NCBI GenBank assembly: GCA_902764415.1
Contig: CACWVU010000005.1
Location: 1 to 64,000 of the forward strand
Length of the DNA: 64,000 nucleotides
Direction: 5' to 3'
Source of the DNA: an uncultured bacterium
Lineage (GTDB): Bacteria > Verrucomicrobiota > Kiritimatiellia > RFP12 > UBA1067
The notes under the pieces are model-generated. The model had not been told where the DNA came from. It made no database searches and saw only the letters and a list, made by a program, of their open reading frames with translations. A program made the position numbers and the translations under genes. Below, one piece after another: positions 1-64,000 of this stretch (its first letter is position 1; every line of letters starts with the position of its first letter).

Positions 1-258
1 GGCGTGGGCAGCCGGCTCCTCGCCGGGCGCGAGCCAGTAGCGCTCGGGCACGCGCGGGACATGGACGAGCAGGTGGAGGTGGTTGTCCATCACGCAGTAT
101 GCGTACACCTCCACGCCGCTGAAGCGCGCCACGTCGCGGATCCAGCCGCAGACGCGGTCCTTCATCCGCCCGTCCATCAGCAGCATTGCGCGGTGCGCAA
201 TGCGCGCGGTCACGTGGTAGATCCCGTCCGGGACCGTAACCCTGTTCTTCCTTGCCAT
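1..258 (-). CDS. REP-associated tyrosine transposase (RAYT, Y1_Tnp), 5' part only
   Basis: The first 86 codons are present and the C-terminus runs off the window edge. The start is the ATG at 258, giving MARKNRVTVPDGIYHVTARI. The segment YCVMDNHLHLLVHVP carries the HxH metal-binding pair of HUH endonucleases in the Y1_Tnp (IS200-like) family. The YHV-T-R start followed by a VMDNHLHLL-type motif is typical of RAYTs, single-copy transposases thought to move REP palindromes. The catalytic Tyr should lie beyond the window, so integrity cannot be judged. Upstream at 369-434 and 484-584 there are strong palindromes that could be its substrates (inference). Confidence 0.85.
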   Translation of the reverse strand, partial: MARKNRVTVPDGIYHVTARIAHRAMLLMDGRMKDRVCGWIRDVARFSGVEVYAYCVMDNHLHLLVHVPRVPERYWLAPGEEPAAHA

Positions 259-368
259 TGTGTGTTCTCCTTTGTCGTATTCGTCGTCCCGGCGGGGCAT
301 GCCGCGCACCGTGCGCGGCGACCAGACCCCTTCGGAACAGGAGAATAATAGCATATTCCAAAAAATCG

Positions 369-434
369 AACCTTAATGGAACCTTAAGCGAATCTAAATT
401 CATCTTTAGATTCAATTAAGACTCCATTAAGGTT
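369..434. repeat. Long AT-rich imperfect palindrome upstream of the RAYT gene
   Basis: AACCTTAATGGA (369-380) pairs with TCCATTAAGGTT (423-434). Inside these arms CTTAA and GAATCTAAA also have partners, giving a stem of about 30 bp with a few mismatches and a tiny loop. It sits about 110 bp upstream of the transposase start. It could be a REP/MITE-like substrate or a transcriptional barrier; which one cannot be told from sequence. Confidence 0.75.
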
Positions 435-483
435 CGCAGGGCGACAAAAACCCTGGACCAGACTGGAATCACGCCTGGGCAAC

Positions 484-584
484 GGGGACAGTCCCCATAA
501 AACAGGGTGGTCTGTCCCCAAAAACACGGGGGACTGTCACATGTACGGGGACAGACCCCAGCGGTGATAAACCCCAGCGGTGAT
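484..584. repeat. REP-like cluster of GGGGACAGTCCCC palindromes
   Basis: GGGGACAGTCCCC is at 484-496. It is followed by CTGTCCCC...GGGGGACTGTC (about 512-537), a further GGGGACAGACCCC (about 546-558), and two copies of CCCAGCGGTGATA up to 584. Repeated GGGGACAG/CTGTCCCC units next to a RAYT gene fit REP sequences. Apart from these palindromes and the toxin-antitoxin promoter, I see nothing in 259-686. Confidence 0.7.
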
Positions 585-631
585 ACAAAGGTGAATTCAT
601 AGAGCGAACTGGATATATTACACTTTCCACA

Positions 632-660
632 TTGATTTTCATTACAGAATTTGGTAAACT
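632..660 (+). promoter_or_regulatory. Sigma-70-type promoter of the toxin-antitoxin operon
   Basis: TTGATT (632-637), a 17-bp spacer and TAAACT (655-660) preceded by TTGG. The expected start falls near 667, giving a leader of about 20 nt with AAAGGAG (676-682) just before the ATG at 687. Confidence 0.6.
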
Positions 661-686
661 ATTCGCCAAACAATCAAAGGAGCATT

Positions 687-974
687 ATGCCACCAGTCAA
701 TTATGCCGAGGACATCGTACCACTTTCTTCGTTTCGTTCTAACGTGACGCGCCTTATGTCGCAGACGCGGCAGACGCACCGGCCAATCGTCGTGACGCAG
801 AACGGACGAGCAGCCAATGTCTTTCTTGATGTCGGAGACTACCAGAAACTCATCGACAAACTCGACTTGTTGATGGACATCCATAAGGGCGAACAGGATA
901 TCGCCGCAGGACATGTCCATTCCACTGATGATGTCCGCCGAGCCATCGCCGCCGACCTTGGAGTGCCTATCTGA
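687..974 (+). CDS. Phd/YefM-family antitoxin
   Basis: A 95-residue protein beginning MPPVNYAEDIVPLSSFRSN. It has the Phd/YefM layout: an N-terminal DNA-binding half with PLSSFRSNVTRLM, then RPIVVTQNGRAANVFLDVGDY, the hallmark strand-turn of this family, and a C-terminal helical tail that would wrap the toxin. The ATG at 687 was chosen over an upstream in-frame ATG at 651 because AAAGGAG lies 4 nt before it and the upstream 12 residues do not fit the family. The stop overlaps the toxin start by one base (TGATG), so the pair is translationally coupled. By family the antitoxin represses its own promoter, alone and with the toxin. Confidence 0.9.
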   Translation: MPPVNYAEDIVPLSSFRSNVTRLMSQTRQTHRPIVVTQNGRAANVFLDVGDYQKLIDKLDLLMDIHKGEQDIAAGHVHSTDDVRRAIAADLGVPI

Positions 975-1297
975 TGGCAATGGTTAAATGGTCGGATCAT
1001 GCGCTGGAGCGCATGCGGGAACAGGCTCGATATATCGCCGAGCAGTCGTGTTCAGCCGAAATCGCATGGAACTGGGCGAACGACATATTTGCCGAGGCGG
1101 ACAGATTGGCCGACTTTCCAAACATAGGACATCGGCTGCCCGAATTTCCGAACGCGCCGTATCTTGAATTGCTCGTCCGCAAGAACTTTCGTCTCATCTA
1201 TCGCAAGACCGACGAGGTGTGCTACATCGTCACGGTCCGGCGGTGCAGTATGCTTCTCGACGACAACGCAATGTCGGAATTGAACTCTGTCGAATAG
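974..1297 (+). CDS. ParE/RelE-superfamily toxin
   Basis: A 107-residue protein with the compact RelE/ParE fold pattern: an N-terminal strand (VKWSDHALERM), two long helices (REQARYIAEQ... and AWNWANDIFAEADRLADFP), then NIGHRLPEF, LELLVRKNFRLIYRK and YIVTVRRCSMLL. The sequence ADFPNIGHRLPE and the xFRLIYR strand look like ParE/plasmid-stabilisation toxins rather than ribosome-dependent RelE, but the mechanism (gyrase or mRNA) cannot be assigned. It starts inside the stop codon of the antitoxin gene. It converges with the next minus-strand gene 33 bp away. Confidence 0.88.
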   Translation: MAMVKWSDHALERMREQARYIAEQSCSAEIAWNWANDIFAEADRLADFPNIGHRLPEFPNAPYLELLVRKNFRLIYRKTDEVCYIVTVRRCSMLLDDNAMSELNSVE

Positions 1298-1330
1298 TCC
1301 CCATCCCGCCATTGCGGACAGAACTGGCGC

Positions 1331-1732
1331 TTATAGCTTTCGCCAACTATGACCACCGCCCTTGGGGCATTTTCCAAGCTGTGGATTGTCCGCTCCGCGA
1401 AGGACAAAATTGCACTTCCCGCACTGATAGTTATTGTATCCGGCGTCTGAATGGCGAAACCACTGGTGACCGCCCTGCATAGGACATTTTCCAGGCTGGG
1501 GTTGATTTGCTCGCTTTAGCAACCGATCGCACTTACGACATTGATAATTAACAAAACCGGCATCTGCAATTCTGCACCAGCTATGTCCAGCTCCCTTTTC
1601 ACACTTACCGGCAGACGGTATTGATGCGGCGCGCAGCTCAACCGAGCATTTACGGCATTCATATATTTTTATTTCAGCAGCAAATGCCAACGCGCAGGCC
1701 ACCAACAACGCAATTGTCGCAAAAGTTCTCAT
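1331..1732 (-). CDS. Small secreted protein with three Cys/His zinc-ribbon-like repeats
   Basis: I do not recognise a named family. After a signal peptide (MRTFATIALLVACALAFAA) come three tandem units of about 38 residues. Each has the form C-x2-C ... GKC-x5-H-x-W: YECRKC/GKCEKGAGHSW, YQCRKCDRLL/GKCPMQGGHQW and YQCGKCNFVL/GKCPKGGGHSW. Each unit offers three Cys and one His, consistent with a small metal site or disulfide-stabilised knuckle in the periplasm. The ATG at 1732 gives a 4-bp ATGA overlap with the upstream lipoprotein gene; an ATG five codons earlier is possible but lies inside that gene and lengthens the signal peptide. Last gene of the 13.9-1.3 kb run. Confidence 0.7.
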   Translation of the reverse strand: MRTFATIALLVACALAFAAEIKIYECRKCSVELRAASIPSAGKCEKGAGHSWCRIADAGFVNYQCRKCDRLLKRANQPQPGKCPMQGGHQWFRHSDAGYNNYQCGKCNFVLRGADNPQLGKCPKGGGHSWRKL

Positions 1733-2286
1733 GGCACCACCCTGCATCTATTTAGTTCATCCTCCTTAAATACCAACACTGCAACGCAATCGTCATCGGA
1801 ATCGTTTTGCTCACAAACCAAGATGCGACAGGAGACCGAGAATTCTTTTTGCAAGTCTTGGTAATGACTGCGCAATATCTCAATGGCACGAAACTTCGCC
1901 CTCGACTTGGTTAGGTTCTCGAATTCTCCTTCGACAGCAGGAATCCTCGCAACCACCAAAACCTGTCCGTTCCTTATATGAACCCCCTGCTCGCCTTTCC
2001 CGGCCAGCTCCTCCGCCCAATCATCCACTGACAATTCATCAGAGGGAACATCTGGATATGCAATCTTGTCATTCACCGTATTCCAAACATTGGAATTTAG
2101 GTCTGACCTATTTTCCGGTGTTTGGAATGCGTTTGTGGCCGCAACTAGCGGCTGGGCGTTGGTGTCCGACACCTGCAACGGCGCCACCGCCATGCAATCG
2201 CCATTTGTCTCAGGTGGCGGCGGCAATGTCGCGCAGCCCGAGGCCGCCGACATTGCCGCCGATGCGATCATCATTGCGATTCGCAT
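1729..2286 (-). CDS. Putative lipoprotein
   Basis: 185 residues. The N-terminus MRIAMMIASAAMSAASGC has a lipobox (AASGC) and is followed by a proline-rich tether (ATLPPPPE). The C-terminal half (about 95-185) contains GQVLVVARIPAVEGEFENLTKSRAKFRAIEILRSHYQD-type sequence, reminiscent of the domain in the neighbouring exported proteins, where a charged helix follows the first strand. No enzymatic motif is visible. It overlaps the downstream Cys/His-repeat gene by 4 bp and lies 12 bp after the upstream gene, so all three are probably co-transcribed. Confidence 0.65.
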   Translation of the reverse strand: MRIAMMIASAAMSAASGCATLPPPPETNGDCMAVAPLQVSDTNAQPLVAATNAFQTPENRSDLNSNVWNTVNDKIAYPDVPSDELSVDDWAEELAGKGEQGVHIRNGQVLVVARIPAVEGEFENLTKSRAKFRAIEILRSHYQDLQKEFSVSCRILVCEQNDSDDDCVAVLVFKEDELNRCRVVP

Positions 2287-2298
2287 TAATCCGTCCTC

Positions 2299-3705
2299 TT
2301 ACAGGTCGTCGTCGTCAGCTTCTGCGCCGCTGTTGAAGACGCCAGCCTGCGACTGCTTGTCGCGCTTCTGCGCAGCTTCCTTCTGCTGAACCTGCTGCTT
2401 GCCTTTGCGCGACTGCACCTCATTCTGGATGGCACCGCTCTGCGCATTGTAGCCCTTGTTGAAGTCGTTGGGGTCGTTCTTGGCGTTCTCGACGTGCGCC
2501 GCGTTTGCCGCCGCTCTGCCACGCTCGACTGTTTTGGCCCGCTCAAGCTCCGCACGAGTCGCGAAGTTCACCGCCTCAACCTTCAGCATGTCCTCCGCCG
2601 CGTTCTGGTTGATGCCGTAGATCGACACGTAGATGCGCCCGCCCGTAACAGGATGATCGACCTCTTCTGAAAGCAGCTGCGCCATGCCGCGCAGTGGAAG
2701 CCCCTTGATCGACTGAGAGACCTTCGACTCAAGCCACTGTGCGACCTCTGTCGTTGATTTGCCGTCAACGGTCCTCGTCGCAAGTTCCTGCTTCATCGTC
2801 TCCGCCGCCTTCACGTCGCCCCAGAGTGAGAACGCCAGCATCTGCTTGGCCGAAAGATCGGCAATGCGGCGGTTGGTCTTCATGGTGAGCGCGTCAAGGT
2901 CTTCGTCCACCGCGCCAGCCGAGATGCCGAGGAACCAGCGAACGCCATCCGCGTCAACGAACTGGATCGGTCCGGACATGAACGCCGGGTTGACGGCCTC
3001 CAGCCACTCTTCAACGCTCTTTCCGTTCTCCTTCGGTTTGCAGACGACCTTGTTGCCGGTGATAATGGCCCTCGCGGAACGCTCAAGCGCAGGAGACCAG
3101 ACAAGCGCAATCGCCACCTGGTACTTGCCCTTGTTCCACGACTCCGATTGCCTCACGCATGTCGCGCCGAAGAGCGGCATCTCGGCCATGAACTTCGCAG
3201 TTGAGTACTGCCTCAATTCCTGGACGCGTTTCGCCGCAAACGTCTTGGCCTCTTCTGTCGCCACGGACGGATTCCCGCCCGACATCTCCATGTAGTCGGT
3301 GGCATCAATCACCGTCTTCACGGATTCAATGATTTCCATCTTCGCCTGAAGGACAGCGCGCTTGACCGCCATATCGCGCTGGACCATCACGTTCTGCGCT
3401 TTCGCAGGATCATCACAGTCGAACTGTGCCATCTCCACGCAGACAAACCGCTTCTTCTTGGCGTCCCAACCCGGCCGCCATTTCTTACCCTTCACCCAGG
3501 CCGCCACTTCGTCCTTGGCGTTGGATATCTTCTTGGGCGGTTCCGCTGGCGCGGCGGCCTGCGCCTCACGCACGGCCTCGACACCGCCGTCGTTCACGAC
3601 CTCTGGCTGGGCTGCCGTTTCCTGCGCCGCCTCCTGGGCGAACGCCATACCGGCTCCGACCGCAACTGTAGCGGCCAGCGCCATCTTAACCATTAGTTCC
3701 TTCAT
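2299..3705 (-). CDS. Exported protein of unknown function with LPP20-like segment
   Basis: 468 residues with a signal peptide (cleavage likely after AGMAFA), an Ala/Glu/Pro-rich linker to about residue 60, then a globular region. VMVQRDMAVKRAVLQAKMEI resembles the helix of LPP20/FlgT-type domains. The last 90 residues are low-complexity and charged (alternating Lys, Gln, Asn and Asp, ending EADDDDL), suggesting a disordered tail. No catalytic motif was identified. It sits between the FlgT-like paralogue at 3748-5139 and the lipoprotein, all on the same strand; the 42-bp upstream gap has a GAAAGG-type ribosome site and no obvious promoter. Confidence 0.6.
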   Translation of the reverse strand: MKELMVKMALAATVAVGAGMAFAQEAAQETAAQPEVVNDGGVEAVREAQAAAPAEPPKKISNAKDEVAAWVKGKKWRPGWDAKKKRFVCVEMAQFDCDDPAKAQNVMVQRDMAVKRAVLQAKMEIIESVKTVIDATDYMEMSGGNPSVATEEAKTFAAKRVQELRQYSTAKFMAEMPLFGATCVRQSESWNKGKYQVAIALVWSPALERSARAIITGNKVVCKPKENGKSVEEWLEAVNPAFMSGPIQFVDADGVRWFLGISAGAVDEDLDALTMKTNRRIADLSAKQMLAFSLWGDVKAAETMKQELATRTVDGKSTTEVAQWLESKVSQSIKGLPLRGMAQLLSEEVDHPVTGGRIYVSIYGINQNAAEDMLKVEAVNFATRAELERAKTVERGRAAANAAHVENAKNDPNDFNKGYNAQSGAIQNEVQSRKGKQQVQQKEAAQKRDKQSQAGVFNSGAEADDDDL

Positions 3706-3747
3706 TTGATTTTACCTTTCTTTGTTTTGTTTTTTTGGACCACAAAA

Positions 3748-5139
3748 TCATTCTGCCAGCTCCACCGTCACCGACTTGATGTTTGGCAGTTCGTCACGAG
3801 GGATGTTAAAGCCTATCCACTCTTCAAGACTTGCCGCGTCACAATGCACCATAGGCGACACAAATAGCGCGACTTGATGATTGCAATCCGCTCCTTTCGG
3901 GAGGTACGGCATATGCCCAAGAAATACATTTGCGACTGCTCTATTCTCAAACGACACCGGCATCGCCGAGACTTCCTCTCCGCTTTTGTCTAAAAATACG
4001 ATATTGTATGTCGTCTTGCAGGGATTCCGCTCTGAATAGCGAACAGTGGCTTCCGCCGTAACCACCCTCTGATACCATTTCAGCACAACATCGGCACATT
4101 CAGGAGGAAGCGCATATTCACGCGCCTTTACTACCGAACGCGACTCATTCATTTTCGTTATTACCATCGCATGAAACACTCCGTCGTCCACCAATTTGCA
4201 TGTTGCCGAATTACCGTAATACTCTTTTGCCTCCCCACACTGCGCGTTTTTCATCGAAACACACCATGAATTCCCTTTGCCGTCGGCAAGGCCAATGTCG
4301 TCAACATAAACTCCTGTTGCCTCTCCTTCATAATATCGACTGGAAAACTTTGTGTGTCCGTCTTTTGCCGCGTCAAACTTCTCCCATTTACCGCCTATGT
4401 ATTCCTTCTTGTGTTCTGCAAGGTTCGAAGCATCAAAACCTCCTTCCGATGGATCCACTGCGCGAAGGCGTACATCCTTTGGTTGCTTGAGTGCGATCTG
4501 ATCGAGCACCTTTAGCAAAGGCGGAAGAAACTCATCATAGTACTTGCGGTCGTTAACTGTGAACTTAAATCGATAATACAACTTCTGCTTGCCATCATTG
4601 TCAACAGCCTGAATTGGCTTCGCCGGCGAAAGCGACAGGTTCATCAACTGCTTTACCGGATTCAATTCGCCAATGACATTCTCCAACAGCGCTGCCGCGT
4701 CTCCGTTGCGCTTTTCCTTCGTTACGACGCGGGAATGGATGTTCTGTGCGTCGTCTCCAAGGGCGAATGTCTGCTTCGGCATCATGTCCGAAAGTTTCTT
4801 CGTAAGCGCAGACTTCTTGACCTCGGCGTTTATCCTTATTTCGACAAGACCGTTCGGCTTAGTCTTTTCTTTCACGACATCGTATTTCTCGATATAGGCA
4901 TTGGACTGCGTGAGAATCTGATCCTCTACCAGCTCCTCGTTCTTCATCTTCTGCTCGGCGTCAACATACATGCCGACGGCGCGTTCCACCGCGTCGCGGT
5001 ATGCGTCTTTCAACGCCTCGGCCTTGTTTGCGCCAACGCCGCGCCCTTCGACATTCACAATCTCGGCGGTGTCGGCGAATGTGCATGCCGCAGCCAGCAG
5101 GCTTGCTGCCATGACGAATTTCTTTATTGATGCATTCAT
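3748..5139 (-). CDS. FlgT/LPP20-like exported protein, paralogue 1
   Basis: 463 residues. After a signal peptide (MNASIKKFVMAASLLAAACTF) comes a domain of about 130 residues starting AEIVNVEGRGVGANKAEA and running through DAYRDAVERAVGMYVDAEQ and QILTQSNAYIEKYDV. It is nearly identical in the two paralogues at 9369-10604 and 10620-12065. The GxGxxxxxAxxxAxxxAVxxAVG pattern is that of the FlgT N-terminal/LPP20-type domain found in outer-membrane-associated periplasmic proteins. The C-terminal 300 residues diverge between paralogues and have no recognised family. The start at 5139 has AAAGGA upstream and yields the signal peptide; a longer open frame runs back into the channel gene but lacks both. 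A promoter lies at 5159-5188. Confidence 0.7.
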   Translation of the reverse strand: MNASIKKFVMAASLLAAACTFADTAEIVNVEGRGVGANKAEALKDAYRDAVERAVGMYVDAEQKMKNEELVEDQILTQSNAYIEKYDVVKEKTKPNGLVEIRINAEVKKSALTKKLSDMMPKQTFALGDDAQNIHSRVVTKEKRNGDAAALLENVIGELNPVKQLMNLSLSPAKPIQAVDNDGKQKLYYRFKFTVNDRKYYDEFLPPLLKVLDQIALKQPKDVRLRAVDPSEGGFDASNLAEHKKEYIGGKWEKFDAAKDGHTKFSSRYYEGEATGVYVDDIGLADGKGNSWCVSMKNAQCGEAKEYYGNSATCKLVDDGVFHAMVITKMNESRSVVKAREYALPPECADVVLKWYQRVVTAEATVRYSERNPCKTTYNIVFLDKSGEEVSAMPVSFENRAVANVFLGHMPYLPKGADCNHQVALFVSPMVHCDAASLEEWIGFNIPRDELPNIKSVTVELAE

Positions 5140-5158
5140 TATTGTCCTTTCATTTGGT

Positions 5159-5188
5159 TTATACGGTTGAATTGTTGTTTTGTGACAA
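5159..5188 (-). promoter_or_regulatory. Candidate ECF-type promoter upstream of FlgT-like paralogue 1
   Basis: On the minus strand TTGTCACA (5188-5181) and CCGTATAA (5166-5159) are separated by 14 bp. A nearly identical block precedes paralogue 3 (12088-12117). A bipartite TGTCACA / CGT promoter is the style used by several ECF sigma factors, so the ECF gene at 12123 is a candidate regulator (inference). The block also encodes the last residues of the upstream K+ channel. Confidence 0.5.
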
Positions 5189-6016
5189 GATCGGTTTCCC
5201 GCAGTGCGGGCAGAGCTTTGGCGCTTGATTTCCACCTGCCGCCTTTGACGCCTCGCGTTTCTTCGCCATATATTCAAGAAACCCCGACGAAAGTATGCTC
5301 GTAGGTATTGCGACCATACCGATGCCCAGAAGCGCAATGAGCGCGCCGAGGATACGTCCAACCGGAGTGATGGGATATATGTCGCCATATCCTACCGTCG
5401 TGAGCGTAGCAACCGCCCACCACAGCCCCGAAAACGCATTGCGGAACGCATCCGGCTGCGCATCGTGTTCCGCCGCATAGACGAGAAGCGACGAGACAAG
5501 CATCAAGACAAGCACGAAAAGCATTGAACCGACAAGTTCCCGTCTTTTCTCTCTTACGACGCACCCGACCATGGCAAGCGCGTCAAAATAGCGGTTCAGC
5601 TTGAATATCCTAAGAAGTCGCACAAGACGGAATGCCCGCATCCCCAACATGCCTCCCGGCAAAAACATTGGCAGCCAGAACGGAAGGATCGCCAACAAAT
5701 CAACGATTGCCATGCCGGAAACGACATAGCGCCCACGCATCAGCCATGGATCCCGTTCGGGATCGAGCTCCGGCGCTGTCCAAATGCGAAGTACGTATTC
5801 AATGGTGAACACAATTGACGCTATAGCTTCAAAACCAACGAGCACGCCACGGACAGCGACGGAGAGGTCAAGTGTCACGATGAAGACGGACGCGACGCTG
5901 AGAAAAATCAACGCGGTTATCGCCAAGTCAAATACAATGCTCGGCCAGTATCCCGCCGAATCCGGCTGGATCACCATAAATACCGCCTTGCGCAAACTCT
6001 TTAGGCTTGTCTTCAT
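5159..6016 (-). CDS. Voltage-gated potassium channel (six-TM Kv/KvAP type) with C-terminal zinc ribbon
   Basis: 285 residues. S1-S3 are hydrophobic from about residue 25. S4 is RAFRLVRLLRIFKLNRY, with Arg/Lys at every third position. The pore loop carries the K+ selectivity filter TLTTVGYGD (around residue 209) and is followed by S6 (GRILGALIALLGIGMVAIPTSIL). The short cytoplasmic tail ends with CPHCGKP, half of a CxxC zinc-ribbon motif. By family it conducts K+ across the inner membrane in response to voltage. It lies between the TPR gene (7 bp apart) and FlgT-like paralogue 1. Its final residues ILSQNNNSTV are encoded by the promoter block of that next gene, so the tail may have been formed by insertion of a duplicated promoter-gene unit. 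Confidence 0.92.
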   Translation of the reverse strand: MKTSLKSLRKAVFMVIQPDSAGYWPSIVFDLAITALIFLSVASVFIVTLDLSVAVRGVLVGFEAIASIVFTIEYVLRIWTAPELDPERDPWLMRGRYVVSGMAIVDLLAILPFWLPMFLPGGMLGMRAFRLVRLLRIFKLNRYFDALAMVGCVVREKRRELVGSMLFVLVLMLVSSLLVYAAEHDAQPDAFRNAFSGLWWAVATLTTVGYGDIYPITPVGRILGALIALLGIGMVAIPTSILSSGFLEYMAKKREASKAAGGNQAPKLCPHCGKPILSQNNNSTV

Positions 6017-6023
6017 TCTTGCA

Positions 6024-7694
6024 TCAAAAACCTTCGCCCCTGAACTTCATGTCAGTAGGGACGAGTTCAAGATAGACCTTGGCCGCAGCCTTTGCATCAT
6101 CCGCCCTGCCAATCCTCTTGAGCACCATCGCCTCCTTCTTCCATGCCTCGGCAAAACGCGGCGCAAGTGTCCTGGCCTTCGCGTAGCATTCCACCGCAGA
6201 CTCAGACTTTCCAGACGCTTCGATGGTGTCGCCCTTCTGCAGCCAGAAGCGCTCCGGCTTGTATGTTGACACCTTTATGGCAAGGTCGATTGCAGCAACG
6301 GCCTCTTCCGATCTGTTCAGCTTCGCAAGCAATGTAGCCTTGTGTGAATAGGCGTCGTCGTATTTCTCGTCCGCCGCAATGGCCTTGTCATAGAACGACA
6401 ACGCCTTTTCATCATTGTTCGCCTTCCGATAGACGTCACCGAGATAAAGGAGCGTGCGCTTGGCCTTGGGATCGAGTTCGTACGCGAAATTCAAATCTCG
6501 CAATGCATCGTCAAGCTTGCCAAGGGCGACGGACATCTTTGCACGGCGCACGTAGAGGTCTGCGTTCATCGGATCTAGCAGAATCGCCGCGCCGAAGCTT
6601 TTGACCGCCTCCTCGTACTGCGCCATTTCGCCGCAGATGATGCCCCGCCATTTGTGGGCGAGGAGGAAGTTGGCGTCCATCGCGATTGCCTTGTCCATCC
6701 ACACCTTGGCGACAGTGTAGTTGTCCTCGTACCCGTAGAACATCCCCATCGCATAGCAGGCCTCCTTGTAGTCGGGATTGACCGCCAGTGCCTTCTTCAT
6801 CTCCTCGCGCGCAAGGTCGTAGCGTTTTTCTTTTCCTGTCGCATACGTCCAACCGCGATTGTAGATCGCGAGGTCGAACTTGGGATCGATCTCCAGCGCC
6901 TTGTCGCAGCAGTCACGCGCCGCCTTCGGATCTTTCTTGAAGTCCATCGCGACAACGCCCTTCCAAAGCCATGCCCACTTCGACTTCGGATTCAGCTCCA
7001 GAGCCTTTGCAAGCGAAGCTTCAGCGCCCGCGATGTCCTTCTCGTCGAGCTGCACCATCGCCAGACGTATAAGCGCGAAATCGCTATTTGAATCGAGCTC
7101 CACTGCCTTCTGTATCACCTCCTTCGCGCGCGCCGTCTCTTTCAGCGCCGCGAGAATCTGGCCTTGCAGAATGTACGGCTCCGGTCTTTTCGGCTCCAGT
7201 CCCTGCAGAAACACGGCCTCGGCATACGCCTGATGCGCACGGTCGAGTTCCGCCTTGTTGAAGGGTCGCCCAAGGTTCAGAAGGTCTCGCGTCGCAGCCA
7301 TGCCATTGATGTACGCCTTGAAGAAGATATATTCTGGACTCTCCTTCTCGATTTCAAGCGCCTTGTCGACAAACGGCAGGGCGACGTCGGGGTTGTTCTC
7401 GGTGTAGTAAAGTCGTCTGGCGACTTCCGCATAGCGGTCGGCCATCTTGTGCAGCGTCTGCTTGTTGAAGTACCATCCGCCGATTTTGGCGAGAATCACG
7501 AAGACAACGCCGAGCTTTGCTAAGGTGCGCAGTTTTATGACCGTCTTGGTCCATTTTTCCGGCACCTTCTCCGCAAGCCCGTAGATAGGCTCGAAGTGGT
7601 CACGCACCTCGCGCATGTACTTGACGAGGCTTTCGATCGCCTTGGCGTTCGCTGCGATCCGCCTGTCCTGCACCTTGTCGTGTTCGGATATCAT
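6024..7694 (-). CDS. Membrane-anchored TPR-repeat protein
   Basis: 556 residues. The N-terminal cytoplasmic-looking helix (to about 60) is followed by one transmembrane segment (LGVVFVILAKIGGWYF, about 63-78). After that come at least ten tetratricopeptide repeats, for example YNRGWTYATGKEKRYDLARE, AYSHKATLLAKLNRSEEA and CYAMGMFYGYEDNYTVAKVW. TPR solenoids are protein-interaction scaffolds; no enzymatic domain is present. It is 7 bp upstream of the channel gene and downstream of the M48 protease gene, from which a palindromic repeat (7720-7800) separates it. A role assembling the neighbouring envelope proteins is plausible but unproven. Confidence 0.85.
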   Translation of the reverse strand: MISEHDKVQDRRIAANAKAIESLVKYMREVRDHFEPIYGLAEKVPEKWTKTVIKLRTLAKLGVVFVILAKIGGWYFNKQTLHKMADRYAEVARRLYYTENNPDVALPFVDKALEIEKESPEYIFFKAYINGMAATRDLLNLGRPFNKAELDRAHQAYAEAVFLQGLEPKRPEPYILQGQILAALKETARAKEVIQKAVELDSNSDFALIRLAMVQLDEKDIAGAEASLAKALELNPKSKWAWLWKGVVAMDFKKDPKAARDCCDKALEIDPKFDLAIYNRGWTYATGKEKRYDLAREEMKKALAVNPDYKEACYAMGMFYGYEDNYTVAKVWMDKAIAMDANFLLAHKWRGIICGEMAQYEEAVKSFGAAILLDPMNADLYVRRAKMSVALGKLDDALRDLNFAYELDPKAKRTLLYLGDVYRKANNDEKALSFYDKAIAADEKYDDAYSHKATLLAKLNRSEEAVAAIDLAIKVSTYKPERFWLQKGDTIEASGKSESAVECYAKARTLAPRFAEAWKKEAMVLKRIGRADDAKAAAKVYLELVPTDMKFRGEGF

Positions 7695-7719
7695 CTTCGT
7701 TTCCAGTTTGTTTTGTTTT

Positions 7720-7800
7720 TAACGCAGAGACGCAGAGTCGCAGAGGATAGGATGTTTTGTTTTCGCAAAATCGTCTCTGCCTCTCTGCGCCTCTGCGTTA
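7720..7800. repeat. AACGCAGAGACGCAGAG-type inverted repeat
   Basis: The left arm TAACGCAGAGACGCAGAGTC (7720-7739) is built of a roughly 9-bp unit (ACGCAGAG). The right arm CTCTGCGCCTCTGCGTTA (about 7783-7800) is its reverse complement. The element fills the gap between the M48 and TPR genes. It belongs to the same short-period style as the repeats at 35724-35803 and 50705-50761. It could form a large hairpin in RNA. Confidence 0.8.
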
Positions 7801-7806
7801 AACATA

Positions 7807-9339
7807 TTAATCCCCCACAGCACTCCTGTACCGCGCGGCTCTTGCGGCGCGACCGGACTCCCCATCGCCGTCCTTGCAGCCGAAACCTTCGCGGTACTTC
7901 AGCACATCCGCACCACGTTCCGCCGGATAGCTCGCACCGCCGTACGTCCCCTTCTCCGCCTTGAACCGCTCCAAAACATCGTACAGCGCTTTCGTCTCGT
8001 AGCCGAGCGTCTTGGCGAACTGGATCGAGCGCCAGTCTGCCTGGCTCTCCATTTCGATGCCGTAGCCATTTCGGATTGACGTCGTGAGCTTGCCAAACAA
8101 CTCGTCGGCGAGAGCGACAAGCTGCTGCCGCGCAGCGGTCTGAGTACTGTCGCCGGAATCGCCGGACATGGTCGCGACTTCCTTCATGAGAGAGAAGAGC
8201 TTCAACACGCTCTCCTTGCCGACGGACTTCATGCCGTGGCGAAGCTCCATGTGCCCCATTTCGTGTCCGAGGATCGCGGCAAGTTCATCTTCGTCCTTCA
8301 GGAACTTGAGCATCCCAGTCGTGACGAAGACGAATCCGCCGGGGACGGCGAATGCATTGACCTCGTCAGACTGCACCGTGAGGAACATGTACCCGTGATA
8401 CGGCATCGGGTCGTTTGACGCGGCGGCTAGCGTCGCGCCTATAGTGCGCACGTACACGCTTTTCGGATCGTCCTGCGGCAATACGGGGTACAGCGGCAGG
8501 ATGCGCGAAGCGACAACGCAGCCGAGCTGATATTCCTGAACAGGTCCGACTTCGCTGTAGATGAGTCCGCTCGTCACCTTTCCGGCAGAAGCCGCCGCGC
8601 CGATCAGCTTGTCCTCGCCGGCGACCGCACCCGCAAGTTTTGACGCGAAGCCAAGTCCGCTCGCGCTCGCTTTGCGCGTAGTCTTCATAAATCCACCAAA
8701 GAAGCCTTCTTCCTCGACCTTCTCTTCTTTCAACTTGCGCGAATCGGACTTGGCGAGCTCGCCCGCCGAGATGAAGGTGGCGACTTCCGCATCGGAAACG
8801 GCCTTACGTTCAGCAAGCACCTTCGTCACCGCAGCAGGGTCGGCCTTTGCCGCAGCTTTTCCACTCCCCGCCGCTCCGCGCATCGCGGCCATTTCGCCAT
8901 TTTCCGATTCGGAGAACCCGCGCATGGACGCGAGAGCGCCATCGTTCTCTGACTCCGAAAAGCCGCGCTTCGCTGCGAGTGTTCCGTCCGCCGAAATCGT
9001 CTCGTTCGGATTCTGGTTCTCCATCAACCATTCGCTGGCGATGGACGGAAACGGCAAATATCCTGTCTTGCCGTCGACCTTCACTTTGACCCAGAGCGGC
9101 AGAAGCGTATCCGGGAACTTGTCCTTGTCGCCGTTGAACGGCACGGCGAAGCGGCACGTCGTAACGACCTCCGCCGCGTCGTTGTACTTTAGCGACACAA
9201 CTGCGGTCGAGAGCCCGTCTGGCTTCTCGCGCAGCGTCAGCGTCTCGGTCGAGACACGCCACGTCTCGCCAGGCTTCGGGTCCTCGGCGTCCGCCACGGC
9301 AGCTGCGGCAAGCACAAACACTGCAATCATCTTCTTCAT
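7807..9339 (-). CDS. Secreted SH3-like/M48-family zinc metalloprotease
   Basis: 510 residues. A signal peptide (MKKMIAVFVLAAAAVADA) is followed by a bacterial SH3-like region (about 25-110, with LTLREKPDGLSTAVVSL and WVKVKVDGKTGYLP). Next is a low-complexity linker containing two copies of RGFSESEN, then an M48 peptidase domain. The zinc site is HEMGH (within AAILGHEMGHMELRHG), with the third ligand expected in EMESQAD. The upstream sequence NAFAVPGGFVFVTTGML is the typical BepA/LoiP-type M48 segment. By family these periplasmic proteases degrade or chaperone misassembled envelope proteins. This fits a gene group that starts with an ECF sigma factor. Gap to the upstream paralogue 2 is 29 bp. 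Confidence 0.87.
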   Translation of the reverse strand: MKKMIAVFVLAAAAVADAEDPKPGETWRVSTETLTLREKPDGLSTAVVSLKYNDAAEVVTTCRFAVPFNGDKDKFPDTLLPLWVKVKVDGKTGYLPFPSIASEWLMENQNPNETISADGTLAAKRGFSESENDGALASMRGFSESENGEMAAMRGAAGSGKAAAKADPAAVTKVLAERKAVSDAEVATFISAGELAKSDSRKLKEEKVEEEGFFGGFMKTTRKASASGLGFASKLAGAVAGEDKLIGAAASAGKVTSGLIYSEVGPVQEYQLGCVVASRILPLYPVLPQDDPKSVYVRTIGATLAAASNDPMPYHGYMFLTVQSDEVNAFAVPGGFVFVTTGMLKFLKDEDELAAILGHEMGHMELRHGMKSVGKESVLKLFSLMKEVATMSGDSGDSTQTAARQQLVALADELFGKLTTSIRNGYGIEMESQADWRSIQFAKTLGYETKALYDVLERFKAEKGTYGGASYPAERGADVLKYREGFGCKDGDGESGRAARAARYRSAVGD

Positions 9340-9368
9340 TGCGCATTCATCCCTTCTTTATTAAGCGC

Positions 9369-10604
9369 TTACTTTACGATTTCAATTTTAAGATTCTCGA
9401 TCTCTGGCATTGCGTCTTTCGGGATGTCAAACTCATGCCAAGAATATTTATTAAACTCCACCTCGTTTCCCCCGGCAATAGTCCATGGCACAATGGCTCT
9501 ATACGACATCTCCCTGTAACTATTTCGACTTATCCGTACTGATCCACTGGCAAAACATCTTGCCCACTTCCATGGCGTAATCTTATAACAGCAAACAACA
9601 TCATTTTTCTTATCCACAAACGATACATTGAACAAGATATCTCTGCCATCTGTAATATGACCACCCCAATTATTAATTATTTTTGCAGACGCATCGTCAA
9701 GTTCATACAATACACCGCTGCATATCGTATTATGTTCGTTAACGTTCATGGGAAGAACAAAGAATTCAGATGTGTCGCTGTTTACAGGCAAGCCAATGAT
9801 CTCTTGAGCATAAAGAAACGGATCTCGTGAACGGCAGGACTTCCCATCAGGATTAGAATTGGGATTCTTGCGCCGTTTCTCTATCATCGCATTAACATCA
9901 ATTTGATCGCCCATGCGGATAGGGATTGTTACGCTTCGCGGTTCTGCTAACGAAATCTGATCCAATACACTCTTCAATTTTGGGACTACGTTTTCAAATA
10001 GGCGCTTCTGATTGATGGATGTCTTGAAAAGATAACTTACTGATACTGTGTGTTGGGGATGCCATCCCTCCCGCTTCTCACGTATGAAGCCGTCTGGGCA
10101 GGCCAGCTCGCAGTCCATAATCTCAAGCATCGGATTCAAGCCTTCAAGGGCTTTCTTCAGCAGCGCAGCACCATCCATATTGCGCTTCGCTTCCGTTGCC
10201 ATCTTGGCATGGGCGTTTTTAAGTCCATTGCCAAGCCGAAACGTCTTCGTCGGCATCACGTCAGAGATTTTCTTCGTTAGCGCAGTTTTGCGGACTTCTG
10301 CGAGAATCTGAATTTCGACGAGGCCGTTCGGCTTCGTCGTCTCCTTCGCCACGTCATACTTCTCGATGTAGGCGTTAGACTGCGTGAGAATCTGATCCTT
10401 GACCAGTTCCTCGTTCTCCATCATCTGCTCTGCATCGACATACAGCCCGACGGCGCGTTCAACCGCGTCGCGGTATGCGTCCTTCAGCGCCTCGGTCTTG
10501 TCGGTACCGATGCCCCGCCCCTTGACCTTTACGATTTCAACATCCTGTGCTATCGCGAACGAAGCGGCAAGCAAACCGGCTGCCACAACCATTAATTTAT
10601 TCAT
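9369..10604 (-). CDS. FlgT/LPP20-like exported protein, paralogue 2
   Basis: 411 residues: signal peptide (MNKLMVVAAGLLAASFAIAQ), then the shared domain VEIVKVKGRGIGTDKTEA through QILTQSNAYIEKYDV to about residue 130. The C-terminal part differs from paralogues 1 and 3 and is not recognised. Codon use in the C-terminal half is visibly AT-rich. It is 15 bp downstream of paralogue 3 and has no separate promoter that I can see, so the two are probably read together. Function inferred only from domain resemblance: a periplasmic or outer-membrane-associated structural or sensory protein. Confidence 0.68.
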   Translation of the reverse strand: MNKLMVVAAGLLAASFAIAQDVEIVKVKGRGIGTDKTEALKDAYRDAVERAVGLYVDAEQMMENEELVKDQILTQSNAYIEKYDVAKETTKPNGLVEIQILAEVRKTALTKKISDVMPTKTFRLGNGLKNAHAKMATEAKRNMDGAALLKKALEGLNPMLEIMDCELACPDGFIREKREGWHPQHTVSVSYLFKTSINQKRLFENVVPKLKSVLDQISLAEPRSVTIPIRMGDQIDVNAMIEKRRKNPNSNPDGKSCRSRDPFLYAQEIIGLPVNSDTSEFFVLPMNVNEHNTICSGVLYELDDASAKIINNWGGHITDGRDILFNVSFVDKKNDVVCCYKITPWKWARCFASGSVRISRNSYREMSYRAIVPWTIAGGNEVEFNKYSWHEFDIPKDAMPEIENLKIEIVK

Positions 10605-10619
10605 TGTGCTTTCCTCCTC

Positions 10620-12065
10620 TTATTCCTCTACCGAGACAATTGCCGTGGCAATCTTTGCCACATCGTCCTTTGGCACGTCAACGCTGATCCATTTGACATA
10701 GCTTTTTGCGAATCCACCGACAAGCGGCGTTATCAGCAAAAGTCGTTTGCCGCCATTGCCATTGTGATCAGGATCCTCCAACAGTACGCAACCAAAATTC
10801 AGAACATCATAATTGCGCACCATAAACGAGCCTCCGGCAACCTCTTCTCCTGAAGCATCGGTAAAATTTAATTCAAATGACGTTGTTGCAGCATCTCTAT
10901 ACCAATTATTGTCTTTCCCTTCACCAACCAGTCTTTTTTGCCAAGCGACAATTTCCTTGACACATTCGTATGGGATTTTGTATAAGCGTCCGCTCAACGT
11001 TGTGCCCTTCTCAGCAACAACAAGCCCTATCCCAAATAAACAATCTTCTGGCATTGCAAAGTCATTGTTGTAGGAACCAAAGCGCTCGTTATGGTATCTC
11101 CTTATTACCCCGCCAAAATCATTTTTCACCAAATCACCAAGCACATAATAGGCACGTTCTTCCAAACCGCTAAACAAGTACTGCCTGCCGAACACTTGGG
11201 TATCAAAAAATGTCATCCCATGATATTCCTCATTCAACGCTACACCCCATTCCATTAATTCATCAACCCAAACACCAATACTGAGATCCCTCTTTTCATC
11301 ACTACGCGTCATAATTCCAGACCTATTCTTCCGCGTCGTGCCAAACTTTTTGTTTAGGCAGTTGTTGTACGCCTGCACATACTTCAAATTGTTCCGCAGA
11401 TCAAGGCGCTTGGTCGGCAATGTCTTTATCTGGTCAAGAATGCGCGACCAGCGCGGCACAAATTCCTTGTAGTATTTGTCTTTATCGACTTCAACCTTGA
11501 TTGGGTACCAAAGCCTAACAAGCGAAGGATCCTCATCGACTTTCTCGACAGATGGCTTGACGCTGTCCAAGGATGCCTTCATCAACTGTTTCACCGGCGA
11601 GAAGTCTTTGAGCTCGTTCTTGACAATTGAAAGTGCGTCTTCGTTCGCTTTGAAGTCGGTTACTATCTGGGCGTGAAGATTCTGGTTCTCCGCCGCAACG
11701 TCCTTACTCTGCGACGACATGACATCATTTATCTTCTTCGCAAGGTCGCGTTTGCGGACATTGGCAAGAATCGTAATTGCAACAAGTCCATTTGGCTTTT
11801 TTGCCTCGACAACTATGTTGTATTTCTCGATGTAGGCGTTGGACTGGGTGAGAATCTGATCAGTAACCAGTTTCTCGTTCTTCATCATTTGCTCGGCGTC
11901 GACATACAACCCGACGGCACGTTCCACCGCGTCGCGGTATGCATCTTTAAGCGCTTCGGCCTTGTCGGCGCCTACACCCTGCCCCTTGACCTTTACGATT
12001 TCGACGTCGTCGGCAAACGCGGCAAGCATTGCCATGGCTACGACAACTGCTATCATTCGTTTCAT
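10620..12065 (-). CDS. FlgT/LPP20-like exported protein, paralogue 3
   Basis: 481 residues. The signal peptide (MKRMIAVVVAMAMLAAFA) leads into DDVEIVKVKGQGVGADKAEA and the same domain of about 130 residues as in paralogues 1 and 2. The C-terminus is unrelated in detail, AT-rich in codon use and of unknown fold. It is the first structural gene after the ECF sigma factor (57 bp). It has its own promoter block at 12088-12117 that matches the block before paralogue 1, so the sigma factor may drive both. Confidence 0.68.
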   Translation of the reverse strand: MKRMIAVVVAMAMLAAFADDVEIVKVKGQGVGADKAEALKDAYRDAVERAVGLYVDAEQMMKNEKLVTDQILTQSNAYIEKYNIVVEAKKPNGLVAITILANVRKRDLAKKINDVMSSQSKDVAAENQNLHAQIVTDFKANEDALSIVKNELKDFSPVKQLMKASLDSVKPSVEKVDEDPSLVRLWYPIKVEVDKDKYYKEFVPRWSRILDQIKTLPTKRLDLRNNLKYVQAYNNCLNKKFGTTRKNRSGIMTRSDEKRDLSIGVWVDELMEWGVALNEEYHGMTFFDTQVFGRQYLFSGLEERAYYVLGDLVKNDFGGVIRRYHNERFGSYNNDFAMPEDCLFGIGLVVAEKGTTLSGRLYKIPYECVKEIVAWQKRLVGEGKDNNWYRDAATTSFELNFTDASGEEVAGGSFMVRNYDVLNFGCVLLEDPDHNGNGGKRLLLITPLVGGFAKSYVKWISVDVPKDDVAKIATAIVSVEE

Positions 12066-12087
12066 CCTGCATTTCCTTTCATTGGGT

Positions 12088-12117
12088 TTATACGGATAAG
12101 CTGTTGGTTTGTGACAA
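12088..12117 (-). promoter_or_regulatory. Candidate ECF-type promoter upstream of FlgT-like paralogue 3
   Basis: Minus strand TTGTCACA (12117-12110) and CCGTATAA (12095-12088), 14 bp apart. Most positions in and around the block, down to the AATGAAAGGA ribosome site, are shared with 5159-5188. It lies immediately downstream of the ECF sigma gene. Confidence 0.5.
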
Positions 12118-12122
12118 GGTTT

Positions 12123-12710
12123 CTACTCCAGGAGCTTCATATACTCCCTTATCATCTCCGTTACGCGGTGCTTGACCTGACGGACAAGCGCTGGGGTGAC
12201 CCCGCGCAAAGCGGCGATCTCAGATGGCTTGTCGCCCTTTTCGACGTCCAGATAGATTTCCCTGTATCCATTCGGCAACGGCATATGGTCAAGGACATGC
12301 TTTCGCGCCGCCTCATAACACGACTCCCTCCACTGCCGTTCCATGACTTCGTATCCGGTCGGCGTTTCACGCCGTAACCAGTCTATCTTTTCAAGCGTCA
12401 CGCCCTCCGCAGCCTTGCGCTCGCGCAGATAGTCCACCGCCATGTTGTAGACTATCGCATAGAGATACGTCCTGAACCTGGCGCGAGAGGCGTCGTACTT
12501 CTTCGAACGCAACTCTCGCACAAGCCTTACCATCACGTCCTGCACAATGTCGTCATAGTCGCTCACGAGGGAAAAGAACTTCTGGCGCATAAAAAAGCGA
12601 ATCACGGGACGATAAAGCCTGTCGAACTCAAACCACTTCGCGTCATCCAGGTCGCCGCGCTCGGCAATCTGCTTTAGCAGTGTCTTGGGGGTGTCAGGTA
12701 TCACGCTCAT
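12123..12710 (-). CDS. ECF-family RNA polymerase sigma factor
   Basis: 195 residues. Region 2 has YDDIVQDVMVRLVREL and FRTYLYAIVYNMAVDYLRER. Region 4 has PNGYREIYLDVEKGDKPSEI followed by the helix-turn-helix ALRGVTPALVRQVKHRV. No region 1 or 3 is present, as expected for ECF sigma factors. Its ATG overlaps the stop of the kinase gene (ATGA at 12707-12710), so the two are translationally coupled. ECF sigma factors paired with Ser/Thr kinases are known (EcfP-PknT type), where phosphorylation replaces an anti-sigma factor; I see no anti-sigma gene here. Likely targets include the two TGTCACA-type promoters in the same cluster (inference). Confidence 0.9.
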   Translation of the reverse strand: MSVIPDTPKTLLKQIAERGDLDDAKWFEFDRLYRPVIRFFMRQKFFSLVSDYDDIVQDVMVRLVRELRSKKYDASRARFRTYLYAIVYNMAVDYLRERKAAEGVTLEKIDWLRRETPTGYEVMERQWRESCYEAARKHVLDHMPLPNGYREIYLDVEKGDKPSEIAALRGVTPALVRQVKHRVTEMIREYMKLLE

Positions 12711-13858
12711 TGCCGTTTTATGACTACCTTCCTGTTGCCGCGATACAAGACGCGCATCCCGGGCTGCGGAACGACTTTAATCTGGTCGCGCATGTCGCCT
12801 ACTACTTCGTCAGCCGAAATGAGAACACCGCTGAAATCCTCCGGCACCGCGATTTCCGCAATGCCGTCGGCATCAGGCAGCACAAGCCGCCCAATGTGCA
12901 CGGCTCCGCTCATGGCAGCCATACCAGGCCGCAGCGAAACAACTTCGCCAGAAGAAACCGTCTGATGTGTTGACGCAAACCCCATACCCAGAAACAAACC
13001 GCAGCCAAGCAGGCATACTGCTACGCACGCCGCTATGGCGGCCAGCCTTGCGTGCCAGCGAGTACTTGGTTTCTGCAACGGCGTCTCCGGCAACTGCCCG
13101 GCATTCCCCGGGCGCTTCTTCGGATCTTGCTCAAGCATCTGAGAAAGGGTCTTCGCCCACTGTGGCGCAAACGTTCTCAACTGCGCAATGAGACGCGGCG
13201 ATCCCTCATACCAGATGCCGGTTACGACCTTGAACATAACGACGCCAAAGGAATAGACGTCGGAACGCGGCGTGGCCGGAGTGCCATCGCGGCATTCTGG
13301 AGCAATGGCATACGCAGTGCCGAAGCCTCCGGCCTCGCACGAGCCGGTAAGTTCCAGTCGTTCGCGCATCTGGGGATTCACGATGCGGGCAATGCCAAAG
13401 TCGGAAAGAACCGCGTGGCCGTCACTACGCAACAGGACATTCTCGGCCTTAAGGTCGCCGTGGACGATTCCAAGCGAATGACAATATGCGAGCGCATCCC
13501 GCAAATCGCAATATATGGACACCGCTTCATTCGGCGTTGGCGGCCTACTGCTCGACAGTTTTGCGGCCAGAGTGTCGCCTTCGACCAGATCCATCGCAAG
13601 CCACGGTTTTCCGTCTGTAGTAGTGCCGAAATCGGTGACGCGCACTATGTTTGGATGGCGCAGCGTCGCAAGGACACGAGCTTCGGCCAGGAACTTGCCG
13701 CGCAGCGTTTCGGCATTTGTACAACCAGACACGTCAAACACCTTTACGGCATGACGTGTCCTGAGCGAGTCGTGTACTGCGGCATAAACCACCGACATCC
13801 CTCCTCGCCCACATTCCGCCTCGATGCGGTATGGCCCGAATTTGTCTATTGCAACGCC
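12707..13858 (-). CDS. Membrane Ser/Thr protein kinase (Pkn2-like) with disrupted 5' end
   Basis: The kinase domain has CGRGGMSVVYAA (glycine loop), HAVKVFD (ATP Lys), HGDLKAENVLL (catalytic loop, HGD not HRD), SDFGIAR and YAIAPE. One transmembrane helix follows (about LAAIAACVAVCLLGCGLFLG), then about 85 extracytoplasmic residues. The first standard start codon (ATG 13798) lies inside the glycine loop and is too late. In-frame sequence continues upstream as VAIDKFGPYRIEAE to 13858, where a TAA (13861-13859) blocks it, with no ATG, GTG or TTG between. In another frame just upstream, VCKARHSSLPSKCC looks like a zinc ribbon common at the N-terminus of such kinases, so a frameshift (natural or sequencing) is likely. 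Coupled to the sigma factor gene by ATGA. Confidence 0.82.
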   Translation of the reverse strand, partial: GVAIDKFGPYRIEAECGRGGMSVVYAAVHDSLRTRHAVKVFDVSGCTNAETLRGKFLAEARVLATLRHPNIVRVTDFGTTTDGKPWLAMDLVEGDTLAAKLSSSRPPTPNEAVSIYCDLRDALAYCHSLGIVHGDLKAENVLLRSDGHAVLSDFGIARIVNPQMRERLELTGSCEAGGFGTAYAIAPECRDGTPATPRSDVYSFGVVMFKVVTGIWYEGSPRLIAQLRTFAPQWAKTLSQMLEQDPKKRPGNAGQLPETPLQKPSTRWHARLAAIAACVAVCLLGCGLFLGMGFASTHQTVSSGEVVSLRPGMAAMSGAVHIGRLVLPDADGIAEIAVPEDFSGVLISADEVVGDMRDQIKVVPQPGMRVLYRGNRKVVIKRQ

Positions 13859-14078
13859 TTATTGCCGTCTTCCAGATGGGCACAACACTTCGACGGCAAA
13901 GAAGAGTGGCGTGCCTTGCATACTCACGTTTCAAGAAAGGCATCGCCAAACGCCCGACAGAAAACATGATATGAAGACACGCCACATGGATTGACCACGC
14001 AGCGCAACCTTCGTACTCCGCTTTCTGTCTTGAAATTGGCGATTTCTTCTTGAAGCGTCATACGCTGTTGCGTACGTC

Positions 14079-14165
14079 CTGCAGTCCCGCTTGGGACTCT
14101 GCAGTCCCCGCCAGCCGCCTTGATGCACGGCACGCGGGGTTCTGGTCTCGCGCTTGCGCGCTCGG
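14079..14165. repeat. REP-like palindromes
   Basis: CTGCAGTCCC occurs at 14079-14088 and again at 14099-14108, with GGGACT between, so the block folds as GGGACTGCAGAGTCCC-type stems. Next to it CGCGCTTGCGCG (14148-14159) is another short palindrome, and CCCCGCCAGCCGCC faces GGCACGCGGGG. The style recalls the REP cluster beside the RAYT at the left end. Confidence 0.5.
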
Positions 14166-14259
14166 CCCGGCAGACTGGTCAGATTGGCGGCCAGCCGAAT
14201 TCAAAGAACGACGCGGTGACCCGCGGCACCGCCGTAGCCACTTCGGTCGGTGTGCGTGT

Positions 14260-14289
14260 ATTTTACCAAATTCCGCTGGCAATATGCAA
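14260..14289 (-). promoter_or_regulatory. Promoter reading towards the kinase-sigma operon
   Basis: Minus strand TTGCAT (14289-14284), 18-bp spacer, TTTGG TAAAAT (-10 at 14265-14260). The predicted start is near 14253, about 395 nt upstream of the kinase frame. Confidence 0.55.
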
Positions 14290-14315
14290 CTAACCGGCTA
14301 GGACCGCGGCGCGGG

Positions 14316-14358
14316 GGAGAAAAACAGAGCGGCGGTTCCGTGGGGACGGAACCGCCGC
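14316..14358 (-). terminator. Rho-independent terminator of rpsA-rpmB
   Basis: On the minus strand a 13-bp perfect stem, GCGGCGGTTCCGT / ACGGAACCGCCGC, with a CCCC loop, is followed by TCTGTTTTTC. It lies about 30 nt after the rpmB stop. Confidence 0.9.
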
Positions 14359-14389
14359 GCCGTGCCGGCGTGGGAGCCGGAGGTGCGGA

Positions 14390-14620
14390 TCAGGCCTTGG
14401 TGACCTTGCCGGACCTGATGCACGCCGCGCAGACGCGCATGCGCTTGACGTTGCCCTTGCCGTCGGCGACGCGCACCGAGCGCAGGTTGGGCAGGAAGCG
14501 ACGCTTCGTGATGCCGGTGGTGTGCAGGCCGATGCCGCCCTTGTACTTGGGCGAGCCCTTGCGGACGATGACGTTGCCCGTCGCCGGGCCCTTGCCGCAG
14601 ATTTCGCAAACTCTGGACAT
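14390..14620 (-). CDS. rpmB: 50S ribosomal protein L28
   Basis: 76 residues, the usual length. It starts MSRVCEICGKGPATGNVIVR, the typical L28 N-terminus with CxxCGK, and continues with TTGITKRRFLPNL and RVCAACIRSGKV, which supplies the second CxxC of the zinc-binding form. It is 27 bp downstream of rpsA on the same strand and is followed by a clear terminator. Component of the large ribosomal subunit. Confidence 0.97.
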   Translation of the reverse strand: MSRVCEICGKGPATGNVIVRKGSPKYKGGIGLHTTGITKRRFLPNLRSVRVADGKGNVKRMRVCAACIRSGKVTKA

Positions 14621-14647
14621 TGTTCCGTTCCTTTCGTCTGAGTTCCC

Positions 14648-16405
14648 TTAGTTCGCCTCTCCGGGCTGCCATTCGACGTTCGCAAAGGCGTTGTCGAACG
14701 CGGCGGAGAGTCCGCCGAGGCTTTCGCTGCCGGTGGTTGCGGCGTTGACGGGAGCCTTCTCCTCGCCGGCCGCCTCGGCCACCAGGCCCTGGACCTCGTC
14801 CTCGGTCATGCCCATCGCGCGGATCGACAGGCCGATGCGGCGCTCGCCGCGGTCGACCTTGACCACGCGGGCCTCGACCTCCTGGCCGACCTCGAGGGCG
14901 TCCTTGACCTTCTCGACGCGCTGGTCGGAGATCTGCGAGATGTGGACGAGCCCGTCCACGCCGTCCTCGAGCTCGACGAACGCGCCGAAGGACGCGATCT
15001 TCGAGACCTTGCCCTTGACGACCGAGCCGACCGGAAACTTCTTCGCGATGTCGTCCCACGGATCCTGCTGCGCCTGCTTGAGGCCGAGCGAGATGCGCTG
15101 CTCCTTCGGGTTGACGTCGAGGACGACCGCCTCGACCTCCTGGCCCTTCTGCAGGCACTCCGACGGGTGATTGATCTTGCGCGTCCAGCTCATGTCGCTG
15201 ACGTGGATCATGCCGTCGATGCCCTCCTCGAGCTCCACGAACGCGCCGTAGGCCGTGAAGTTGCGCACCTTGCCGCGGATGCGCGAGCCGACCGGGAAGC
15301 GCTCCTGCACCGTGTCCCACGGATTGTCCTGGGTCTGGCGGATGCCGAGGGCGATCTTCTGGTTCTCGACGTCCACGGAAAGGACGACGACCTGCACCTC
15401 GTCGCCGACCGCGAGCATGTCGCTCGCGCGGGCGACGCGCTTCGTCCAGCTGAACTCGCTGATGTGGACGAGGCCCTCGATGCCGGGGGCGATCTCGACG
15501 AACGCGCCGTACGCGGCGAGGTTGACCACCTTGCCCTGCACGCGCGCGCCGACCGGGAAGCGCTCCTGGATCGTGTCCCAGGGGTTCTGCGTGGTCTGCT
15601 TGAGGCCGAGCGAGATGCGCTCGCGGTCGCGGTCGACGTCGAGGACCATGACCTCGACCTCCTGGCCGACCTTGAGGAGCTCGCTCGGATGCTTGATGCG
15701 GCCCCAGCTCATGTCGGTGATGTGGAGGAGGCCGTCGATGCCGTCGAGGTCGACGAACGCGCCGAAGTCGGTGATGTTCTTCACGCGGCCCTTGCGCAGC
15801 TCGCCCTTCTGGAGCGTCGCCAGCAGCTCCGCCCGCTTCTCGGCGAGCGTGCCCTCGATGAGCTCGCGCCGCGAGACGATGAGGTTGCGGCGCTCGTTGG
15901 AGATCTTGATGACCTTGAACTCGAAGGTCTGACCGACGTAGGGCTCGAGCTCCTTGACCGGGGTGATCTCGACCTGCGAGCCGGGGAGGAACGCCTCGAC
16001 GTCGTCGACCTGCACGATGAGGCCGCCGCGGACCGCGCTCTTGATGGTGCCGGTGACGACGCATCCCTCGACGTAGCGGTCGAGGATCTTCTCCCAGCGG
16101 ATCTTCTCGTCGGCGCGGCGCTTGGAGAGCTCGATCATGCCCGTCTTGTCGTCCTCGAGCTTCACGATCATCACCGTCGTCTTGTCGCCGACCTTCGGAT
16201 CGGCGCCTTCGCCGAACTCCGCGAGCGGCACCGCGCCAGCGGACTTGTAGCCGATGTCGACGAACACGTCGTCGCCCTTGAGCGCCGTGACGGTCCCCTC
16301 GACCACCGAACCGGTCTTGAACTTCGCCTCATCCACCGCGGCCGAGAGCATCTCCGCCATCGCGGCGCTCTTCGCCTGGGGAGGCGTGGGTTTCCTGATT
16401 GCCAT
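14648..16405 (-). CDS. rpsA: 30S ribosomal protein S1
   Basis: 585 residues with six S1 (OB-fold) domains in tandem. The first begins at about residue 30 (GSVVEGTVTALKGDDVFVDI) and later ones show the classic GAFVDLDGIDGLLHITDMSW, GAFVEIAPGIEGLVHISEFSW and GAFVELEDGVDGLVHISQIS sequences. The length matches S1 of Gram-negative bacteria. It binds mRNA on the small subunit and is needed for translation of structured or SD-poor messages. Transcribed from a promoter about 85 nt upstream with a structured leader. Co-transcription with rpmB is likely. Confidence 0.97.
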   Translation of the reverse strand: MAIRKPTPPQAKSAAMAEMLSAAVDEAKFKTGSVVEGTVTALKGDDVFVDIGYKSAGAVPLAEFGEGADPKVGDKTTVMIVKLEDDKTGMIELSKRRADEKIRWEKILDRYVEGCVVTGTIKSAVRGGLIVQVDDVEAFLPGSQVEITPVKELEPYVGQTFEFKVIKISNERRNLIVSRRELIEGTLAEKRAELLATLQKGELRKGRVKNITDFGAFVDLDGIDGLLHITDMSWGRIKHPSELLKVGQEVEVMVLDVDRDRERISLGLKQTTQNPWDTIQERFPVGARVQGKVVNLAAYGAFVEIAPGIEGLVHISEFSWTKRVARASDMLAVGDEVQVVVLSVDVENQKIALGIRQTQDNPWDTVQERFPVGSRIRGKVRNFTAYGAFVELEEGIDGMIHVSDMSWTRKINHPSECLQKGQEVEAVVLDVNPKEQRISLGLKQAQQDPWDDIAKKFPVGSVVKGKVSKIASFGAFVELEDGVDGLVHISQISDQRVEKVKDALEVGQEVEARVVKVDRGERRIGLSIRAMGMTEDEVQGLVAEAAGEEKAPVNAATTGSESLGGLSAAFDNAFANVEWQPGEAN

Positions 16406-16496
16406 AATACTTTTCTGTACTTTTGGGTTTGCCTGTGATCGCGGTTTTCAGCCGCGTCCGCCCCGTCTTTGGGCGCGGAGGAGCGTAGTATACCAA
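16406..16496 (-). promoter_or_regulatory. rpsA promoter and structured 5' leader
   Basis: An extended -10, TTTTTGGTATACT (-10 hexamer at 16492-16487, minus strand), starts a leader of about 75 nt. The leader can form two hairpins: CGCCC/GGGCG around 16465-16480 and GCGG...CCGC around 16438-16454. Structured rpsA leaders mediate feedback by S1 in Escherichia coli; the same role here is an inference. Confidence 0.6.
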
Positions 16497-16539
16497 AAAC
16501 CGGCACCGGCGCGCAAGGGGGTCAGCCGACCATGTTACA

Positions 16540-16556
16540 CCAACGCTATGCGTTGG
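16540..16556 (-). terminator. Hairpin after the 22.5-16.5 kb operon
   Basis: CCAACGC TAT GCGTTGG is a perfect 7-bp stem just beyond the stop at 16564. There is no U-run, so termination would need help. It also separates the glycan operon from the rpsA promoter. Confidence 0.4.
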
Positions 16557-16563
16557 AAGTGTC

Positions 16564-17727
16564 TCAGCGACCAGCAACCAGCGGCACAGCGGTCGTATCG
16601 ACCATCACCGCGAAGTAGTCGCATACGCGCGAAACCGACGCGGGAACGGGCACCGTCGAAAGCCATGCGGCGGCGGAGTCGCGGTCGGCGGGGTCGAAGC
16701 CGTGCATGCCGTTGAGGGGCTTCACCCCCATGTCGCTCGGGACGAACTGCACGCCGGCGTCGGCGAGGAAGATCGCGTCGCCGAACTTGGCGTCGTCGCG
16801 CCAGATGCCGTGGTAGCGCATCTCGTCCTCGGAGAGCCAGCGGCCGGGGAGCCCGGCCAGGGCCGCCTTCACCTTCCCGTCCGCGCCCGGCTTCAGCCAC
16901 CAGAACCGCGCCATCGTCGAGTCGATGGCGCTGGCGTAGTCCTCGCCCCACTTGAGCCCGGTCCCCTCCAGCGCGGCGGGGACGTCGGCAGTGCCGCGGA
17001 GCGGCGTCATGCCGTGGTCGGAGAAGACGGTGAGCTCGAAGGGGCGGCCGCCCTCGACGAGCGCGGCGTGGAGAGCCCGGATCGACTCGGCGTACTTCTC
17101 CACCTTCGGCCGGAGGACGTCGTCGCGCCCGACGTTGTCGTGCTGCAGCGCGTCGAACGCGGCAGAATAGACGAACGCGCGGTCCACGGCGCCGCGGCGG
17201 AAGAGGTCCGCGGCGATGCGGAAGTTCTCCGCTTCCGTGAGCCGCCAGTTCGAGATGTGGTACTTGAGCCCCTGCTCGCCCCAGACGTCCGCGAGGTTCT
17301 TCACGGGCCCGAGCCCGCCCGGGACGAAGAGGTCGGTCTTTTCGCAGTAGTCGAGCTTCGGGAGCCGCTCCACCGGCACGCCGTAGAGCTGGAAGTAGCC
17401 GGTAAAGCCGTAGAGCCGCTTGATGAGCTTCGAGAGCTGGTGGCGGACGCGTCCGCGGCGCCAGAACGAGCGCGGCCGCAGCAGCGGCGCGAGATAGCGC
17501 ATCATCCTGAAGGGGCTTTTCGCCGGCGCGTAGTCGTAGAACGCGAGGTGCCCGTGCTCGGACGGGCGCTTCCCGGAGAGGATCGTCGGGATCGCGGTGC
17601 AGCTGTAGCCGAACTGCATCTCAATCCGGCGGCGATTCGGCAGCAGGTCGCGGAGGAAATCGTATTTCTCGACCTGCTCCCAGCCAAGGGCGTCGACGAA
17701 GACAAAGACCTTTACCAGACTGTTCAT
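16564..17727 (-). CDS. Alkaline-phosphatase-superfamily phosphodiesterase (type I phosphodiesterase/nucleotide pyrophosphatase-like)
   Basis: 387 residues. Family features are VFVFVDALGW near the N-terminus (metal-binding Asp), YSCTAIPTILSGKRPSEHGH (nucleophile Thr region) and ELTVFSDHGMTPLRG (metal-binding SDHG), then NGMHGFDP with a further metal His. No signal peptide or transmembrane segment is visible, so it is likely cytoplasmic. The start at 17727 overlaps the upstream glycosyltransferase stop by 4 bp. In this glycan cluster it may process phosphorylated or nucleotide-linked sugar intermediates; the substrate is unknown. Last gene of the operon. Confidence 0.82.
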   Translation of the reverse strand: MNSLVKVFVFVDALGWEQVEKYDFLRDLLPNRRRIEMQFGYSCTAIPTILSGKRPSEHGHLAFYDYAPAKSPFRMMRYLAPLLRPRSFWRRGRVRHQLSKLIKRLYGFTGYFQLYGVPVERLPKLDYCEKTDLFVPGGLGPVKNLADVWGEQGLKYHISNWRLTEAENFRIAADLFRRGAVDRAFVYSAAFDALQHDNVGRDDVLRPKVEKYAESIRALHAALVEGGRPFELTVFSDHGMTPLRGTADVPAALEGTGLKWGEDYASAIDSTMARFWWLKPGADGKVKAALAGLPGRWLSEDEMRYHGIWRDDAKFGDAIFLADAGVQFVPSDMGVKPLNGMHGFDPADRDSAAAWLSTVPVPASVSRVCDYFAVMVDTTAVPLVAGR

Positions 17728-18662
17728 TTGGACTCCTCCAATGCTGCCGCCAGCGCCTTGACGTCGCCGGGAGGGACGAGCCGGCCGCGGCCGCCGCACG
17801 CCTCGGGAAGGCCGCCGACCGCGAAGGCGACGACCGGACGGCCGAGCGCGACTGCCTCGGCCGCGACAAGTCCATACGGCTCCTGCCAGAAGCTCGGCAC
17901 CACCACGCAGGCGGCGCGGCGCATCCAGTCCTGCGGATTGGGCTGGAAGCCGTTGAACCTCACGCGGTCTGCAAGCACGAGGCGCGCGGCAAGCGCCTTG
18001 AGCCTGGGCTCCATGTTGCCGGTGCCGACGACGTCGAGCGTGCGCGGCGTCCCGAGCAGGGCCATTGCCCGAAGGAGCAGCTGGACGCCCTTCCCGCGGA
18101 TGAGCTGTCCGACGTAGAGGAGGTCGACGGCGGGACCGGCGGAGCCGGCGGTGACGGCGGCGGGCGCGATCACCGGCGGCCTTACCTCGATCTTGCCGGA
18201 ATCGATGCCGTTGGCCACGAGCCGCGACTTCATGAACTCGGAAATGACGACGATCTTCCTGAAGCGAGCCATGATGCGCCTGCGCCTGCCCTGGGCAAAG
18301 ACCCGCGCAAGCGCAGGCCTCCAGTTGCGGCACGCGGGCGCGCAGAAGATGCACGGCCACACGCCGCCGGGGCGTGTGCAGTTGTGGCCAAGCGGGGTGT
18401 AAGCGTAGGTCCTGGGGCAGATCGGCTCGTGGTCGTGGACGTAGTAGACGGTCTTCTCGGGCGGGAACGCAGCGAGCGTCTTTACGTCCGAGCACTTGTG
18501 GACGATGATCTCGTCGAACTGGTCGAGCGCAGATGGCGACGGAATGAGAGATTCGACGCTAACCTCGTGCCCGGCGGCCTTCAGCTCCGCGACGTGCCGC
18601 TCGGCGAAGACTTCGATTCCGCCGCGGACTGCGGCCTTTTCGACATAGACTAGGATCTTCAT
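17724..18662 (-). CDS. Glycosyltransferase family 4
   Basis: 312 residues. The N-terminal Rossmann half begins MKILVYVEKAAVRGGIEVFA. The central DLLYVGQLIRGKGVQLLL marks the start of the GT-B C-terminal domain, and PSFWQEPYGLVAAEAVALGRPVVAF contains the retaining E-x7-E motif that contacts the donor sugar-nucleotide. A CPRTYAY...NCTRPGG...CIFCAPAC stretch has several Cys residues, as in other GT4s of this type. It overlaps both neighbours by 4 bp (ATGA), so it is part of the 21.6-16.5 kb operon making a surface glycan. Acceptor unknown. Confidence 0.9.
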   Translation of the reverse strand: MKILVYVEKAAVRGGIEVFAERHVAELKAAGHEVSVESLIPSPSALDQFDEIIVHKCSDVKTLAAFPPEKTVYYVHDHEPICPRTYAYTPLGHNCTRPGGVWPCIFCAPACRNWRPALARVFAQGRRRRIMARFRKIVVISEFMKSRLVANGIDSGKIEVRPPVIAPAAVTAGSAGPAVDLLYVGQLIRGKGVQLLLRAMALLGTPRTLDVVGTGNMEPRLKALAARLVLADRVRFNGFQPNPQDWMRRAACVVVPSFWQEPYGLVAAEAVALGRPVVAFAVGGLPEACGGRGRLVPPGDVKALAAALEESK

Positions 18663-19513
18663 GTCCTCGTCCCGCTCCAGTGCGACACCCGCTGCACCAG
18701 ACGCCTCACCGGCGCGACGGGCATCTCAGGCCATCCCCGCGGCCGCACGGCGAGATAGGCCCAGTCGCGCAGGGTCTCGCGCGCCGCGCCGACAAGCTCG
18801 CGCAGCAGCGAGGGCCGGTCCCCGAAGATGACGCGGTCCGCCGCGCCCTCGCCCCGGAAGCGCTTCGCCAACTCTTTGAGCGTGTAGTTGTGCGAATGCT
18901 CGACGCGGGCGTCGGGGCAGTACACGATCTTCACGGGATCGACTTCGCGCCGCGAGTTGCGCCACGCCCAGGCGACGTCCTCGGAATACTGGATGTCCTC
19001 GTCGAACGGGACCTCCAGCAGGTTCTGCCGCCAGGTCGCGGAGCTGGCGAGCGAGAAGAAAAACCTCCACGTCGCCTGCACCTTGCCGTCGCCGAAGGCG
19101 CGCTCGTTGTCCTTGCGCACCAGCTCCTGCGCGTCGGCGCGCGGTAGCTGGTTGGCGAACGCGAACACGTGCCGCGAGCCGGCGAGAAGCGGCTTCACCA
19201 GCTCGTCGAGCCAACGCTCGTCGAGCGGCACGGCGTCCGAGTTGTTGAACACCACGATGTCGCCCTTGGCGGCGCGGACGAGCGGGTTCAGCGTTCTGCC
19301 GGGTCTGTACGGCCCGGCGGGGCGCTCGAAGAACCGCACCGGAAACCTCGCGGCGACTTCCCGCGTTCCGTCGGTCGAGGCGTCGTCGCAGACGACCACC
19401 TCGAACTTGAGATCCGTCTTCTGCGCGAAGACCGCCTTCAGCGCGCGCCCGATCAGCGCTTCGTCGTTGCGCGCGCGCATGAGTATGCTGACAAAGGGAA
19501 GGCTACTTTCCAT
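18659..19513 (-). CDS. Glycosyltransferase family 2
   Basis: 284 residues with a GT-A fold: FVSILMRARNDEALIGRAL at the N-terminus, FEVVVCDDASTDGT (nucleotide-binding Asp), DIVVFNNSDAVPLDE (the DxD position is NSD) and EDVAWAWRNSR (ED catalytic-base motif). The start at 19513 gives a complete GT2 N-terminus; a longer open frame upstream is a shadow of the pyruvyl-transferase gene. It overlaps that gene by 11 bp and the downstream GT4 gene by 4 bp. Likely adds one sugar to the lipid-linked repeat unit. Confidence 0.88.
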   Translation of the reverse strand: MESSLPFVSILMRARNDEALIGRALKAVFAQKTDLKFEVVVCDDASTDGTREVAARFPVRFFERPAGPYRPGRTLNPLVRAAKGDIVVFNNSDAVPLDERWLDELVKPLLAGSRHVFAFANQLPRADAQELVRKDNERAFGDGKVQATWRFFFSLASSATWRQNLLEVPFDEDIQYSEDVAWAWRNSRREVDPVKIVYCPDARVEHSHNYTLKELAKRFRGEGAADRVIFGDRPSLLRELVGAARETLRDWAYLAVRPRGWPEMPVAPVRRLVQRVSHWSGTRT

Positions 19514-20636
19514 TGCAGCCCTCCAGTCCCAGGACCAGTTCCCTCCGCGCGGCCTCGAGCCTCCCGTGCAGCGCGGCATACGCCTTCGCCCGGACGGCTT
19601 CCCAGCCGCCGCGGTCATTCGGCGCGGCGAAGACATGCTCCGCCACCTTGTCCCATTTGCAGTCGTACACGCTCCCCTCGACGGAACGGCCGAAGTTGGC
19701 GAGCCAGTTGGCGAGCTTGGATCCGCGCGCGATGCCCAGCCCGGGCGTGCCGGCGTTGGCGGCGAGGATGAGGAGATGGAGCCGACTCGAGAGGACAACG
19801 TCGCATTCCGCGGCCGCGGCCATGACCGCCTCGGGCGTCGAACCGGGAATGCACTCTACGCCGAGCTTCCCCAGCAGCGCGCGGTCGGTCTTGGGGTTCA
19901 TCGGGATTCCGACAATCTTCCAGCCCGCCGAGCGCACGTCCGAAAGAAGCCCCTTTAGTCCAGCGAGGTCGGCGACCTGTCTTTGAGTCGAGATGCAGAG
20001 ACCGAGGGTTCGTGGTTCGTGGTTCGTGGTTCGTGGCTCGTGGTTCGTGGATTCATCCAGCAGTATCGCCGAGTCGGCGGCGACCTTGGCGCCGGCGAAC
20101 CCCATTGTCGCCAGCATCGCCGCGCTCTCGGGGTCGCGCAGCCACGCGCCGCGGCAGCGCGGCAGAATCGCCGCGATGCGGCGGCGCAGTTTCCCGCGAA
20201 GACGCCGCTCGTACCAGCCGACGAGCCCAAGGCAGCCGAGCAGCAGGCGGCGCTTGCCGTGGACCTTGAAGAAAACCGGGTTGAGCTCGTCGTCCATGCC
20301 GACGCCCCAGACGAACGTCGCGACGCCCTCCTTCTGCGCCAGCTCCAACAACGTTAGCGCAGCATCAGGATAGTCCGAAAGACCGGTCGCGCCGCACCAG
20401 ACGTAGGCGTCGTGCCGTCTGGCCACGGCCGCAAAGCCTTCGAAGCCGACGTCGAGGAAGCCGAACGGCGGCACGACCTCGACACCGAGAAGCTGCGCCG
20501 TCGCGGGATCGTTCGTCGCGACGGTCAGCTCCACGCCGGGTACGGACTCCTTCAGCATCTTGACGACGCCTGCGATTATCGCCTCGTCGCCGATGTTGTC
20601 GCAGCCAAGCGGAATGCCACCGAGCAGAACCCTCAT
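19503..20636 (-). CDS. Polysaccharide pyruvyl transferase family protein (CsaB-like)
   Basis: 377 residues. MRVLLGGIPLGCDNIGDEAI at the start (family GxxxxxNxGDEAI), CDVVLSSRLHLLILAANAGTPGLGI near residue 280 and the two-domain GT-B-like layout identify the family, which transfers pyruvate from PEP to sugars as a ketal. Between the N- and C-terminal halves (residues about 195-209) there is an inserted STNHEPRTTNHEPRT, encoded by an imperfect 7-bp tandem repeat (20009-20052). That segment is not part of the family and is probably a surface loop or interdomain linker. It overlaps the nitroreductase-like gene by 4 bp. Confidence 0.87.
   Translation of the reverse strand: MRVLLGGIPLGCDNIGDEAIIAGVVKMLKESVPGVELTVATNDPATAQLLGVEVVPPFGFLDVGFEGFAAVARRHDAYVWCGATGLSDYPDAALTLLELAQKEGVATFVWGVGMDDELNPVFFKVHGKRRLLLGCLGLVGWYERRLRGKLRRRIAAILPRCRGAWLRDPESAAMLATMGFAGAKVAADSAILLDESTNHEPRTTNHEPRTLGLCISTQRQVADLAGLKGLLSDVRSAGWKIVGIPMNPKTDRALLGKLGVECIPGSTPEAVMAAAAECDVVLSSRLHLLILAANAGTPGLGIARGSKLANWLANFGRSVEGSVYDCKWDKVAEHVFAAPNDRGGWEAVRAKAYAALHGRLEAARRELVLGLEGCNGK
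20009..20052. repeat. GTTCGTG short tandem repeat inside the pyruvyl-transferase gene
   Basis: Six imperfect copies of GTTCGTG (one GCTCGTG), read on the minus strand as codons for Asn-His-Glu-Pro-Arg-Thr-Thr. It keeps the frame. The same family recurs at 40237-40311 and 60203-60229. Confidence 0.85.
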
Positions 20637-21625
20637 TCCCCGCCTCCGTGCCAGGTGAGCACATCCGCCGCCGCGAGCCGCGGCGACGCGGCGACGTCGA
20701 ACTCCTCCGGCGGCATTCCGCAGGCGATCAGCTGGACGATCGCCTCGTTCGCCGGAATCCCGAGCAGCCCGTGCGCGGCACGGTCGACCTCTGGCGCGAC
20801 GCTCCAGTGGAGAATGCAGTGCGCAACGCCGTGGTAGTGGAGCGCGTAGCAGAGGTTCATCACGAAGATGCCGCCGTTCGTGTAGGCGTCGTGGCGCTCC
20901 CAGCCCCAGCGGACGGCGGAGAGGTCGGACGTCACCACCAGGACCTTGTCCGCGTCCTGCCCGAAGCCGCGGGTGCCGCCCTGCAGCGCAAAAAGCCGGT
21001 CGCGCAGCGCGGGCGAGTCGACGACGTGGACGCGCGCGTGCTGGCGGTTGCAGGCACTCGGCGCAGTCGTCGCGAGCGCAATGGCGGACTCGACCGTCTC
21101 CCGGGGGACAGGCCCGGCGAAGTGGCGGCAGACGTGGCGGGATGCGGCGAACTGCGGGAACGGCGCGTCCTTCGCGGCGAAGAAGTCGGCTCTGCGGACA
21201 TGCGGCTCGCGCGCCGCGGGAACATCCGGCCGCGCGGCGAGGAATGCGTCGAGCCGCGGCATCGGCTCCGGCCAGTCGCGATGGAGCTCGCGGTAGGCGC
21301 GGAGCACCGCGACGGCGTGCGTGACCTGCGGGTCGTCAGCGCCGAAGCGCCGCTCGAACGAGTCGACGAGGTTGACCAGGTGGACGACCGCGCCCTTGCC
21401 GAAGCCGAGGCGGCGGCGCGGCATCGTGAGCCCCTTCTCCAGCACATGGTAGCCCATGACGATCTCGGCGCGCGCGGCGGACTTGCGATCGAGGTGCAAC
21501 GCCCCCGCGTTCGCCATGAACTGCGCCCGGTCGTAGCGGAACGCGCGCGAGGCCTCGCGCCGCGTCTTCACGCGCACGCGCCACGCCACCAGGGCCCGCT
21601 TTGCCTTTTTCAGAAACTCGATCAC
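20633..21625 (-). CDS. Nitroreductase-family protein in a glycan operon
   Basis: 330 residues. The C-terminal 180 residues carry a nitroreductase-like FMN fold: SRHVCRHFAGPVPRETVESA, ATTAPSACNRQHARVHVV (FMN-contacting RxxR/SACNxQ-type segment) and IACGMPPEEF. The N-terminal 140 residues are a helical extension (MIEFLKKAKRALVAWRVRVK...) found in polysaccharide-locus members of this family. The family is FMN-dependent oxidoreductases; the substrate here is unknown. Partnership with the pyruvyl transferase, whose start it overlaps by 4 bp, suggests a sugar-modifying or accessory redox role (inference). Confidence 0.75.
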   Translation of the reverse strand: MIEFLKKAKRALVAWRVRVKTRREASRAFRYDRAQFMANAGALHLDRKSAARAEIVMGYHVLEKGLTMPRRRLGFGKGAVVHLVNLVDSFERRFGADDPQVTHAVAVLRAYRELHRDWPEPMPRLDAFLAARPDVPAAREPHVRRADFFAAKDAPFPQFAASRHVCRHFAGPVPRETVESAIALATTAPSACNRQHARVHVVDSPALRDRLFALQGGTRGFGQDADKVLVVTSDLSAVRWGWERHDAYTNGGIFVMNLCYALHYHGVAHCILHWSVAPEVDRAAHGLLGIPANEAIVQLIACGMPPEEFDVAASPRLAAADVLTWHGGGE

Positions 21626-21652
21626 GACAATTCCCCGGTTACGTTGCGAGGA

Positions 21653-22477
21653 CTACTTGCCCTTGGGTGGTGTTGCGTCATTCCCGGGGAAGTCGGAGCA
21701 CGCCATGCGGAAGCCGAAAATGCAGTTCTTGAGGCTCGGCTCGCGCCGGAGACGGTAGGCGCAGCGGCAGTCGCGCCCGTAGAAGAACCAGCAGCCGCCC
21801 TTGAGCACCTTGAACGACCCGGAAGGCGGGCCCTTGGGGTCGACGGCGGGCTCGGCCGACAGCGTCGAGAACCAGTCGTTGCACCATTCCAGGACGTTGC
21901 CCTGCATGTCGTGGAAGCCCCAGGCGTTGGGCTTCTTCGCGCCCGCCTCGTGCGTGACGCTGTCGCTGTTCTGCTCGTACCAGGCCATGTCGGCGAGGAC
22001 TCCGCTGCCGGCGACGGGCGCGTCGCTGCCGGCGCGGCAGGCGTACTCCCACTCCGCCTCGGTCGGGAAGCGCGCCGCGCCGCCCAGCGCCGCGTTGACG
22101 CGCTTGAGGAACGTCGCGCAGTCGTGCCACGAGATGTTCTCCACCGGGCTGTCGGGGTTGCGGAAGCGGGAGTGGTTGCTGCGCATGACGCTCTCCCACT
22201 GCCGCTGGGTGACCTCGTGCTTGCCCAGCCAGAAGCCGCGGGTGAGCGTGACCTGGTGGGGAACCTCGTTCTCGAAACGGCCGTCCTCGCCGACGGGACT
22301 GCCCATCTCGAAGGTACCCGGGGCGCACCAGATCATCTCCATGGTCGCGCCGCCCGGAAGCGTCACCACTCTGACCGTGCCGCTTTCGCGGACGCTGTCC
22401 GACGTAGGCCCCTGGGCCTGCGCAATGCACCATAGCGCGGATACCGCTAATCCGACAAAGGCTGTCTTGGCTTTCAT
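21653..22477 (-). CDS. Secreted SUMF1/formylglycine-generating-enzyme-like (FGE-sulfatase) domain protein
   Basis: 274 residues: signal peptide (MKAKTAFVGLAVSALWCIAQ), then a complete SUMF1 domain. Motifs are PGGATMEMIWCAPGTFEMGS, GFWLGKHEVTQRQWESVM, PVENISWHDCATFL, RFPTEAEWEYACRAG, GNVLEWCNDWF and GCWFFYGRDCRCAYRLRREP. True formylglycine-generating enzymes use a conserved Cys pair near the C-terminus that is not clearly reproduced here, so this may be a non-catalytic ligand-binding or copper-free variant. A strong -10 box (22486-22491) sits 8 nt before the ATG, so the mRNA is close to leaderless. It is 27 bp upstream of the nitroreductase-like gene. Confidence 0.85.
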   Translation of the reverse strand: MKAKTAFVGLAVSALWCIAQAQGPTSDSVRESGTVRVVTLPGGATMEMIWCAPGTFEMGSPVGEDGRFENEVPHQVTLTRGFWLGKHEVTQRQWESVMRSNHSRFRNPDSPVENISWHDCATFLKRVNAALGGAARFPTEAEWEYACRAGSDAPVAGSGVLADMAWYEQNSDSVTHEAGAKKPNAWGFHDMQGNVLEWCNDWFSTLSAEPAVDPKGPPSGSFKVLKGGCWFFYGRDCRCAYRLRREPSLKNCIFGFRMACSDFPGNDATPPKGK

Positions 22478-22485
22478 ATTGGTGG

Positions 22486-22496
22486 ATTATACCACA
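22486..22496 (-). promoter_or_regulatory. Extended -10 promoter of the SUMF1 gene (near-leaderless)
   Basis: Minus strand TGTGGTATAAT, with TATAAT at 22491-22486 and only 8 nt to the ATG at 22477. It is divergent from the epimerase promoter at 22586-22591. Confidence 0.7.
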
Positions 22497-22585
22497 TTCC
22501 GCGCAAAGATGGTATACCCCGCTTCCTTCATGAAAGCAGCTTCCCGCCCAAAAATGGAGTGTGGAAAAGTCCGCCAAAAAAATGA

Positions 22586-22591
22586 TATAAT
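22586..22591 (+). promoter_or_regulatory. -10 box of the epimerase-GT2 operon (near-leaderless)
   Basis: TGATATAAT with TATAAT at 22586-22591 and 9 nt to the ATG at 22601. A TGGAAA (about 22562-22567) lies 18 bp upstream of the -10 box. No ribosome-binding site fits between. Confidence 0.65.
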
Positions 22592-22600
22592 ATTATCCAA

Positions 22601-23563
22601 ATGAAAGTGCTAATCACAGGCTTTGCTGGTTTCATCGGCTTCCACGCGGCGCAGGAATTCCTTCGGCGCGGGTGGGAAGTCATCGGTATTGACAACTTCT
22701 GCGACTACTACAGCGTGAAGCTCAAGCGCGACCGCGCGGCGTTGCTTGAGGGGCAGCCGGGCTTTTCCGCCCGCGAACTCGACATCTGCGATCTCGATGG
22801 CCTGCGCGGCGTTTTTGCCGCGGAAGCGCCGGACGTCGTTCTCAACCTGGCCGCGCAGCCTGGCGTACGCTATTCAATTGACCATCCCTTCGTCTACGAA
22901 AAGACGAATCTGGAGGGATTCCTGAACATCCTCGAGTGCTGCCGCCACGCGGCCAAGGTTCCGAAACTCGTCTACGCCTCGTCGTCGTCGGTATACGGCG
23001 GTAACAAGAAGATGCCCTTCGAGGAGTCCGACAAGGTAGACAATCCCGTGAGCCTGTACGCCGCGACGAAGAAGGCAAACGAGCTGATGGCGCACACCTA
23101 CTCGCACCTCTATGGGATGCAGACGATAGGCTTAAGGTTCTTCACCGTATACGGCGCGTGGTATCGTCCGGACATGGCGCTCTCGCTCTTCGCGGACGCC
23201 ATGCTGCACGGCAGGCCGATCAAGGTGTTCAACCACGGCGACATGATGCGCGACTTCACGTTCGTAGACGACATAGTGGACGGAATCGTCCGCGTAGTGG
23301 AATCGAAGGCCCTTCCAACATACGAAATCTTCAACATCGGCAACCACAGAAGCGAAAAGCTCCTCGACGTCATCAACGTCCTCGCGGAATCGCTCGGCGT
23401 GGAGCCGAAGATGGAGATGCTCCCGATGCAGCCAGGCGACGTCTATGCGACGTATGCGAGCATTGAAAAGCTCGACAAGGCCGTCGGATACGAACCGAAG
23501 ACTACAATCCGCGAAGGCATCCCCGTCTTTGCGAAGTGGTACAAGGAGTATCACGGACTATGA
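22601..23563 (+). CDS. NAD-dependent epimerase (UDP-glucuronate 4-epimerase-like)
   Basis: 320 residues of the extended short-chain dehydrogenase family. GFAGFIGFHAAQEFLRRG is the NAD-binding GxxGxxG. VYASSSSVYGGNKKMPF followed by SLYAATKKANELMAHTY gives the catalytic Ser and YxxxK. The sequence YSVKLKRDRAALL and TVYGAWYRPDMALSLF is typical of UDP-GlcA/UDP-GalA 4-epimerases. It supplies an activated sugar for the adjacent glycan genes. Divergent from the SUMF1 gene; the GT2 gene overlaps its stop by 4 bp. Confidence 0.92.
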   Translation: MKVLITGFAGFIGFHAAQEFLRRGWEVIGIDNFCDYYSVKLKRDRAALLEGQPGFSARELDICDLDGLRGVFAAEAPDVVLNLAAQPGVRYSIDHPFVYEKTNLEGFLNILECCRHAAKVPKLVYASSSSVYGGNKKMPFEESDKVDNPVSLYAATKKANELMAHTYSHLYGMQTIGLRFFTVYGAWYRPDMALSLFADAMLHGRPIKVFNHGDMMRDFTFVDDIVDGIVRVVESKALPTYEIFNIGNHRSEKLLDVINVLAESLGVEPKMEMLPMQPGDVYATYASIEKLDKAVGYEPKTTIREGIPVFAKWYKEYHGL

Positions 23564-24630
23564 ATCCGTTCTTCTCCATCATCGTCCCCTGCTGCGACGT
23601 CGCGCCGTATCTGCGCGAATGCCTTGACTCGGTTACGAACCAGCCGTTCAAGGACTGGGAATGCATCCTCGGCGTGGAGGAGTCTAAGGACAACACCGAG
23701 GAGATTGCCCGCGAATACGCGGCGAAAGATCCGCGCTTCAAGGTCTTCACGGGGCCGCGTTCGGGGTCGTGCTCGGCATCGCGCAACACCGGCATCGACA
23801 TGGCGATAGGCGAATACATCATCTTCCTCGACGGCGATGACACGATTGCCGAAGGCTCGCTCCAGCGCCTACACGACATGATTGCCAATCGCCCCGGCGC
23901 CGACATCTACCCCTGCGCAATGCCGGTCATCGACGAAGTGCACGGCGGCGAGGCGCCGCTCAGGGACAACTACCCGGCCGGCTTCTCGGAAGAGCTGACC
24001 GGTCCCGAGGCGACGCTGAAGATCTACGCCGCCCACCGCGAACCGTGTCCGATGCTCCAGCTCTCGGTGTTCCGGCGGGAGCACCTGGTCGTCAACGACC
24101 TCAAGTGCCTGTACGGCATGAAGCGGCAGGACAGCGAGTTCGCGCCGCGCGCGCTCTACCTCGCGAAGCGCGTCGTGCCGATCCACGAGCCGTTCTACCT
24201 CTACCGGATCAGGACCGGGTCGGTGTCGACGCTCGCGAAGAAGACGGACTACTTCCTGAAGGACTATGCCGCCATCCTGAAGTCGCTCCTGGCGTTCCAT
24301 GCCAAGGTGTCGGCGGAGCCCGGCTTCGACCGGCGCATCTCGGCATACTGGGCCCGCCACTGGCTGACGTGGATATTCTACTACTGGTTCTCTCCGCGCG
24401 CCATGCGCGGGGCGCCGCGCTCGTCCAGGTGCGAGACGCTCGGGAAGGTATTCGCGGACGGCACCGGAGACTTCGACGCGCTCGTCCGCGCCGCGTCGCG
24501 TCCGCGCCGCGTTGCCGCGCGGTTCGTGAAGCTCTTCGCGCGGCATCCATCGCTGGCGTGGCTCGCCGACGCCTTCTTCCTGTGCGTCTACAACCCGCTC
24601 ACGAGCGCGAGGGACGCACTTGGCAAATAG
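23560..24630 (+). CDS. Glycosyltransferase family 2
   Basis: 356 residues. MNPFFSIIVPCCDVAPYLRE, WECILGVEESKDNTEEI and IIFLDGDDTIAEGSL (DGDD metal/nucleotide site) are clear GT-A/GT2 motifs. KRQDSEFAPRALY gives the later acidic base. The start at 23560 overlaps the epimerase stop (ATGA); eight codons of open frame upstream lie within the epimerase gene. The C-terminal 90 residues are Arg/Ala-rich and may contact the membrane. It converges on the long minus-strand exopolysaccharide operon. Confidence 0.9.
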   Translation: MNPFFSIIVPCCDVAPYLRECLDSVTNQPFKDWECILGVEESKDNTEEIAREYAAKDPRFKVFTGPRSGSCSASRNTGIDMAIGEYIIFLDGDDTIAEGSLQRLHDMIANRPGADIYPCAMPVIDEVHGGEAPLRDNYPAGFSEELTGPEATLKIYAAHREPCPMLQLSVFRREHLVVNDLKCLYGMKRQDSEFAPRALYLAKRVVPIHEPFYLYRIRTGSVSTLAKKTDYFLKDYAAILKSLLAFHAKVSAEPGFDRRISAYWARHWLTWIFYYWFSPRAMRGAPRSSRCETLGKVFADGTGDFDALVRAASRPRRVAARFVKLFARHPSLAWLADAFFLCVYNPLTSARDALGK

Positions 24631-24681
24631 GTTGAAAAGTTGAAAGGTTGAAAAGTTGAAAAAGTTGAAAGGTTGAAAGGT
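24629..24681. repeat. GGTTGAAAAGTTGAAA short tandem repeat between convergent genes
   Basis: Six imperfect copies of a GTTGAAA(R) unit fill the 50-bp space between the GT2 stop and the Stealth stop. The sequence just beyond (CCTTTCGGCTTTTCAA) partly pairs back to it. Same short-period style as the other repeats. Confidence 0.8.
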
Positions 24682-24682
24682 T

Positions 24683-25726
24683 TCAGCCTTTCGGCTTTTC
24701 AAAGGACGACTTCTCGGGGAGGACGGACTCGAAGGCGCTGGCGATCTCCGCGAAGCAACGCTCGGGGGTGACGTCGTCGCCGCGGTCGTTGAGGCAGAGC
24801 TGCGGACAGCCCTGCCTGCGCACGATTCCGCACACGCCGGCCAGCGTCTTTTCGTCGAAGGAAACGAACTCGCCGCGACGCTTCTCGTTGGCCGGACAGA
24901 ACCGCCCGGACACCACGTTCCACGCGCTTGCCAGCCAGTGGTTCACGCCGTCGTCGATGCGGAAGCGGCTGCGCGAGGTCCTGTCCATGACCCGGGGCTG
25001 CGAGCGCCAGATCTCCTCGAACGTCGACTTGAGGTGCGGCATCGGCAGGTGCCCGAAGGTGCCGGGGATCCACACCCGGTTGACCGCGAACGAAGCCACG
25101 TTCTTGACCGCACGGGCGAGGCCAAGGGCGCGCACGTTGGCGAACTTCCAGAGGTTCTTCCGCACAAGCCGCTCCACGTCCAGTCCCCGCTTCAGCACGC
25201 CGGCGTTGTTGACCACGACGCGGCTGATGTTGCTACAGCCGATCCAGCGCGGAATCCCGAGGTCGCAGGGGATCACCGGCAGACCCTTCCTGAAGAAGAA
25301 GCCTGGGGCGACCGGGCGCAGCAGGAAAGTGTCGTCGTTGAAGAGCACGAACCGCTCGGAGAGGTCGGGTATGCGGTGCAGATTGAGCTCGATGGTGTCG
25401 GAATGGAACGTCGGCAGGTATTCCGCGGGGATGTATTCGGCATGGTTCACGAGCCGCAGCTTCGGGTTGGATTCGTCCAGCCAGTCCGGCTTCTGTCCGC
25501 AGGTGACGAAGAACACGCGGTTCACCCACGGCGCGAACCTCTCCACGGCGCGGAACCAGTACTTCAGCAGCCCGCTGTCGCGGTAGCGGCATTCGGCGTT
25601 GGCCTCGCCGCCGGCGCACGGCACGGCCGCGCCGCCGCTTTCGTACCGGCGCTTCTCGGCGAACCACACGGGGTCGGAGCCGTCGACCCACGGCAGCACG
25701 AAGTCTATCTTCTTTTCGTCGCTCAT
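24683..25726 (-). CDS. Stealth-family capsular polysaccharide phosphotransferase
   Basis: 347 residues. IDFVLPWVDGSDPVW is the Stealth CR1 motif. RYRDSGLLKYWFRAVERFAP, VFFVTCGQKPDWLD and ERFVLFNDDTFLL form CR2. The CR3/CR4-like regions follow (PHLKSTFEEIWRS; RFRIDDGVNHWLASAW). Stealth proteins transfer hexose-1-phosphate onto a growing surface polysaccharide. The promoter at 25735-25746 lies inside the end of the flippase gene and only 8 nt from the ATG. The last residues abut the GTTGAAA repeat. It is the final gene of the 49-24.7 kb exopolysaccharide run. Confidence 0.92.
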   Translation of the reverse strand: MSDEKKIDFVLPWVDGSDPVWFAEKRRYESGGAAVPCAGGEANAECRYRDSGLLKYWFRAVERFAPWVNRVFFVTCGQKPDWLDESNPKLRLVNHAEYIPAEYLPTFHSDTIELNLHRIPDLSERFVLFNDDTFLLRPVAPGFFFRKGLPVIPCDLGIPRWIGCSNISRVVVNNAGVLKRGLDVERLVRKNLWKFANVRALGLARAVKNVASFAVNRVWIPGTFGHLPMPHLKSTFEEIWRSQPRVMDRTSRSRFRIDDGVNHWLASAWNVVSGRFCPANEKRRGEFVSFDEKTLAGVCGIVRRQGCPQLCLNDRGDDVTPERCFAEIASAFESVLPEKSSFEKPKG

Positions 25727-25734
25727 TGTCTTCT

Positions 25735-25746
25735 ATTATACCAAAA
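25735..25746 (-). promoter_or_regulatory. Extended -10 promoter of the Stealth gene (near-leaderless)
   Basis: Minus strand TTTTTGGTATAAT, with TATAAT at 25740-25735 and 8 nt to the ATG at 25726. It overlaps the last codons of the flippase gene. It could let the Stealth gene be expressed independently of the long operon. Confidence 0.65.
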
Positions 25747-27157
25747 ATGCCGACAGAACGGCGCGGCAGACATACCACGCCGCCGTGCAGAGCGCGAACG
25801 CGAGCGCGGCAAACGCGGCCTGCTGGCGCCAGTAGGCGCGGGACTCGCTCCTGCCGAAGAAAACCGTGAAGACGACGTGCGACTCCCACGGGATCTGGAT
25901 GAGCACGAAGCCGATGATGGTGGAGAGGATGACGCCGTCGAGCTTGTACGCGTCGGGCAGGAAGACGACGAAGAGGATGTTCGTCGCGAGGTTGACGGCG
26001 CCGGCAACAATCGGCTTCCAGCGGTCCTGGCGCCAGATGGCGGCGGCGGACTTGAACGAGAGCAGCACCTGACGCGACTCCATGACGTAGAAGTAGAGCA
26101 CCATCAGGATGGGAGTCAGCGCGTGGCGCACCAAGACGGGGTCGTTCTTCGTCCAGACGCGCATGAACGGCTGGTATAGTCCGGCCATCGCCGCCGAGCA
26201 CAGGACGACGACCGCCAGGGAGAGCCGGTTCATCTTCATGAAGAGGCGGAAGTTCTCCTCCTTCGACTCGGTGTGGATCTTGTTGCCGAACCCGCCGGTC
26301 ATGGAGGAGTAGACCACCGACACGAGTCCGGTGACCGCCGTGACCACGTAGTAGTAGTTGCCGTAGGCGGCGACGGCGACAAGGCCGAGGAACGCGGAGA
26401 CGACGAGGTTGTCGGTCGAATGGGTGATGACGCCGCCGACCTTGTGCATGAAGATGGACTTCACGTCCGAGACGACGCGGCGGCGGAGCTCCGGCGAAAG
26501 CCGCCCGCGCGGCTCGATGTCGGGGAAGAGCCGGCGCGAGGCCTTCACGAGCAGCACGTTCTGCAGGACGGTGAAGACGACGGTGGCGAGGACGTAGTGG
26601 TAGTAGTTGCGCGTGACGAGCAGGATCAGGAACACCGCGACGTACTGGGCGACCGAGACGCCGGTGCGGATGTTGGTGATGACGTCGTTGCGGTGGTGGG
26701 CGCCAAGCACGACGCCGCGGTACGCGAAGAGGAAGTAGCTCGCCGCCGTGTTGACGAGGTGGATGACGTAGAGGACCCTCAGGTCGATGTCCGGCGGGAC
26801 GCTGCCGTGGACGAGGCTGCCGAGGAACGGAAGAAGCGCGAGCCCGCCGACGAAGATGACAGTGCCGACCCAGCGGTAGACGGAGCGGTAGAACTTCAGG
26901 TACGCGCACAAAAGCTCGCGGTCGTCGTCCGCGACCGGCTTGTACATCGAGCAGACGACGGCAGTGCCGAATCCGAGCTCGGCGAGCATGAGGACGCCGA
27001 GGATCGAGCCGAAGAGCCCGTTCAGACCAAGATACGCCGGCCCGAGGAGCCAGAGGAAGAGCGTGCGGTTGAGGAACGGGAAGAGGAGGCGGATTCCGCT
27101 CGAAAGCGCATTCGCCGCCATGTTCCTTTTTACATTCTTCTTGAAGTCGAGCTTCAT
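25736..27157 (-). CDS. Oligosaccharide flippase (Wzx-type, MATE/MOP superfamily)
   Basis: 473 residues with about 12 hydrophobic helices. Residues 1-15 (MKLDFKKNVKRNMAA) form a basic cytoplasmic N-terminus, then NALSSGIRLLFPFLNRTLFLWLLGPAYLGLNGLFGSI, typical of PST/Wzx transporters. VKSIFMHKVGGVITHSTDNLVVSAFLG marks the second half. It moves undecaprenyl-PP-linked repeat units across the inner membrane for Wzy polymerisation. The start at 27157 overlaps the upstream glycosyltransferase by 4 bp; a longer frame upstream is a shadow of that gene. Confidence 0.9.
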   Translation of the reverse strand: MKLDFKKNVKRNMAANALSSGIRLLFPFLNRTLFLWLLGPAYLGLNGLFGSILGVLMLAELGFGTAVVCSMYKPVADDDRELLCAYLKFYRSVYRWVGTVIFVGGLALLPFLGSLVHGSVPPDIDLRVLYVIHLVNTAASYFLFAYRGVVLGAHHRNDVITNIRTGVSVAQYVAVFLILLVTRNYYHYVLATVVFTVLQNVLLVKASRRLFPDIEPRGRLSPELRRRVVSDVKSIFMHKVGGVITHSTDNLVVSAFLGLVAVAAYGNYYYVVTAVTGLVSVVYSSMTGGFGNKIHTESKEENFRLFMKMNRLSLAVVVLCSAAMAGLYQPFMRVWTKNDPVLVRHALTPILMVLYFYVMESRQVLLSFKSAAAIWRQDRWKPIVAGAVNLATNILFVVFLPDAYKLDGVILSTIIGFVLIQIPWESHVVFTVFFGRSESRAYWRQQAAFAALAFALCTAAWYVCRAVLSAFLV

Positions 27158-28101
27158 GCCTTGAACAGCTTCCTTTTGAGCTTGATGGCGCGCCAGACCC
27201 ACGGCGCCAGCGGCGCAGCGGCGCGGCAAAGCGGCCACCAGCCCTTCCGCAGCGGCACTGGCAGCTCGCCGGGCTTCGCTATCCCGTTTTCGACGATCCA
27301 TGCGACCGTCGGGAAAACCACGTCGCGCCATTTCAGAGAATATGCGTTCCACATTTGCCATGGCTTCGGGTTGTATGCAAAGTGCGCGAAGTACCGGCTT
27401 TTGTCAGCGCTGCCGTTGGCCTTGTAGCATTCCGCGACCTCCGGCGCGTCCGGGTCGAAGCACAGCAGACTTCCCAGCACGCTCTCGTCCGTCTGAAAAT
27501 ACGGCGAGCCGTGCTTCATTATGATTGCGACATCCGGCGGAAGAACTTTTTCGATTTGCCTCTGCCAGCGAGCCAGGAACGGACGCCATTTGCGGTGCAG
27601 CACTATGAACGGCGCATTCATGCGCGTCTGGTGGCGGCTTTCCGGCAAAGCCCTGCCGCAGAAACGTTCGACGTCGCGCTTCCACGTCGAAAGGGTGTCG
27701 GGAGTGAAGTCGTCCGGCGGCGGGTCGTATTTCCGTATCACAATCTCGTCGGGATCGTCGCCGACGAGCCATTCGGAGCAGTCGCCCACGAACGCGCCGT
27801 CCGAGTCGGCCCAGCAGACCCAGTCGGTCCCGATCTCGTCGAGGTTCATCAGCATCGGCTTCTGGCATGTGACGCACTGCCGCGACGGCGGCAGCTCCCT
27901 GAGCGAGACGCCGCCGAGCGAGGCGACACGGGACTTCTGGTCGTCGGTCCAGCCGGTCGTGCCGACAATGACCGGGTGCATCATGCCGTTTCTGCGCATG
28001 CTCGCCACGAGCAGCAGCGAACCCCAGGCAAACGCCCGGTCGCCCGCAGTAACCACTGTTGTATTGATTGCTTTGTCCATGTTGTTCTTTGCCTTTGACA
28101 T
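27154..28101 (-). CDS. Putative glycosyltransferase (GT-A-like)
   Basis: 315 residues. INTTVVTAGDRAFAWGSLLLVASMRRNG and WVCWADSDGAFVGDCSEWL (a DSD motif in the DxD position) suggest a GT-A nucleotide-sugar transferase, with a C-terminal basic amphipathic tail (WRAIKLKRKLFKA) for membrane contact. I do not recognise the exact family. The first ATG (28101) is used here; the ATG at 28080 has a better-spaced ribosome site (AAAGG) and would remove seven residues. It lies between the GH9 and flippase genes, overlapping the latter. Confidence 0.7.
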   Translation of the reverse strand: MSKAKNNMDKAINTTVVTAGDRAFAWGSLLLVASMRRNGMMHPVIVGTTGWTDDQKSRVASLGGVSLRELPPSRQCVTCQKPMLMNLDEIGTDWVCWADSDGAFVGDCSEWLVGDDPDEIVIRKYDPPPDDFTPDTLSTWKRDVERFCGRALPESRHQTRMNAPFIVLHRKWRPFLARWQRQIEKVLPPDVAIIMKHGSPYFQTDESVLGSLLCFDPDAPEVAECYKANGSADKSRYFAHFAYNPKPWQMWNAYSLKWRDVVFPTVAWIVENGIAKPGELPVPLRKGWWPLCRAAAPLAPWVWRAIKLKRKLFKA

Positions 28102-28123
28102 TCAACGGCCGACATCCACATAG

Positions 28124-30262
28124 CTACGGCATCGTCCAGTAGCCGGGAAGCTTCCTCACGTCGTCCGCCGGCGCGGGACGCACGGGCGGCGGCGTTCCGG
28201 TGGCGGAAAGCAGGTAGCCGCACACCGACGCCGCCGGCGCGATCGTCTCCCAGACGGTATACTCGCTCGCGGCGACCGTCTGGTTCTCGAGATTGCCCCA
28301 GCGGCGCCAGATCGGGCACTTCGTCGCGAGCGCCTTGTCGCCGCCGTACACCATTTCCACCGCCTTCGCCGGCATGCCGTAGTTCCAGCGGTACGGCGTG
28401 ATGCCCGGTACATACTCGGCGATTCCGTCGACGTACGACGGCAGGTCGAGGAACGCGACGGGATAGACGCGGCCGAGTCCGCTCGTCAGCGTCGTCCCCT
28501 GCGGATTGCATCCGTTGTGGAAGTCGAGCGCGGCAAAGGCGGCGTCAAGGTATTTCGCCTTCCCCGAAAGCGCATGCGCGGCGACGAGCACCTGGGCGCG
28601 GCGGAGCGGATGGCTCTGTCCCCAGCTCATCGCGTGGCACCAGCCTTTTCCGGGAAAGTACCACGGACACCGGTAGGCGTAGGCGCCCTCCACTTCCTTC
28701 ACCATGTCGTTGGCGCGGTTCTCAACCTTGCGCTTCCACTCCTTCGCCAGCCACTCGGCCTCGGACGGCAGCCCCAGCGCCATCTCGCCGGAGAAGGAAA
28801 GCGCACCCCACTTCCATTCGTTCTTTTTGAAATCCGCCAGCGCCTCCTGCTGCCGCCGCGCGAGCTCGTCGAGATACGACTTCTCGCCGGTGAGCGCGGC
28901 AAGATTCACCGCCGCCTTGACGAGCATGTTCGCCGGCAGCGTCTTCGGCTCCTCCCATTCGACGGTGCGGTTTTCGTTGGAGAACAGGCCCTTCTTCCTC
29001 GTCAGGTAGAACGTCTCGTTCGACGGCGGTGTTCGCATGACGTAGTCCCACGCACGCTTTGCGGATTCGAGGTACTTCTCCTTAAACGACTCGTGGCAGC
29101 GCGCCAGCAGCGCGGCATGCGCGGCGTAGGCGAGGGAGCCCGAGCGCGTCGCGCACGAGACGGCATACTGGAGCGCATCGTCCTCGGCGGACTCGCCGGG
29201 GCGCGGATGGCGCGTCGTCTCGATCCAGGTGCCGACGCGGCCGTCCTTCCACTGGACGGCGAGGAGGTGCCGAAGCCCCCACTCCGCCTCGTCGAGAATG
29301 TCGGGGATGCCGTTCGCGTTCTCAGGGATCGCGAGCTGTCCGTCGCGGAAATTGTCCGGCTTCATCAGATAGACGGCGCATAGGTCGTTCACGATCGCGA
29401 GGTGCGCGGGGCGACGGTCGAAGTCTGCCGCGTCGTGCCATCCGCCGGAGACCGCGATGCGCTCGCCGTGGGTCCAGTCCGTGTTCTGCGCGATGATGTC
29501 GAACCAGCGGACGTCCTTGGGGAGCTTTCCCTCCTCCGGCGCAAAATAGCCGCGCACGACGCTAGTGTGGCACGCGCCGGAGGTCCAGTGGGTATAGGGC
29601 TCGGTCTTGGCGATGCCGCAGCGCTTCTGGTAAAGCCCGCCCATGTGGACGCGGAAAGCGTCCTCGACCGCGCCGCTTGAGATGCGGAAGTCGGCACTTC
29701 TGCCCACCCCGTCGACTTGGACATAGTACACGCCCTCGTTCGTAACCGACGAAAAGTCCATCTCGTAGGTGTACTCGCCGGTGAAAGGCGTTCCTTCCTT
29801 CGTAAAGCCGTCGTCTACGCGATGGACTGGCGGGGCTGGCGAGACGAGCGCGACATCGCCCGTCTTCGCGTCGACGACCTTCCACCCGCCGTTCACCGTT
29901 CCCGTCTCCCCGTTCCCCCATCTCGGCTTCCACGCGCCGAGCTTCGGGCCGAGCCATGCGCCCATGTAGGCGAACTTCGGCTGGTCCGGGGCGTAGCCGA
30001 CCTGGTTCAGCTTGAACAGCGGACTCGGACTCTGCGGATCGTAGCCCGGGAACGGCTTTTCGCTCGTGCGGAACACGTTGTACATTATCCTCGCCTCGGG
30101 ATTTTTCGCGAGCGGGTCCTTCTGTCCGTTCGCTGACTTCCAGAACCCCGGCTCCGCGGCAAGCGCGCGCCCCTCGCGGTCGTCGTCGGTCTGGTAGAGC
30201 GACGTATACGGGTCGAGGAAGCGCAGCATCGACGCGGCGACGAGGACTGCGAGGCTATGCAT
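28124..30262 (-). CDS. Glycoside hydrolase family 9 (endoglucanase-like) with N-terminal Ig-like domain
   Basis: 712 residues. An N-terminal CelD_N-type Ig domain (about 75-190: LFKLNQVGYAPDQPKFAYMG ... YYVQVDGVGRSADFRI) precedes the (alpha/alpha)6 GH9 barrel. GGWHDAADFDRRPAHLA holds the two catalytic-base Asp residues. AIPENANGIPDILDEAEWGL is a GH9 landmark, and SEYTVWETIAPAASV near the end is a candidate for the general acid. The usual PHHR signature after GLG is not seen, so specificity may differ from cellulases. A weak N-terminal hydrophobic segment suggests export. Inside an exopolysaccharide operon it may trim or release the polymer. Confidence 0.88.
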   Translation of the reverse strand: MHSLAVLVAASMLRFLDPYTSLYQTDDDREGRALAAEPGFWKSANGQKDPLAKNPEARIMYNVFRTSEKPFPGYDPQSPSPLFKLNQVGYAPDQPKFAYMGAWLGPKLGAWKPRWGNGETGTVNGGWKVVDAKTGDVALVSPAPPVHRVDDGFTKEGTPFTGEYTYEMDFSSVTNEGVYYVQVDGVGRSADFRISSGAVEDAFRVHMGGLYQKRCGIAKTEPYTHWTSGACHTSVVRGYFAPEEGKLPKDVRWFDIIAQNTDWTHGERIAVSGGWHDAADFDRRPAHLAIVNDLCAVYLMKPDNFRDGQLAIPENANGIPDILDEAEWGLRHLLAVQWKDGRVGTWIETTRHPRPGESAEDDALQYAVSCATRSGSLAYAAHAALLARCHESFKEKYLESAKRAWDYVMRTPPSNETFYLTRKKGLFSNENRTVEWEEPKTLPANMLVKAAVNLAALTGEKSYLDELARRQQEALADFKKNEWKWGALSFSGEMALGLPSEAEWLAKEWKRKVENRANDMVKEVEGAYAYRCPWYFPGKGWCHAMSWGQSHPLRRAQVLVAAHALSGKAKYLDAAFAALDFHNGCNPQGTTLTSGLGRVYPVAFLDLPSYVDGIAEYVPGITPYRWNYGMPAKAVEMVYGGDKALATKCPIWRRWGNLENQTVAASEYTVWETIAPAASVCGYLLSATGTPPPVRPAPADDVRKLPGYWTMP

Positions 30263-31592
30263 GGCCGCCTCCCCGCGCTTCGGCCGCGATTCGCGCGGCG
30301 TTCTTGTTCAGGTGGTCGAGAACGGCGAAGAAGATCATGAGGAGGATGAGGTTCATCTGCTGCCTGAGCACCCATTCGAGGCAGCTTTGCAGGTAGCAGG
30401 CGACAAGGCCGCCCGCAAGCCCCGCCGGTATCGCGGCGTATGGCGTGCCCTTAAGCTTCTTCACCAGCCGGCACGCGACGAGGAGGTAGTAGAAGAACCA
30501 CACGAGCATCGCCGCGAGCGCGGGGATGCCGCACTCGGCGCCGACAAGCAGGTAGACGGTCTCGACGATGCCGTCGCGGAATTCCTCGTCGCGGTTGGTG
30601 TTGCGGCCGGCGCGCTCGGCGTATTCGTAGGGCGGGTTGATCTTGATGCCCCAGTTGTTGATGCCCACTCCGCGCCACGGCTCGTCGTCGATCATCTCCT
30701 TGGCGCAGAGGGCCAGTTCGATTCGCGTGTTCTTTGACGCCTCCGGCGCGCTTTCGAAGCGCTCGATGATGCGCGGCAGCATGGCGGCGAGCCCGAGGAG
30801 ACCGACGGCGGCGATCGGCAGTATGCGCATGAAGACGCGGCGCTTCGGGACATCGAGCCCGGCGAAGAACATGAGCGCGAAGGTGAACGCGAACGACGGG
30901 GGGATCATCGCGAGCGCGCCGCGGGAATACGTCCTCACGATGCAGGCGGACGCCGCTATGAACGCGAAAGTGTTCAGCACCGGACCGCGCCAGCCCCGGG
31001 CGAGGAAGCAGGCGAAGAAGAGGTTGGCGAAGAGGTGCATCCCCATCGCCAGGCCGTTCTGGTGGGGAAAGACGCCGTGCGGCTGGTAGACGCCGGAGAA
31101 ATGGTCCTTGACGATCAGCAGGAAGTTGAAGACCGCGAACACGGCAAGGCCCTTCATCAGCGCCTTGACGTCGTCCGTGAGGCCGAGATACGCCCGGACG
31201 GAAAGATAGGTCATGTAGAGCATGATCATCTTCCAGATCTCCATCCACGCGAAGAGCTTGCTCTCGGCGGTCGACCAGGACGGCAGGCAGAGGAGGAAGT
31301 AGACGACGAAAAGCGCCGCGCCGACGGAGGGGACGAGCTTCGGCAGCCGATGCTTGATCGCGGCCGTCATCAGCATCGCCGCGGCGAAAAGGTAGACTAC
31401 GCTCACCTCCATGCCGCGCGAAGTGCCGCGGTACTCTTCGTGCGAGAAGAAGTTTATCGACGTCGCCTGGTAGACCGCGAGCGCGGCGATCATCGCCCAG
31501 ACCGCGTACTTCATCCATGAGCGGTTGAGCGAGATGATGAAGGCGAGCGGCGGCACGCCCATCATGGCTATGGCGAAAACCGCGTACTTCAT
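30255..31592 (-). CDS. O-antigen ligase/polymerase family membrane protein (Wzy/WaaL-like)
   Basis: 445 residues with about 11 hydrophobic helices and a large periplasmic loop (about 285-345) containing PWRGVGINNWGIKINPPYEYAERA, a typical Wzy_C position. YSRGALAMIPPSFAF is the common SRG motif of the Wzy_C/O-antigen ligase family. Given neighbouring Wzx, Wza and Wzz proteins, the polymerase role (Wzy) is more likely than a lipid-A ligase. It overlaps the GH9 gene by 8 bp. Confidence 0.85.
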   Translation of the reverse strand: MKYAVFAIAMMGVPPLAFIISLNRSWMKYAVWAMIAALAVYQATSINFFSHEEYRGTSRGMEVSVVYLFAAAMLMTAAIKHRLPKLVPSVGAALFVVYFLLCLPSWSTAESKLFAWMEIWKMIMLYMTYLSVRAYLGLTDDVKALMKGLAVFAVFNFLLIVKDHFSGVYQPHGVFPHQNGLAMGMHLFANLFFACFLARGWRGPVLNTFAFIAASACIVRTYSRGALAMIPPSFAFTFALMFFAGLDVPKRRVFMRILPIAAVGLLGLAAMLPRIIERFESAPEASKNTRIELALCAKEMIDDEPWRGVGINNWGIKINPPYEYAERAGRNTNRDEEFRDGIVETVYLLVGAECGIPALAAMLVWFFYYLLVACRLVKKLKGTPYAAIPAGLAGGLVACYLQSCLEWVLRQQMNLILLMIFFAVLDHLNKNAARIAAEARGGGHA

Positions 31593-31596
31593 GCCG

Positions 31597-32646
31597 TCAG
31601 TCGAGCCTGTTGAGCGTAGAGTAAGGCTGCGCGATGAGCCCGACCAGCTGCGCCGTCGGCAGCAGCTTCCTCACGAACACGTTGTATTCGGAGAGGTTGT
31701 CCTTCGGCACGTAGACGATGTCCCCCGCCTTCAGCTTCACGTTGTGGCACCTGCCGGACATGATGCCGTCGATGTTGACCTTGTAGTAATGCGGGTTCGC
31801 AAGGCCGCCGCGGATGATGATGACGTGGCTCCAGTGCGTCTCGGTGACCCAGCCTGCGGCGGTGAGCGTCTCGACAAGGCCCATGCCGGGCTCGTACAGG
31901 CGCTTGTGGGGGTTCTTCACCTCTCCGCAGACGATGACAGAGGCCTCCATGCGCTGGGCGATGAAGACGTAGTCGCCCTTGCGGATGCGCACGTTGTTGA
32001 GGATGTCGCCCGAGTCGATCGCCTTGCGGAAGTCGACCGGCAGGATCTCCCCGTGCCGGACGAGGATCGAGTGCTCGAGGTCGGCTACGTCGACGTTGAC
32101 GCCGTTGAAGAGGCGGTTCGCGCTCGAGCCGGCCATCGCGTAGAAGTCGGCGAGGCGCGTCGAGTTGGAGATGCCGTAGACGCCGGGCTTCGCGCACGAG
32201 CCGGCGATCGTCGCCGTCTCGCTCTGCACCTCGAGGATGGTGATGCTGACGACCGGGTTCTTGACGTAGGGGACGAGGCCCTCGCGGATGCACTCCGCGC
32301 CCTGCGCGATGGTCTGCCCGCTCAGCTTCACCTGGCCGATGAACGCGAAGCCGATCATGCCGTCCGGCCCGATGCGGGTCGTCATGCTGAGGTCGGGGTG
32401 GTCGTAGACGCGGATCTCGATCTGGTCGCCGGCGTTCATGCGGTAGGAGGGGTCCTCCTCCATCTCCAGCTCCATCAGGCGCATGCGGATGCGGGCGGCG
32501 TCCGCGTCGTTCGTGGTCGCCTCGGCGATGACCGCGTCGTCCTCGATGTTGCCCAGTTCCGGCATGTCGCCGAACTTCGAGGTCAGCCGGTCGAAGTAGC
32601 ATCCCGCCAGCAGCGCGGCGGCGAGGATTGCGGCGATGCGCCTCAC
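31597..32646 (-). CDS. Polysaccharide export outer-membrane lipoprotein (Wza-like, Poly_export/SLBB)
   Basis: 349 residues. The N-terminus MRRIAAILAAALLAGCYF has a lipobox (LLAGC). YRMNAGDQIEIRVYDHPDLS begins the polysaccharide export domain. Two SLBB-type segments follow (VSITILEVQSETATIAGSCAKPGVYGI; ASVIVCGEVKNPHKRLYEPGMGLVETLTAAG), and GDIVYVPKDNLSEYNVFVRKLLP leads into the C-terminal helix that forms the outer-membrane pore. It overlaps the Wzz-like gene by 4 bp. Forms the secretion channel for the polysaccharide. Confidence 0.93.
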   Translation of the reverse strand: MRRIAAILAAALLAGCYFDRLTSKFGDMPELGNIEDDAVIAEATTNDADAARIRMRLMELEMEEDPSYRMNAGDQIEIRVYDHPDLSMTTRIGPDGMIGFAFIGQVKLSGQTIAQGAECIREGLVPYVKNPVVSITILEVQSETATIAGSCAKPGVYGISNSTRLADFYAMAGSSANRLFNGVNVDVADLEHSILVRHGEILPVDFRKAIDSGDILNNVRIRKGDYVFIAQRMEASVIVCGEVKNPHKRLYEPGMGLVETLTAAGWVTETHWSHVIIIRGGLANPHYYKVNIDGIMSGRCHNVKLKAGDIVYVPKDNLSEYNVFVRKLLPTAQLVGLIAQPYSTLNRLD

Positions 32647-34613
32647 AGCCTGGCCTCCATTTCCATCCTGACGGTCTTGACGTCGCCGCCGGAGGCCATC
32701 GCCATGATCGCCTTGCCCGACTTGGCGACGTGCCGGCGCACGTAGCCGAACACCGAGCGCGGCGTCTGGCCGGCGCCGACGTGGAGGATGACGGCGTCGC
32801 AGAGCCCGAGCAGCTGGTCGAAGAAGGTGCCGCCGATGCGGACGCCGCCTTCCATCCTGACGAAGATGTTGCCGTAGGAGTTCTTCAGCTCCGCGAGGTC
32901 CGCCTGCAGTATCTGCAGCTCCGTCGGAGCCATCGCAAACCGGTTGGCCGTCGGGAACCAGCCGTGCGCGCCGCTGCGCATGACGCCGATCATCTGCTCG
33001 GCGTCCTTGGGCGGGTCGAAGTTAGCGCTGGAGACGACGTCGAGCATGAAGGAGTTCACGCCCGACATCAGCGCGGTGGAGTCCACGATGTGCGAGAAGT
33101 CCTCGCGGATTTCCACGCCGGGCAGCCGGCACACAAGCACGACGGGGGTCTTTTCGGCGGAAAGGAGCATCTTCAGCGCCACCACGCCCATAACCTCGCG
33201 GTCCTCGTCCTCCGGCATGGCTCCGGGAATCGGCAGCGAGCCAAGGAACGAAATGGCGGGATACGCCTCGATCTCCCGTCCGCCGCGCACCTTGCCGAAC
33301 ACCAGCTCCAGCGCGACGACCCACAGCATGGCGACGAACAGGCACACCGCGGCGGCGCCGAGGGAGACTATGAGCTGCTTCGTGCCGAACGGCCCCTTGT
33401 CGTTCGATCCGCCGGCGTGCTCAATCTGCCTGAGGTCGTTCTTGAGCGCGCCGGAGAGGTAGGTGATGTTGCTGAGCTTCTCCTCCAGCTCGCGGATCGA
33501 CGTTGAGACGTCCGACCGGTGCGTCTGAAGCCGCTCGAACTCGGGGATCATCGCCGCCAGCTCCGACGCGCGCTTGTCGTTGTCGGAAAGCTCCTGCTCC
33601 ACCGCGCGGCGCTTTTCGCCGAGCGCCGACATGCGCGTAAGGCATTCGGCGAGCTCGCCGGCAGACTTCTCCAGCTGGTCGAGATCGTCGAGGTTCAGGT
33701 CCTCCACGCCCTTGGCCTTCAGGAACTCCTGCATCTCCCTGACGTACTGCTCGCGCTCCTCCAGCTTTCCCGCCACCTTCGGGTTGATGTCGGTGTACTT
33801 CTCGCGCAGCGACTTCAGCTCCTTTTCGACCGCCGCTATCGCCTCCGCGCGCTTGCGAATCGCCTGCGCATTCTCGGTGATCACGGTCCCGGCCGTGCCG
33901 ACGATCTGCTCCAGCCGCTTCTTCTTCAGCTCCTCGTTCGCCAGCTCCACGCCGATGGCAGAAGCGTTCTTGCGCTGGTCGGACATGAGCGCGTTGATGG
34001 CGACAAGGGCGTCCTGCGGAGCCATGACGCTCGTCTTCGCCTTGAGCTTGGTCTCGGCGGCATCGATCTCGGAAAGCTCCTCCAGGAGCTTCGCCTTGCG
34101 GTCCCGGATCGACGCGCCCCAGGCCTCGAGGTCTTTCGCGCGGTATGCCGCGTATTCGTTGATCAGCGCCTCGGCGTAGGCGTTCACCTTCTTGACCGCC
34201 CCCTTCCACGACTGCGACGCGGCGGTCAGGGTGAAGAGATTGGTCGGCTTCTTCTCCTGCTTGATCGCGATGTCAAAGGCAAGGCACTCCTTCTCCGCCA
34301 GCGGCATTTCGACCTTGTTGGCGATGCCGCGCTTGAGCGACGCGCGGTCGAGGATCGACATAATCTGCTTGTCATTGATGGTGTCGATGTCCGCCACTTT
34401 CCGTGGATTGTAGAGGAGCCGCGTGGTCGCCGTGAAGCGGCCGACGCTTTTAGCCCCCCTGAAGGTAAGATACGCGGCAAAAGCGCCGAAGAGAAAGACG
34501 AAAAGCAGCGCGAACAGCCACGCCCACTTGAGCACGATGACAAACACCACCTTCTGCAGCGTCATCAGCCGCTGCATCTGTTCGCGTTCGGTCTCTGTCA
34601 GTTCTTCGCTCAA
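32643..34613 (-). CDS. Wzz/chain-length determinant with degenerate tyrosine-kinase-like C-terminus
   Basis: 656 residues. The first transmembrane helix (WAWLFALLFVFLFGAFAAYL, about 30-49) and the second (IVSLGAAAVCLFVAMLWVVALEL, about 420) enclose a long coiled-coil region (about 165-400), as in Wzz/PCP proteins. The C-terminal 200 residues occupy the place of the BY-kinase/CpsD domain (FLGSLPIPGAMPEDEDREV; VVLVCRLPGVEIREDFSHI), but the Walker A GxGKT/S is absent and there is no tyrosine tail. So it is probably a non-kinase PCP-2 variant. Translation appears to begin at TTG 34613 (LSEELTETEREQ); AAGGA lies 12 nt upstream. Confidence 0.82.
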   Translation of the reverse strand: MSEELTETEREQMQRLMTLQKVVFVIVLKWAWLFALLFVFLFGAFAAYLTFRGAKSVGRFTATTRLLYNPRKVADIDTINDKQIMSILDRASLKRGIANKVEMPLAEKECLAFDIAIKQEKKPTNLFTLTAASQSWKGAVKKVNAYAEALINEYAAYRAKDLEAWGASIRDRKAKLLEELSEIDAAETKLKAKTSVMAPQDALVAINALMSDQRKNASAIGVELANEELKKKRLEQIVGTAGTVITENAQAIRKRAEAIAAVEKELKSLREKYTDINPKVAGKLEEREQYVREMQEFLKAKGVEDLNLDDLDQLEKSAGELAECLTRMSALGEKRRAVEQELSDNDKRASELAAMIPEFERLQTHRSDVSTSIRELEEKLSNITYLSGALKNDLRQIEHAGGSNDKGPFGTKQLIVSLGAAAVCLFVAMLWVVALELVFGKVRGGREIEAYPAISFLGSLPIPGAMPEDEDREVMGVVALKMLLSAEKTPVVLVCRLPGVEIREDFSHIVDSTALMSGVNSFMLDVVSSANFDPPKDAEQMIGVMRSGAHGWFPTANRFAMAPTELQILQADLAELKNSYGNIFVRMEGGVRIGGTFFDQLLGLCDAVILHVGAGQTPRSVFGYVRRHVAKSGKAIMAMASGGDVKTVRMEMEARL

Positions 34614-34642
34614 GGGCGTGGCATGTCCTTATGATTTGGTGC

Positions 34643-34651
34643 ATTTTAGCA
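34643..34651 (-). promoter_or_regulatory. Possible internal promoter for the Wzz-Wza segment
   Basis: Minus strand TGCTAAAAT, with TAAAAT at 34648-34643, overlapping the stop codon of the GT4 gene and 29 nt before the TTG start at 34613. Weak evidence beyond the -10 match. Confidence 0.4.
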
Positions 34652-35944
34652 TATATCGGCGTAGAAATCAACCAGCCGGGCAGCGAGGACCGCCCAGTCG
34701 TACTCATGCGCGGCGGCAACCCCGGCAGCGGACATCTCCGCGCGCTCCGCGAAAGCCTTGTCGACCGCCGCGTCGAGCGCGGCGGAGTCGCCGGGTGCGA
34801 ACACCGCCGCCGCGCGCGGATGCGCCGCGCAGAGCCTCCCCAGCCCGCCGACATCGCTTGCCGCCACCGGCAGCCCCGCCGCCCAGGCCTCGAGGACGAC
34901 GATGCCGAACGGCTCGTGGCGGCTCGGCAGCACGAAAATGTCGGCGGCACGGTACTCGGCGAGCAGCTCTGGGCTGCCCGGCTTCAGCGCGCCGACGAAC
35001 GCGACGCGGTCGGCAACACCCAGCTCGGCGGCGCGGCGCTCGAGCTCCTCGCGGTAGTCGGGCTGGGTGACTGGACCTACCAGACGGAGCTTTCGCCCGG
35101 GATGGCGCGACAGATGCTCGACAAGCGCCATCTGGTTCTTCTGGCGGTCGATCCGCGCCACGCAGAGTATGGTTAGGTGGTTAGGCTTGTCCGCCGTAGC
35201 CACTTGCCCTCCGAACAGCGCCGTGTCCACTCCGTTGGGCAGGAACATCACATGAGGATGCTTCGCGCGGTAGCGCTCGTACTCGTCTTCGCCAACACAG
35301 ACGATGCCGCCGAAATCCTCGGGGACGCGGCGCGTCCATCCAAACGCATAGTCGAGCAGCTTTCCCCACGGAAGACGTCCGCGCGTCGGCGCCTTGAGGC
35401 TCTTCGCCTCGACCATCGGCACATTCGCGCCGCCGCCGTGGAGGGAGATGACGGTTTTGGGTTCGGTAGTTTGGTAGTTGGGTGGTTGGGTGGTTGAGTG
35501 GGCAACCCTAAGGCACAGTTCCGCTATGCGCGCCATCGCGTGGCAGTGGATTACGTCGGGCCGCCATTCACGGAGCGCCCTTTCGAGCCCGGGCACGAAG
35601 GGATTGCCGCCCTTGCGGTCCAGTTCGGCGACGAGCGACTTCGGCATCGGCCACCAGGGATAGACCGGCCTGAACCGGTATATCTCAATGCCATCAACCG
35701 TCTCTATGAATTGTTTGTTTTTCCAACACAAAGAGCACAAAGAACGCAGAGAACGCAAAGCCCCCAAAAAGCCCTTTGTGCCCTTTGTGTTCTTTGTGTT
35801 GAAATCTTTCCACAGCGCGGTCGTTGCGAAGAGCCGCACATCGTGCCCCGCGGCCTTCTGCGCCTTCGCGAGGTTCCACACCACCTGCTCGGTTCCGCCC
35901 CAGTCGTCGAACGAAAGGCGCCTCAGGACGTGCGCTATTCTCAT
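34646..35944 (-). CDS. Glycosyltransferase family 4 with two repeat-encoded insertions
   Basis: 432 residues. GT-B family 4: MRIAHVLRRLSFDDWGGTEQ (glycine loop), VIHCHAMARIAELCL, FLPNGVDTALF, CVARIDRQKNQMALVEHL and PSRHEPFGIVVLEAWAAGLPV (E-x7-E). Two segments do not belong to the family. Residues about 47-74 (NTKNTKGTKGFLGALRSLRS and following) come from a CACAAAG-type inverted repeat. Residues about 148-163 (TTQPPNYQTTEPK) come from a GGTTGGGTGGTT-type repeat. Both keep the frame and fall between core strands. It overlaps the downstream end of the permease-kinase gene by 4 bp. Confidence 0.9.
   Translation of the reverse strand: MRIAHVLRRLSFDDWGGTEQVVWNLAKAQKAAGHDVRLFATTALWKDFNTKNTKGTKGFLGALRSLRSLCSLCWKNKQFIETVDGIEIYRFRPVYPWWPMPKSLVAELDRKGGNPFVPGLERALREWRPDVIHCHAMARIAELCLRVAHSTTQPPNYQTTEPKTVISLHGGGANVPMVEAKSLKAPTRGRLPWGKLLDYAFGWTRRVPEDFGGIVCVGEDEYERYRAKHPHVMFLPNGVDTALFGGQVATADKPNHLTILCVARIDRQKNQMALVEHLSRHPGRKLRLVGPVTQPDYREELERRAAELGVADRVAFVGALKPGSPELLAEYRAADIFVLPSRHEPFGIVVLEAWAAGLPVAASDVGGLGRLCAAHPRAAAVFAPGDSAALDAAVDKAFAERAEMSAAGVAAAHEYDWAVLAARLVDFYADIC
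35457..35503. repeat. GTTGGGTGGTTGGGTGG-type repeat inside the GT4 gene
   Basis: Imperfect 8-bp units (GGTAGTTG, GGTGGTTG) at 35457-35503, translated on the minus strand as STTQPPNYQTTEP. A short relative (GGTTAGGTGGTTAGG) occurs near 35173-35187. Confidence 0.75.
35724..35803. repeat. CACAAAGA/CGCAGAGA inverted repeat inside the GT4 gene
   Basis: The left arm begins CAACACAAAGAGCACAAAGA (35724) and the right arm TTTGTGTTCTTTGTGTTGAA ends at 35803. The pair forms a long imperfect palindrome of 8-9 bp units. It is translated in frame as about 27 extra residues. Confidence 0.85.
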
Positions 35945-38805
35945 CTCCCCTCCATTTCCAGCGCCTCGGCAAGGCTGGCTTTTGTTATCGGCTTGAGGAG
36001 AAGGCTGTCAAACCCGATCTCCGCGAACTTCGCCCGGAACTCCACATCCGCCGTGACGACGACGACGCGCATATCCGAGAGCGCGGGATCGGCCCGGATG
36101 GCCTTTACGAGCCCCGAACCGTCGAGCCGCGGCATCCACATGTCCGTGAGCACCAGGTCGAACCGTCCCGCCCCCGGCGACCTGAGGGTCTCGAGCGCCT
36201 CCTGTCCATCCCCGGCCGAGACGACATCGAACTTCCCGAGGTTCTTGAGCTGCGCCTTGAGGACCATGATGTTCATCTTCGAGTCGTCCACGATCAGGAT
36301 GCGGCGGGGGGAGCCCGACTCGGATGCCGGATGGGGCGGCGCGACATGTGCGGGCAGTCTCTCGGCCTTCAGCCCTTCGGCCTCGCACGTCTTCACCCCC
36401 GGTATCGTTACCGAGAACGTCGAGCCCTTCCCGAGTTCCGATTCGACGTTGAGCCTCCCGCCCATCGCCGCGGAAAGCTGCTTGCAGATCGCAAGGCCGA
36501 GCCCCGTCCCCCCGTTGCGCGACAGCTTGGAGCCGACCTGGACGTAGGCTGAGCCGATGCGCGCGAGGTCCTCCTTGCTTATGCCGCATCCAGTGTCCGC
36601 CACCTCGATGCGCAACGTGCCCGACTGCTCGTCCGCCCTCATGAACGACGCGCGTATCTCGACGTAGCCCTCGTGGGTGAACTTGAGGGCATTGCCGACG
36701 AGGTTGAACAACATCTGTCGGATTCGCTGCGGATCGACCATCATCGGGGGCATCTCGTCGACACGGCACCGGACTTCGATTCCGGCTTTCCCGCTCGCAA
36801 CCTTAAAGGCGTCGGTCACCTCGCGCAGCAGCTTCGTGCAGTCAGTCGGCTCCGGCAGTATCTCCATCTTGCCGGACTCGAGCTTGGAAAGATCCAGGAC
36901 ATCGTTGACGAGCCCGAGGAGAGTCTTGCCGCTGGCGATGATGGCGTCTTCCGCCTGGACGCGCTCCGCCTCGGTGCTGAAGCCCGACTTCAGCATCTCG
37001 GAGAACCCGATTATCGCGTTGAGCGGCGTCCTGATGTCGTGGCTCACGGTCGAGAAGAAATAGCTCTTGGCCTTCGCCTTCTCCTTCTCCATATCGAGCT
37101 CGCGCCGGCGTAGAAGCATGTATACGGCGATCATCAGCGCGAGCGCAAGGACGGTAAGGACGCTCTGCACGTCGCTGTTCCGGATTATCGTCTCGCGGAC
37201 GATCTGCAGGTCGCGGCGGAGGCGGCCGTGCCAAGACTTCTCGCGGGCGATCCCGACCTCGTCTTCTGCGCCGGCCCGGCGGAAGACCTCGCCGTGGCTT
37301 TCCACGATGCCACAGTACGCCTGGCGCACGGTCTCGCCCGCCGTCTGGCGCGCCCAGACGTGCGAAAGCGCCACGATCACCAGGAAAAGCGAGACCCACA
37401 CGACCGAGGAACGCCCGAACCGATGCGATTCGTCCCGGTGGAACGCGAACAGGAAGAACACGAGTCCCGCGATGCACAACAGCACCAGCGCGAGATACGA
37501 AACCGTCCCCATCGAAACCGAAAAGGCGGGAAGGAGGAAAAGTACCGCTATCGCGGCGGAGAAGAGAAGTCCGACTATCCCGGTGGCCGCAGAGAAGCGG
37601 TCGCCTTCGCCTTTCGCCAGCTTGAAGGCGGCGGCGGACGTGTAGGCGTACGCCACCGCCGTGCCGACGAGCGCGACGTCGACTATGATGTCGACCACGG
37701 TCAGGCCAAGGGCAGACGATGCGACGGCGACGGCGGCAATGACGAACCCGGCGTTCCTCGCTGAAAGCGCACCCTTCTCCCTGCCGAGCCAGAGCGGCAT
37801 CGCCCCGTCGTCCGCCATCGCCGCGAGAAGCCTGCTGGCGACGATAGTGTTCCCCAGGAGATTGGTGAACAGGGAGCAAAGAAGCGTAATCGCGAGCACC
37901 GCCGGTCCCGCTCCGCCGAGGACGCCCTTGACCATGTCGAAGGCGCGGAAGTTCGCGTTGCCGGACTGCGAGACCGCGGCGGACCATCCAGCGCCGTCGC
38001 CACCCGCCGCCAGAACCGGGATCAGCATGGCCATGACATACGCGGCGACGGACGCGGCGATTGCCGCCACCATTATCCAGAAGGACCTCCGGACCGGAAA
38101 CCGGAACTCCGCGGATATGCAGGATATGGATTCGATCCCCACGAAAAGCCAGGGGGAGATCATGAGTATGCCGAGGATCTGGACAAGGGGCGGGCCGCCG
38201 GAGGGGGAGAAGAACGGACGCATCGACGCGAGCCCCCCCTCGTTGCACGCCACTGCGGCTCCGAAGCAGGCGACCAGCCCCGCAGCCAAGACCAGGGCTG
38301 CCGCGATCTGCACCGCCGCCGCGACCCGCCGCCTGGCGATGAGCGCGGCGACGATGCCCATGGCCACCGTTACCATGGCTATGTCGCCAAGGCAGACCCT
38401 GAACCCGGCGACATGGTACTTGAATCCAAAATGAAGCGGATTTTCCCCGAGCAGATAGCGGACGATGACGGTAAGCATCTCCGCATCGGCCCAGACTATC
38501 GCCGCGTAGGCGAGGCACAGAAACCATCCGCAGATGTATCCGTGGTCGTGCCCGAACGCCTTTTTCGCGTAGGAATACACCCCGCCGGGACCGGGACACT
38601 TCACCATCATGTAATGGAAATTCCACGCGATCACCACCATGGCGAGCGCGGCGACGGCAAGCCCCAGAACCGTTCCGGCGGGACCGGCCTTGGGCAGAAA
38701 CCCCGTCAAAGGCAGGGAAAGCACGTCCCAGCCCACGGCGCACCCGAACGCAACCGCCCATGCCCCCAGCGCGGAGAAATGGGCAAGACAACTCCTGTTG
38801 TTCAT
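35941..38805 (-). CDS. Amino-acid-permease/histidine-kinase/receiver fusion protein
   Basis: 954 residues in three parts. Residues 1 to about 480 are an APC-superfamily transporter-like domain with 12 or more helices (GCAVGWDVLSLPLTGFLPKA; CPGPGGVYSYAKKAFG; SCISAEFRFPVRRSF). One more membrane pair follows near 540-560. Then comes a histidine kinase: FFSTVSHDIRTPLNAIIGFS (phospho-His, about 590), FNLVGNALKFTHEG (N box), VADTGCGISKEDL and NGGTGLGLAI (G boxes). Residues 825-954 are a receiver with RILIVDDSKMN and LVLTDMWMPRLDG (phospho-Asp). Comparable to CbrA-type transporter-kinases, but with an amino-acid-permease fold. It starts directly after the TAA of the GT4-GT26 gene. Confidence 0.9.
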   Translation of the reverse strand: MNNRSCLAHFSALGAWAVAFGCAVGWDVLSLPLTGFLPKAGPAGTVLGLAVAALAMVVIAWNFHYMMVKCPGPGGVYSYAKKAFGHDHGYICGWFLCLAYAAIVWADAEMLTVIVRYLLGENPLHFGFKYHVAGFRVCLGDIAMVTVAMGIVAALIARRRVAAAVQIAAALVLAAGLVACFGAAVACNEGGLASMRPFFSPSGGPPLVQILGILMISPWLFVGIESISCISAEFRFPVRRSFWIMVAAIAASVAAYVMAMLIPVLAAGGDGAGWSAAVSQSGNANFRAFDMVKGVLGGAGPAVLAITLLCSLFTNLLGNTIVASRLLAAMADDGAMPLWLGREKGALSARNAGFVIAAVAVASSALGLTVVDIIVDVALVGTAVAYAYTSAAAFKLAKGEGDRFSAATGIVGLLFSAAIAVLFLLPAFSVSMGTVSYLALVLLCIAGLVFFLFAFHRDESHRFGRSSVVWVSLFLVIVALSHVWARQTAGETVRQAYCGIVESHGEVFRRAGAEDEVGIAREKSWHGRLRRDLQIVRETIIRNSDVQSVLTVLALALMIAVYMLLRRRELDMEKEKAKAKSYFFSTVSHDIRTPLNAIIGFSEMLKSGFSTEAERVQAEDAIIASGKTLLGLVNDVLDLSKLESGKMEILPEPTDCTKLLREVTDAFKVASGKAGIEVRCRVDEMPPMMVDPQRIRQMLFNLVGNALKFTHEGYVEIRASFMRADEQSGTLRIEVADTGCGISKEDLARIGSAYVQVGSKLSRNGGTGLGLAICKQLSAAMGGRLNVESELGKGSTFSVTIPGVKTCEAEGLKAERLPAHVAPPHPASESGSPRRILIVDDSKMNIMVLKAQLKNLGKFDVVSAGDGQEALETLRSPGAGRFDLVLTDMWMPRLDGSGLVKAIRADPALSDMRVVVVTADVEFRAKFAEIGFDSLLLKPITKASLAEALEMEGR

Positions 38806-40881
38806 TTACCTGTAGCCTCCTATCAAAGAACGAAACGACAGCCACGAGTATTTCACGAGGCCGTAGGCGTAGCGACGCCACAGACGGCCAGGCTCCTGGA
38901 CGATGCGGTACACCCACTCGAGGCCCGACTTCTGCATCCATCTCGGCGCGCGCTTCACGCGGCCGGCGAGAAAGTTGAACGTGCCGCCGACGCCAATCAT
39001 CGCGCCGACGTCAAGCTTCGCCTTGTTGCGGCCCATCCACAGTTCCTGCTTGGGGTTGCCGAGCGCGACGAAGAGGATGTCTGGCTTCGCGGCGTTGATG
39101 CGCTCGACGATCTCGGGCTGTGGCTCGTCCAGCTTCACGAAGGCCGGGTCGATGCCGGCGATGCGGAGCGGCTGTTTCAGACTTGAGACGTCAGACGCGG
39201 GACGCGAGGATTCTTCACGTCTCCCATCTGACATCTCGCGTCCAAGGCATCCCGACTTCTCTAACGCCTCTTCGACCGCGTCCCTGTCGCCGCCCAGCAC
39301 ATACACCGACAACCCCTCCTCCGCGCATCGGCGCAGAATCGCCGGCACCATGTCCGCCCCGGTGACGCGCTCCGGCAGCGGCTGGCGCAGAAGCCGCGAG
39401 AGCGCGACGATCGGCATGCCGTCGGCGGTGACGAGGTCGGCGTCCTTCAGGTAGCCCCAGAGCTCGTCGTTGCCGCCGAACGGCCAGCCGCTCACCGCGT
39501 TGGCGACGAAGTCCACGTTCAGGGTGGCGACGAACGCAGCACCCTGTCGCCTCTTGGCAAACTCGACGATTCTCTCGACGGCCTCGGACTGGGTCACCTT
39601 CGCGACCGAAATTCCGAAGAGACGAGAGACTTCTTGACATGAGACGCGAGACGCGAGACGTGCTGGTTGCCCTCGTCCCTTGTCCATTGTCTCATGCCTC
39701 AAAGTCCCTCCTATCAGCTCCACGATTCCCTTCGCATGGTCTTCCCAGGAGAAGCGCTTAATCCACTCGAACCCGCGTTTTATCCGCGCCTCGCGCTCCG
39801 CGGCGGATTCATCGAGGAGCCGCGCAAGCGCCGCGGCGATTTCGTCGACGCTCCCGGGGTCGAAGGTGAGCGCGACATCCCCCGCGATCTCGCCCAGGGA
39901 GCCGTTGTTCGAGCAGGCGCAGGGAACTCCCCGCGCCATCGCCTCGACGAGCGAAAGCCCGAAGCCCTCGAAGAGGCTGGGGAAGACATAAAACCCCGCC
40001 TCGGCCCAGACCTCGGCGAGTTTCTCGCCGGTGACGAAACCGGTGAATCGGATGAACGCGGCGTTCGGCGACCTCTTCGCCGCCTCGTGCACGATTTCGG
40101 CATCCTTCCAGTCGGAGCCGGCGATGACGAGCGGATGCGCCGCGGCGGTTTCGCGCGGCAGGCGCGAATACGCCTCGATGAGCCGCACGTGGTTCTTGCC
40201 CGGATGCTCGATGCGGGAGATGTAGAGGATGGCGGAGTTCGTGGTTCGTGATTCGTGGCTCGTGGTTCGTGGCTCGTGGTTCGTGGTTCGTGGCGAATCA
40301 CGAGCCACGAGTCCATTGTACAGCACCGCAACCTGGTCTTCGCGGCAGTGCCAGTACTTCACCATGTCGTCCCTGGTGGCGCCGCTCACCGCGACGAGGT
40401 GCTGCGCCTTCTTCGCGTAGTGGGGGAGGACATGCGCGAGATAGAACATCCTGAGGCGCGAGTACTTGCCGGGGATGTGGAAATTCGCGAGGTCATGCAC
40501 CGTCGCCGCCGTCGGCAGCGGGTAGAACGCGCAGACGCGGCGGTTGGCGGCGCAGATGAAGAAGCCGTCGAAGTCGCCGCGGTGCCGGCGGATCCAGAAC
40601 GGCAGCACGAAGAGGTGCCAGAGCATCGACAGCGCCGGACGCCGCGTCCAGCGCGGGGCGGAAATCGATGGTATCTGACATGGGACATCAGACGCGAGAC
40701 GAGAGGTTTTCCCGCGTCTATCGTCTAACGTCTCACGCCCAAGACGGAGTTCTTCTCCCGGTTCGCAAAGGAGCGTCAGTTCGTGCCCCTGCGCGGCGAG
40801 GGCGGCGACAACCTCGCGCACGTAGACCGAAATGCCGCTCTTGCCGCCGTCGTAGGGGACGCATGAGACGAGCAGTCTCAC
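38806..40881 (-). CDS. Fused glycosyltransferase: GT4 plus WecG/TagA/CpsF (GT26)
   Basis: 691 residues. The GTG start at 40881 overlaps the kinase stop by 4 bp (GTGA). Residues 1-395 are a complete GT4 (RLLVSCVPYDGGKSGISVYV; ILYISRIEHPGKNHVRLIEA; PSLFEGFGLSLVEAMARGVP with E-x7-E). Residues about 422-691 are a complete GT26 (FGISVAKVTQSEAVERIVEF; ATLNVDFVANAV; TADGMPIVALSRLL; FVALGNPKQELWMG; IGVGGTFNFLAGRVKRAPRW). Four repeat-encoded inserts interrupt it at residues about 47-69, 190-215, 395-421 and 546-568. The third sits exactly at the GT4-GT26 boundary, so the fusion could have arisen when a repeat removed the stop between two genes. Confidence 0.9.
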   Translation of the reverse strand: MRLLVSCVPYDGGKSGISVYVREVVAALAAQGHELTLLCEPGEELRLGRETLDDRRGKTSRLASDVPCQIPSISAPRWTRRPALSMLWHLFVLPFWIRRHRGDFDGFFICAANRRVCAFYPLPTAATVHDLANFHIPGKYSRLRMFYLAHVLPHYAKKAQHLVAVSGATRDDMVKYWHCREDQVAVLYNGLVARDSPRTTNHEPRTTSHESRTTNSAILYISRIEHPGKNHVRLIEAYSRLPRETAAAHPLVIAGSDWKDAEIVHEAAKRSPNAAFIRFTGFVTGEKLAEVWAEAGFYVFPSLFEGFGLSLVEAMARGVPCACSNNGSLGEIAGDVALTFDPGSVDEIAAALARLLDESAAEREARIKRGFEWIKRFSWEDHAKGIVELIGGTLRHETMDKGRGQPARLASRVSCQEVSRLFGISVAKVTQSEAVERIVEFAKRRQGAAFVATLNVDFVANAVSGWPFGGNDELWGYLKDADLVTADGMPIVALSRLLRQPLPERVTGADMVPAILRRCAEEGLSVYVLGGDRDAVEEALEKSGCLGREMSDGRREESSRPASDVSSLKQPLRIAGIDPAFVKLDEPQPEIVERINAAKPDILFVALGNPKQELWMGRNKAKLDVGAMIGVGGTFNFLAGRVKRAPRWMQKSGLEWVYRIVQEPGRLWRRYAYGLVKYSWLSFRSLIGGYR
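39178..39245. repeat. GAGACG(N)CAGACGCG repeat inside the GT26 part
   Basis: GAGACGTCAGACGCGGGACG (39185-39204) and its imperfect reverse complement ACGTCTCCCATCTGACATCT (from 39217) form an inverted pair, encoding MSDGRREESSRPASDVSSLK-type residues. Confidence 0.75.
39618..39697. repeat. GAGACGC repeat at the GT4-GT26 junction
   Basis: GAGACGCGAGACGCGAGACG (39641-39660) with flanking GAGACTTCTTGACAT on one side and CTTGTCCATTGTCTCATGC as partial inverted partner on the other. It encodes the linker ETMDKGRGQPARLASRVSCQ. Confidence 0.8.
40237..40311. repeat. GTTCGTG tandem repeat with inverted end inside the GT4 part
   Basis: Eight imperfect GTTCGTG/GCTCGTG/ATTCGTG units (40237-40293), then GAATCACGAGCCACGAG, the reverse complement of two of them. 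It is translated as RTTNHEPRTTSHESRTTN. Confidence 0.88.
40674..40743. repeat. GAGACG/CGTCTC repeat inside the GT4 part
   Basis: TCTGACATGGGACATCAGAC (40674) and CGCGAGACGAGAGG face CGCGTCTATCGTCTAACGTC (from 40713) in inverted orientation. It is translated as ETLDDRRGKTSRLASDVPCQ, close to the inserts at 395-421 and 546-568 of the same protein. Confidence 0.78.
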
Positions 40882-43800
40882 GATGCCGCCACCTCCCCGA
40901 AGAGGGCGCGCAGCTTGTCGCCGGTGACCGGCTTGGAGATGATCTTCGCGAAGAGGCTCATGTCGTAGGTGGAGCCGACGTCGACGTCGGCGGTCACGGC
41001 GACGACCGGGATCTCGGCGAGCCGGCGGTCCTTGCGCATCGCCTCGGCGAGCTGGGTGCCGTCCATCTTCGGCATCCACATATCGGTCAGCACGAGGTCG
41101 GGTATCCACTCGCTCATCACCTCGAGGGCGCGCTCGCCGTTCTCGGCGTAGCGGATGTCCTTGATCTTCAGGTTGCCGAGGTGGATGCCGAGGATCTTGC
41201 GGTTCATCGTCATGTCGTCGACGACAAGCACCCGGTCGGGCATGACGGCGCGGATCGTCTGCTCGGCGGCGCGCGGTATCATGGAGATGTTCTGGACGAG
41301 CACGAGGTCGGGGATGTCGATAACGAAGGTCGTGCCCTTGCCGAGCTCGCTTCTCGCCGTGATCGTGCCGCCGGCGTTGTCGACCATGCGCTTGACGATC
41401 GGCAGCCCGAGCCCGGTGCCCTTGATCTCGCCGGCGCTCGACTGCATGCGGCTGCGGATGTCCTGGATGAACGGGTCGAAGAGCCGGTCCATCTTGTCCT
41501 GCGAGATGCCGCAGCCGGTGTCGCTGACCTCGAGGTGGAGGTTGCACCTCGCGCCGTCCCACGCCGCCCGGACAACGATCTCGCCGTGGTCGGTGAACTT
41601 CGCGGCGTTGCCGACGAGGTTGATGAGGATCTGGCGGACACCCTGCTGCGCCAGTTCGACGATCGGCAGCTGGTCGGCCGGCGGGGCCTCGATGCGCAGC
41701 TTCACGCCGTGGCGGCGGACGCGGTAGCCGAATATCGCCGGCAGTTCCCTGAGGAGCTGGCCGATGTCGCAGACGCCGGAGCGCATCTGCATCGCACCGG
41801 CCTCGAGCTTGGAGAGGTCGAGGATGTCGTTGATGAGGTCAAGGAGCGCGTTGGAGCTGAGGAGGATGCCATCGATGTAATCCTTGCGCTTGGCTTCGTC
41901 GAGATCGGGAGCGGACATGAACTCGGCGAAGCCGATGACCGCGTTGAGCGGGGTCCTGAGCTCGTGAGACATCATCGCGAGGAACCTGGTCTTGGCCTGC
42001 GCATGGTCCTCGGCGATCGCGGCCGCCCTGTTCGCGCGCTTCGTCTGCTTGACGAGGAGCGCTATCATGACGGCGCCGAATATGACGGCGACCAGCAGGA
42101 TCACGAACACCGTGGCGGCGATTCTGCGGATCAGCTCCTCCCGCGTCAGCCCGAACACGCGGTGGACGACCTGGCGTTCGGCGGCGTCGGCCATGAACAT
42201 CTCCTGGAGCTGGGTCTGGTCGATGCCGGTCATCACCTTGTTGAGGATCGAGACAAGCTCCTTGGGGACGTTCGGGCGCGCGAACATCTCGAACTCCTGG
42301 TAGAGGTCTTCGGCACCGATCTCCTGCGCGACGCTCTGCGGGACGGGGATCGCAAACACGGACTTCGCGCCGTAGGTCGCGGCGGACGCCTTCACCGGAT
42401 AGGGTATCCACAGGTCGGTGTCGCCGCGCAGGAACTTGGCCTCGGCGGTGTTGATGTCGGTCTGCGGCTGGACGGAAAGCGTGAGCCCCGTGCGCTCGTG
42501 GATCTCCCGCAGCAGGTCGGCGACGAACCCGGTCGGCTTGCCGTCGACATCGAAGAGCGGGAACGGCCACGGCGAGAAGTCGATCATCACCGGGCTGTCG
42601 TTCTTCAGGCGGCGGTTGAGCCAGCGCGACTCCTCCATCGAGAGCGCGGCCATGTCGCTGCGCCTGCCGTAGTGGTGCTCGCTGATCATGCGGAGGTACT
42701 TCGGGAAGTCGTCGCAGATCTCGTCCATCGCCTGCTCCAGCTCCTCGAAGAGATCCTTTCGCCCGAGCGAGGTGCAGATGTACATCGGGTGCGAGGCGTA
42801 GAGGTGCAGCGCCTTCTCGTCCTTGAGTTCAGGCATTTCGACGTCCACCACCGCGTCCACGTCGCCGCGGAAATAGGCAGAGAGCATGTCGCGGTCGGAC
42901 GAGAACTCGACGCAGGAGATCGACTCGTCGCCGTCGAACTGTCGGCGGGCGCGCTGCGAGCTGATGGTGCTGGCGAGAAGACCCACCTTCATGCCGTGCC
43001 AGGTCTCGGGCTCGCCGGGCATGTAGGGGCTGTTGGGACGCGCCCAGAGGTACACGCGCAGCATGCCCATCGGCGTGTGCGGGTAGAGGAACTTGTCGCG
43101 CCGCTGCGCGGTGAAGCCGATGCCGCCCACGATGTCGAGACGGCCGTTCATCACGTCAGCGAGGCTCTCGTCGTAGTCGCCGTAGACATAGTCTACCGTC
43201 CAGTGGGTGTGGCCGACGATCGACTTCATCCACACCTCGAGCGCGCCGGAGCGGTCGCCGTCCGGCGTCACCTCGAAGAGGTCGCCGCGGCTGTACGCGG
43301 CGACGCGCACGCGCTTCTGCGGCTTCGAGACGCCGAGGAACTTCTCGCGCCATTCGTCGTACTTGTCGATGTGCGTGATGTAGCACTCGCGGTAGGCCTT
43401 GGCGAGCTTCTTCAAGAGCTGCGGCTTCCGCTTGTTGACCGCGAAGTAGACGTTGCGCGAGCCGATCGGCACCACCTCCACGACACCCTCCGGCCGCTTG
43501 CCGAACGGAGTGTAGAGGAAAAGCGCGTCGATTTCGCCGTCGTGCAGCGCCTGCACGGCGCCGACGCTCGTCGGTATCTCGACGTAGGTCGGCGAAAGAC
43601 GCGCATGCTCGAAGTACCTGGTGCGGTCGTTGTTGGATATCTGTCCCTGCGACACCGGAGAGTAGCCGATGCGCATCCGCGGCCACTCGGTGATCTTGGT
43701 GGACATGAGCTCCATCGCGCGCGATGGCGTCGCGTAGAGGGCGAAATGCATACGCCCGAGCGGCTGCTGGGGGAAGTCGAAGTTCTCCAGCAGCTTCTTC

Positions 43801-44072
43801 GTGCGGAATGCGGAGCAGATGACGTCCGCGTTGGTGACGTCGGCCAGGTGGTCGTCACCGAACCCGATGTTCTCGGTCTCGACGCCGGCGGTCTGGAACA
43901 CGTCGTTCATTATCGACACGCAGAAGTCGTTGTCGGCGGCAGCCCAGAAGTCGAGCTTGGGGTCGCGCTCGCAGTCCGCCACCTTCACCGTCTCGGCCGT
44001 GGCCGCGAACGCCGCAAGCAGCGCAAAGACAAGACTTGCCGCCCTAGAAGCCATAGAAACTTTCTTCATCAT
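40878..44072 (-). CDS. Hybrid sensor histidine kinase with tandem periplasmic substrate-binding (SBP_bac_3-like) domains
   Basis: 1064 residues. A signal peptide (MMKKVSMASRAASLVFALLA) is followed by two SBP-like modules (about 28-245 and 250-500) and a third that looks partial (about 515-650; PWPFPLFDVDGKPTGFVADL). A transmembrane helix (IAATVFVILLVAVIFGAVMI) is at about 665-685. The kinase has FLAMMSHELRTPLNAVIGFA (phospho-His), LINLVGNAAKFTDHG, VSDTGCGISQDKM and GTGLGLPIVKR. The receiver (about 945-1064) has RVLVVDDMTMN and LVLTDMWMPKMDG. The layout is EvgS/BvgS-like but lacks the terminal HPt; a free HPt is encoded at 47028-47336. The ligand is unknown, probably a small polar compound. 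Confidence 0.9.
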   Translation of the reverse strand: MMKKVSMASRAASLVFALLAAFAATAETVKVADCERDPKLDFWAAADNDFCVSIMNDVFQTAGVETENIGFGDDHLADVTNADVICSAFRTKKLLENFDFPQQPLGRMHFALYATPSRAMELMSTKITEWPRMRIGYSPVSQGQISNNDRTRYFEHARLSPTYVEIPTSVGAVQALHDGEIDALFLYTPFGKRPEGVVEVVPIGSRNVYFAVNKRKPQLLKKLAKAYRECYITHIDKYDEWREKFLGVSKPQKRVRVAAYSRGDLFEVTPDGDRSGALEVWMKSIVGHTHWTVDYVYGDYDESLADVMNGRLDIVGGIGFTAQRRDKFLYPHTPMGMLRVYLWARPNSPYMPGEPETWHGMKVGLLASTISSQRARRQFDGDESISCVEFSSDRDMLSAYFRGDVDAVVDVEMPELKDEKALHLYASHPMYICTSLGRKDLFEELEQAMDEICDDFPKYLRMISEHHYGRRSDMAALSMEESRWLNRRLKNDSPVMIDFSPWPFPLFDVDGKPTGFVADLLREIHERTGLTLSVQPQTDINTAEAKFLRGDTDLWIPYPVKASAATYGAKSVFAIPVPQSVAQEIGAEDLYQEFEMFARPNVPKELVSILNKVMTGIDQTQLQEMFMADAAERQVVHRVFGLTREELIRRIAATVFVILLVAVIFGAVMIALLVKQTKRANRAAAIAEDHAQAKTRFLAMMSHELRTPLNAVIGFAEFMSAPDLDEAKRKDYIDGILLSSNALLDLINDILDLSKLEAGAMQMRSGVCDIGQLLRELPAIFGYRVRRHGVKLRIEAPPADQLPIVELAQQGVRQILINLVGNAAKFTDHGEIVVRAAWDGARCNLHLEVSDTGCGISQDKMDRLFDPFIQDIRSRMQSSAGEIKGTGLGLPIVKRMVDNAGGTITARSELGKGTTFVIDIPDLVLVQNISMIPRAAEQTIRAVMPDRVLVVDDMTMNRKILGIHLGNLKIKDIRYAENGERALEVMSEWIPDLVLTDMWMPKMDGTQLAEAMRKDRRLAEIPVVAVTADVDVGSTYDMSLFAKIISKPVTGDKLRALFGEVAAS

Positions 44073-44092
44073 TGTTCTTTCTGGCCTAAGTC

Positions 44093-44419
44093 TTAGCTGA
44101 ACTTCGCGTCTGCCACCGTGGGCACGATCTCGAAGACGCGGCTCACCTTGGTGATGTCGAAGACGATTTTCGGTCCGGGCTGGAGCGCCGCCAGCACCAC
44201 CTTGCCGCCGCCGGCCTTCGCCTTCTGCAGCACCTGCACCAGCACGCCGAGCCCGCTCGAGTCGATGTGCACCATGTTCGAGAGGTCGAAGAGCACGTTC
44301 GAGCCCTCCGTCATCCTGCCCATGACCTCCTCGCGCAGCGCCGGCGCGACCGCCGCGACCAGACGGCCGTCGACCGCAACCTTGACGACGTTTCCCTCTT
44401 CCTTGATTTCCCAGCCCAT
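44093..44419 (-). CDS. STAS-domain anti-sigma-factor antagonist-like protein (SpoIIAA/RsbV type)
   Basis: 108 residues, a single STAS domain: IKEEGNVVKVAVDGRLVAAV, NVLFDLSNMVHIDSSGLGVL with the phosphorylatable Ser in DSSG (about residue 55), and KIVFDITKVSRVFEIVPTV. In known systems the unphosphorylated STAS protein binds a switch kinase or an output protein; a SpoIIE phosphatase reactivates it. Here the matching REC-SpoIIE-HATPase protein is encoded at 47333-49015 in the same transcript. The output partner is not evident in the window. Confidence 0.93.
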   Translation of the reverse strand: MGWEIKEEGNVVKVAVDGRLVAAVAPALREEVMGRMTEGSNVLFDLSNMVHIDSSGLGVLVQVLQKAKAGGGKVVLAALQPGPKIVFDITKVSRVFEIVPTVADAKFS

Positions 44420-44443
44420 CTTTCCGTTCTCCTTCTTGTTGTT

Positions 44444-45382
44444 TTAGTTAAATACCTGCCAGTCGCGCCTCAGATCCGGCGTGACCGCACCCTTGGCGCG
44501 GATCTCCGCGGCGATGCGCCGCAGCACCCGCACCTCCGGCGGCAGCGCAAAGGTCGAAAGCTCACCCACCGTCCTCCGCCGCGCCACCCAGCGCAGCGCG
44601 CTGAAGAGGCTCCGCGAGGCGTCGGAGAGCGCCGACACCTCGTCGTACGCCTCGAGCCACGCCTCCCGCGCCCGCTCCCAGTTCGCGACCGGCTCGGCCT
44701 GCGGGCGGAACTTCCACGCCACCGCGGCGGAATAGAGCCCGTCGCCGAGCCGGTCCGCGCGCTCGTCCGCCCGCCACGCGTAGCGCCCGCCGGCGATGAG
44801 CCGCGCGTCGCCCGCGCCGAGCACGCACTTGTTGAGGTTGCGCGCGACGAACCCCCGGTCGCCGGACTCGTCCGCCATGAGCAGCCCCATCCCCCGGTTC
44901 ATCAAGAGCCGCGCCGCCTCCATCCACGGCAGCTCGCCCGGCTTCAGGGCGCGCACCCCGGCGAAGAGCCTCTCGCCCTTCGCGAGCGCCACGTCGACAT
45001 AGCCGTGGACCAGCTCCTGGATCATCAGCCGGTCCTCGTCATGCTTGATCCGCCACGGCGTCTTCACCGCAAAATCCACGTCCACGCCCAGCTGCTGCGT
45101 CCACTTCTCGGCGATGGGGTGCAATGCCTTGCCGATGGCGGCGACAGTCTCCGCCTCCGGCACGCCGTCCTCGGTGATGGCGAAGAAGTCGAGGTCGTTG
45201 TAGAGCCGCGGCGCCCCGCCGCCGAGCAGTGCGCCGCCTTCGCCGCGGCCGTAGCCGCCGCCGAGCACCACGCCGGCGAGACGCGGGATGCGCGCGCGCT
45301 CTATCTCGCCGCCCAGCTCGCGCAGGGCCGACTCCACCGCCTGGTCCAGCTCCGGGCACTCTCCCGCCACGAACCGTCCCAT
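44444..45382 (-). CDS. Nucleotidyltransferase-fold protein
   Basis: 312 residues. AGVVLGGGYGRGEGGALLGG followed by RLYNDLDFFAI matches the GG-x-GRGE ... NDxD pattern of polymerase-beta-like nucleotidyltransferases, and VDVDFAVKTPWRIK supplies the later acidic strand. The C-terminal 190 residues are helical (MLMNRGMGLLMADE-like region). Substrate unknown; in this position it could modify a sugar or a small molecule used in polymer synthesis. The start at 45382 shares one base with the upstream stop (TGATG). A longer open frame upstream is a shadow of the next gene. Confidence 0.7.
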   Translation of the reverse strand: MGRFVAGECPELDQAVESALRELGGEIERARIPRLAGVVLGGGYGRGEGGALLGGGAPRLYNDLDFFAITEDGVPEAETVAAIGKALHPIAEKWTQQLGVDVDFAVKTPWRIKHDEDRLMIQELVHGYVDVALAKGERLFAGVRALKPGELPWMEAARLLMNRGMGLLMADESGDRGFVARNLNKCVLGAGDARLIAGGRYAWRADERADRLGDGLYSAAVAWKFRPQAEPVANWERAREAWLEAYDEVSALSDASRSLFSALRWVARRRTVGELSTFALPPEVRVLRRIAAEIRAKGAVTPDLRRDWQVFN

Positions 45383-46311
45383 CACCCGCGCCTCCCGTAC
45401 GACCTGCCGCGCAGGAAATGCCAGAACGAGCGCAGCACCCCGCCGACCGCGCCGAGCCGCCGCGCCACGCCCGGCTCCTCGATGTCCACCCACGCGCCGG
45501 TCTCCACGTCGATGACGCGCTGGCCGATCACGATCTTGTCCTCGAGCTCCAGCCCCGGCCCGATGAAGGTGTTCTCGCCCACCACGGTGCGCGAGAGCCG
45601 CGCGCCCTCGCTCACGAACGAGCCGCTGCCGACGATCACGTCGCCCTCGAGGCGCACGTTCCGCGCGAACCAGGTGTTGTCGTTCAGCAGCACCGGCGCC
45701 TTGACCTCCGAGCCGTGCTCGATGATCACGTTCCGCCCCAGGTAGACGCCGCTCTCCGCCGAGTAGCCGGGGAGCGTGAATTCGCCGGGGTCGTGCAGAA
45801 CCTCGAAGTTCATCCGGTGCCAGCTCCGGAGGCTGTCCACCTGGCGCGTCGGCGCCTTGAGCCGCTCCCAGCCGCCGCCGGCCCGGCGGTAGACCCCCAG
45901 CGGCGTCTCGGCGCGGTCGGCGGCCGACACCTCCTCGGCCCCGCACTCCTCGAGCTTCAGCGCGAGGCACGGGCCCCACGCCACCACCAGGCCGTCGGAC
46001 AGCGACTGCGTGAGCGGCGAGGACGGCTGGCCCGCGAGGTCGTCGAGGCCCCGCGGCAGATTGCCTTCGGCGCGGCTGTAGAAGACGGCGCTGCCCGTCC
46101 GCGTCGGGTCGTTGAAATATTCCTCGAGCCGCTTCGTGTAGTGCCAGTCCAGCACCTCCACCAGCATGGCGCCAGACTTCTGCGCGACCTCGAGGCCGTA
46201 GTCCACGATGCGCCGGCCGGCAACCGGCAGCTCCGCGAGGCTGTAGTCCGGGAAAAGGCCGGAAAGCCACTCCGTGGAGGCGACCGAGGGGACGAACACC
46301 ACGCTGTCCAT
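45382..46311 (-). CDS. Sugar-phosphate nucleotidyltransferase-like protein with left-handed beta-helix
   Basis: 309 residues. The N-terminal part (MDSVVFVPSVASTEWLSGLF ... LAELPVAGRRIVDYGLEVAQ) resembles the NTP_transferase layout, but the GxGTR signature loop is not visible. Residues about 195-290 carry hexapeptide repeats (SGVYLGRNVIIEHGSEVKAP; NVRLEGDVIVGSGSFVSEGA; RTVVGENTFIGPGLELEDK), as in GlmU and mannose-1-P guanylyltransferases. It may be a catalytically altered relative. It shares one base with both neighbouring genes' start/stop codons. Confidence 0.72.
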   Translation of the reverse strand: MDSVVFVPSVASTEWLSGLFPDYSLAELPVAGRRIVDYGLEVAQKSGAMLVEVLDWHYTKRLEEYFNDPTRTGSAVFYSRAEGNLPRGLDDLAGQPSSPLTQSLSDGLVVAWGPCLALKLEECGAEEVSAADRAETPLGVYRRAGGGWERLKAPTRQVDSLRSWHRMNFEVLHDPGEFTLPGYSAESGVYLGRNVIIEHGSEVKAPVLLNDNTWFARNVRLEGDVIVGSGSFVSEGARLSRTVVGENTFIGPGLELEDKIVIGQRVIDVETGAWVDIEEPGVARRLGAVGGVLRSFWHFLRGRSYGRRG

Positions 46312-47027
46312 CAGTACGCCCCCTTCCCGCCGATGATCGCGGGGACCGTCTTCATGAGGATCGCGACGTCCTTCCAGAACCCGCCCGCCATAATGTACTC
46401 CTTGTCGAGCCGCACCTGCTCGTGGAACGGGATCTCGCTCCTGCCCTTGATCTGCCAGAGGCAGGTGATGCCGGGGATCACGTCCAGCCGCTTGCGGTCC
46501 TCGAGCGTGTACTGCGCCACCTCGGAAGGCACCGGCGGACGCGGCCCCACCAGGCTCATGTCGCCGATGAACACGTTCCAGAGCTGCGGCAACTCGTCGA
46601 GGCTCGTGCGCCGCAGGAACCGCCCCACCCTGGTGATGCGCGGATCGTCCTTCATCTTGAAGATCACGCCGTCCTTCGACTCGTTCTGCGCCATCAGCGC
46701 CGCCTTGCACGCCTCGGCGTCTGTCCGCATGCTGCGGAACTTCCAGAAGCGGAAGTGGCGCCCGTAGCGCCCGACGCGCGTCTGGCTGAAGAACACCGGC
46801 CCCGGGCTCGAGAGCTTCACCGCCGCCGCGATCCCCAGGAAGACGGGCGAGAGGACGAGCATGCCGACGCCGCTGCCGACGATGTCGATGAGCCGCTTCG
46901 TCGCGTAGGAGAGCAGCACCGTGAAGCGCCACGCCATCAGCCGCAGGCTCCGCCGCCGCACGCCGCGTGTGCGCGCGGCGAGCTCGTGGACGAGTTCGTC
47001 CAGTTCCTCTGGCTTCGCCTCCGCCAT
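46311..47027 (-). CDS. Undecaprenyl-phosphate sugar phosphotransferase (initiating enzyme, WcaJ/ExoY type)
   Basis: 238 residues, the short form with one membrane segment. ATKRLIDIVGSGVGMLVLSP is the conserved membrane entry. KFRSMRTDAEA, GRFLRRTSLDELPQLWNVF, MSLVGPRPPVPSEV and PGITCLWQIKGRSEIPFHEQ are the bacterial sugar transferase motifs. It transfers sugar-1-phosphate to undecaprenyl phosphate and so starts each repeat unit at the inner membrane. The gene begins immediately after the HPt stop codon. Confidence 0.95.
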   Translation of the reverse strand: MAEAKPEELDELVHELAARTRGVRRRSLRLMAWRFTVLLSYATKRLIDIVGSGVGMLVLSPVFLGIAAAVKLSSPGPVFFSQTRVGRYGRHFRFWKFRSMRTDAEACKAALMAQNESKDGVIFKMKDDPRITRVGRFLRRTSLDELPQLWNVFIGDMSLVGPRPPVPSEVAQYTLEDRKRLDVIPGITCLWQIKGRSEIPFHEQVRLDKEYIMAGGFWKDVAILMKTVPAIIGGKGAY

Positions 47028-47336
47028 TTAGAGCGCCGCCGTCAGCTCCTTCATCTGCGCGATCAGCCGGCCCGACTCGCCGGCGTCGTGGAGCTTCGCC
47101 GCCTGGCGGAGCGCAATCCCCACCTCCGCCGTCTCGTTGTCGCCCGCCGCCAGCGCATTCCCCTTCACCGTGTGCGCGATCTTGTCCAGCGCATCCCAAT
47201 CGCCGGCCGCGAGCGCGGCCTCTGCCTCGCCGGTCTTCGCCTTCGCGGACGAGGCGTACTCGGCGTAAATTTCGTTGATGATGTCGGCGTCCCCGCCGAA
47301 CTGCTCGTTAAGGTATGTTGCGCAGCATTCCTTCAT
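47028..47336 (-). CDS. Histidine phosphotransfer (HPt) protein
   Basis: 102 residues forming a four-helix HPt. ALDKIAHTVKGNALAAGDNE contains the phospho-accepting His (about residue 55) in the HxxKGNA motif, where KG is typical. No other domain. It overlaps the REC-SpoIIE gene by 4 bp. The two hybrid kinases of the operon end in receivers without HPt, so this protein can complete the His-Asp-His-Asp relay to the receiver of the SpoIIE protein (inference from content and linkage). Confidence 0.88.
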   Translation of the reverse strand: MKECCATYLNEQFGGDADIINEIYAEYASSAKAKTGEAEAALAAGDWDALDKIAHTVKGNALAAGDNETAEVGIALRQAAKLHDAGESGRLIAQMKELTAAL

Positions 47337-49015
47337 TTGACTTCCCCCTTGAAGTTGGTTTGCCCCCCGACCGCCTCAAGGTTCAGGGGGATGTGGTAGA
47401 TGGTCTCGTTCAACTCGCCATAGCGGTTGCGCTCGATGCCGTCGCAGAGCTCGCGCACCATCATCCGCCCGCGCCCGCGCCCGCTCATCTCGCGGTTGGC
47501 GAGCTCGAAGCCGGTGTCGGTCGAGCCCGCGGCGACCGCGAGGCTCGGCTCGGGCGAGCCGCAGTCCCACACCGTCAGCTCCGCCGTCTTGTTCACCAGC
47601 CGGAGCCGGATGCTCACCACCTCGTGCAGTCGCTCGCGGTCGGAGAGGCCGTGGTCGTGGATGTTCATCAGCTTCTCCTCGAGGACGAGCTGGATGCGGT
47701 CGACGAGCGACTGGTCCCAGCCCTCGCCGGCGCACCAGGCCGCCATCTCCTGCGCCATCTGGTCCACCTCCGCCGGCGAGACCGGCGAGGTCGCCTCGAA
47801 GACGCCGGGCAGGTTCGCGCGCTTGCCGAAGACGAGGATGGTCACGTCGTCGTGCAGGGTGCCGTAGCCGATCTCCGCCGCCGCGCGCATGAACTTGTAG
47901 GGCTCGACCATGATCGAGCCGTCCGCGCGGCCATCGGTGATGAGCTCGTTGCGCAGCTTGGCCACCATCGCCGCCGGCATCTGCTCCATGCCCTCCTTGT
48001 CGCGCGACATGTCGAGGAGCCCGTCGGTGTAGGCCACCACCACCGAGTCGTCGAAGAGCGGAGTCGTCACCACGTCCTTCTCGGAGTACACCGTGTCGGC
48101 CATCAGCCCGATCGGCAGCCCGCCGCGCTTCTCGGGATTGACCTCGCACACCACGCCGTCGGACACCACCACCGGATCCGGCGCGCCGCAGTTGAGCCAG
48201 ACGACGTCGTTCCGAAGCGGACGGTGCAGGCAGAGGAGCGCGGTCATGTAGGAGACCTCCGCCAGGTTGTTCCGGAAGAAGCGTTGCAGGCGGTTCGCGA
48301 TGTCGTAGATCTGCACCGAGCTCTGCAGCTTGCGGTTGGAGAGCTGCTTGATGAACGTCTGCACCGCCGTCATCGCGAGCGCCGCGCTGGTGCCGTGGCC
48401 CTGGATGTCGCCGAGCAGGTAGAGGTAGCACCCCTCGCCGAACGGCATCGCCTCGTAGAGGTCGCCGCTGACCATGTCCTTCGCCTTCCAGAACGCCGTG
48501 TAGAAGCCGCGCTCCGTCATCACCGCGCGCACCGGCAGCATGCTGCTCTGGATCTGCGCGGCGAGCGCCATCGACTGCTTCTGCTCCTCGATCTGCCGCT
48601 CGATGAACTGCTCGATCCGGCGCGAGGCGATGGTGCGCTGCACACGCTGGAGGAGGACGTCGGTGTCGACCGACTTCGGCAGGTAGTAGCTCAGCGGCTC
48701 GGAGACGATCTTCTTCAGGAACCCGCTCCCCTCCTCCGGATCGAGCGCCGTCAAGAAGAAGATCGGCATCGACCGGTCGATGCCGCGCACGATGTCGCGG
48801 AACACAAAGCCGTCCATCTCGCCCATCACGATGTCGGAGATGATCGCGCCGAAGTGCTTGTGGTCCTTCTTCAGGACCGCCACCGCCTCCTCCACCGTCC
48901 CGACCGCGACCGGCTCGTACCCCACGCGCTTCAGGCGCGCGCTCATCGTGAGCCGAATCAGCTTCTCGTCGTCGACCACGAGAATCTTCGGCATTGTTTC
49001 CACATGCCCCGTCAT
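47333..49015 (-). CDS. Receiver-SpoIIE (PP2C) phosphatase-HATPase partner-switch regulator
   Basis: 560 residues. The receiver is 9-130 (ILVVDDEKLIRL; GAIISDIVMGEMDG with phospho-Asp about 61; the Lys in YYLPKS). A coiled-coil link (about 133-155) leads to the SpoIIE/PP2C domain (about 160-390): DMVSGDLYEAM, LLGDIQGHGTSAALAM, VVAYTDGLLDMS and LHDDVTILVFG hold the metal-binding Asp residues. An RsbW-like HATPase follows (about 410-550; LVLEEKLMNIHDHG; GRGRGRMMVRELCDG). The order is that of HsbR in Pseudomonas and is related to SypE in Vibrio fischeri. It starts at 49015 with AGGAG 8 nt upstream, and the promoter is at 49092-49120. Confidence 0.93.
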   Translation of the reverse strand: MTGHVETMPKILVVDDEKLIRLTMSARLKRVGYEPVAVGTVEEAVAVLKKDHKHFGAIISDIVMGEMDGFVFRDIVRGIDRSMPIFFLTALDPEEGSGFLKKIVSEPLSYYLPKSVDTDVLLQRVQRTIASRRIEQFIERQIEEQKQSMALAAQIQSSMLPVRAVMTERGFYTAFWKAKDMVSGDLYEAMPFGEGCYLYLLGDIQGHGTSAALAMTAVQTFIKQLSNRKLQSSVQIYDIANRLQRFFRNNLAEVSYMTALLCLHRPLRNDVVWLNCGAPDPVVVSDGVVCEVNPEKRGGLPIGLMADTVYSEKDVVTTPLFDDSVVVAYTDGLLDMSRDKEGMEQMPAAMVAKLRNELITDGRADGSIMVEPYKFMRAAAEIGYGTLHDDVTILVFGKRANLPGVFEATSPVSPAEVDQMAQEMAAWCAGEGWDQSLVDRIQLVLEEKLMNIHDHGLSDRERLHEVVSIRLRLVNKTAELTVWDCGSPEPSLAVAAGSTDTGFELANREMSGRGRGRMMVRELCDGIERNRYGELNETIYHIPLNLEAVGGQTNFKGEVK

Positions 49016-49091
49016 TTTTGCAATCTCCTGCAGACCTTCCCTCTACCTTCTTTCTTTCAGGATTCCTCTTCCACTACTGAAATTAGCGCGT

Positions 49092-49120
49092 ATTATACCA
49101 TTTCCGGCGGCCAGAATCAA
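49092..49120 (-). promoter_or_regulatory. Main promoter of the exopolysaccharide operon
   Basis: Minus strand TTGATT (49120-49115), 17-bp spacer, ATGG TATAAT (-10 at 49097-49092). The leader is about 70 nt. It is the best sigma-70-type promoter in front of the 49-25 kb gene run. Confidence 0.75.
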
Positions 49121-49178
49121 CCGCAGATTCGCCGCAAATAGCAACAACTGGCGAAAATCCGCAAGATTCCCGCGCTTA

Positions 49179-49199
49179 GACAGATTCCCGGAATCTGTC
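49179..49199 (-). terminator. Hairpin downstream of the LysR gene
   Basis: GACAGATTC CCG GAATCTGTC, a 9-bp perfect stem, 7 nt after the LysR stop codon. No U-tract, so a rho-dependent or attenuating role is possible. The rest of 49016-49205 is the operon promoter and leader. Confidence 0.45.
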
Positions 49200-49205
49200 A
49201 CCGCG

Positions 49206-50108
49206 TCATTTGCCGGCGATGATCCTGCGCACGGCGGCGACGAACGCCGCCGCCGACGGGGAGAACGGTATCCCGGCGCGGCTTACGATGCCGACGCGGA
49301 TCTTGTCGTCAAGCTCGAGCGGCACCGACACGATCGCGGGATTGTACGCCTTCGCGTGCGCCCCGGAAGCGACGGTGAACCCGTTGAGCCCCAGGAGAAG
49401 GTTGGTCATCGTGGCGCGGTCGCGGACGCGGATGTTCTTCCGCCGGTCGATGGCCGGCATGACCTCCTCGGCGAAGTAGAGCGCGTTCTCCACCCCCTGC
49501 TCGTAGGTGAGGTAGGGGTAGGCGTCGAGCTCGGCGGGGCGGATCGACCTGCGCCTCGCCAGCGGATGGCCCCTGCCGACGAACACGTGCGGCCTCGCGG
49601 CGAAGAGCTCGTCGAACTTCAGCTCCTCTTTCCTGAGAATCTTGCCGACCGCCCTTTCGTTGCGGCGTGAGAGGTAGAGGATGCCGATCTCGCTGCGGTG
49701 CCGCGCGACGTCGTCGATGATTTCGCTGGTGACGGTCTCGCGCAGGGTGAAGTCGTAGGACTCCGCGCCGTTCGCCTTCACGACCTCCATGAACGCCTCG
49801 GCGGCGAACGCGAAGTGCTGGCACGAGACGGCGAACTGCGGACGCCGCACGGCCTTGCCGGTGTACTTCTCCGAGATGCGCGCGGCGTCGTCAAGGATCT
49901 GCCGCGCCGAGGCGAGGAACTCCTCGCCCTCGCGGGTCATGCTGACGCCCTTCGGCGAGCGCGTGAACACCGCGATGCGCAGCTCCTCCTCCAGGAGCCT
50001 CACCGCCTCGGTGAGCGTCGGCTGGGTGACGAAGCACCTGCGGGCCGCCTCGCTGATCGAGCCGTACGTCGCCACCGCGTCGGCATACTTGAGCTGCTGA
50101 AGTGTCAT
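49206..50108 (-). CDS. LysR-family transcriptional regulator
   Basis: 300 residues. The winged HTH at the N-terminus (MTLQQLKYADAVATYGSISE; CFVTQPTLTEAVRLLEEEL) is followed by a LysR substrate-binding domain (about 90-295; FAVSCQHFAFAAEAFMEVVK and GIVSRAGIPFSPSAAAFVAA). The length is normal for the family. The N-terminus and the effector region recall LysR proteins of sulfur metabolism, but this is only a resemblance. TATAAT lies 6 nt before the ATG, so the mRNA should begin at the start codon. Targets may include the palindromes at 51691-51703 and upstream of metY (inference). Confidence 0.92.
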   Translation of the reverse strand: MTLQQLKYADAVATYGSISEAARRCFVTQPTLTEAVRLLEEELRIAVFTRSPKGVSMTREGEEFLASARQILDDAARISEKYTGKAVRRPQFAVSCQHFAFAAEAFMEVVKANGAESYDFTLRETVTSEIIDDVARHRSEIGILYLSRRNERAVGKILRKEELKFDELFAARPHVFVGRGHPLARRRSIRPAELDAYPYLTYEQGVENALYFAEEVMPAIDRRKNIRVRDRATMTNLLLGLNGFTVASGAHAKAYNPAIVSVPLELDDKIRVGIVSRAGIPFSPSAAAFVAAVRRIIAGK

Positions 50109-50114
50109 GGCGGT

Positions 50115-50124
50115 ATTATACCAT
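50115..50124 (-). promoter_or_regulatory. Leaderless extended -10 promoter of the LysR gene
   Basis: Minus strand ATGGTATAAT, TATAAT at 50120-50115, then 6 nt to the ATG at 50108, so the predicted +1 is the A of the start codon. Confidence 0.72.
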
Positions 50125-50132
50125 ATTTCCGC

Positions 50133-50678
50133 CTACCCCAGCTCGGGGTGCCAGGTGAATGCGGTGACGTTCCGCCAGCGGACCGCCGTCGGCGAGCCGT
50201 CGAAGGTCGAGAGGACCTCGACTTCCGGCGACAGGACGGAGGCGATCGCCGGGGCGCGGATGAAGGTCATCGGGACGCCTGGTTTCCCGTCGAACGTCCC
50301 CACGGTCCTGAAGCTGCCGAGCTGCCGCCCATAGGCATTGCGCCTGACCGCGACAGGAAGTACGCCAAACCACCTCTCAGGACGCGTTCCGCCGCGCGCG
50401 CCAGGGTCGTCGATCTTCTCCGCCAGCAGTATCAGCCCCGCGCAGGTCGCGAAGACCTGAAGCCCGCCGACGATGCGCTCCTTGATCGGCGCGAATAGCC
50501 CAAGGTCGTTGAGGAGCTTGCCCTGCACCGTCGACTCGCCGCCTGGCAGCGCAAGGAGGTCCATGCCGCGCTCAAGGTCGGCGCGCTGGCGGATCTCGAA
50601 GACGTCCGCGCCCTGCGCGCGCCAGTACGCCTCCATTTCGGCAAACGCCCCCTGTACTGCAAGCACACCTACCTTCAT
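50133..50678 (-). CDS. pdxT: Pyridoxal 5'-phosphate synthase glutaminase subunit
   Basis: 181 residues. MKVGVLAVQGAFAEMEAYWR, LLALPGGESTV (oxyanion loop), LQVFATCAGLILLA (nucleophile Cys) and AFTWHPELG (catalytic His and Glu) are the class I glutaminase motifs of PdxT. It releases ammonia from glutamine for PdxS. The protein stops right after HPELG, about 15 residues shorter than usual, since most PdxT continue through a last helix. The triad is intact. The start at 50678 gives the canonical MKVGVLAVQG; an upstream in-frame ATG would add 17 unrelated residues encoded by the CACAAAG repeat. Confidence 0.95.
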   Translation of the reverse strand: MKVGVLAVQGAFAEMEAYWRAQGADVFEIRQRADLERGMDLLALPGGESTVQGKLLNDLGLFAPIKERIVGGLQVFATCAGLILLAEKIDDPGARGGTRPERWFGVLPVAVRRNAYGRQLGSFRTVGTFDGKPGVPMTFIRAPAIASVLSPEVEVLSTFDGSPTAVRWRNVTAFTWHPELG

Positions 50679-50704
50679 CTTCCCAGCTTCCCCATCATTT
50701 TTTT

Positions 50705-50761
50705 GCCACAAAGACCACAAAGGCCACAAAGCAACTATGTGTTCTTTGTGTTCTCTGTGGC
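50705..50761. repeat. CACAAAGACCACAAAGG-type inverted repeat between pdxS and pdxT
   Basis: The left arm GCCACAAAGACCACAAAGGC (50705) runs to 50731, and the right arm CTTTGTGTTCTCTGTGGC (50744-50761) is its reverse complement. Units of 9 bp (CACAAAGAC). It could form a hairpin in the pdxST mRNA and lower pdxT expression. Confidence 0.82.
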
Positions 50762-50769
50762 TAAAAAAA

Positions 50770-51642
50770 TTATTTACCTCGTTCTTCCATGATCGTCTCG
50801 ATCTCGTCGGCGTTTATGCCGACCATCGCGGGACCGAGGTTCTCCGAGAGCTTCGCGAGAAGCTTCGAGTCCTGCCAGTTGGTGACCGCCTGCACGATCG
50901 CCGCCGCGCGCTTCGCGGGGTCGCCGGACTTGAAGATGCCCGATCCCACGAACACCCCCTCCGCGCCAAGCTCCATCATCAGCGCGGCGTCCGCCGGCGT
51001 CGCGACGCCGCCCGCGGCGAAGTTGACTACCGGCAGCTTGCCGTTCGCGTGCACGAACTTGACGAGGTCGAGGGGGGCCGCAAGTTCCTTTGCCGCCTCG
51101 TAGAGCTCGTCCTCTCGGAGCGACGCGACGCGGCGGATCTCGCCCTGCATCTTGCGCATGTGGCGGACGGCCTGCACCACGTCGCCGGTCCCCGGCTCGC
51201 CCTTGGTGCGGATCATCGTCGCGCCTTCGCCGATCCTGCGCAGCGCCTCGCCAAGGTCACGCGCGCCGCAGACGAACGGCACCGCGAACTTGGTCTTGTC
51301 GATGTGCCGCACGTCGTCCGCCGGCGACAGCACTTCCGACTCGTCGATATAGTCGATCTCAATGGCCTCCAGAATCCGCGCCTCGGCGATGTGGCCGATG
51401 CGGCACTTCGCCATGACGGGAATCGAGACGGCGTTCTGAATGCCCTTGATCATCGCGGGGTCGCTCATGCGCGCGACGCCGCCCGCTGCGCGGATGTCCG
51501 CCGGTATGCGCTCCAACGCCATCACCGCGCACGCTCCGGCGGCCTCCGCGATCTTCGCCTGCTCGGGCGTCGTCACGTCCATTATCACCCCGCCCTTGAG
51601 CATCTGCGCAAGGTTGCGGTTAAGTTCCTGTCTGTCTGCCAT
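50770..51642 (-). CDS. pdxS: Pyridoxal 5'-phosphate synthase lyase subunit
   Basis: 290 residues, normal length. [20 protein letters not shown] (first catalytic Lys region), [51 protein letters not shown] and [20 protein letters not shown] (phosphate loop) are PdxS signatures. It makes PLP from ribose 5-phosphate, glyceraldehyde 3-phosphate and ammonia supplied by PdxT. Strong ribosome site AAGGAGGAG before the ATG, and promoter TGGTAGAAT at 51673-51681. PLP is the cofactor of the CysK and MetY enzymes encoded nearby. Confidence 0.97.
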
Positions 51643-51672
51643 GTCTCCTCCTTGTTTGTTTAGACGCAGGAT

Positions 51673-51681
51673 ATTCTACCA
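51673..51681 (-). promoter_or_regulatory. pdxS promoter (-10) with adjacent CTATTGGTAATAG palindrome
   Basis: Minus strand TGGTAGAAT (TAGAAT at 51678-51673), leader about 25 nt. Just upstream, CTATTGGTAATAG (51691-51703) is a symmetric site of the kind bound by LysR proteins. The remaining sequence to 51880 holds only the hipBA control region. Confidence 0.55.
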
Positions 51682-51790
51682 CAGCGACATTGGCTATTGG
51701 TAATAGGTTGTTTCTGCGTGCATCTATAGACTGCCCCTATGGACAATTTTGTGGCATTATGGCATCTGTGTTCCGACTCACCATGCGGCC

Positions 51791-51849
51791 GTAAATCCAC
51801 ATTTACGATTGCATCACTATTGACCTCATAAGGCAAATAATGATATACT
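51791..51849 (+). promoter_or_regulatory. hipBA promoter and operator-like palindrome
   Basis: TTGACC (51820-51825), 18-bp spacer, TATACT (51844-51849). GTAAATCCACATTTAC (51791-51806) is a 6-bp inverted repeat upstream. ATGATATAC occurs at the -10 box (51840-51848) and again at the start codon (51881-51889), which may be paired HipB sites. Confidence 0.6.
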
Positions 51850-51880
51850 ACAGCCGCCAAACACCCTTATAAGATGTGTT

Positions 51881-52195
51881 ATGATATACCAAACTAGAGA
51901 TGAAATGCTGAAAGTACTCGGAGAAAATCTGAGGTCTGCAAGACTTGCCGAGAACATTTCTCAGCAAACGGTAGCGGATCGGAGCGGCATCTCGCTGAAG
52001 GCAGTCCGCAATCTTGAGGCGGGCGAAAACTCGTCTACGCTCTCGCTCCTCTCGTACTGCCGCACCATCAGGAAAACCGACTGGCTGATGTCGCTCGCTC
52101 CGCCAGAAGTGGATGCTTCGCTTTTCGAAAGACGGGACACGACGAAGAAACGCCAACGGGCTGGCCGTTCCAGCAAGGAGGCGCGCCATGTCTGA
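51881..52195 (+). CDS. HipB-like XRE-family antitoxin/regulator
   Basis: 104 residues with a Cro/C1-type helix-turn-helix: LGENLRSARLAENISQQTVA and DRSGISLKAVRNLEAGENSS. The C-terminal 35 residues (FERRDTTKKRQRAGRSSKE) are basic and probably disordered. It is the expected first gene of a hipBA pair, repressing the operon and neutralising HipA. No clear ribosome site precedes the ATG at 51881; ATG 51905 (MLKVLGENLRSARL) is an alternative that fits the family start better. It overlaps hipA by 8 bp. Confidence 0.85.
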   Translation: MIYQTRDEMLKVLGENLRSARLAENISQQTVADRSGISLKAVRNLEAGENSSTLSLLSYCRTIRKTDWLMSLAPPEVDASLFERRDTTKKRQRAGRSSKEARHV

Positions 52196-53387
52196 GCTCA
52201 GGCACGTGAAGCGCATCATGGTTTCGCTGTGGGGACAGCGAGTCGGTACAATTGTCCCGACAGGAACAAGAGGCGAGACTTATGCGTTTCAGTACGACCG
52301 CAAGTTCCTCCGCTCGGGGATAGAGATTTCTCCGCTCATGATGCCGCTTCGCAAGGAGCCGTACGTCTTTGCGGATCTGCCGCGAAGCGAATATGCGGGG
52401 CTGCCGCCGGCGTTCTCGGACTCGCTGCCGGACGCGTTCGGGCGCGGGCTCATAGACCGCTGGCTTGAGGAGAAAGGATATGTGCGGTCGGAGATCACCG
52501 CGCTCGACCGCCTCGCGTACATCGGACGCCGCGCGACCGGCGCCCTTACCTACGAGCCGGACCATGGACCAGGCGGGCGCCCCGCCGCATTCGAGATGCG
52601 CAAGCTCGTGGAGGCGGCGCGCAAGGCGGCGAACGGGGAACTCGCCAATCTGGACGGTGCCGAGGCGCTTCGAGCGATTCTGCGGATAGGTTCCTCGGTC
52701 GGCGGCGCACAGGCGAAGGCCCTGATCGGCTGGAACCGCGAAACGAATCAGTTCCTGTTCGGCGACCGCGACCTCCCCGACGGCTTCGAACATTGGATAA
52801 TCAAGTTTACGCCGAAGGAATACCCGTGGCGCGGCCCGACGGAATACGAAATCTACAAGCGTGCGCGCGCCGCCGGCATCGACATCAGCGAGTCGGTCCT
52901 CTACGAGCTGGACGGACTCGGGCATTTCATGACAAGGCGCTTCGACCGCGACGGCATGCGTCACCACCATGTCCAGACGCTGTCCGCAATGGCGCACTTC
53001 CCGATGTCGGTGCCAGCCGAGTTCAGGACATACGAGCAGTATCTTGCGACGGTGGACGCGCTTCATCTCGGATACGAGGCGATGGAGGAGGCATTCCGCC
53101 GCATTGCCTTCAACATTGCAATAGACGAATGCGACGACCACACCAAGAACTTCTCGTTCATGCTGAAGGAAGGCGGCGAGTGGGCGCTAGCGCCTGCGTA
53201 CGACCTTACGGGGTCGAAGTTCCCCTCGGAAGACCCGTGGTCGGCCCACGGCGGATGCCACCAGCTCTCCGTCAACGGCAAGCAGTCGAAGATAACCGAC
53301 GACGACCTCCTCATGGTCGCCGACCGCTTCGCCATCGGCACCGCCCCGCGCGTCCTCCGCGAAGTGAAGTCCGCGCTGGAGAAGTGA
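52188..53387 (+). CDS. HipA-family Ser/Thr kinase toxin
   Basis: 399 residues. The N-terminal HipA_N domain (VSLWGQRVGTIVPTGTRG; GIEISPLMMPL; FADLPRSEYAGLPPAFSDSL, then DAFGRGLIDRW) is followed by the kinase core: LRIGSSVGGAQAKALIGWN (nucleotide loop), EHWIIKFTP (Lys), DECDDHTKNFSFML (catalytic DxxxxN) and LAPAYDLTGS (metal Asp). HipA kinases phosphorylate aminoacyl-tRNA synthetases or other targets and induce dormancy; the target here is unknown. The start 52188 follows AAGGAGG by 6 nt; an upstream frame is a shadow of hipB. Confidence 0.93.
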   Translation: MSELRHVKRIMVSLWGQRVGTIVPTGTRGETYAFQYDRKFLRSGIEISPLMMPLRKEPYVFADLPRSEYAGLPPAFSDSLPDAFGRGLIDRWLEEKGYVRSEITALDRLAYIGRRATGALTYEPDHGPGGRPAAFEMRKLVEAARKAANGELANLDGAEALRAILRIGSSVGGAQAKALIGWNRETNQFLFGDRDLPDGFEHWIIKFTPKEYPWRGPTEYEIYKRARAAGIDISESVLYELDGLGHFMTRRFDRDGMRHHHVQTLSAMAHFPMSVPAEFRTYEQYLATVDALHLGYEAMEEAFRRIAFNIAIDECDDHTKNFSFMLKEGGEWALAPAYDLTGSKFPSEDPWSAHGGCHQLSVNGKQSKITDDDLLMVADRFAIGTAPRVLREVKSALEK

Positions 53388-53408
53388 GGCCGCAGCAGCC
53401 CTGCGCCT

Positions 53409-54008
53409 TTACAGCTCCTCGCCCAGCAGCAGGGCGCAGACTGCGTTGGCCTGGTGCGCGGCGGCGATCATCACGCGTGTCCCGACCGGCGCAAAGCCGT
53501 CGCGCACGTCGCGAGACTGGTCGCCGACAAGGACGAGGTTCCGCCCCACCTTGCGCGTCTTGATCTCGTTCGACCGCCCCCAGCCCGCCAGCCCAGTCGC
53601 CGCGACTACCGGCCGACCCGACGGCAGCAGCGCGTCCAAGAGCATCGTCTTCGACTCCGCCGCGTCGAACGCCTCGACGACGACGTCGCAGCCGGCAAAC
53701 ACCTCGGCCACGTTCCCGCCGGTCAGCCGCGCATCATGGAGTTCCAGTTCCAGGTCCGGCTCCACCAGGCGCAGGTTCCGCGCGAGCGCCTCGACCTTCT
53801 TCTCCCCGATCTGGCCGCGGAAGAAGAACTGGCGGTTCAGGTTCGACTCGTTCACCTCGTCGAAGTCCGCGATCACGAACTTCCTTATCCCCGCCCGGAC
53901 CAGCAGCATGGCCACGTTGGAGCCGAGCCCGCCCGCGCCGGCGATGCCGACCCAGGCTGACTCGAGGATGCGCCGCTCGCGCTCGGTCAGATAGGTGTTT
54001 GCGCTCAA
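53409..54008 (-). CDS. ThiF-family adenylyltransferase for a sulfur-carrier protein
   Basis: About 199 residues. VGIAGAGGLGSNVAMLLVRA is the nucleotide-binding GxGxxG. FVIADFDEVNESNLNRQFFF contains the DxDxVexSNLxRQ E1 motif, and RPVVAATGLAGWG is conserved too. It adenylates the C-terminal Gly of a ThiS-like carrier. The short length and lack of a rhodanese domain match the minimal ThiF type. Translation probably begins at TTG 54008, 4 nt after the thiS stop with GGAGGG upstream; an ATG at 54041 would overlap thiS. The last part of the cysK-thiS-thiF operon, converging with hipA. Confidence 0.88.
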   Translation of the reverse strand: MSANTYLTERERRILESAWVGIAGAGGLGSNVAMLLVRAGIRKFVIADFDEVNESNLNRQFFFRGQIGEKKVEALARNLRLVEPDLELELHDARLTGGNVAEVFAGCDVVVEAFDAAESKTMLLDALLPSGRPVVAATGLAGWGRSNEIKTRKVGRNLVLVGDQSRDVRDGFAPVGTRVMIAAAHQANAVCALLLGEEL

Positions 54009-54012
54009 ATCC

Positions 54013-54225
54013 TCACCCTCCGGCAACGACCTTGAACGCATTCAGCTCCGCGCCCTCCTCAAGCGGCGCAGACGCCGCGGCAGCGGCGGAAAGTATGTCG
54101 CCCTTGTACTCGATGATGACCTTGTCCGCGGCGACGCCGACAGAAGCAAGAAACCCCCCGACCGAAGTCGGGGCGGTTTCCGTCTCCTTGCCCTGGTAGA
54201 CTATCTTCACGAGGCCGTCCCTCAT
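54013..54225 (-). CDS. ThiS/MoaD-like sulfur-carrier protein
   Basis: 70 residues, ubiquitin-like. The start is MRDGLVKIVYQGKETETAPT, with VGGFLASVGVAADKVIIEYK, and the end is NAFKVVAGG. The exposed C-terminal Gly-Gly needs no proteolytic trimming and is the site of adenylation and thiocarboxylation. It overlaps cysK by 4 bp and is followed by thiF, so it is probably dedicated to cysteine or homocysteine formation (or thiamine). Confidence 0.9.
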   Translation of the reverse strand: MRDGLVKIVYQGKETETAPTSVGGFLASVGVAADKVIIEYKGDILSAAAAASAPLEEGAELNAFKVVAGG

Positions 54226-55145
54226 TCAAACAGCCAGGTCGAGAGATAGCGCTCGCCCGTGTCGGGCAGAAGCGCGACGATCGTCTTGCCGGCGAACTCG
54301 GTCCGCTTCGAGAGCTCCAGCGCCGCCCAGAGCGCCGCGCCGGACGAGATGCCTACGAGCAGTCCCTCCTGCGCCGCAGCTGCGCGCGCCGTCGCGCCCG
54401 CGTTCTCCGCGGAGGCCTTGATGACTTCGGTGAGGAGCGACGTGTCGAGCACCTTCGGAACAAAGCCCGCGCCGATGCCCTGGATCTTGTGGGGCCCGGG
54501 CTTGCCGCCGGAAAGGACAGGCGAGGTGTCGGGTTCCACCGCGAAGAGCTTCACGCTCGGGTTTTTCTCCTTCAGGTACTTGCCGGTTCCGGTGATCGTG
54601 CCGCCCGTGCCGACGCCGGCGACGAACGCGGCGACTTCGCCGTCCGTGTCCGCCCAGACCTCGGGACCGGTGGTGCGGTAGTGGAAGTCCGGGTTCGCCG
54701 GGTTCTCGAACTGCTGCAGGATCACCGCGCCGGGCGTGGAGTCGCGGAGTTCGTTCGCCTTGGCGATCGCTCCCTTCATGCCCTCCGCGCCTGGAGTGAG
54801 GACGATTTCCGCACCGTAGGCGGCTGCAAGCTTGCGGCGCTCGATGCTCATCGTCTCGGGCATGGTGAGGATGAGGTGGTAGCCCTTTACCGCCGAGACG
54901 AGCGCGAGGCCGACGCCGGTGTTGCCGCTCGTGGGCTCGATGATCGTCGCGCCCGGCTTGAGGACGCCCGACTTCTCGGCTGCCTCCACCATCGAAAGGG
55001 CGATGCGGTCCTTGACGCTGCCGCCGGGGTTGAAGTACTCGACCTTCGCGAGCACCTTCGCCCCGCCCTTGTTAAGTTTGCTCGAGATCTCGACGAGCGG
55101 CGTGTCGCCGACTTTCGCCAAGATGTTCTTTGCCGTGTTGCTCAT
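54222..55145 (-). CDS. cysK: Cysteine synthase (O-acetylserine sulfhydrylase)
   Basis: 307 residues of the fold-type II PLP family. PGGSVKDRIALSMVEAAEKS contains the PLP Lys. IEPTSGNTGVGLALVSAVKG is the substrate loop, FVAGVGTGGTITGTGKYLKE the phosphate loop and LLVGISSGAALWAALE the C-terminal block. The length and TSGNTG/GTGGT motifs match CysK/CysM. Because the next genes encode a ThiS-type carrier and its E1, a CysM/CysO-like thiocarboxylate-using activity is possible (inference). Promoter TGGTATAAT at 55170-55178 with a leader of about 18-24 nt and GAAAGGA. Confidence 0.94.
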   Translation of the reverse strand: MSNTAKNILAKVGDTPLVEISSKLNKGGAKVLAKVEYFNPGGSVKDRIALSMVEAAEKSGVLKPGATIIEPTSGNTGVGLALVSAVKGYHLILTMPETMSIERRKLAAAYGAEIVLTPGAEGMKGAIAKANELRDSTPGAVILQQFENPANPDFHYRTTGPEVWADTDGEVAAFVAGVGTGGTITGTGKYLKEKNPSVKLFAVEPDTSPVLSGGKPGPHKIQGIGAGFVPKVLDTSLLTEVIKASAENAGATARAAAAQEGLLVGISSGAALWAALELSKRTEFAGKTIVALLPDTGERYLSTWLFE

Positions 55146-55169
55146 TGTCTTTTCCTTTCGGTTGTGATT

Positions 55170-55178
55170 ATTATACCA
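55170..55178 (-). promoter_or_regulatory. cysK-thiS-thiF promoter (extended -10)
   Basis: Minus strand TGGTATAAT, TATAAT at 55175-55170, followed by a normal leader with GAAAGGA before the ATG at 55145. Unlike the LysR and U32 promoters, this is not leaderless. Confidence 0.7.
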
Positions 55179-55200
55179 TTTTTCAGGTGGGTTTTCAGCG

Positions 55201-56079
55201 TCAGAACTGGTACTGCACGCTGAGGACGAAGCCGCCGCCGACGCCGAGGCGGTCCGTCCGTCCGTCGCGGTAGAAGCGGTCCTTGTCGCCCGTGTAGGCG
55301 TATGCGCCGACCAGCGTCAGCGAGTCCGTCACGAACCACGCGACATGTCCGTCGAAGTAGTCGTGGTTGGTGATGCCGTCGCCGACGTGGACGCCTTGCT
55401 TGTACTCGAATCCGATCGCGATCTGCTCGACTGGGATGAGGTCGATGTTCGCGAAGACGGCGGCGCCGTACTTGTTGTGGCCGACCACGCCATTCACGAC
55501 TTCGTCCGAGAGCAGTCCGCCGACAGAGACGAGCACTGGAATCGGAGACTCCTTGATGAGCTTCGAGGCGACGACGTATCCGTCGAAGCCGTGGTGCTTC
55601 AGGCCGAGCGCGTCGACCGTCTCGGAGTCGGTGTACTTGTACACGCCGCCGACGGCGAGCGCCGGGACCCAGGACGTGTCAAACGCATTCTCGTCGAGGA
55701 AGCGCAGCTTCGCGCCGACGTTGTACTTGTTGATGTTGTTGTCGCCGTAGTTCTTGGCGTTGACGAACTCGTACCCGCCGGATATCTCCAGCCTGTCGAA
55801 GAACGTCACTGCCGCGCCGAGCGAGAACCAGTTGATTTCCGCGTCGGTCAGGTTGACGTACCATCCGCCGACCTGCGGCTTCGAGACGATTCCGTTCAGG
55901 ACGTTAGTCTCGCCGCCGTCCCATGGTCGGCCTGCGGTATACGCAAGCGGGTTGAAGGCAATGCCTCCGGTGCCCTGCAGGTTGTTGAGCGGGACTCCCG
56001 CCGTGAGTGTCGAAGCCGCCGCGACCACAACGGATGAGATTACGGTGCGGACGAATTTCCTGTTGATGTTGTTGTTCAT
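55201..56079 (-). CDS. DUF3034-like outer-membrane beta-barrel protein
   Basis: 292 residues. The signal peptide ends around AASTLTAG, then GVPLNNLQGTGGIAFNPLAY, the characteristic start of DUF3034-type proteins. Amphipathic strands alternate to the end and the last residue is Phe (FVLSVQYQF), as in outer-membrane barrels. The function of the family is unknown. It sits between metY and the cysK operon, so a role in uptake of a sulfur compound or amino acid is conceivable but unproven. Start preceded by AAGGAG. Confidence 0.75.
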   Translation of the reverse strand: MNNNINRKFVRTVISSVVVAAASTLTAGVPLNNLQGTGGIAFNPLAYTAGRPWDGGETNVLNGIVSKPQVGGWYVNLTDAEINWFSLGAAVTFFDRLEISGGYEFVNAKNYGDNNINKYNVGAKLRFLDENAFDTSWVPALAVGGVYKYTDSETVDALGLKHHGFDGYVVASKLIKESPIPVLVSVGGLLSDEVVNGVVGHNKYGAAVFANIDLIPVEQIAIGFEYKQGVHVGDGITNHDYFDGHVAWFVTDSLTLVGAYAYTGDKDRFYRDGRTDRLGVGGGFVLSVQYQF

Positions 56080-56124
56080 TTTTTATGCTCCTTGTTTGGT
56101 GTTTCTGTTTGTTTTCTTATAAAT

Positions 56125-56153
56125 GGTCCGTCCGGGACCATCCCGGACGGACC
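56125..56153 (-). terminator. Terminator-like hairpin after metY
   Basis: GGTCCGTCCGGGA / TCCCGGACGGACC is a 13-bp perfect stem with a 3-nt loop, 7 nt after the metY stop. The run after it (ATTTATAAG) is only moderately U-rich. Confidence 0.7.
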
Positions 56154-56160
56154 GGGGGGA

Positions 56161-57456
56161 TTAGATCGTCTCCAGCGCCCGGTCGAGCTCCGCGACGATG
56201 TCGTCGATGTGCTCGAGTCCGATGGAGAGGCGGATCAGCTCCGGCAGGACTCCGCCCTTGCGCAGGTCCTCGTCGGAGAGCTGCGAGTGGGTCGTCGAGG
56301 CCGGGTGGATGACGAGGCTCTTGGCGTCGCCGACGTTGGCGAGGAGCGAAAAGATCTCGCCGTTGAGCGCGTCCGCGAAACATCGGGCCTTCTCCGCACC
56401 GCCCTTGACGCCGATGACAACCATCCCGCCCGCGCCGTTCGGCAGGTACTTCCTGGCGAGCTCCGGCTGGGTGAGCGAAGGATACTTCACCCACGCCACC
56501 TTCGGGTGCTGCTCGAGGTGCTTCGCGACCGCGAGCGCGTTCTCGCTGTGGCGGGCGATCCTGAGCGGCAGCGACTCCACTCCCTGCAGGAACACCCACG
56601 CCGCGTCCGGCGCGAGCGTCGGGCCCTGGTTGCGGATGCCGACCGTGAGCAGCCGGATCGAGAACGCCACCGGCTTGAGCGGCTCCGGGAGGTCGTGCGC
56701 GAAGCGGAGCCCGTGGTAGCCCGCGTCCGGCTCGTTGTAGAGCGCGAACCTGGGGTTAGTCCAGTCGAACCCGCCTTTCTCCACCACGACGCCGCCGATG
56801 CCCGCGCCGTGCCCGCCGATCCACTTCGAAAGCGAGTGGATGACGAAGTCCGCGCCGTGGTCGAGCGCCCTCAGGAGCGGCGGCGGCGTAAACGTCGCGT
56901 CGACGACGAGCGGCAGGCCGTGGCGGTGCGCGACCTCGGCATAGCCTTCGATGTCCGCGATGTCAAGGGCGGGGTTGCCGACCGCCTCGATGAAGAGAAG
57001 CCTGGTCTTCTCGTTTATCGCCGCTTCGACGGCCCCGAAGTCGTTGACGGGCGTGAAGTTCACCTTGATTCCGGCATTGGGGAGAATCGCGTCGAACTGG
57101 CTGAAGGTGCCGCCGTAGAGGTTCGACGCCGCCACCACCTCGTCGCCCGCGCGGGCGATGTTGGTGATCGTGAAGTAGATCGCCGCCGTGCCGCTGGAGA
57201 GCGTCTGCGCCGCCGCGCCGCCCTCGAGCGCCGCGATGCGCTTGGCGAGCACGTCGTTCGTCGGGTTCATGAGCCGCGCGTAGATGTTGCCGAGCTCCCG
57301 GAGGCCGAAGAGGTCCGCCCCGTGCTTGGAGTCGCGGAAGTTGTAGGCGGTGGTCCGGTAGACCGGCACCGCCCTCGCCTTGGTCGCGGGGTCGCCGAAT
57401 GCGTCCTGCCCGGCGTGCACCGCCAGCGTCTCGATGTGGTACTTTCTGTCGCTCAT
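56161..57456 (-). CDS. metY: O-acetylhomoserine sulfhydrylase
   Basis: 431 residues of the Cys/Met-metabolism PLP family (fold type I). IETLAVHAGQDAFGDPATKA start, YARLMNPTNDVLAKRIAALE, HSLSKWIGGHGAGIGGVVVE with the PLP Lys, and the insert VNFTPVNDFGAVEAAINEKT. A length of about 430 residues and the GRELGN-like FGLRELGNIYARLMNPT fit MetY rather than MetB. Catalyses O-acetylhomoserine plus sulfide (or protein thiocarboxylate) to homocysteine. It has a weak -35 and two palindromes upstream, so it is probably activator-controlled. Confidence 0.95.
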   Translation of the reverse strand: MSDRKYHIETLAVHAGQDAFGDPATKARAVPVYRTTAYNFRDSKHGADLFGLRELGNIYARLMNPTNDVLAKRIAALEGGAAAQTLSSGTAAIYFTITNIARAGDEVVAASNLYGGTFSQFDAILPNAGIKVNFTPVNDFGAVEAAINEKTRLLFIEAVGNPALDIADIEGYAEVAHRHGLPLVVDATFTPPPLLRALDHGADFVIHSLSKWIGGHGAGIGGVVVEKGGFDWTNPRFALYNEPDAGYHGLRFAHDLPEPLKPVAFSIRLLTVGIRNQGPTLAPDAAWVFLQGVESLPLRIARHSENALAVAKHLEQHPKVAWVKYPSLTQPELARKYLPNGAGGMVVIGVKGGAEKARCFADALNGEIFSLLANVGDAKSLVIHPASTTHSQLSDEDLRKGGVLPELIRLSIGLEHIDDIVAELDRALETI

Positions 57457-57493
57457 TGCCGTTGCTCCTTTCCTGTGGTGGTCAACGGCGTGT

Positions 57494-57565
57494 ATTATCT
57501 CATTTTTCGAGCGACATAGGGTAATCGGAATATATTCCCTTACGCCATAGGCAATGCCTATGGCG
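57494..57565 (-). promoter_or_regulatory. metY promoter with two palindromic operator candidates
   Basis: -10 GATAAT (57499-57494, minus strand) without a good -35. Upstream are GGAATATATTCC (57527-57538), a perfect 12-bp palindrome, and CGCCATAGGC/GCCTATGGCG (57543-57552, 57556-57565), a 10-bp inverted repeat with a 3-bp spacer. The placement just upstream of a poor -35 suits a LysR-type activator. The second repeat may also be the end of the U32 transcript. Confidence 0.6.
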
Positions 57566-57568
57566 GCG

Positions 57569-58852
57569 TCATCTCCGGGGCTTCCCCGATTTTCTATCCT
57601 CCATGAAGAACACCTTGTCGCCGACGCGGCAGCGCGGCGCGCGGAAAGTCGCCCACTCGCCCTTCCCGGCCGACTCGAGCCGCTCGTCGTCGCGCCGCAG
57701 CTCGTCGACCACAACCTCCACCACCCCGGTCGTGGGTCCGTGGATCTGCACCGTGTCGCCAACGGCGAGCGGATGGTCCTGGATCTGCACCTGCGCAATG
57801 CCGGCCTTGAGGAAGTAGTCGACCACGACCCCGGCGTGGCGCTTGACGAGCGTCGAGAGCGAGTCCTGCGAGTCGGCGAACTGGTCCACCCCAGGCCGCC
57901 CGAAGTAGAGCCCGCGCGAAAACTCGCGGTGGAAGACCTTGGCGACCTCCGCCTCCAGCTCGGCGACGAGCTCCTTCGTATACTCGCCCGCGGCGATCGC
58001 GTCGACGGCGCGTCTATATGCCGCCGTCACCGTGTGCACGTACTCGGCGTTGCGCGCACGCCCCTCGATCTTGAAGCTCGCCACCCCGGCGTCTACGAGC
58101 CGGTCGAGGAAGGCGAGCGAGCAGAGGTCCTTGGCGGAGAGGATCGTACGCGGCTCCACTACGAAGGCCGTGTCCGACTCGTGCACCGGCTTCCCGTTTT
58201 CGTCCTCGTAGAGGTCCACCGCCTTCACCTCGAACCGCCGCCGGCACGGCTGGCGGCACTCGCCGCGGCACGCGCTCGCGCCGAAGGCGTCGTGGCTCAT
58301 GAAGCACCGCCCCGACTCCGCCACGCACTGCGCGCCGTGGACGAAGCATTCGATCTCCGTCGGCGCCACCGCCGCGGCAATCGCCTTCACCTCGCCGAGC
58401 GTGCACTCGCGCGCCAGCACCACCCGCGACGCGCCGTGCTCCGCGAGGAAGCGCACCGCCTCGGAGTTGGACACCGACATCTGCGTCGAGACGTGGAACG
58501 GCACCCCGCGCTCCCGGCAGAGCGCGATCACGCCCCAGTCCGAGACGATCGCCGCGTCGACGTAGGGCTTCGCCGCATCGAGGACGCGCGCGACTTCCGC
58601 GGTCTCGCCCTCGAACATGATCGCGTTGAGCGCAAGGTACGCCTTCGCGCCGCGCGCGCGGCAGCGGCGGGCGATCTCCGGCAGGTCCTCCTCGCGGAAG
58701 TTCACCCCGCTCCGCGCGCGCATGTTGAAGGTGCCGAGCCCGAAGTAGACCGCGTCCGCCCCGGCGTCGAGCGCGGCCTGGAGGCAGGTAAAGTCGCCCG
58801 CCGGAGAAAGTATCTCCGGCCTGCACGCCCCGTCTCTCTTCATCTCCGGCAT
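57569..58852 (-). CDS. U32-family protein (TrhP/YegQ-like, tRNA uridine hydroxylation)
   Basis: 427 residues. PEILSPAGDFTCLQAALDAG is the start of peptidase U32 domain proteins. VVLARECTLGEVKAIAAAV, IECFVHGAQCVAESGRCFMS and ACRGECRQPCRRRFEV hold the conserved Cys set. ILSAKDLCSLAFLDRLVDAG and FKIEGRARNAEYVHTVTAAY complete the TrhP/YegQ-like pattern, so prephenate-dependent tRNA 5-hydroxyuridine formation is more likely than proteolysis. The start at 58852 is immediately at the predicted +1; the open frame extending upstream is in the integrase promoter region. Confidence 0.85.
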   Translation of the reverse strand: MPEMKRDGACRPEILSPAGDFTCLQAALDAGADAVYFGLGTFNMRARSGVNFREEDLPEIARRCRARGAKAYLALNAIMFEGETAEVARVLDAAKPYVDAAIVSDWGVIALCRERGVPFHVSTQMSVSNSEAVRFLAEHGASRVVLARECTLGEVKAIAAAVAPTEIECFVHGAQCVAESGRCFMSHDAFGASACRGECRQPCRRRFEVKAVDLYEDENGKPVHESDTAFVVEPRTILSAKDLCSLAFLDRLVDAGVASFKIEGRARNAEYVHTVTAAYRRAVDAIAAGEYTKELVAELEAEVAKVFHREFSRGLYFGRPGVDQFADSQDSLSTLVKRHAGVVVDYFLKAGIAQVQIQDHPLAVGDTVQIHGPTTGVVEVVVDELRRDDERLESAGKGEWATFRAPRCRVGDKVFFMEDRKSGKPRR

Positions 58853-58858
58853 GTGCGA

Positions 58859-58867
58859 ATTATACCA
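58859..58867 (-). promoter_or_regulatory. Leaderless extended -10 promoter of the U32 gene
   Basis: Minus strand TGGTATAAT, TATAAT at 58864-58859 and 6 nt to the ATG at 58852, the same spacing as at the LysR gene. Confidence 0.72.
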
Positions 58868-58883
58868 TATTCGCCGCGGCGGG

Positions 58884-58913
58884 TTGCGCCCCGAAGGCCG
58901 CAGTTGGTAAAAT
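58884..58913 (+). promoter_or_regulatory. Tyrosine recombinase promoter
   Basis: TTGCGC (58884-58889), 18-bp spacer, TTGG TAAAAT (58908-58913). GAAAGGA (58936-58942) is the ribosome site before the ATG at 58950. Confidence 0.55.
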
Positions 58914-58949
58914 CCGCGCCCAAAATACCAAATAGAAAGGAACACGAGA

Positions 58950-60200
58950 ATGGCAAGACACAAGGGAACCGGCAACCTGCAGCAGGAACGGAACGGCCTC
59001 TGGACCGCCCGCGTCGGCGTCAACGGACGGCGCATCTGCCGCTCCACCGGCACCGCCGACCGCGCCCTGGCCGAGCGGTTCCTGGAGCGAATTCTCCGCC
59101 CGCTTGGACTCGGACGCACCCGACTCCCGCTCGCCGAGGCCTGGCACCGCTACGAAATGTCGCCGAACCGCCGCGACGTCGCCCGAGCCACCATGAAGTC
59201 CAAGCGCTCCACCTGGATGCGCTTCGCGCGCTGGATGGAGGCGAACCACCTCGAGGCCGGCTGCCTCTCCGAAGTCACCGAGGAGGCCGTCGCCGAGTAC
59301 CTCGCCGAACTCCGCTGCCGCCACTCCGCCACCACCTACAACAACCACGTCTGCACCCTGCGCGAGATGTTCCGCCTGCTCGCCGGACCCGACGCCGCCT
59401 TCGACCCCTGGGCCGCCGTCCGCCTGCGCGCCGACGACTCCGTCAGCCGCCGCGAGCTTTCGCTCGAAGAGCTGGAGCGCCTTCACGCCGCCGCCGCGGA
59501 GGCCGGGCCGGAGTGGCGGCTCCTCTTCGCCACCGGACTCTACACCGGGCTCCGCCTCGGCGACTGCTGCCGCCTCGCCTGGGCGAACGTCGACCTCGCC
59601 CGGCAGACCATCCAAGTCATCCCGGAGAAGACCCGGCGCCACGCGCACGGGCGCCCGGTGACGATCCCCATCCACCCCCGGCTCCTCGCCGAGCTCAAGG
59701 CGCTCGCCGCCGACGCAAAACGCCGCGGACAGGACTACGTCAACCCCGCCGTCGCCGAACTCTACCTCAACCGCAACTGGGAGCTCGACGACCGCCTGCG
59801 GCGCATCTTCAGGCGCGCGAACATCGCCATGAACGTGCGCATGGCGGGGCGCAGCCGCCGCAGCGTCGTCGCCTCATTCCACAGCCTTCGCCACACCTTC
59901 GTCTCGCTCTCGGCCAACGCCGGCGTGCCGCTCGCGGCGGTGCAGGCCATCGTCGGCCACACCTCGACGGCGATGACCCGCCACTACTACCACGAGAACG
60001 AGGACGCGCTCCGCCGCGCAGTCGAAGCCATCCCCGCCATCGGCGCGCCCGCGGCGCCTGCCGCGCAAACCGCCGCGACATCAGCGCGGCCGACCACGCC
60101 GGCGCAGCGGCTCAAGGCCCTGAAGCGACTCCTCGCCCAGGGCCTTGTCAACGAGACGGAGTACGCCGCCGCCCGCTCCCGCATCCTCGGAGAACTATGA
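58950..60200 (+). CDS. Tyrosine recombinase with C-terminal SHOCT-like tail
   Basis: 416 residues. The N-terminal SAM-like core-binding domain runs about 55-150. The catalytic domain has ATGLYTGLRLGDCCRLAW (Arg I), SFHSLRHTFVSLSANAGV (HxxR), IVGHTSTAMTRHYYH (His and the nucleophilic Tyr). After residue 370 a Pro/Ala-rich link leads to AQRLKALKRLLAQGLVNETE and EYAAARSRIL, a SHOCT-like helical hairpin. No phage or integrative element genes are next to it and no att site is evident. Domestication or an excised element remnant is possible. Confidence 0.9.
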   Translation: MARHKGTGNLQQERNGLWTARVGVNGRRICRSTGTADRALAERFLERILRPLGLGRTRLPLAEAWHRYEMSPNRRDVARATMKSKRSTWMRFARWMEANHLEAGCLSEVTEEAVAEYLAELRCRHSATTYNNHVCTLREMFRLLAGPDAAFDPWAAVRLRADDSVSRRELSLEELERLHAAAAEAGPEWRLLFATGLYTGLRLGDCCRLAWANVDLARQTIQVIPEKTRRHAHGRPVTIPIHPRLLAELKALAADAKRRGQDYVNPAVAELYLNRNWELDDRLRRIFRRANIAMNVRMAGRSRRSVVASFHSLRHTFVSLSANAGVPLAAVQAIVGHTSTAMTRHYYHENEDALRRAVEAIPAIGAPAAPAAQTAATSARPTTPAQRLKALKRLLAQGLVNETEYAAARSRILGEL

Positions 60201-60202
60201 GG

Positions 60203-60229
60203 CGTGGTTCGTGACTCGTGGTTCGTGGT
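60203..60229. repeat. GTTCGTG tandem repeat between convergent genes
   Basis: GTGGTTCGTGACTCGTGGTT (60204-60223) continues as CGTGGT. Same unit as at 20009 and 40237, here in the 30-bp space between the integrase and ABC-F stops. Confidence 0.78.
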
Positions 60230-60230
60230 A

Positions 60231-61835
60231 TTACTTCCGGCGCGAAAGCGCCTCGTGGTATTCCGAGCAGCTGCCCTCGAACCAGGTGGTGCGGCCCTTG
60301 CCCTCGAAGGCGAGGATGTGGGTCGCGATGCGGTCGAGGAACCAGCGGTCGTGCGAGACCACCATCACGCAGCCGCCGAACTCCTGCAGGCCCTCCTCCA
60401 GCGAGCGGAGCGTCGCGACGTCGAGGTCGTTGGTGGGTTCGTCGAGAAGCAGCAGGTTGCCGCCCGAGGCGAGCAGCTTCGCCAGGTGCACGCGGTTGCG
60501 CTCGCCGCCGGAGAGGACGCCGACCTTCTTCTGCTGCTCCGGCCCGCGGAAGTTGAAGCGCGAGCAGTAGGCGCGGCCGTTCATCATCGTGGTGCCGGCG
60601 AGCTTCACGAACTCGCCGCCGCCGGTGATCGCCTCGTAGACGGTCTCGTCCGGCTTGAGCTCGCTGCGCGTCTGGTCGACGTAGGCGATCTTCACCGTGT
60701 CGCCGACCTTGAAGGAGCCGGAGAGCGGCTGGAGCTGCCCGGTGATGAGCTTGAAGAGCGTGGTCTTGCCGGCGCCGTTCGCGCCGATGACGCCCACGAT
60801 GCCGCCGCGCGGCAGGTCGAAGTTTAGGTCTTCGTAGAGGACGTCGCCGTCGAAGCCCATCTTGACGTGCTCGGCGCGGACGACCAGGTCGCCGAGGCGC
60901 GGCCCGGGCGGGATGCGGATGACGAGGTCGTCCTCGCGGGTGGAGACCTCCTTCTTCTGCAGCTCTTCGTAGCGCTCGACGCGGGCCTTGGCCTTGGCAT
61001 GGCGTCCCGAGGGGTTGGTCTGGATCCACTTGAGCTCGTTCTCCAGCAGCTTCTGGCGGGACTTCTCGACCTTCGCCTCGCGCTGGAGCATCGCCTCCTT
61101 CTGCTTGAGCCACTCCTCGTAGTTGCCCTTGTAGGGGTAGCAGATGCCGCGGTCGATCTCGAGGATCCACTCGGTGACGTCGGAGAGGAAGTAGCGGTCG
61201 TGGGTGACGACGATGAGCGTACCCTTGAAGTCCTTGAGGTACTCCTCGAGCCGGAAGGTGGTCTCGGCGTCGAGGTGGTTTGTGGGCTCGTCGAGGAGGA
61301 GGACGTCCGGGTTCGAGAGGAGCAGGCGCGCGATCGCGACGCGGCGGCGCTCGCCGCCGGAGAGCACCGCGACCTTGCGGTCGCCGGGCGGGCAGTTGAG
61401 GTCGGCCATGCGCCGCTCGACGAGGTTCTCGAGGTTCCAGTAGTCGTTGGCGTCGATGATCTCCTGGAGCCTCTCCATCTCCGACGCGGCCTTGGGGTCG
61501 TCGAGCTCGCAGCAGAGGTCCTCGTAGCGCGTCACCATCGCCTGGGCGTCGGCGACGCCCTCCATCACCGTCTCGAGCACGGTCTTGGAGTCGTCGAGCT
61601 CCGGCTCCTGCGGGAGGTAGCCGACCTTGGTGCCCTTCGCCACCTGCACCGTGCCCATGAGGTCGGTGTCGAGCCCGGCGAGGATCTTGAGGAGGGACGA
61701 CTTGCCGGCGCCGTTGGCGCCGATGACGCCGATGTGCGCGCCGTAGAAGAACGAGAGGTTGACGTCCTTGAGGATGGTCTTGGTCCCCTGCTGCTTGGTG
61801 ACGTCCACGAGGCTGAACTGGTATTCTCCTGCCAT
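60231..61835 (-). CDS. ettA: ABC-F translation factor (EttA-like)
   Basis: 534 residues, two ABC ATPase domains without membrane parts. GVIGANGAGKSSLLKILAGL and GVIGANGAGKTTLFKLITGQ are the Walker A motifs, VLSGGERRRVAIARLLLS and VLSGGERNRVHLAKLLAS the signatures, LLLDEPTNHLDAETT and LLLDEPTNDLDVATL the Walker B motifs. The linker (ELKWIQTNPSGRHAKAKARV) is the EttA-type P-site tRNA-interaction motif. Binds the ribosomal E site and gates elongation. The start 61835 has AAGGAG upstream; an earlier in-frame ATG lies in the rsmA stop region. Confidence 0.95.
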   Translation of the reverse strand: MAGEYQFSLVDVTKQQGTKTILKDVNLSFFYGAHIGVIGANGAGKSSLLKILAGLDTDLMGTVQVAKGTKVGYLPQEPELDDSKTVLETVMEGVADAQAMVTRYEDLCCELDDPKAASEMERLQEIIDANDYWNLENLVERRMADLNCPPGDRKVAVLSGGERRRVAIARLLLSNPDVLLLDEPTNHLDAETTFRLEEYLKDFKGTLIVVTHDRYFLSDVTEWILEIDRGICYPYKGNYEEWLKQKEAMLQREAKVEKSRQKLLENELKWIQTNPSGRHAKAKARVERYEELQKKEVSTREDDLVIRIPPGPRLGDLVVRAEHVKMGFDGDVLYEDLNFDLPRGGIVGVIGANGAGKTTLFKLITGQLQPLSGSFKVGDTVKIAYVDQTRSELKPDETVYEAITGGGEFVKLAGTTMMNGRAYCSRFNFRGPEQQKKVGVLSGGERNRVHLAKLLASGGNLLLLDEPTNDLDVATLRSLEEGLQEFGGCVMVVSHDRWFLDRIATHILAFEGKGRTTWFEGSCSEYHEALSRRK

Positions 61836-61863
61836 TTTGCTTTCTCCTTGACTGTTGCCTGTT

Positions 61864-62697
61864 TCAGATCTCCGCGCCGCCGCGCACGAACGCCGCGGCA
61901 AGCCCCTTCCAGTCCTCGACCGAGAGCTCCTCGGCGCGGGCGGTGGACTCGAGGAGCCCGCGGAAGACGCCGCCGAGCTGCTTGCGCCGGTGCTCGAAGC
62001 CGCGCTTGACGATGCGCCTGAACATGCGGCGCTCCTCGGACGACATCGCCGCGGCGCGGTCGTGGCGGACGAGCCGCACCACCGCCGACCCCACCTCCGG
62101 CCGCGGCCAGAAGCAGGAGGCGGAAACCTTGCGCACGACCTCGACGTCGTAGTCGAGCTGGGCGAGCACTCCGGCGAGGCCGCGGGCGCGCGAGCCTTCC
62201 TTCGCCGCGAGCCGGTCAGCGACCTCGGTCTGCATCAGCGCGGTCATCGCGGCCGGGGCGCGGCGCTCGACGAGCTCGAGGAGGATGCGGGTGCCGGCCT
62301 GGTAGGGGAGGTTGGAGACCATGCAGTCGAAGGCGGCGGGGTCGAAGGCGGCGAAGGCGCCGCGGCCGGCGACGACGTCCAGCGCGTCGCCCTCGACGAC
62401 GGCGAGGCCGGCGGGGCTGCCCAGCGCCGCGGCGAGGCGCGCGGCGAGCGCGGGGTCCTTCTCGACCGCGGTCACGCGGCAGCCGCGGGCAAGCAGCTCC
62501 TCGGTCATGACGCCGAGGCCGGGGCCGATCTCGAGGACCGCCGGGGACTCCTTGCCGGCGCAGGGCGCGAGGCCGGCGTCGACGATGGCCTTGAGCACGT
62601 TGAGGTCGACGAGGAAGTTCTGCCCCATCGTGCGGTTGGGGCGGAAGCCGTTGGCGAGGCACCATTCGCGGACCTGGGAGGGACTCGTCAAGTTCAT
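61864..62697 (-). CDS. rsmA: 16S rRNA (adenine1518-N6/adenine1519-N6)-dimethyltransferase
   Basis: 277 residues. FRPNRTMGQNFLVDLNVLKA is the KsgA start. VLEIGPGLGVMTEELLARG is SAM motif I, DCMVSNLPYQAGTRILLEL the catalytic NLPY, and ASCFWPRPEVGSAVVRL the conserved C-terminal motif. It dimethylates two adjacent adenosines of helix 45 in late 30S assembly. The start 62697 is 2 nt after the stop of the AsmA-like gene; it lies 29 bp before the ABC-F gene. Confidence 0.96.
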   Translation of the reverse strand: MNLTSPSQVREWCLANGFRPNRTMGQNFLVDLNVLKAIVDAGLAPCAGKESPAVLEIGPGLGVMTEELLARGCRVTAVEKDPALAARLAAALGSPAGLAVVEGDALDVVAGRGAFAAFDPAAFDCMVSNLPYQAGTRILLELVERRAPAAMTALMQTEVADRLAAKEGSRARGLAGVLAQLDYDVEVVRKVSASCFWPRPEVGSAVVRLVRHDRAAAMSSEERRMFRRIVKRGFEHRRKQLGGVFRGLLESTARAEELSVEDWKGLAAAFVRGGAEI

Positions 62698-62699
62698 CT

Positions 62700-64000
62700 T
62701 CAGTCGTCCCCCATCACACGGTCGATGACGCTGATGTACTCCCACTTCGGATCGTCGCTGGTGCCGCGGAGGCGGAACTCCAGGAGCAACTTGGTGAACG
62801 GCCAGGTGAGCGGGTGGAGGATCTTGCCCATCACCGAGTCCTTCTTGGAGAACTGCACCCGGGCGGTGTAGTCGAGCCGCTCGTTGACGGAGTCGAAGTA
62901 GCCGTACATCTTGATCGAGAAGACGGAGCCCTCGATGTAGACGTTGTCGCTCTTGACGATGCCGTTCTCGATGCGGTAGTCGCAGGAGGCCTGGGTAGAG
63001 TCGGTGATGAGCGAGAAGCCCGGCACCTTCTCCGCCAGCAGCTCGAGGAGTCCGGCGAAGCCCTTGAGGCGCATGAGCTGGCCGTTGCGGATGGAGAGGT
63101 GTCCCTCGCCGTTGAGCTTCGACTTGTCGTCGCCCATGTCGCGGGGGAAGCGGAAGACGAGGCTGCACTCGGAGTCGCCGTAGACGTCGCGGTCGAGGTA
63201 GTCGCCCTCGAAGCCGCCGATGCGGAGGAGGTCGGCGACGGGGAGCGCGCTCTTGGCGGTGACGCGCACGGTGTTGAAGCCGTTGGTGCCCTCGACCTCG
63301 ACGGTGCCGCCGAGGGTGCGGTCGGCGATGCCGAGGGCGGTGATGGGGCCGAAGGTGTGGGAGTAGTTGAGGCAGTCGCCGCGGGTGTAGACGTGGAGGC
63401 GGAGCTTGCCGTCGGCGCGCTGGAGGGGGACGCCGTTGTACTCGCCGAGCTTCGGGTGGAGGTCGAGCTCCAGGTCGAGGTCGTTGTTGACGAGATTGAC
63501 CTTCCAGGAGCACGACGACGGCACCGCGCCCTGGACGTCGGTGAAGGCGTCGATGTATGGCAGGGCGGAGGGTATGTCTATCGTGACGAGGAGCGGGCGG
63601 ATGTGCCGCTGGCGCGCGGTGCCGTGGACTTCGCCGGAGATCTCCTGCACGGCGAGGTCCACCACCAGCCGGCCGTCGAGCGCGGCGGTTTCGCCGGCTC
63701 CCAGCCAGTCGATGCGGGCGTTGTCCACGCAGAGCCGGTTGCCGACGGCGTAGACATCGGCGGTGACGCGCGAGGGAGCGACGGAGAGGATGTCGGGCCG
63801 GTCCAGCAGGAGCGCGAAGTGGGGGATGTCGGGGATGGAGAAGGCGACCGGCTCGTCGCGCTCCTGGTTGCCCGGCTCGTAGTAGCCGTCGTGCAGGTGC
63901 TTGATGACGAACCGCTTCGCCACGATGCGGCGCTGGACGGGCATGACCGCGATTTCGTCGGCGGAAACGAGCGGCTCGACGCTGTTCGCGCGCGTGCGGT
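62700..64000 (-). CDS. AsmA/TamB-like large envelope protein, C-terminal part
   Basis: 433 residues to the window edge; the N-terminus lies outside. The long, repetitive beta-strand sequence (GGTVEVEGTNGFNTVRVTAK; GEGHLSIRNGQLMRLKGFAG; CDYRIENGIVKSDNVYIEGS) and the ending VQFSKKDSVMGKILHPLTWP then LEFRLRGTSDDPKWEYI are the AsmA_2/DUF3971-like C-terminal signature of AsmA-family proteins. These are thought to bridge inner and outer membranes for phospholipid transport. The frame is open through position 64000 without a stop. Confidence 0.8.
   Translation of the reverse strand, partial: RTRANSVEPLVSADEIAVMPVQRRIVAKRFVIKHLHDGYYEPGNQERDEPVAFSIPDIPHFALLLDRPDILSVAPSRVTADVYAVGNRLCVDNARIDWLGAGETAALDGRLVVDLAVQEISGEVHGTARQRHIRPLLVTIDIPSALPYIDAFTDVQGAVPSSCSWKVNLVNNDLDLELDLHPKLGEYNGVPLQRADGKLRLHVYTRGDCLNYSHTFGPITALGIADRTLGGTVEVEGTNGFNTVRVTAKSALPVADLLRIGGFEGDYLDRDVYGDSECSLVFRFPRDMGDDKSKLNGEGHLSIRNGQLMRLKGFAGLLELLAEKVPGFSLITDSTQASCDYRIENGIVKSDNVYIEGSVFSIKMYGYFDSVNERLDYTARVQFSKKDSVMGKILHPLTWPFTKLLLEFRLRGTSDDPKWEYISVIDRVMGDD

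Follow-up and report, generated by a model that had tools for sequence, protein, structure and literature searches.

Genomic Setting and Layout of the Gene Block

Does the pair of Ser/Thr kinase and sigma factor genes at the head of a block of genes for exported proteins control the genes behind it, and is this block an inherited envelope-response system? The question is raised by the 64-kb stretch of DNA analysed here (hereafter referred to as the window), with which contig 5 of a metagenome-assembled genome (MAG) of 2.6 Mb begins; the best-matching named records are rumen and gut Kiritimatiellia MAGs. Between positions ~13849 and 1331, eleven closely packed genes lie on the minus strand in the order KIN, SIG, Flg1, Flg2, M48, TPR, KCH, Flg3, EX468, LP185, and CHzn (Table 1). 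No gap between genes of the block exceeds 112 bp, and several neighbours overlap or almost touch; transcription as one or few operons is therefore plausible. The gene content, its place, and the common strand, all predicted earlier, were borne out by profile matches, coordinates, and gap lengths. One correction concerns Flg3, whose ORF is present but begins at ~5139 and not at 5388, where an ORF of 546 aa had been listed. The GC content is 54% at 1–14 kb vs 66% in the remainder of the window, which suggests that the block is acquired DNA. It is flanked upstream by rpmB with a strong terminator-like hairpin (14358–14329), and downstream by a convergent toxin-antitoxin-like pair (651–1297) recognised by eye.

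Table 1. Genes and predicted promoters of the block (positions refer to the window)
Feature	Position	Strand	Basis
KIN, Hanks-type Ser/Thr kinase	12707..13849	-	PF00069; ortholog alignment with G006, G095
SIG, ECF sigma factor	12123..12710	-	TIGR02937; alignment; clade with G006, G095 sigma
P1, predicted ECF-type promoter TTGTCACAAA-N12-CCGTATAAAC	12086..12117	-	sequence pattern
Flg1, exported FlgT_N/LPP20-like protein	10620..12065	-	ortholog in G001, E 2e-164
Flg2, exported FlgT_N/LPP20-like protein	9369..10604	-	paralog comparison, profiles below cut-off
M48, secreted zinc metalloprotease	7807..9339	-	PF01435; full-length orthologs, 7 other genomes
TPR, TPR protein with one N-terminal TM helix	6024..7694	-	pair with M48 conserved
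KCH, voltage-gated K+ channel	5159..6016	-	PF00520, PF07885; TVGYGD filter
P2, predicted ECF-type promoter TTGTCACAAA-N12-CCGTATAAAC	5157..5188	-	sequence pattern
Flg3, exported FlgT_N/LPP20-like protein	3748..5139	-	paralog comparison; structure model
EX468, exported protein, LPP20-type fold	2299..3705	-	predicted fold; FLG-EX pairs
LP185, small lipoprotein-like exported protein	1729..2286	-	kept beside EX in G095, L101
CHzn, exported Cys/His-repeat protein	1331..1747	-	zinc-ribbon-like; FmdB-like match below cut-off

The Kinase and the Sigma Factor

KIN matches the protein kinase profile with E 5.8e-38 and has one transmembrane helix followed by a C-terminal extracytoplasmic domain of ~90 aa. 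It is a non-RD kinase, in which HGD replaces the HRD motif, and the catalytic K, E, D, and N residues and the DFG motif are all present. The reading frame contains no ATG, GTG, or TTG upstream of the glycine loop; ortholog alignment places the start at an ATA codon at 13849. SIG (TIGR02937, E 5e-16; also matched by Sigma70_r2) consists of the sigma2 and sigma4 domains only. The two genes overlap by 4 bp (ATGA), and no candidate for an anti-sigma gene was found among the window genes in the neighbourhood of SIG. A translationally coupled kinase and ECF sigma factor without an anti-sigma gene had been proposed for this locus, and both the overlap and the family-wide pairing of the two proteins support it. 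All five sigma homologs of the window's genome adjoin Ser/Thr kinases. Sigma homologs occur in 34 of the 40 relatives searched, with a kinase at most 1.5 kb away, and mostly overlapping, in 25 of 30 sampled loci. Among 162 genomes of the order, a profile search found the kinase-sigma family in 142, with 1–15 pairs each that mostly occur without FLG or EX genes. Sigma factors regulated by Ser/Thr protein kinases (STPK) are generally characterised by a position beside a transmembrane kinase that is kept in relatives and by the absence of an anti-sigma gene, and KIN-SIG shows both features. It is a lineage-wide pairing of a known kind, i.e., an STPK-linked ECF sigma factor without anti-sigma factor. 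SIG forms a clade with the sigma factors of G006 (contig C98) and G095 (C96) (support 0.998). The last ~70 extracytoplasmic residues are common to KIN and the G006 and G095 kinases; judging from this conservation, they could be the sensor.

Among the closest known counterparts, EcfP/PknT of Vibrio parahaemolyticus and EcfK/PknS of Xanthomonas citri are ECF43 systems; once activated by the kinase, their sigma factor turns on a regulon related to stress or the envelope (PMC8999054, PMC13147305). ECF43 sigma factors have lost the acidic residues of region 2.2 and carry a phospho-Thr in their stead (PMC8999054, PMC13147305), whereas, according to a review, the other STPK-linked groups have kept a DAED-like motif (PMC8999054). 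KIN-SIG resembles ECF43 in that a transmembrane Hanks kinase is encoded together with an ECF sigma factor and in the lack of an anti-sigma factor. Unlike ECF43, however, SIG retains the acidic pair of region 2.2 (D53 D54). The replacement of the DxxD motif by uncharged residues and a phosphorylatable Thr, which is the hallmark of ECF43, is absent from all aligned sigma factors, positions 53 and 54 being acidic in 13 of 13. Judged by these residues, KIN-SIG therefore falls outside ECF43 and should be controlled at a different point. Its targets differ as well: ECF43 systems control polymyxin-resistance or T6SS genes, whereas the predicted targets of SIG are the FLG, EX, and M48-TPR genes. The Planctomycetes STPK-linked groups ECF59, ECF61, ECF62, and ECF217 are likewise sigma factors of the PVC superphylum encoded beside kinases, but their regulon is not described.

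Candidate Promoters

Two ECF-type sites with the core TGTCAC-N16-CGTATA are located in the block. P1 begins ~6 nt past the SIG stop codon and lies 20 nt ahead of the Flg1 ATG; P2 overlaps the last codons of KCH and lies 17 nt ahead of the Flg3 ATG. In the whole 2.6-Mb genome, TGTCAC-N15-18-CGTATA occurs at P1 and P2 only (reversed control, 0), and these two zero-mismatch sites compare with 0.00 expected in shuffles at ≤3 mismatches; since the search pattern was derived from P1 and P2, their recovery is by construction and only their rarity is informative. The two sites share 38 of 44 bases; the hexamers are identical, and all but one of the six differences fall within the N16 spacer. P1 and P2 precede paralogous genes, and duplication may account for part of their identity.

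The position of sites after the sigma gene in kinase-sigma loci provided an independent test. Within 400 bp past the sigma gene, a site with ≤1 mismatch occurs in 4 of 23 loci with the order KIN>SIG vs 0.08 expected from shuffles; leaving out the window still gives three (P about 8e-5). Such sites are absent from the same interval in all 22 loci of other gene order. The sigma factors with sites belong to the clade of the window's sigma factor and to adjoining KIN>SIG clades. In G091, one site follows a sigma gene (C246), another precedes an EX gene (C13), and a further one, with one mismatch, precedes an FLG cluster (C93). Directly behind the site in L050 and the site before EX in L129, a ribosome-binding site and an ATG follow as in the window. 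In G010, G091, and G004, a repeated housekeeping-like element follows the site at a distance of ~40–70 bp.

In the order as a whole, the pattern is no commoner than background, with 46 sites vs 43 in reversed controls. No such site precedes EX, LP185, or FLG in G095 despite its orthologous sigma factor, and the motif was not found in L101. A scan of sigma-70 promoters gave no more matches than chance. That the sigma factor induces its own structural genes, as the original prediction held, is probable with regard to the sites before Flg1 and Flg3 and in relatives. Autoregulation, by contrast, is not supported, as no matching promoter was found in the 300 bp before the kinase gene.

Exported Proteins and the M48-TPR Pair

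Flg1, Flg2, and Flg3 are 36–42% identical overall and far more similar at their N-termini. The Pfam models FlgT_N (PF16548; 7 of 21 FLG members, best E 2.4e-4) and LPP20 (PF02169; 4 of 21, best E 0.005) match the family below cut-off, and the window's own FLG proteins also stay below the gathering scores of both. An FLG structure model (pLDDT 69) gave weak fold matches to Tip-alpha (E 0.08–0.2). The model of EX468 (pLDDT 74) matches FTT1539c (4QVR) in Foldseek with E 6e-12 and probability 1.0, a relationship also seen at the profile level (E 4.5e-4), and Lpp20 weakly (E 0.014). An LPP20-like fold of EX468 is supported by these model-based matches, and FLG and EX probably both belong to a single broad fold group of exported proteins. 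The three exported FlgT/LPP20-like paralogs noted earlier are indeed present, but their number was set too low, because EX468 joins the LPP20-like group and at least four such proteins are encoded. Within the LPP20/FlgT_N/FlgP and Tip-alpha group, FLG and EX differ from the known members in being much longer, in not being associated with the flagellar motor, and in commonly occurring as an FLG-EX combination.

Of the 162 genomes, 23 contain FLG and 31 contain EX. They occur together in 14 genomes, i.e., in 14 of the 23 with FLG (P 1.4e-6, a value that ignores shared ancestry), and EX is close by on 12 FLG contigs. Further FLG-EX pairs exist in one MAG each of Victivallales, Planctomycetota, and Pirellula. 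FLG-EX is a pair conserved throughout the PVC group that is found repeatedly near kinase-sigma pairs. The EX clusters of relatives also contain LpoB (PF13036, E 1.7e-32). LpoB is an activator of a peptidoglycan synthase, and its presence supports an envelope role.

The M48 protease (E 2.6e-25 against PF01435) has an N-terminal region of ~280 aa outside assigned domains. Its orthologs in the other genomes are 60–80% identical, and in 8 of 8 genomes, the window included, the M48 gene is directly followed by TPR; a diverged pair exists in G106. All eight of these genomes also contain EX (P 8e-7, ignoring shared ancestry). M48-TPR is a separate conserved pair. Like BepA, an outer-membrane quality-control protease with M48 and TPR domains, it combines an exported M48 protein with TPRs. 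BepA is the best NCBIfam match of the M48 protein (E 3.5e-14), but the score of 52 bits is far below the equivalog cut-off of 570. Moreover, BepA unites M48 and TPR in one polypeptide, whereas here they are encoded by separate, tightly linked genes and the TPR protein has its own membrane anchor.

Conservation of the Arrangement

A counterpart of the locus is found in G095, where a kinase and a sigma factor orthologous to those of the window are followed by an ATPase gene, EX, LP185, and FLG, at which point the contig ends. The goat-rumen MAG L101 contains FLG-FLG-EX-LP185 beside a divergent sigma/kinase stretch, and other kinase-sigma paralogs adjoin FLG in G135 and an EX cluster in G127. The KIN-SIG ortholog of G006 (L048, on a 4-kb contig) occurs without FLG, and that genome contains no FLG. 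A sigma gene lies within 5 kb of 3 of 18 FLG/EX clusters vs 0.39 expected (P 0.007; ~0.05 without the window).

The original prediction had made itself dependent on gene order being kept in relatives, and it is kept in the syntenic arrangements of G095 and L101. Orthologs of the channel exist in 37 genomes and are not beside FLG. A channel specific to this module was rejected on these grounds. Inheritance of the eleven genes as one unit also had to be abandoned, because the cassettes recur apart from each other. As far as can be read from the compared genomes, the operon is a composite of the recurring cassettes KIN-SIG, FLG-EX-LP185, and M48-TPR, which are rearranged elsewhere, together with an independently widespread channel.

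Proposed Mechanism and Alternative Explanations

We consider it probable that this operon for exported envelope proteins is controlled by a kinase-gated ECF sigma switch. In this model, the one-helix kinase would detect an envelope signal with its extracytoplasmic domain and would then activate the coupled sigma factor. Phosphorylation is the most likely mode of activation, because an anti-sigma factor is absent; the gene pairing and the analogy to EcfP/PknT and EcfK/PknS point in the same direction. The charge-restoring trick of ECF43 is unlikely because SIG has kept its acidic residues in region 2.2, and the sigma2-sigma4 linker or kinase binding would be likelier control points. RNA polymerase with this sigma factor may start at P1, reading Flg1-Flg2-M48-TPR-KCH, and at P2, reading Flg3-EX468-LP185-CHzn. 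The LPP20/FlgT-type proteins and M48-TPR may then maintain or remodel the envelope from within the periplasm or the outer membrane. Such an envelope function of the products is likely because of the export signals, M48 relatives such as BepA, and LpoB in sister EX clusters. The KIN-SIG pairing, the rarity of P1 and P2, the sites behind sigma genes and in G091, the synteny in G095, and the co-occurrence of FLG with EX and of M48-TPR with EX count in favour of the switch. The missing sites in G095, the G006 pair without FLG, the order-wide background of the pattern, the paralog-linked identity of P1 and P2, and the small number of FLG clusters near KIN-SIG (3 of 18, with P at ~0.05 once the window is left out) count against it.

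Some of these observations would also fit other explanations. KIN-SIG could be a generic duplicated regulator that merely sits ahead of an acquired low-GC block, with the envelope genes being transcribed by read-through or by a housekeeping sigma factor. The prevalence of KIN-SIG in 142 of the 162 genomes, mostly without FLG or EX, the scarcity of FLG (23 of 162), the low GC content, and the G006 ortholog without FLG would be in line with this. Promoter-like sites exactly ahead of Flg1 and Flg3, related sites after sister-clade sigma genes and ahead of EX and FLG in G091, the syntenic G095 locus, and the repeated placement of FLG or EX near different KIN-SIG paralogs in G135, G127, and L101 would not, and we regard a mere passenger arrangement as unlikely. 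The sites themselves might be part of a duplicated leader, an operator, or an intergenic repeat instead of promoters, given that P1 and P2 are so similar, precede paralogs, and have counterparts in G010, G091, and G004 that are followed by the repeated element. However, their differences are concentrated in the spacer between identical hexamers, and a ribosome-binding site and start codon follow the L050 site and the L129 site before EX. The form TGTCAC-N16-CGTA also resembles known ECF promoters. A non-promoter nature of the sites thus appears quite improbable.

Two further readings are very improbable. FlgT_N and LPP20 are motor-associated families and contig 25 of the genome carries a T3SS-like locus, which might make the FlgT-like proteins accessories of a flagellum or of this type III secretion system. 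However, the export locus with its YscJ/FliF-type, YscU/FlhB-type, and EscN-type genes is not near FLG, and the partners of FLG in relatives are EX, LP185, LpoB-like proteins, and M48, not motor genes. A flagellar role was rejected as the main reading, as the FliP locus is T3SS-like. It is just as improbable that the block is a defence island against phages or competitors, with the kinase triggering changes of the envelope. The low GC content, the toxin-antitoxin-like neighbour, the patchy distribution, and scores of the kinase domain against PADLOC kinases are compatible with such an island, but the PADLOC matches are generic kinase-domain (and TPR) matches and no other component fits a defence model. 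A defence system was dismissed for lack of any component-specific match.

Known and New Aspects

As far as the literature was searched, the statement that no described system has this set of genes holds for the set, but not for the kinase-ECF switch, which had already been described (PMC8999054, PMC13147305). The type of switch is known; what is new is the predicted regulon, the predicted promoter, and the recurrence of FLG-EX and M48-TPR as cassettes. Control of ECF sigma factors by phosphorylation has been worked out in few systems, which all belong to ECF43 in the literature searched, and no study of the 1–15 kinase-sigma pairs per genome of gut Kiritimatiellia was found there. Because both a promoter sequence and a confined regulon can be predicted for KIN-SIG, its mechanism and target specificity are directly testable. 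Context is also gained for two unnamed exported families, FLG and EX, and for the M48-TPR pair that recurs beside voltage-gated channels.

With its Ion_trans fold (E 8.8e-31) and TVGYGD filter, KCH has the features of a voltage-gated K+ channel. In G078 and G101, a BacNaV-type (sodium-type) channel with a TLESWS filter, to which KCH is only remotely related, lies directly before M48-TPR. The sensing of membrane potential that had been proposed for the locus is speculation, and this recurrence of voltage-gated channels beside M48-TPR is the one observation that speaks for it. We doubt that M48-TPR and a voltage-gated channel form an envelope repair unit linked to membrane potential. If they did, channels of different types would have been recruited more than once (Kv in the window, BacNaV-type in G078 and G101), and in some genomes a kinase-sigma switch would have gained control of the channel-M48-TPR unit along with FLG-EX proteins.

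Gene neighborhoods in related genomes

In relatives of the window's organism, LpoB, the activator of a peptidoglycan synthase, forms conserved clusters with an FlgT/LPP20-like (FLG-like) protein, an exported protein of the EX family and several unnamed exported proteins (L131, 5384-13551; L126, L132, and L129), and at these same loci a kinase-sigma factor pair stands behind some of the clusters. A V-type ATPase K-subunit-like gene, recognized by eye, adjoins another kinase-sigma paralog in the window's own genome and in G127 (L047, 10981-13129; L040 and L126); in G127, an LpoB/EX cluster lies between this paralog and the K-subunit-like gene. Genes resembling AAA_14/DUF4143-type ATPases (by eye) are often inserted within or next to the gene clusters considered here (L041, L044, L091, L093, and L106) and perhaps represent mobile elements.

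The pair of genes for a secreted M48 protease and a membrane TPR protein is preceded in two relatives by a channel of a different type from that of the window. In the window, the gap between the two genes (7695-7806) contains GCAGAG/CTCTGC units arranged as an imperfect inverted repeat. A repeat of this kind could fold into a hairpin and change the expression of TPR.

Channel genes immediately before the M48-TPR pair in relatives
Locus	Coordinates	Type
L122	1402-2244	BacNaV-type voltage-gated channel
L124	7193-7984	BacNaV-type voltage-gated channel

A Pirellula MAG carries an FLG-EX pair with a kinase and a weak sigma factor match divergent to it (L114, 642-6733), which hints that the kinase-sigma/FLG-EX association predates the order.

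Kinase start codon and a further sigma factor locus

No in-frame ATG, GTG, or TTG was read upstream of the glycine loop of the window kinase (13849, minus strand). Alignment to orthologs places the start at an ATA at this position, preceded by AAGG; this ATA reflects either an error in the assembly or the use of a rare codon for initiation. Elsewhere in the same genome, an ECF sigma factor adjoins a type III secretion-like locus with YscJ-, FliP-, and YscU-type genes and an EscN-type ATPase gene (contig 25; L169, 7000-17000).
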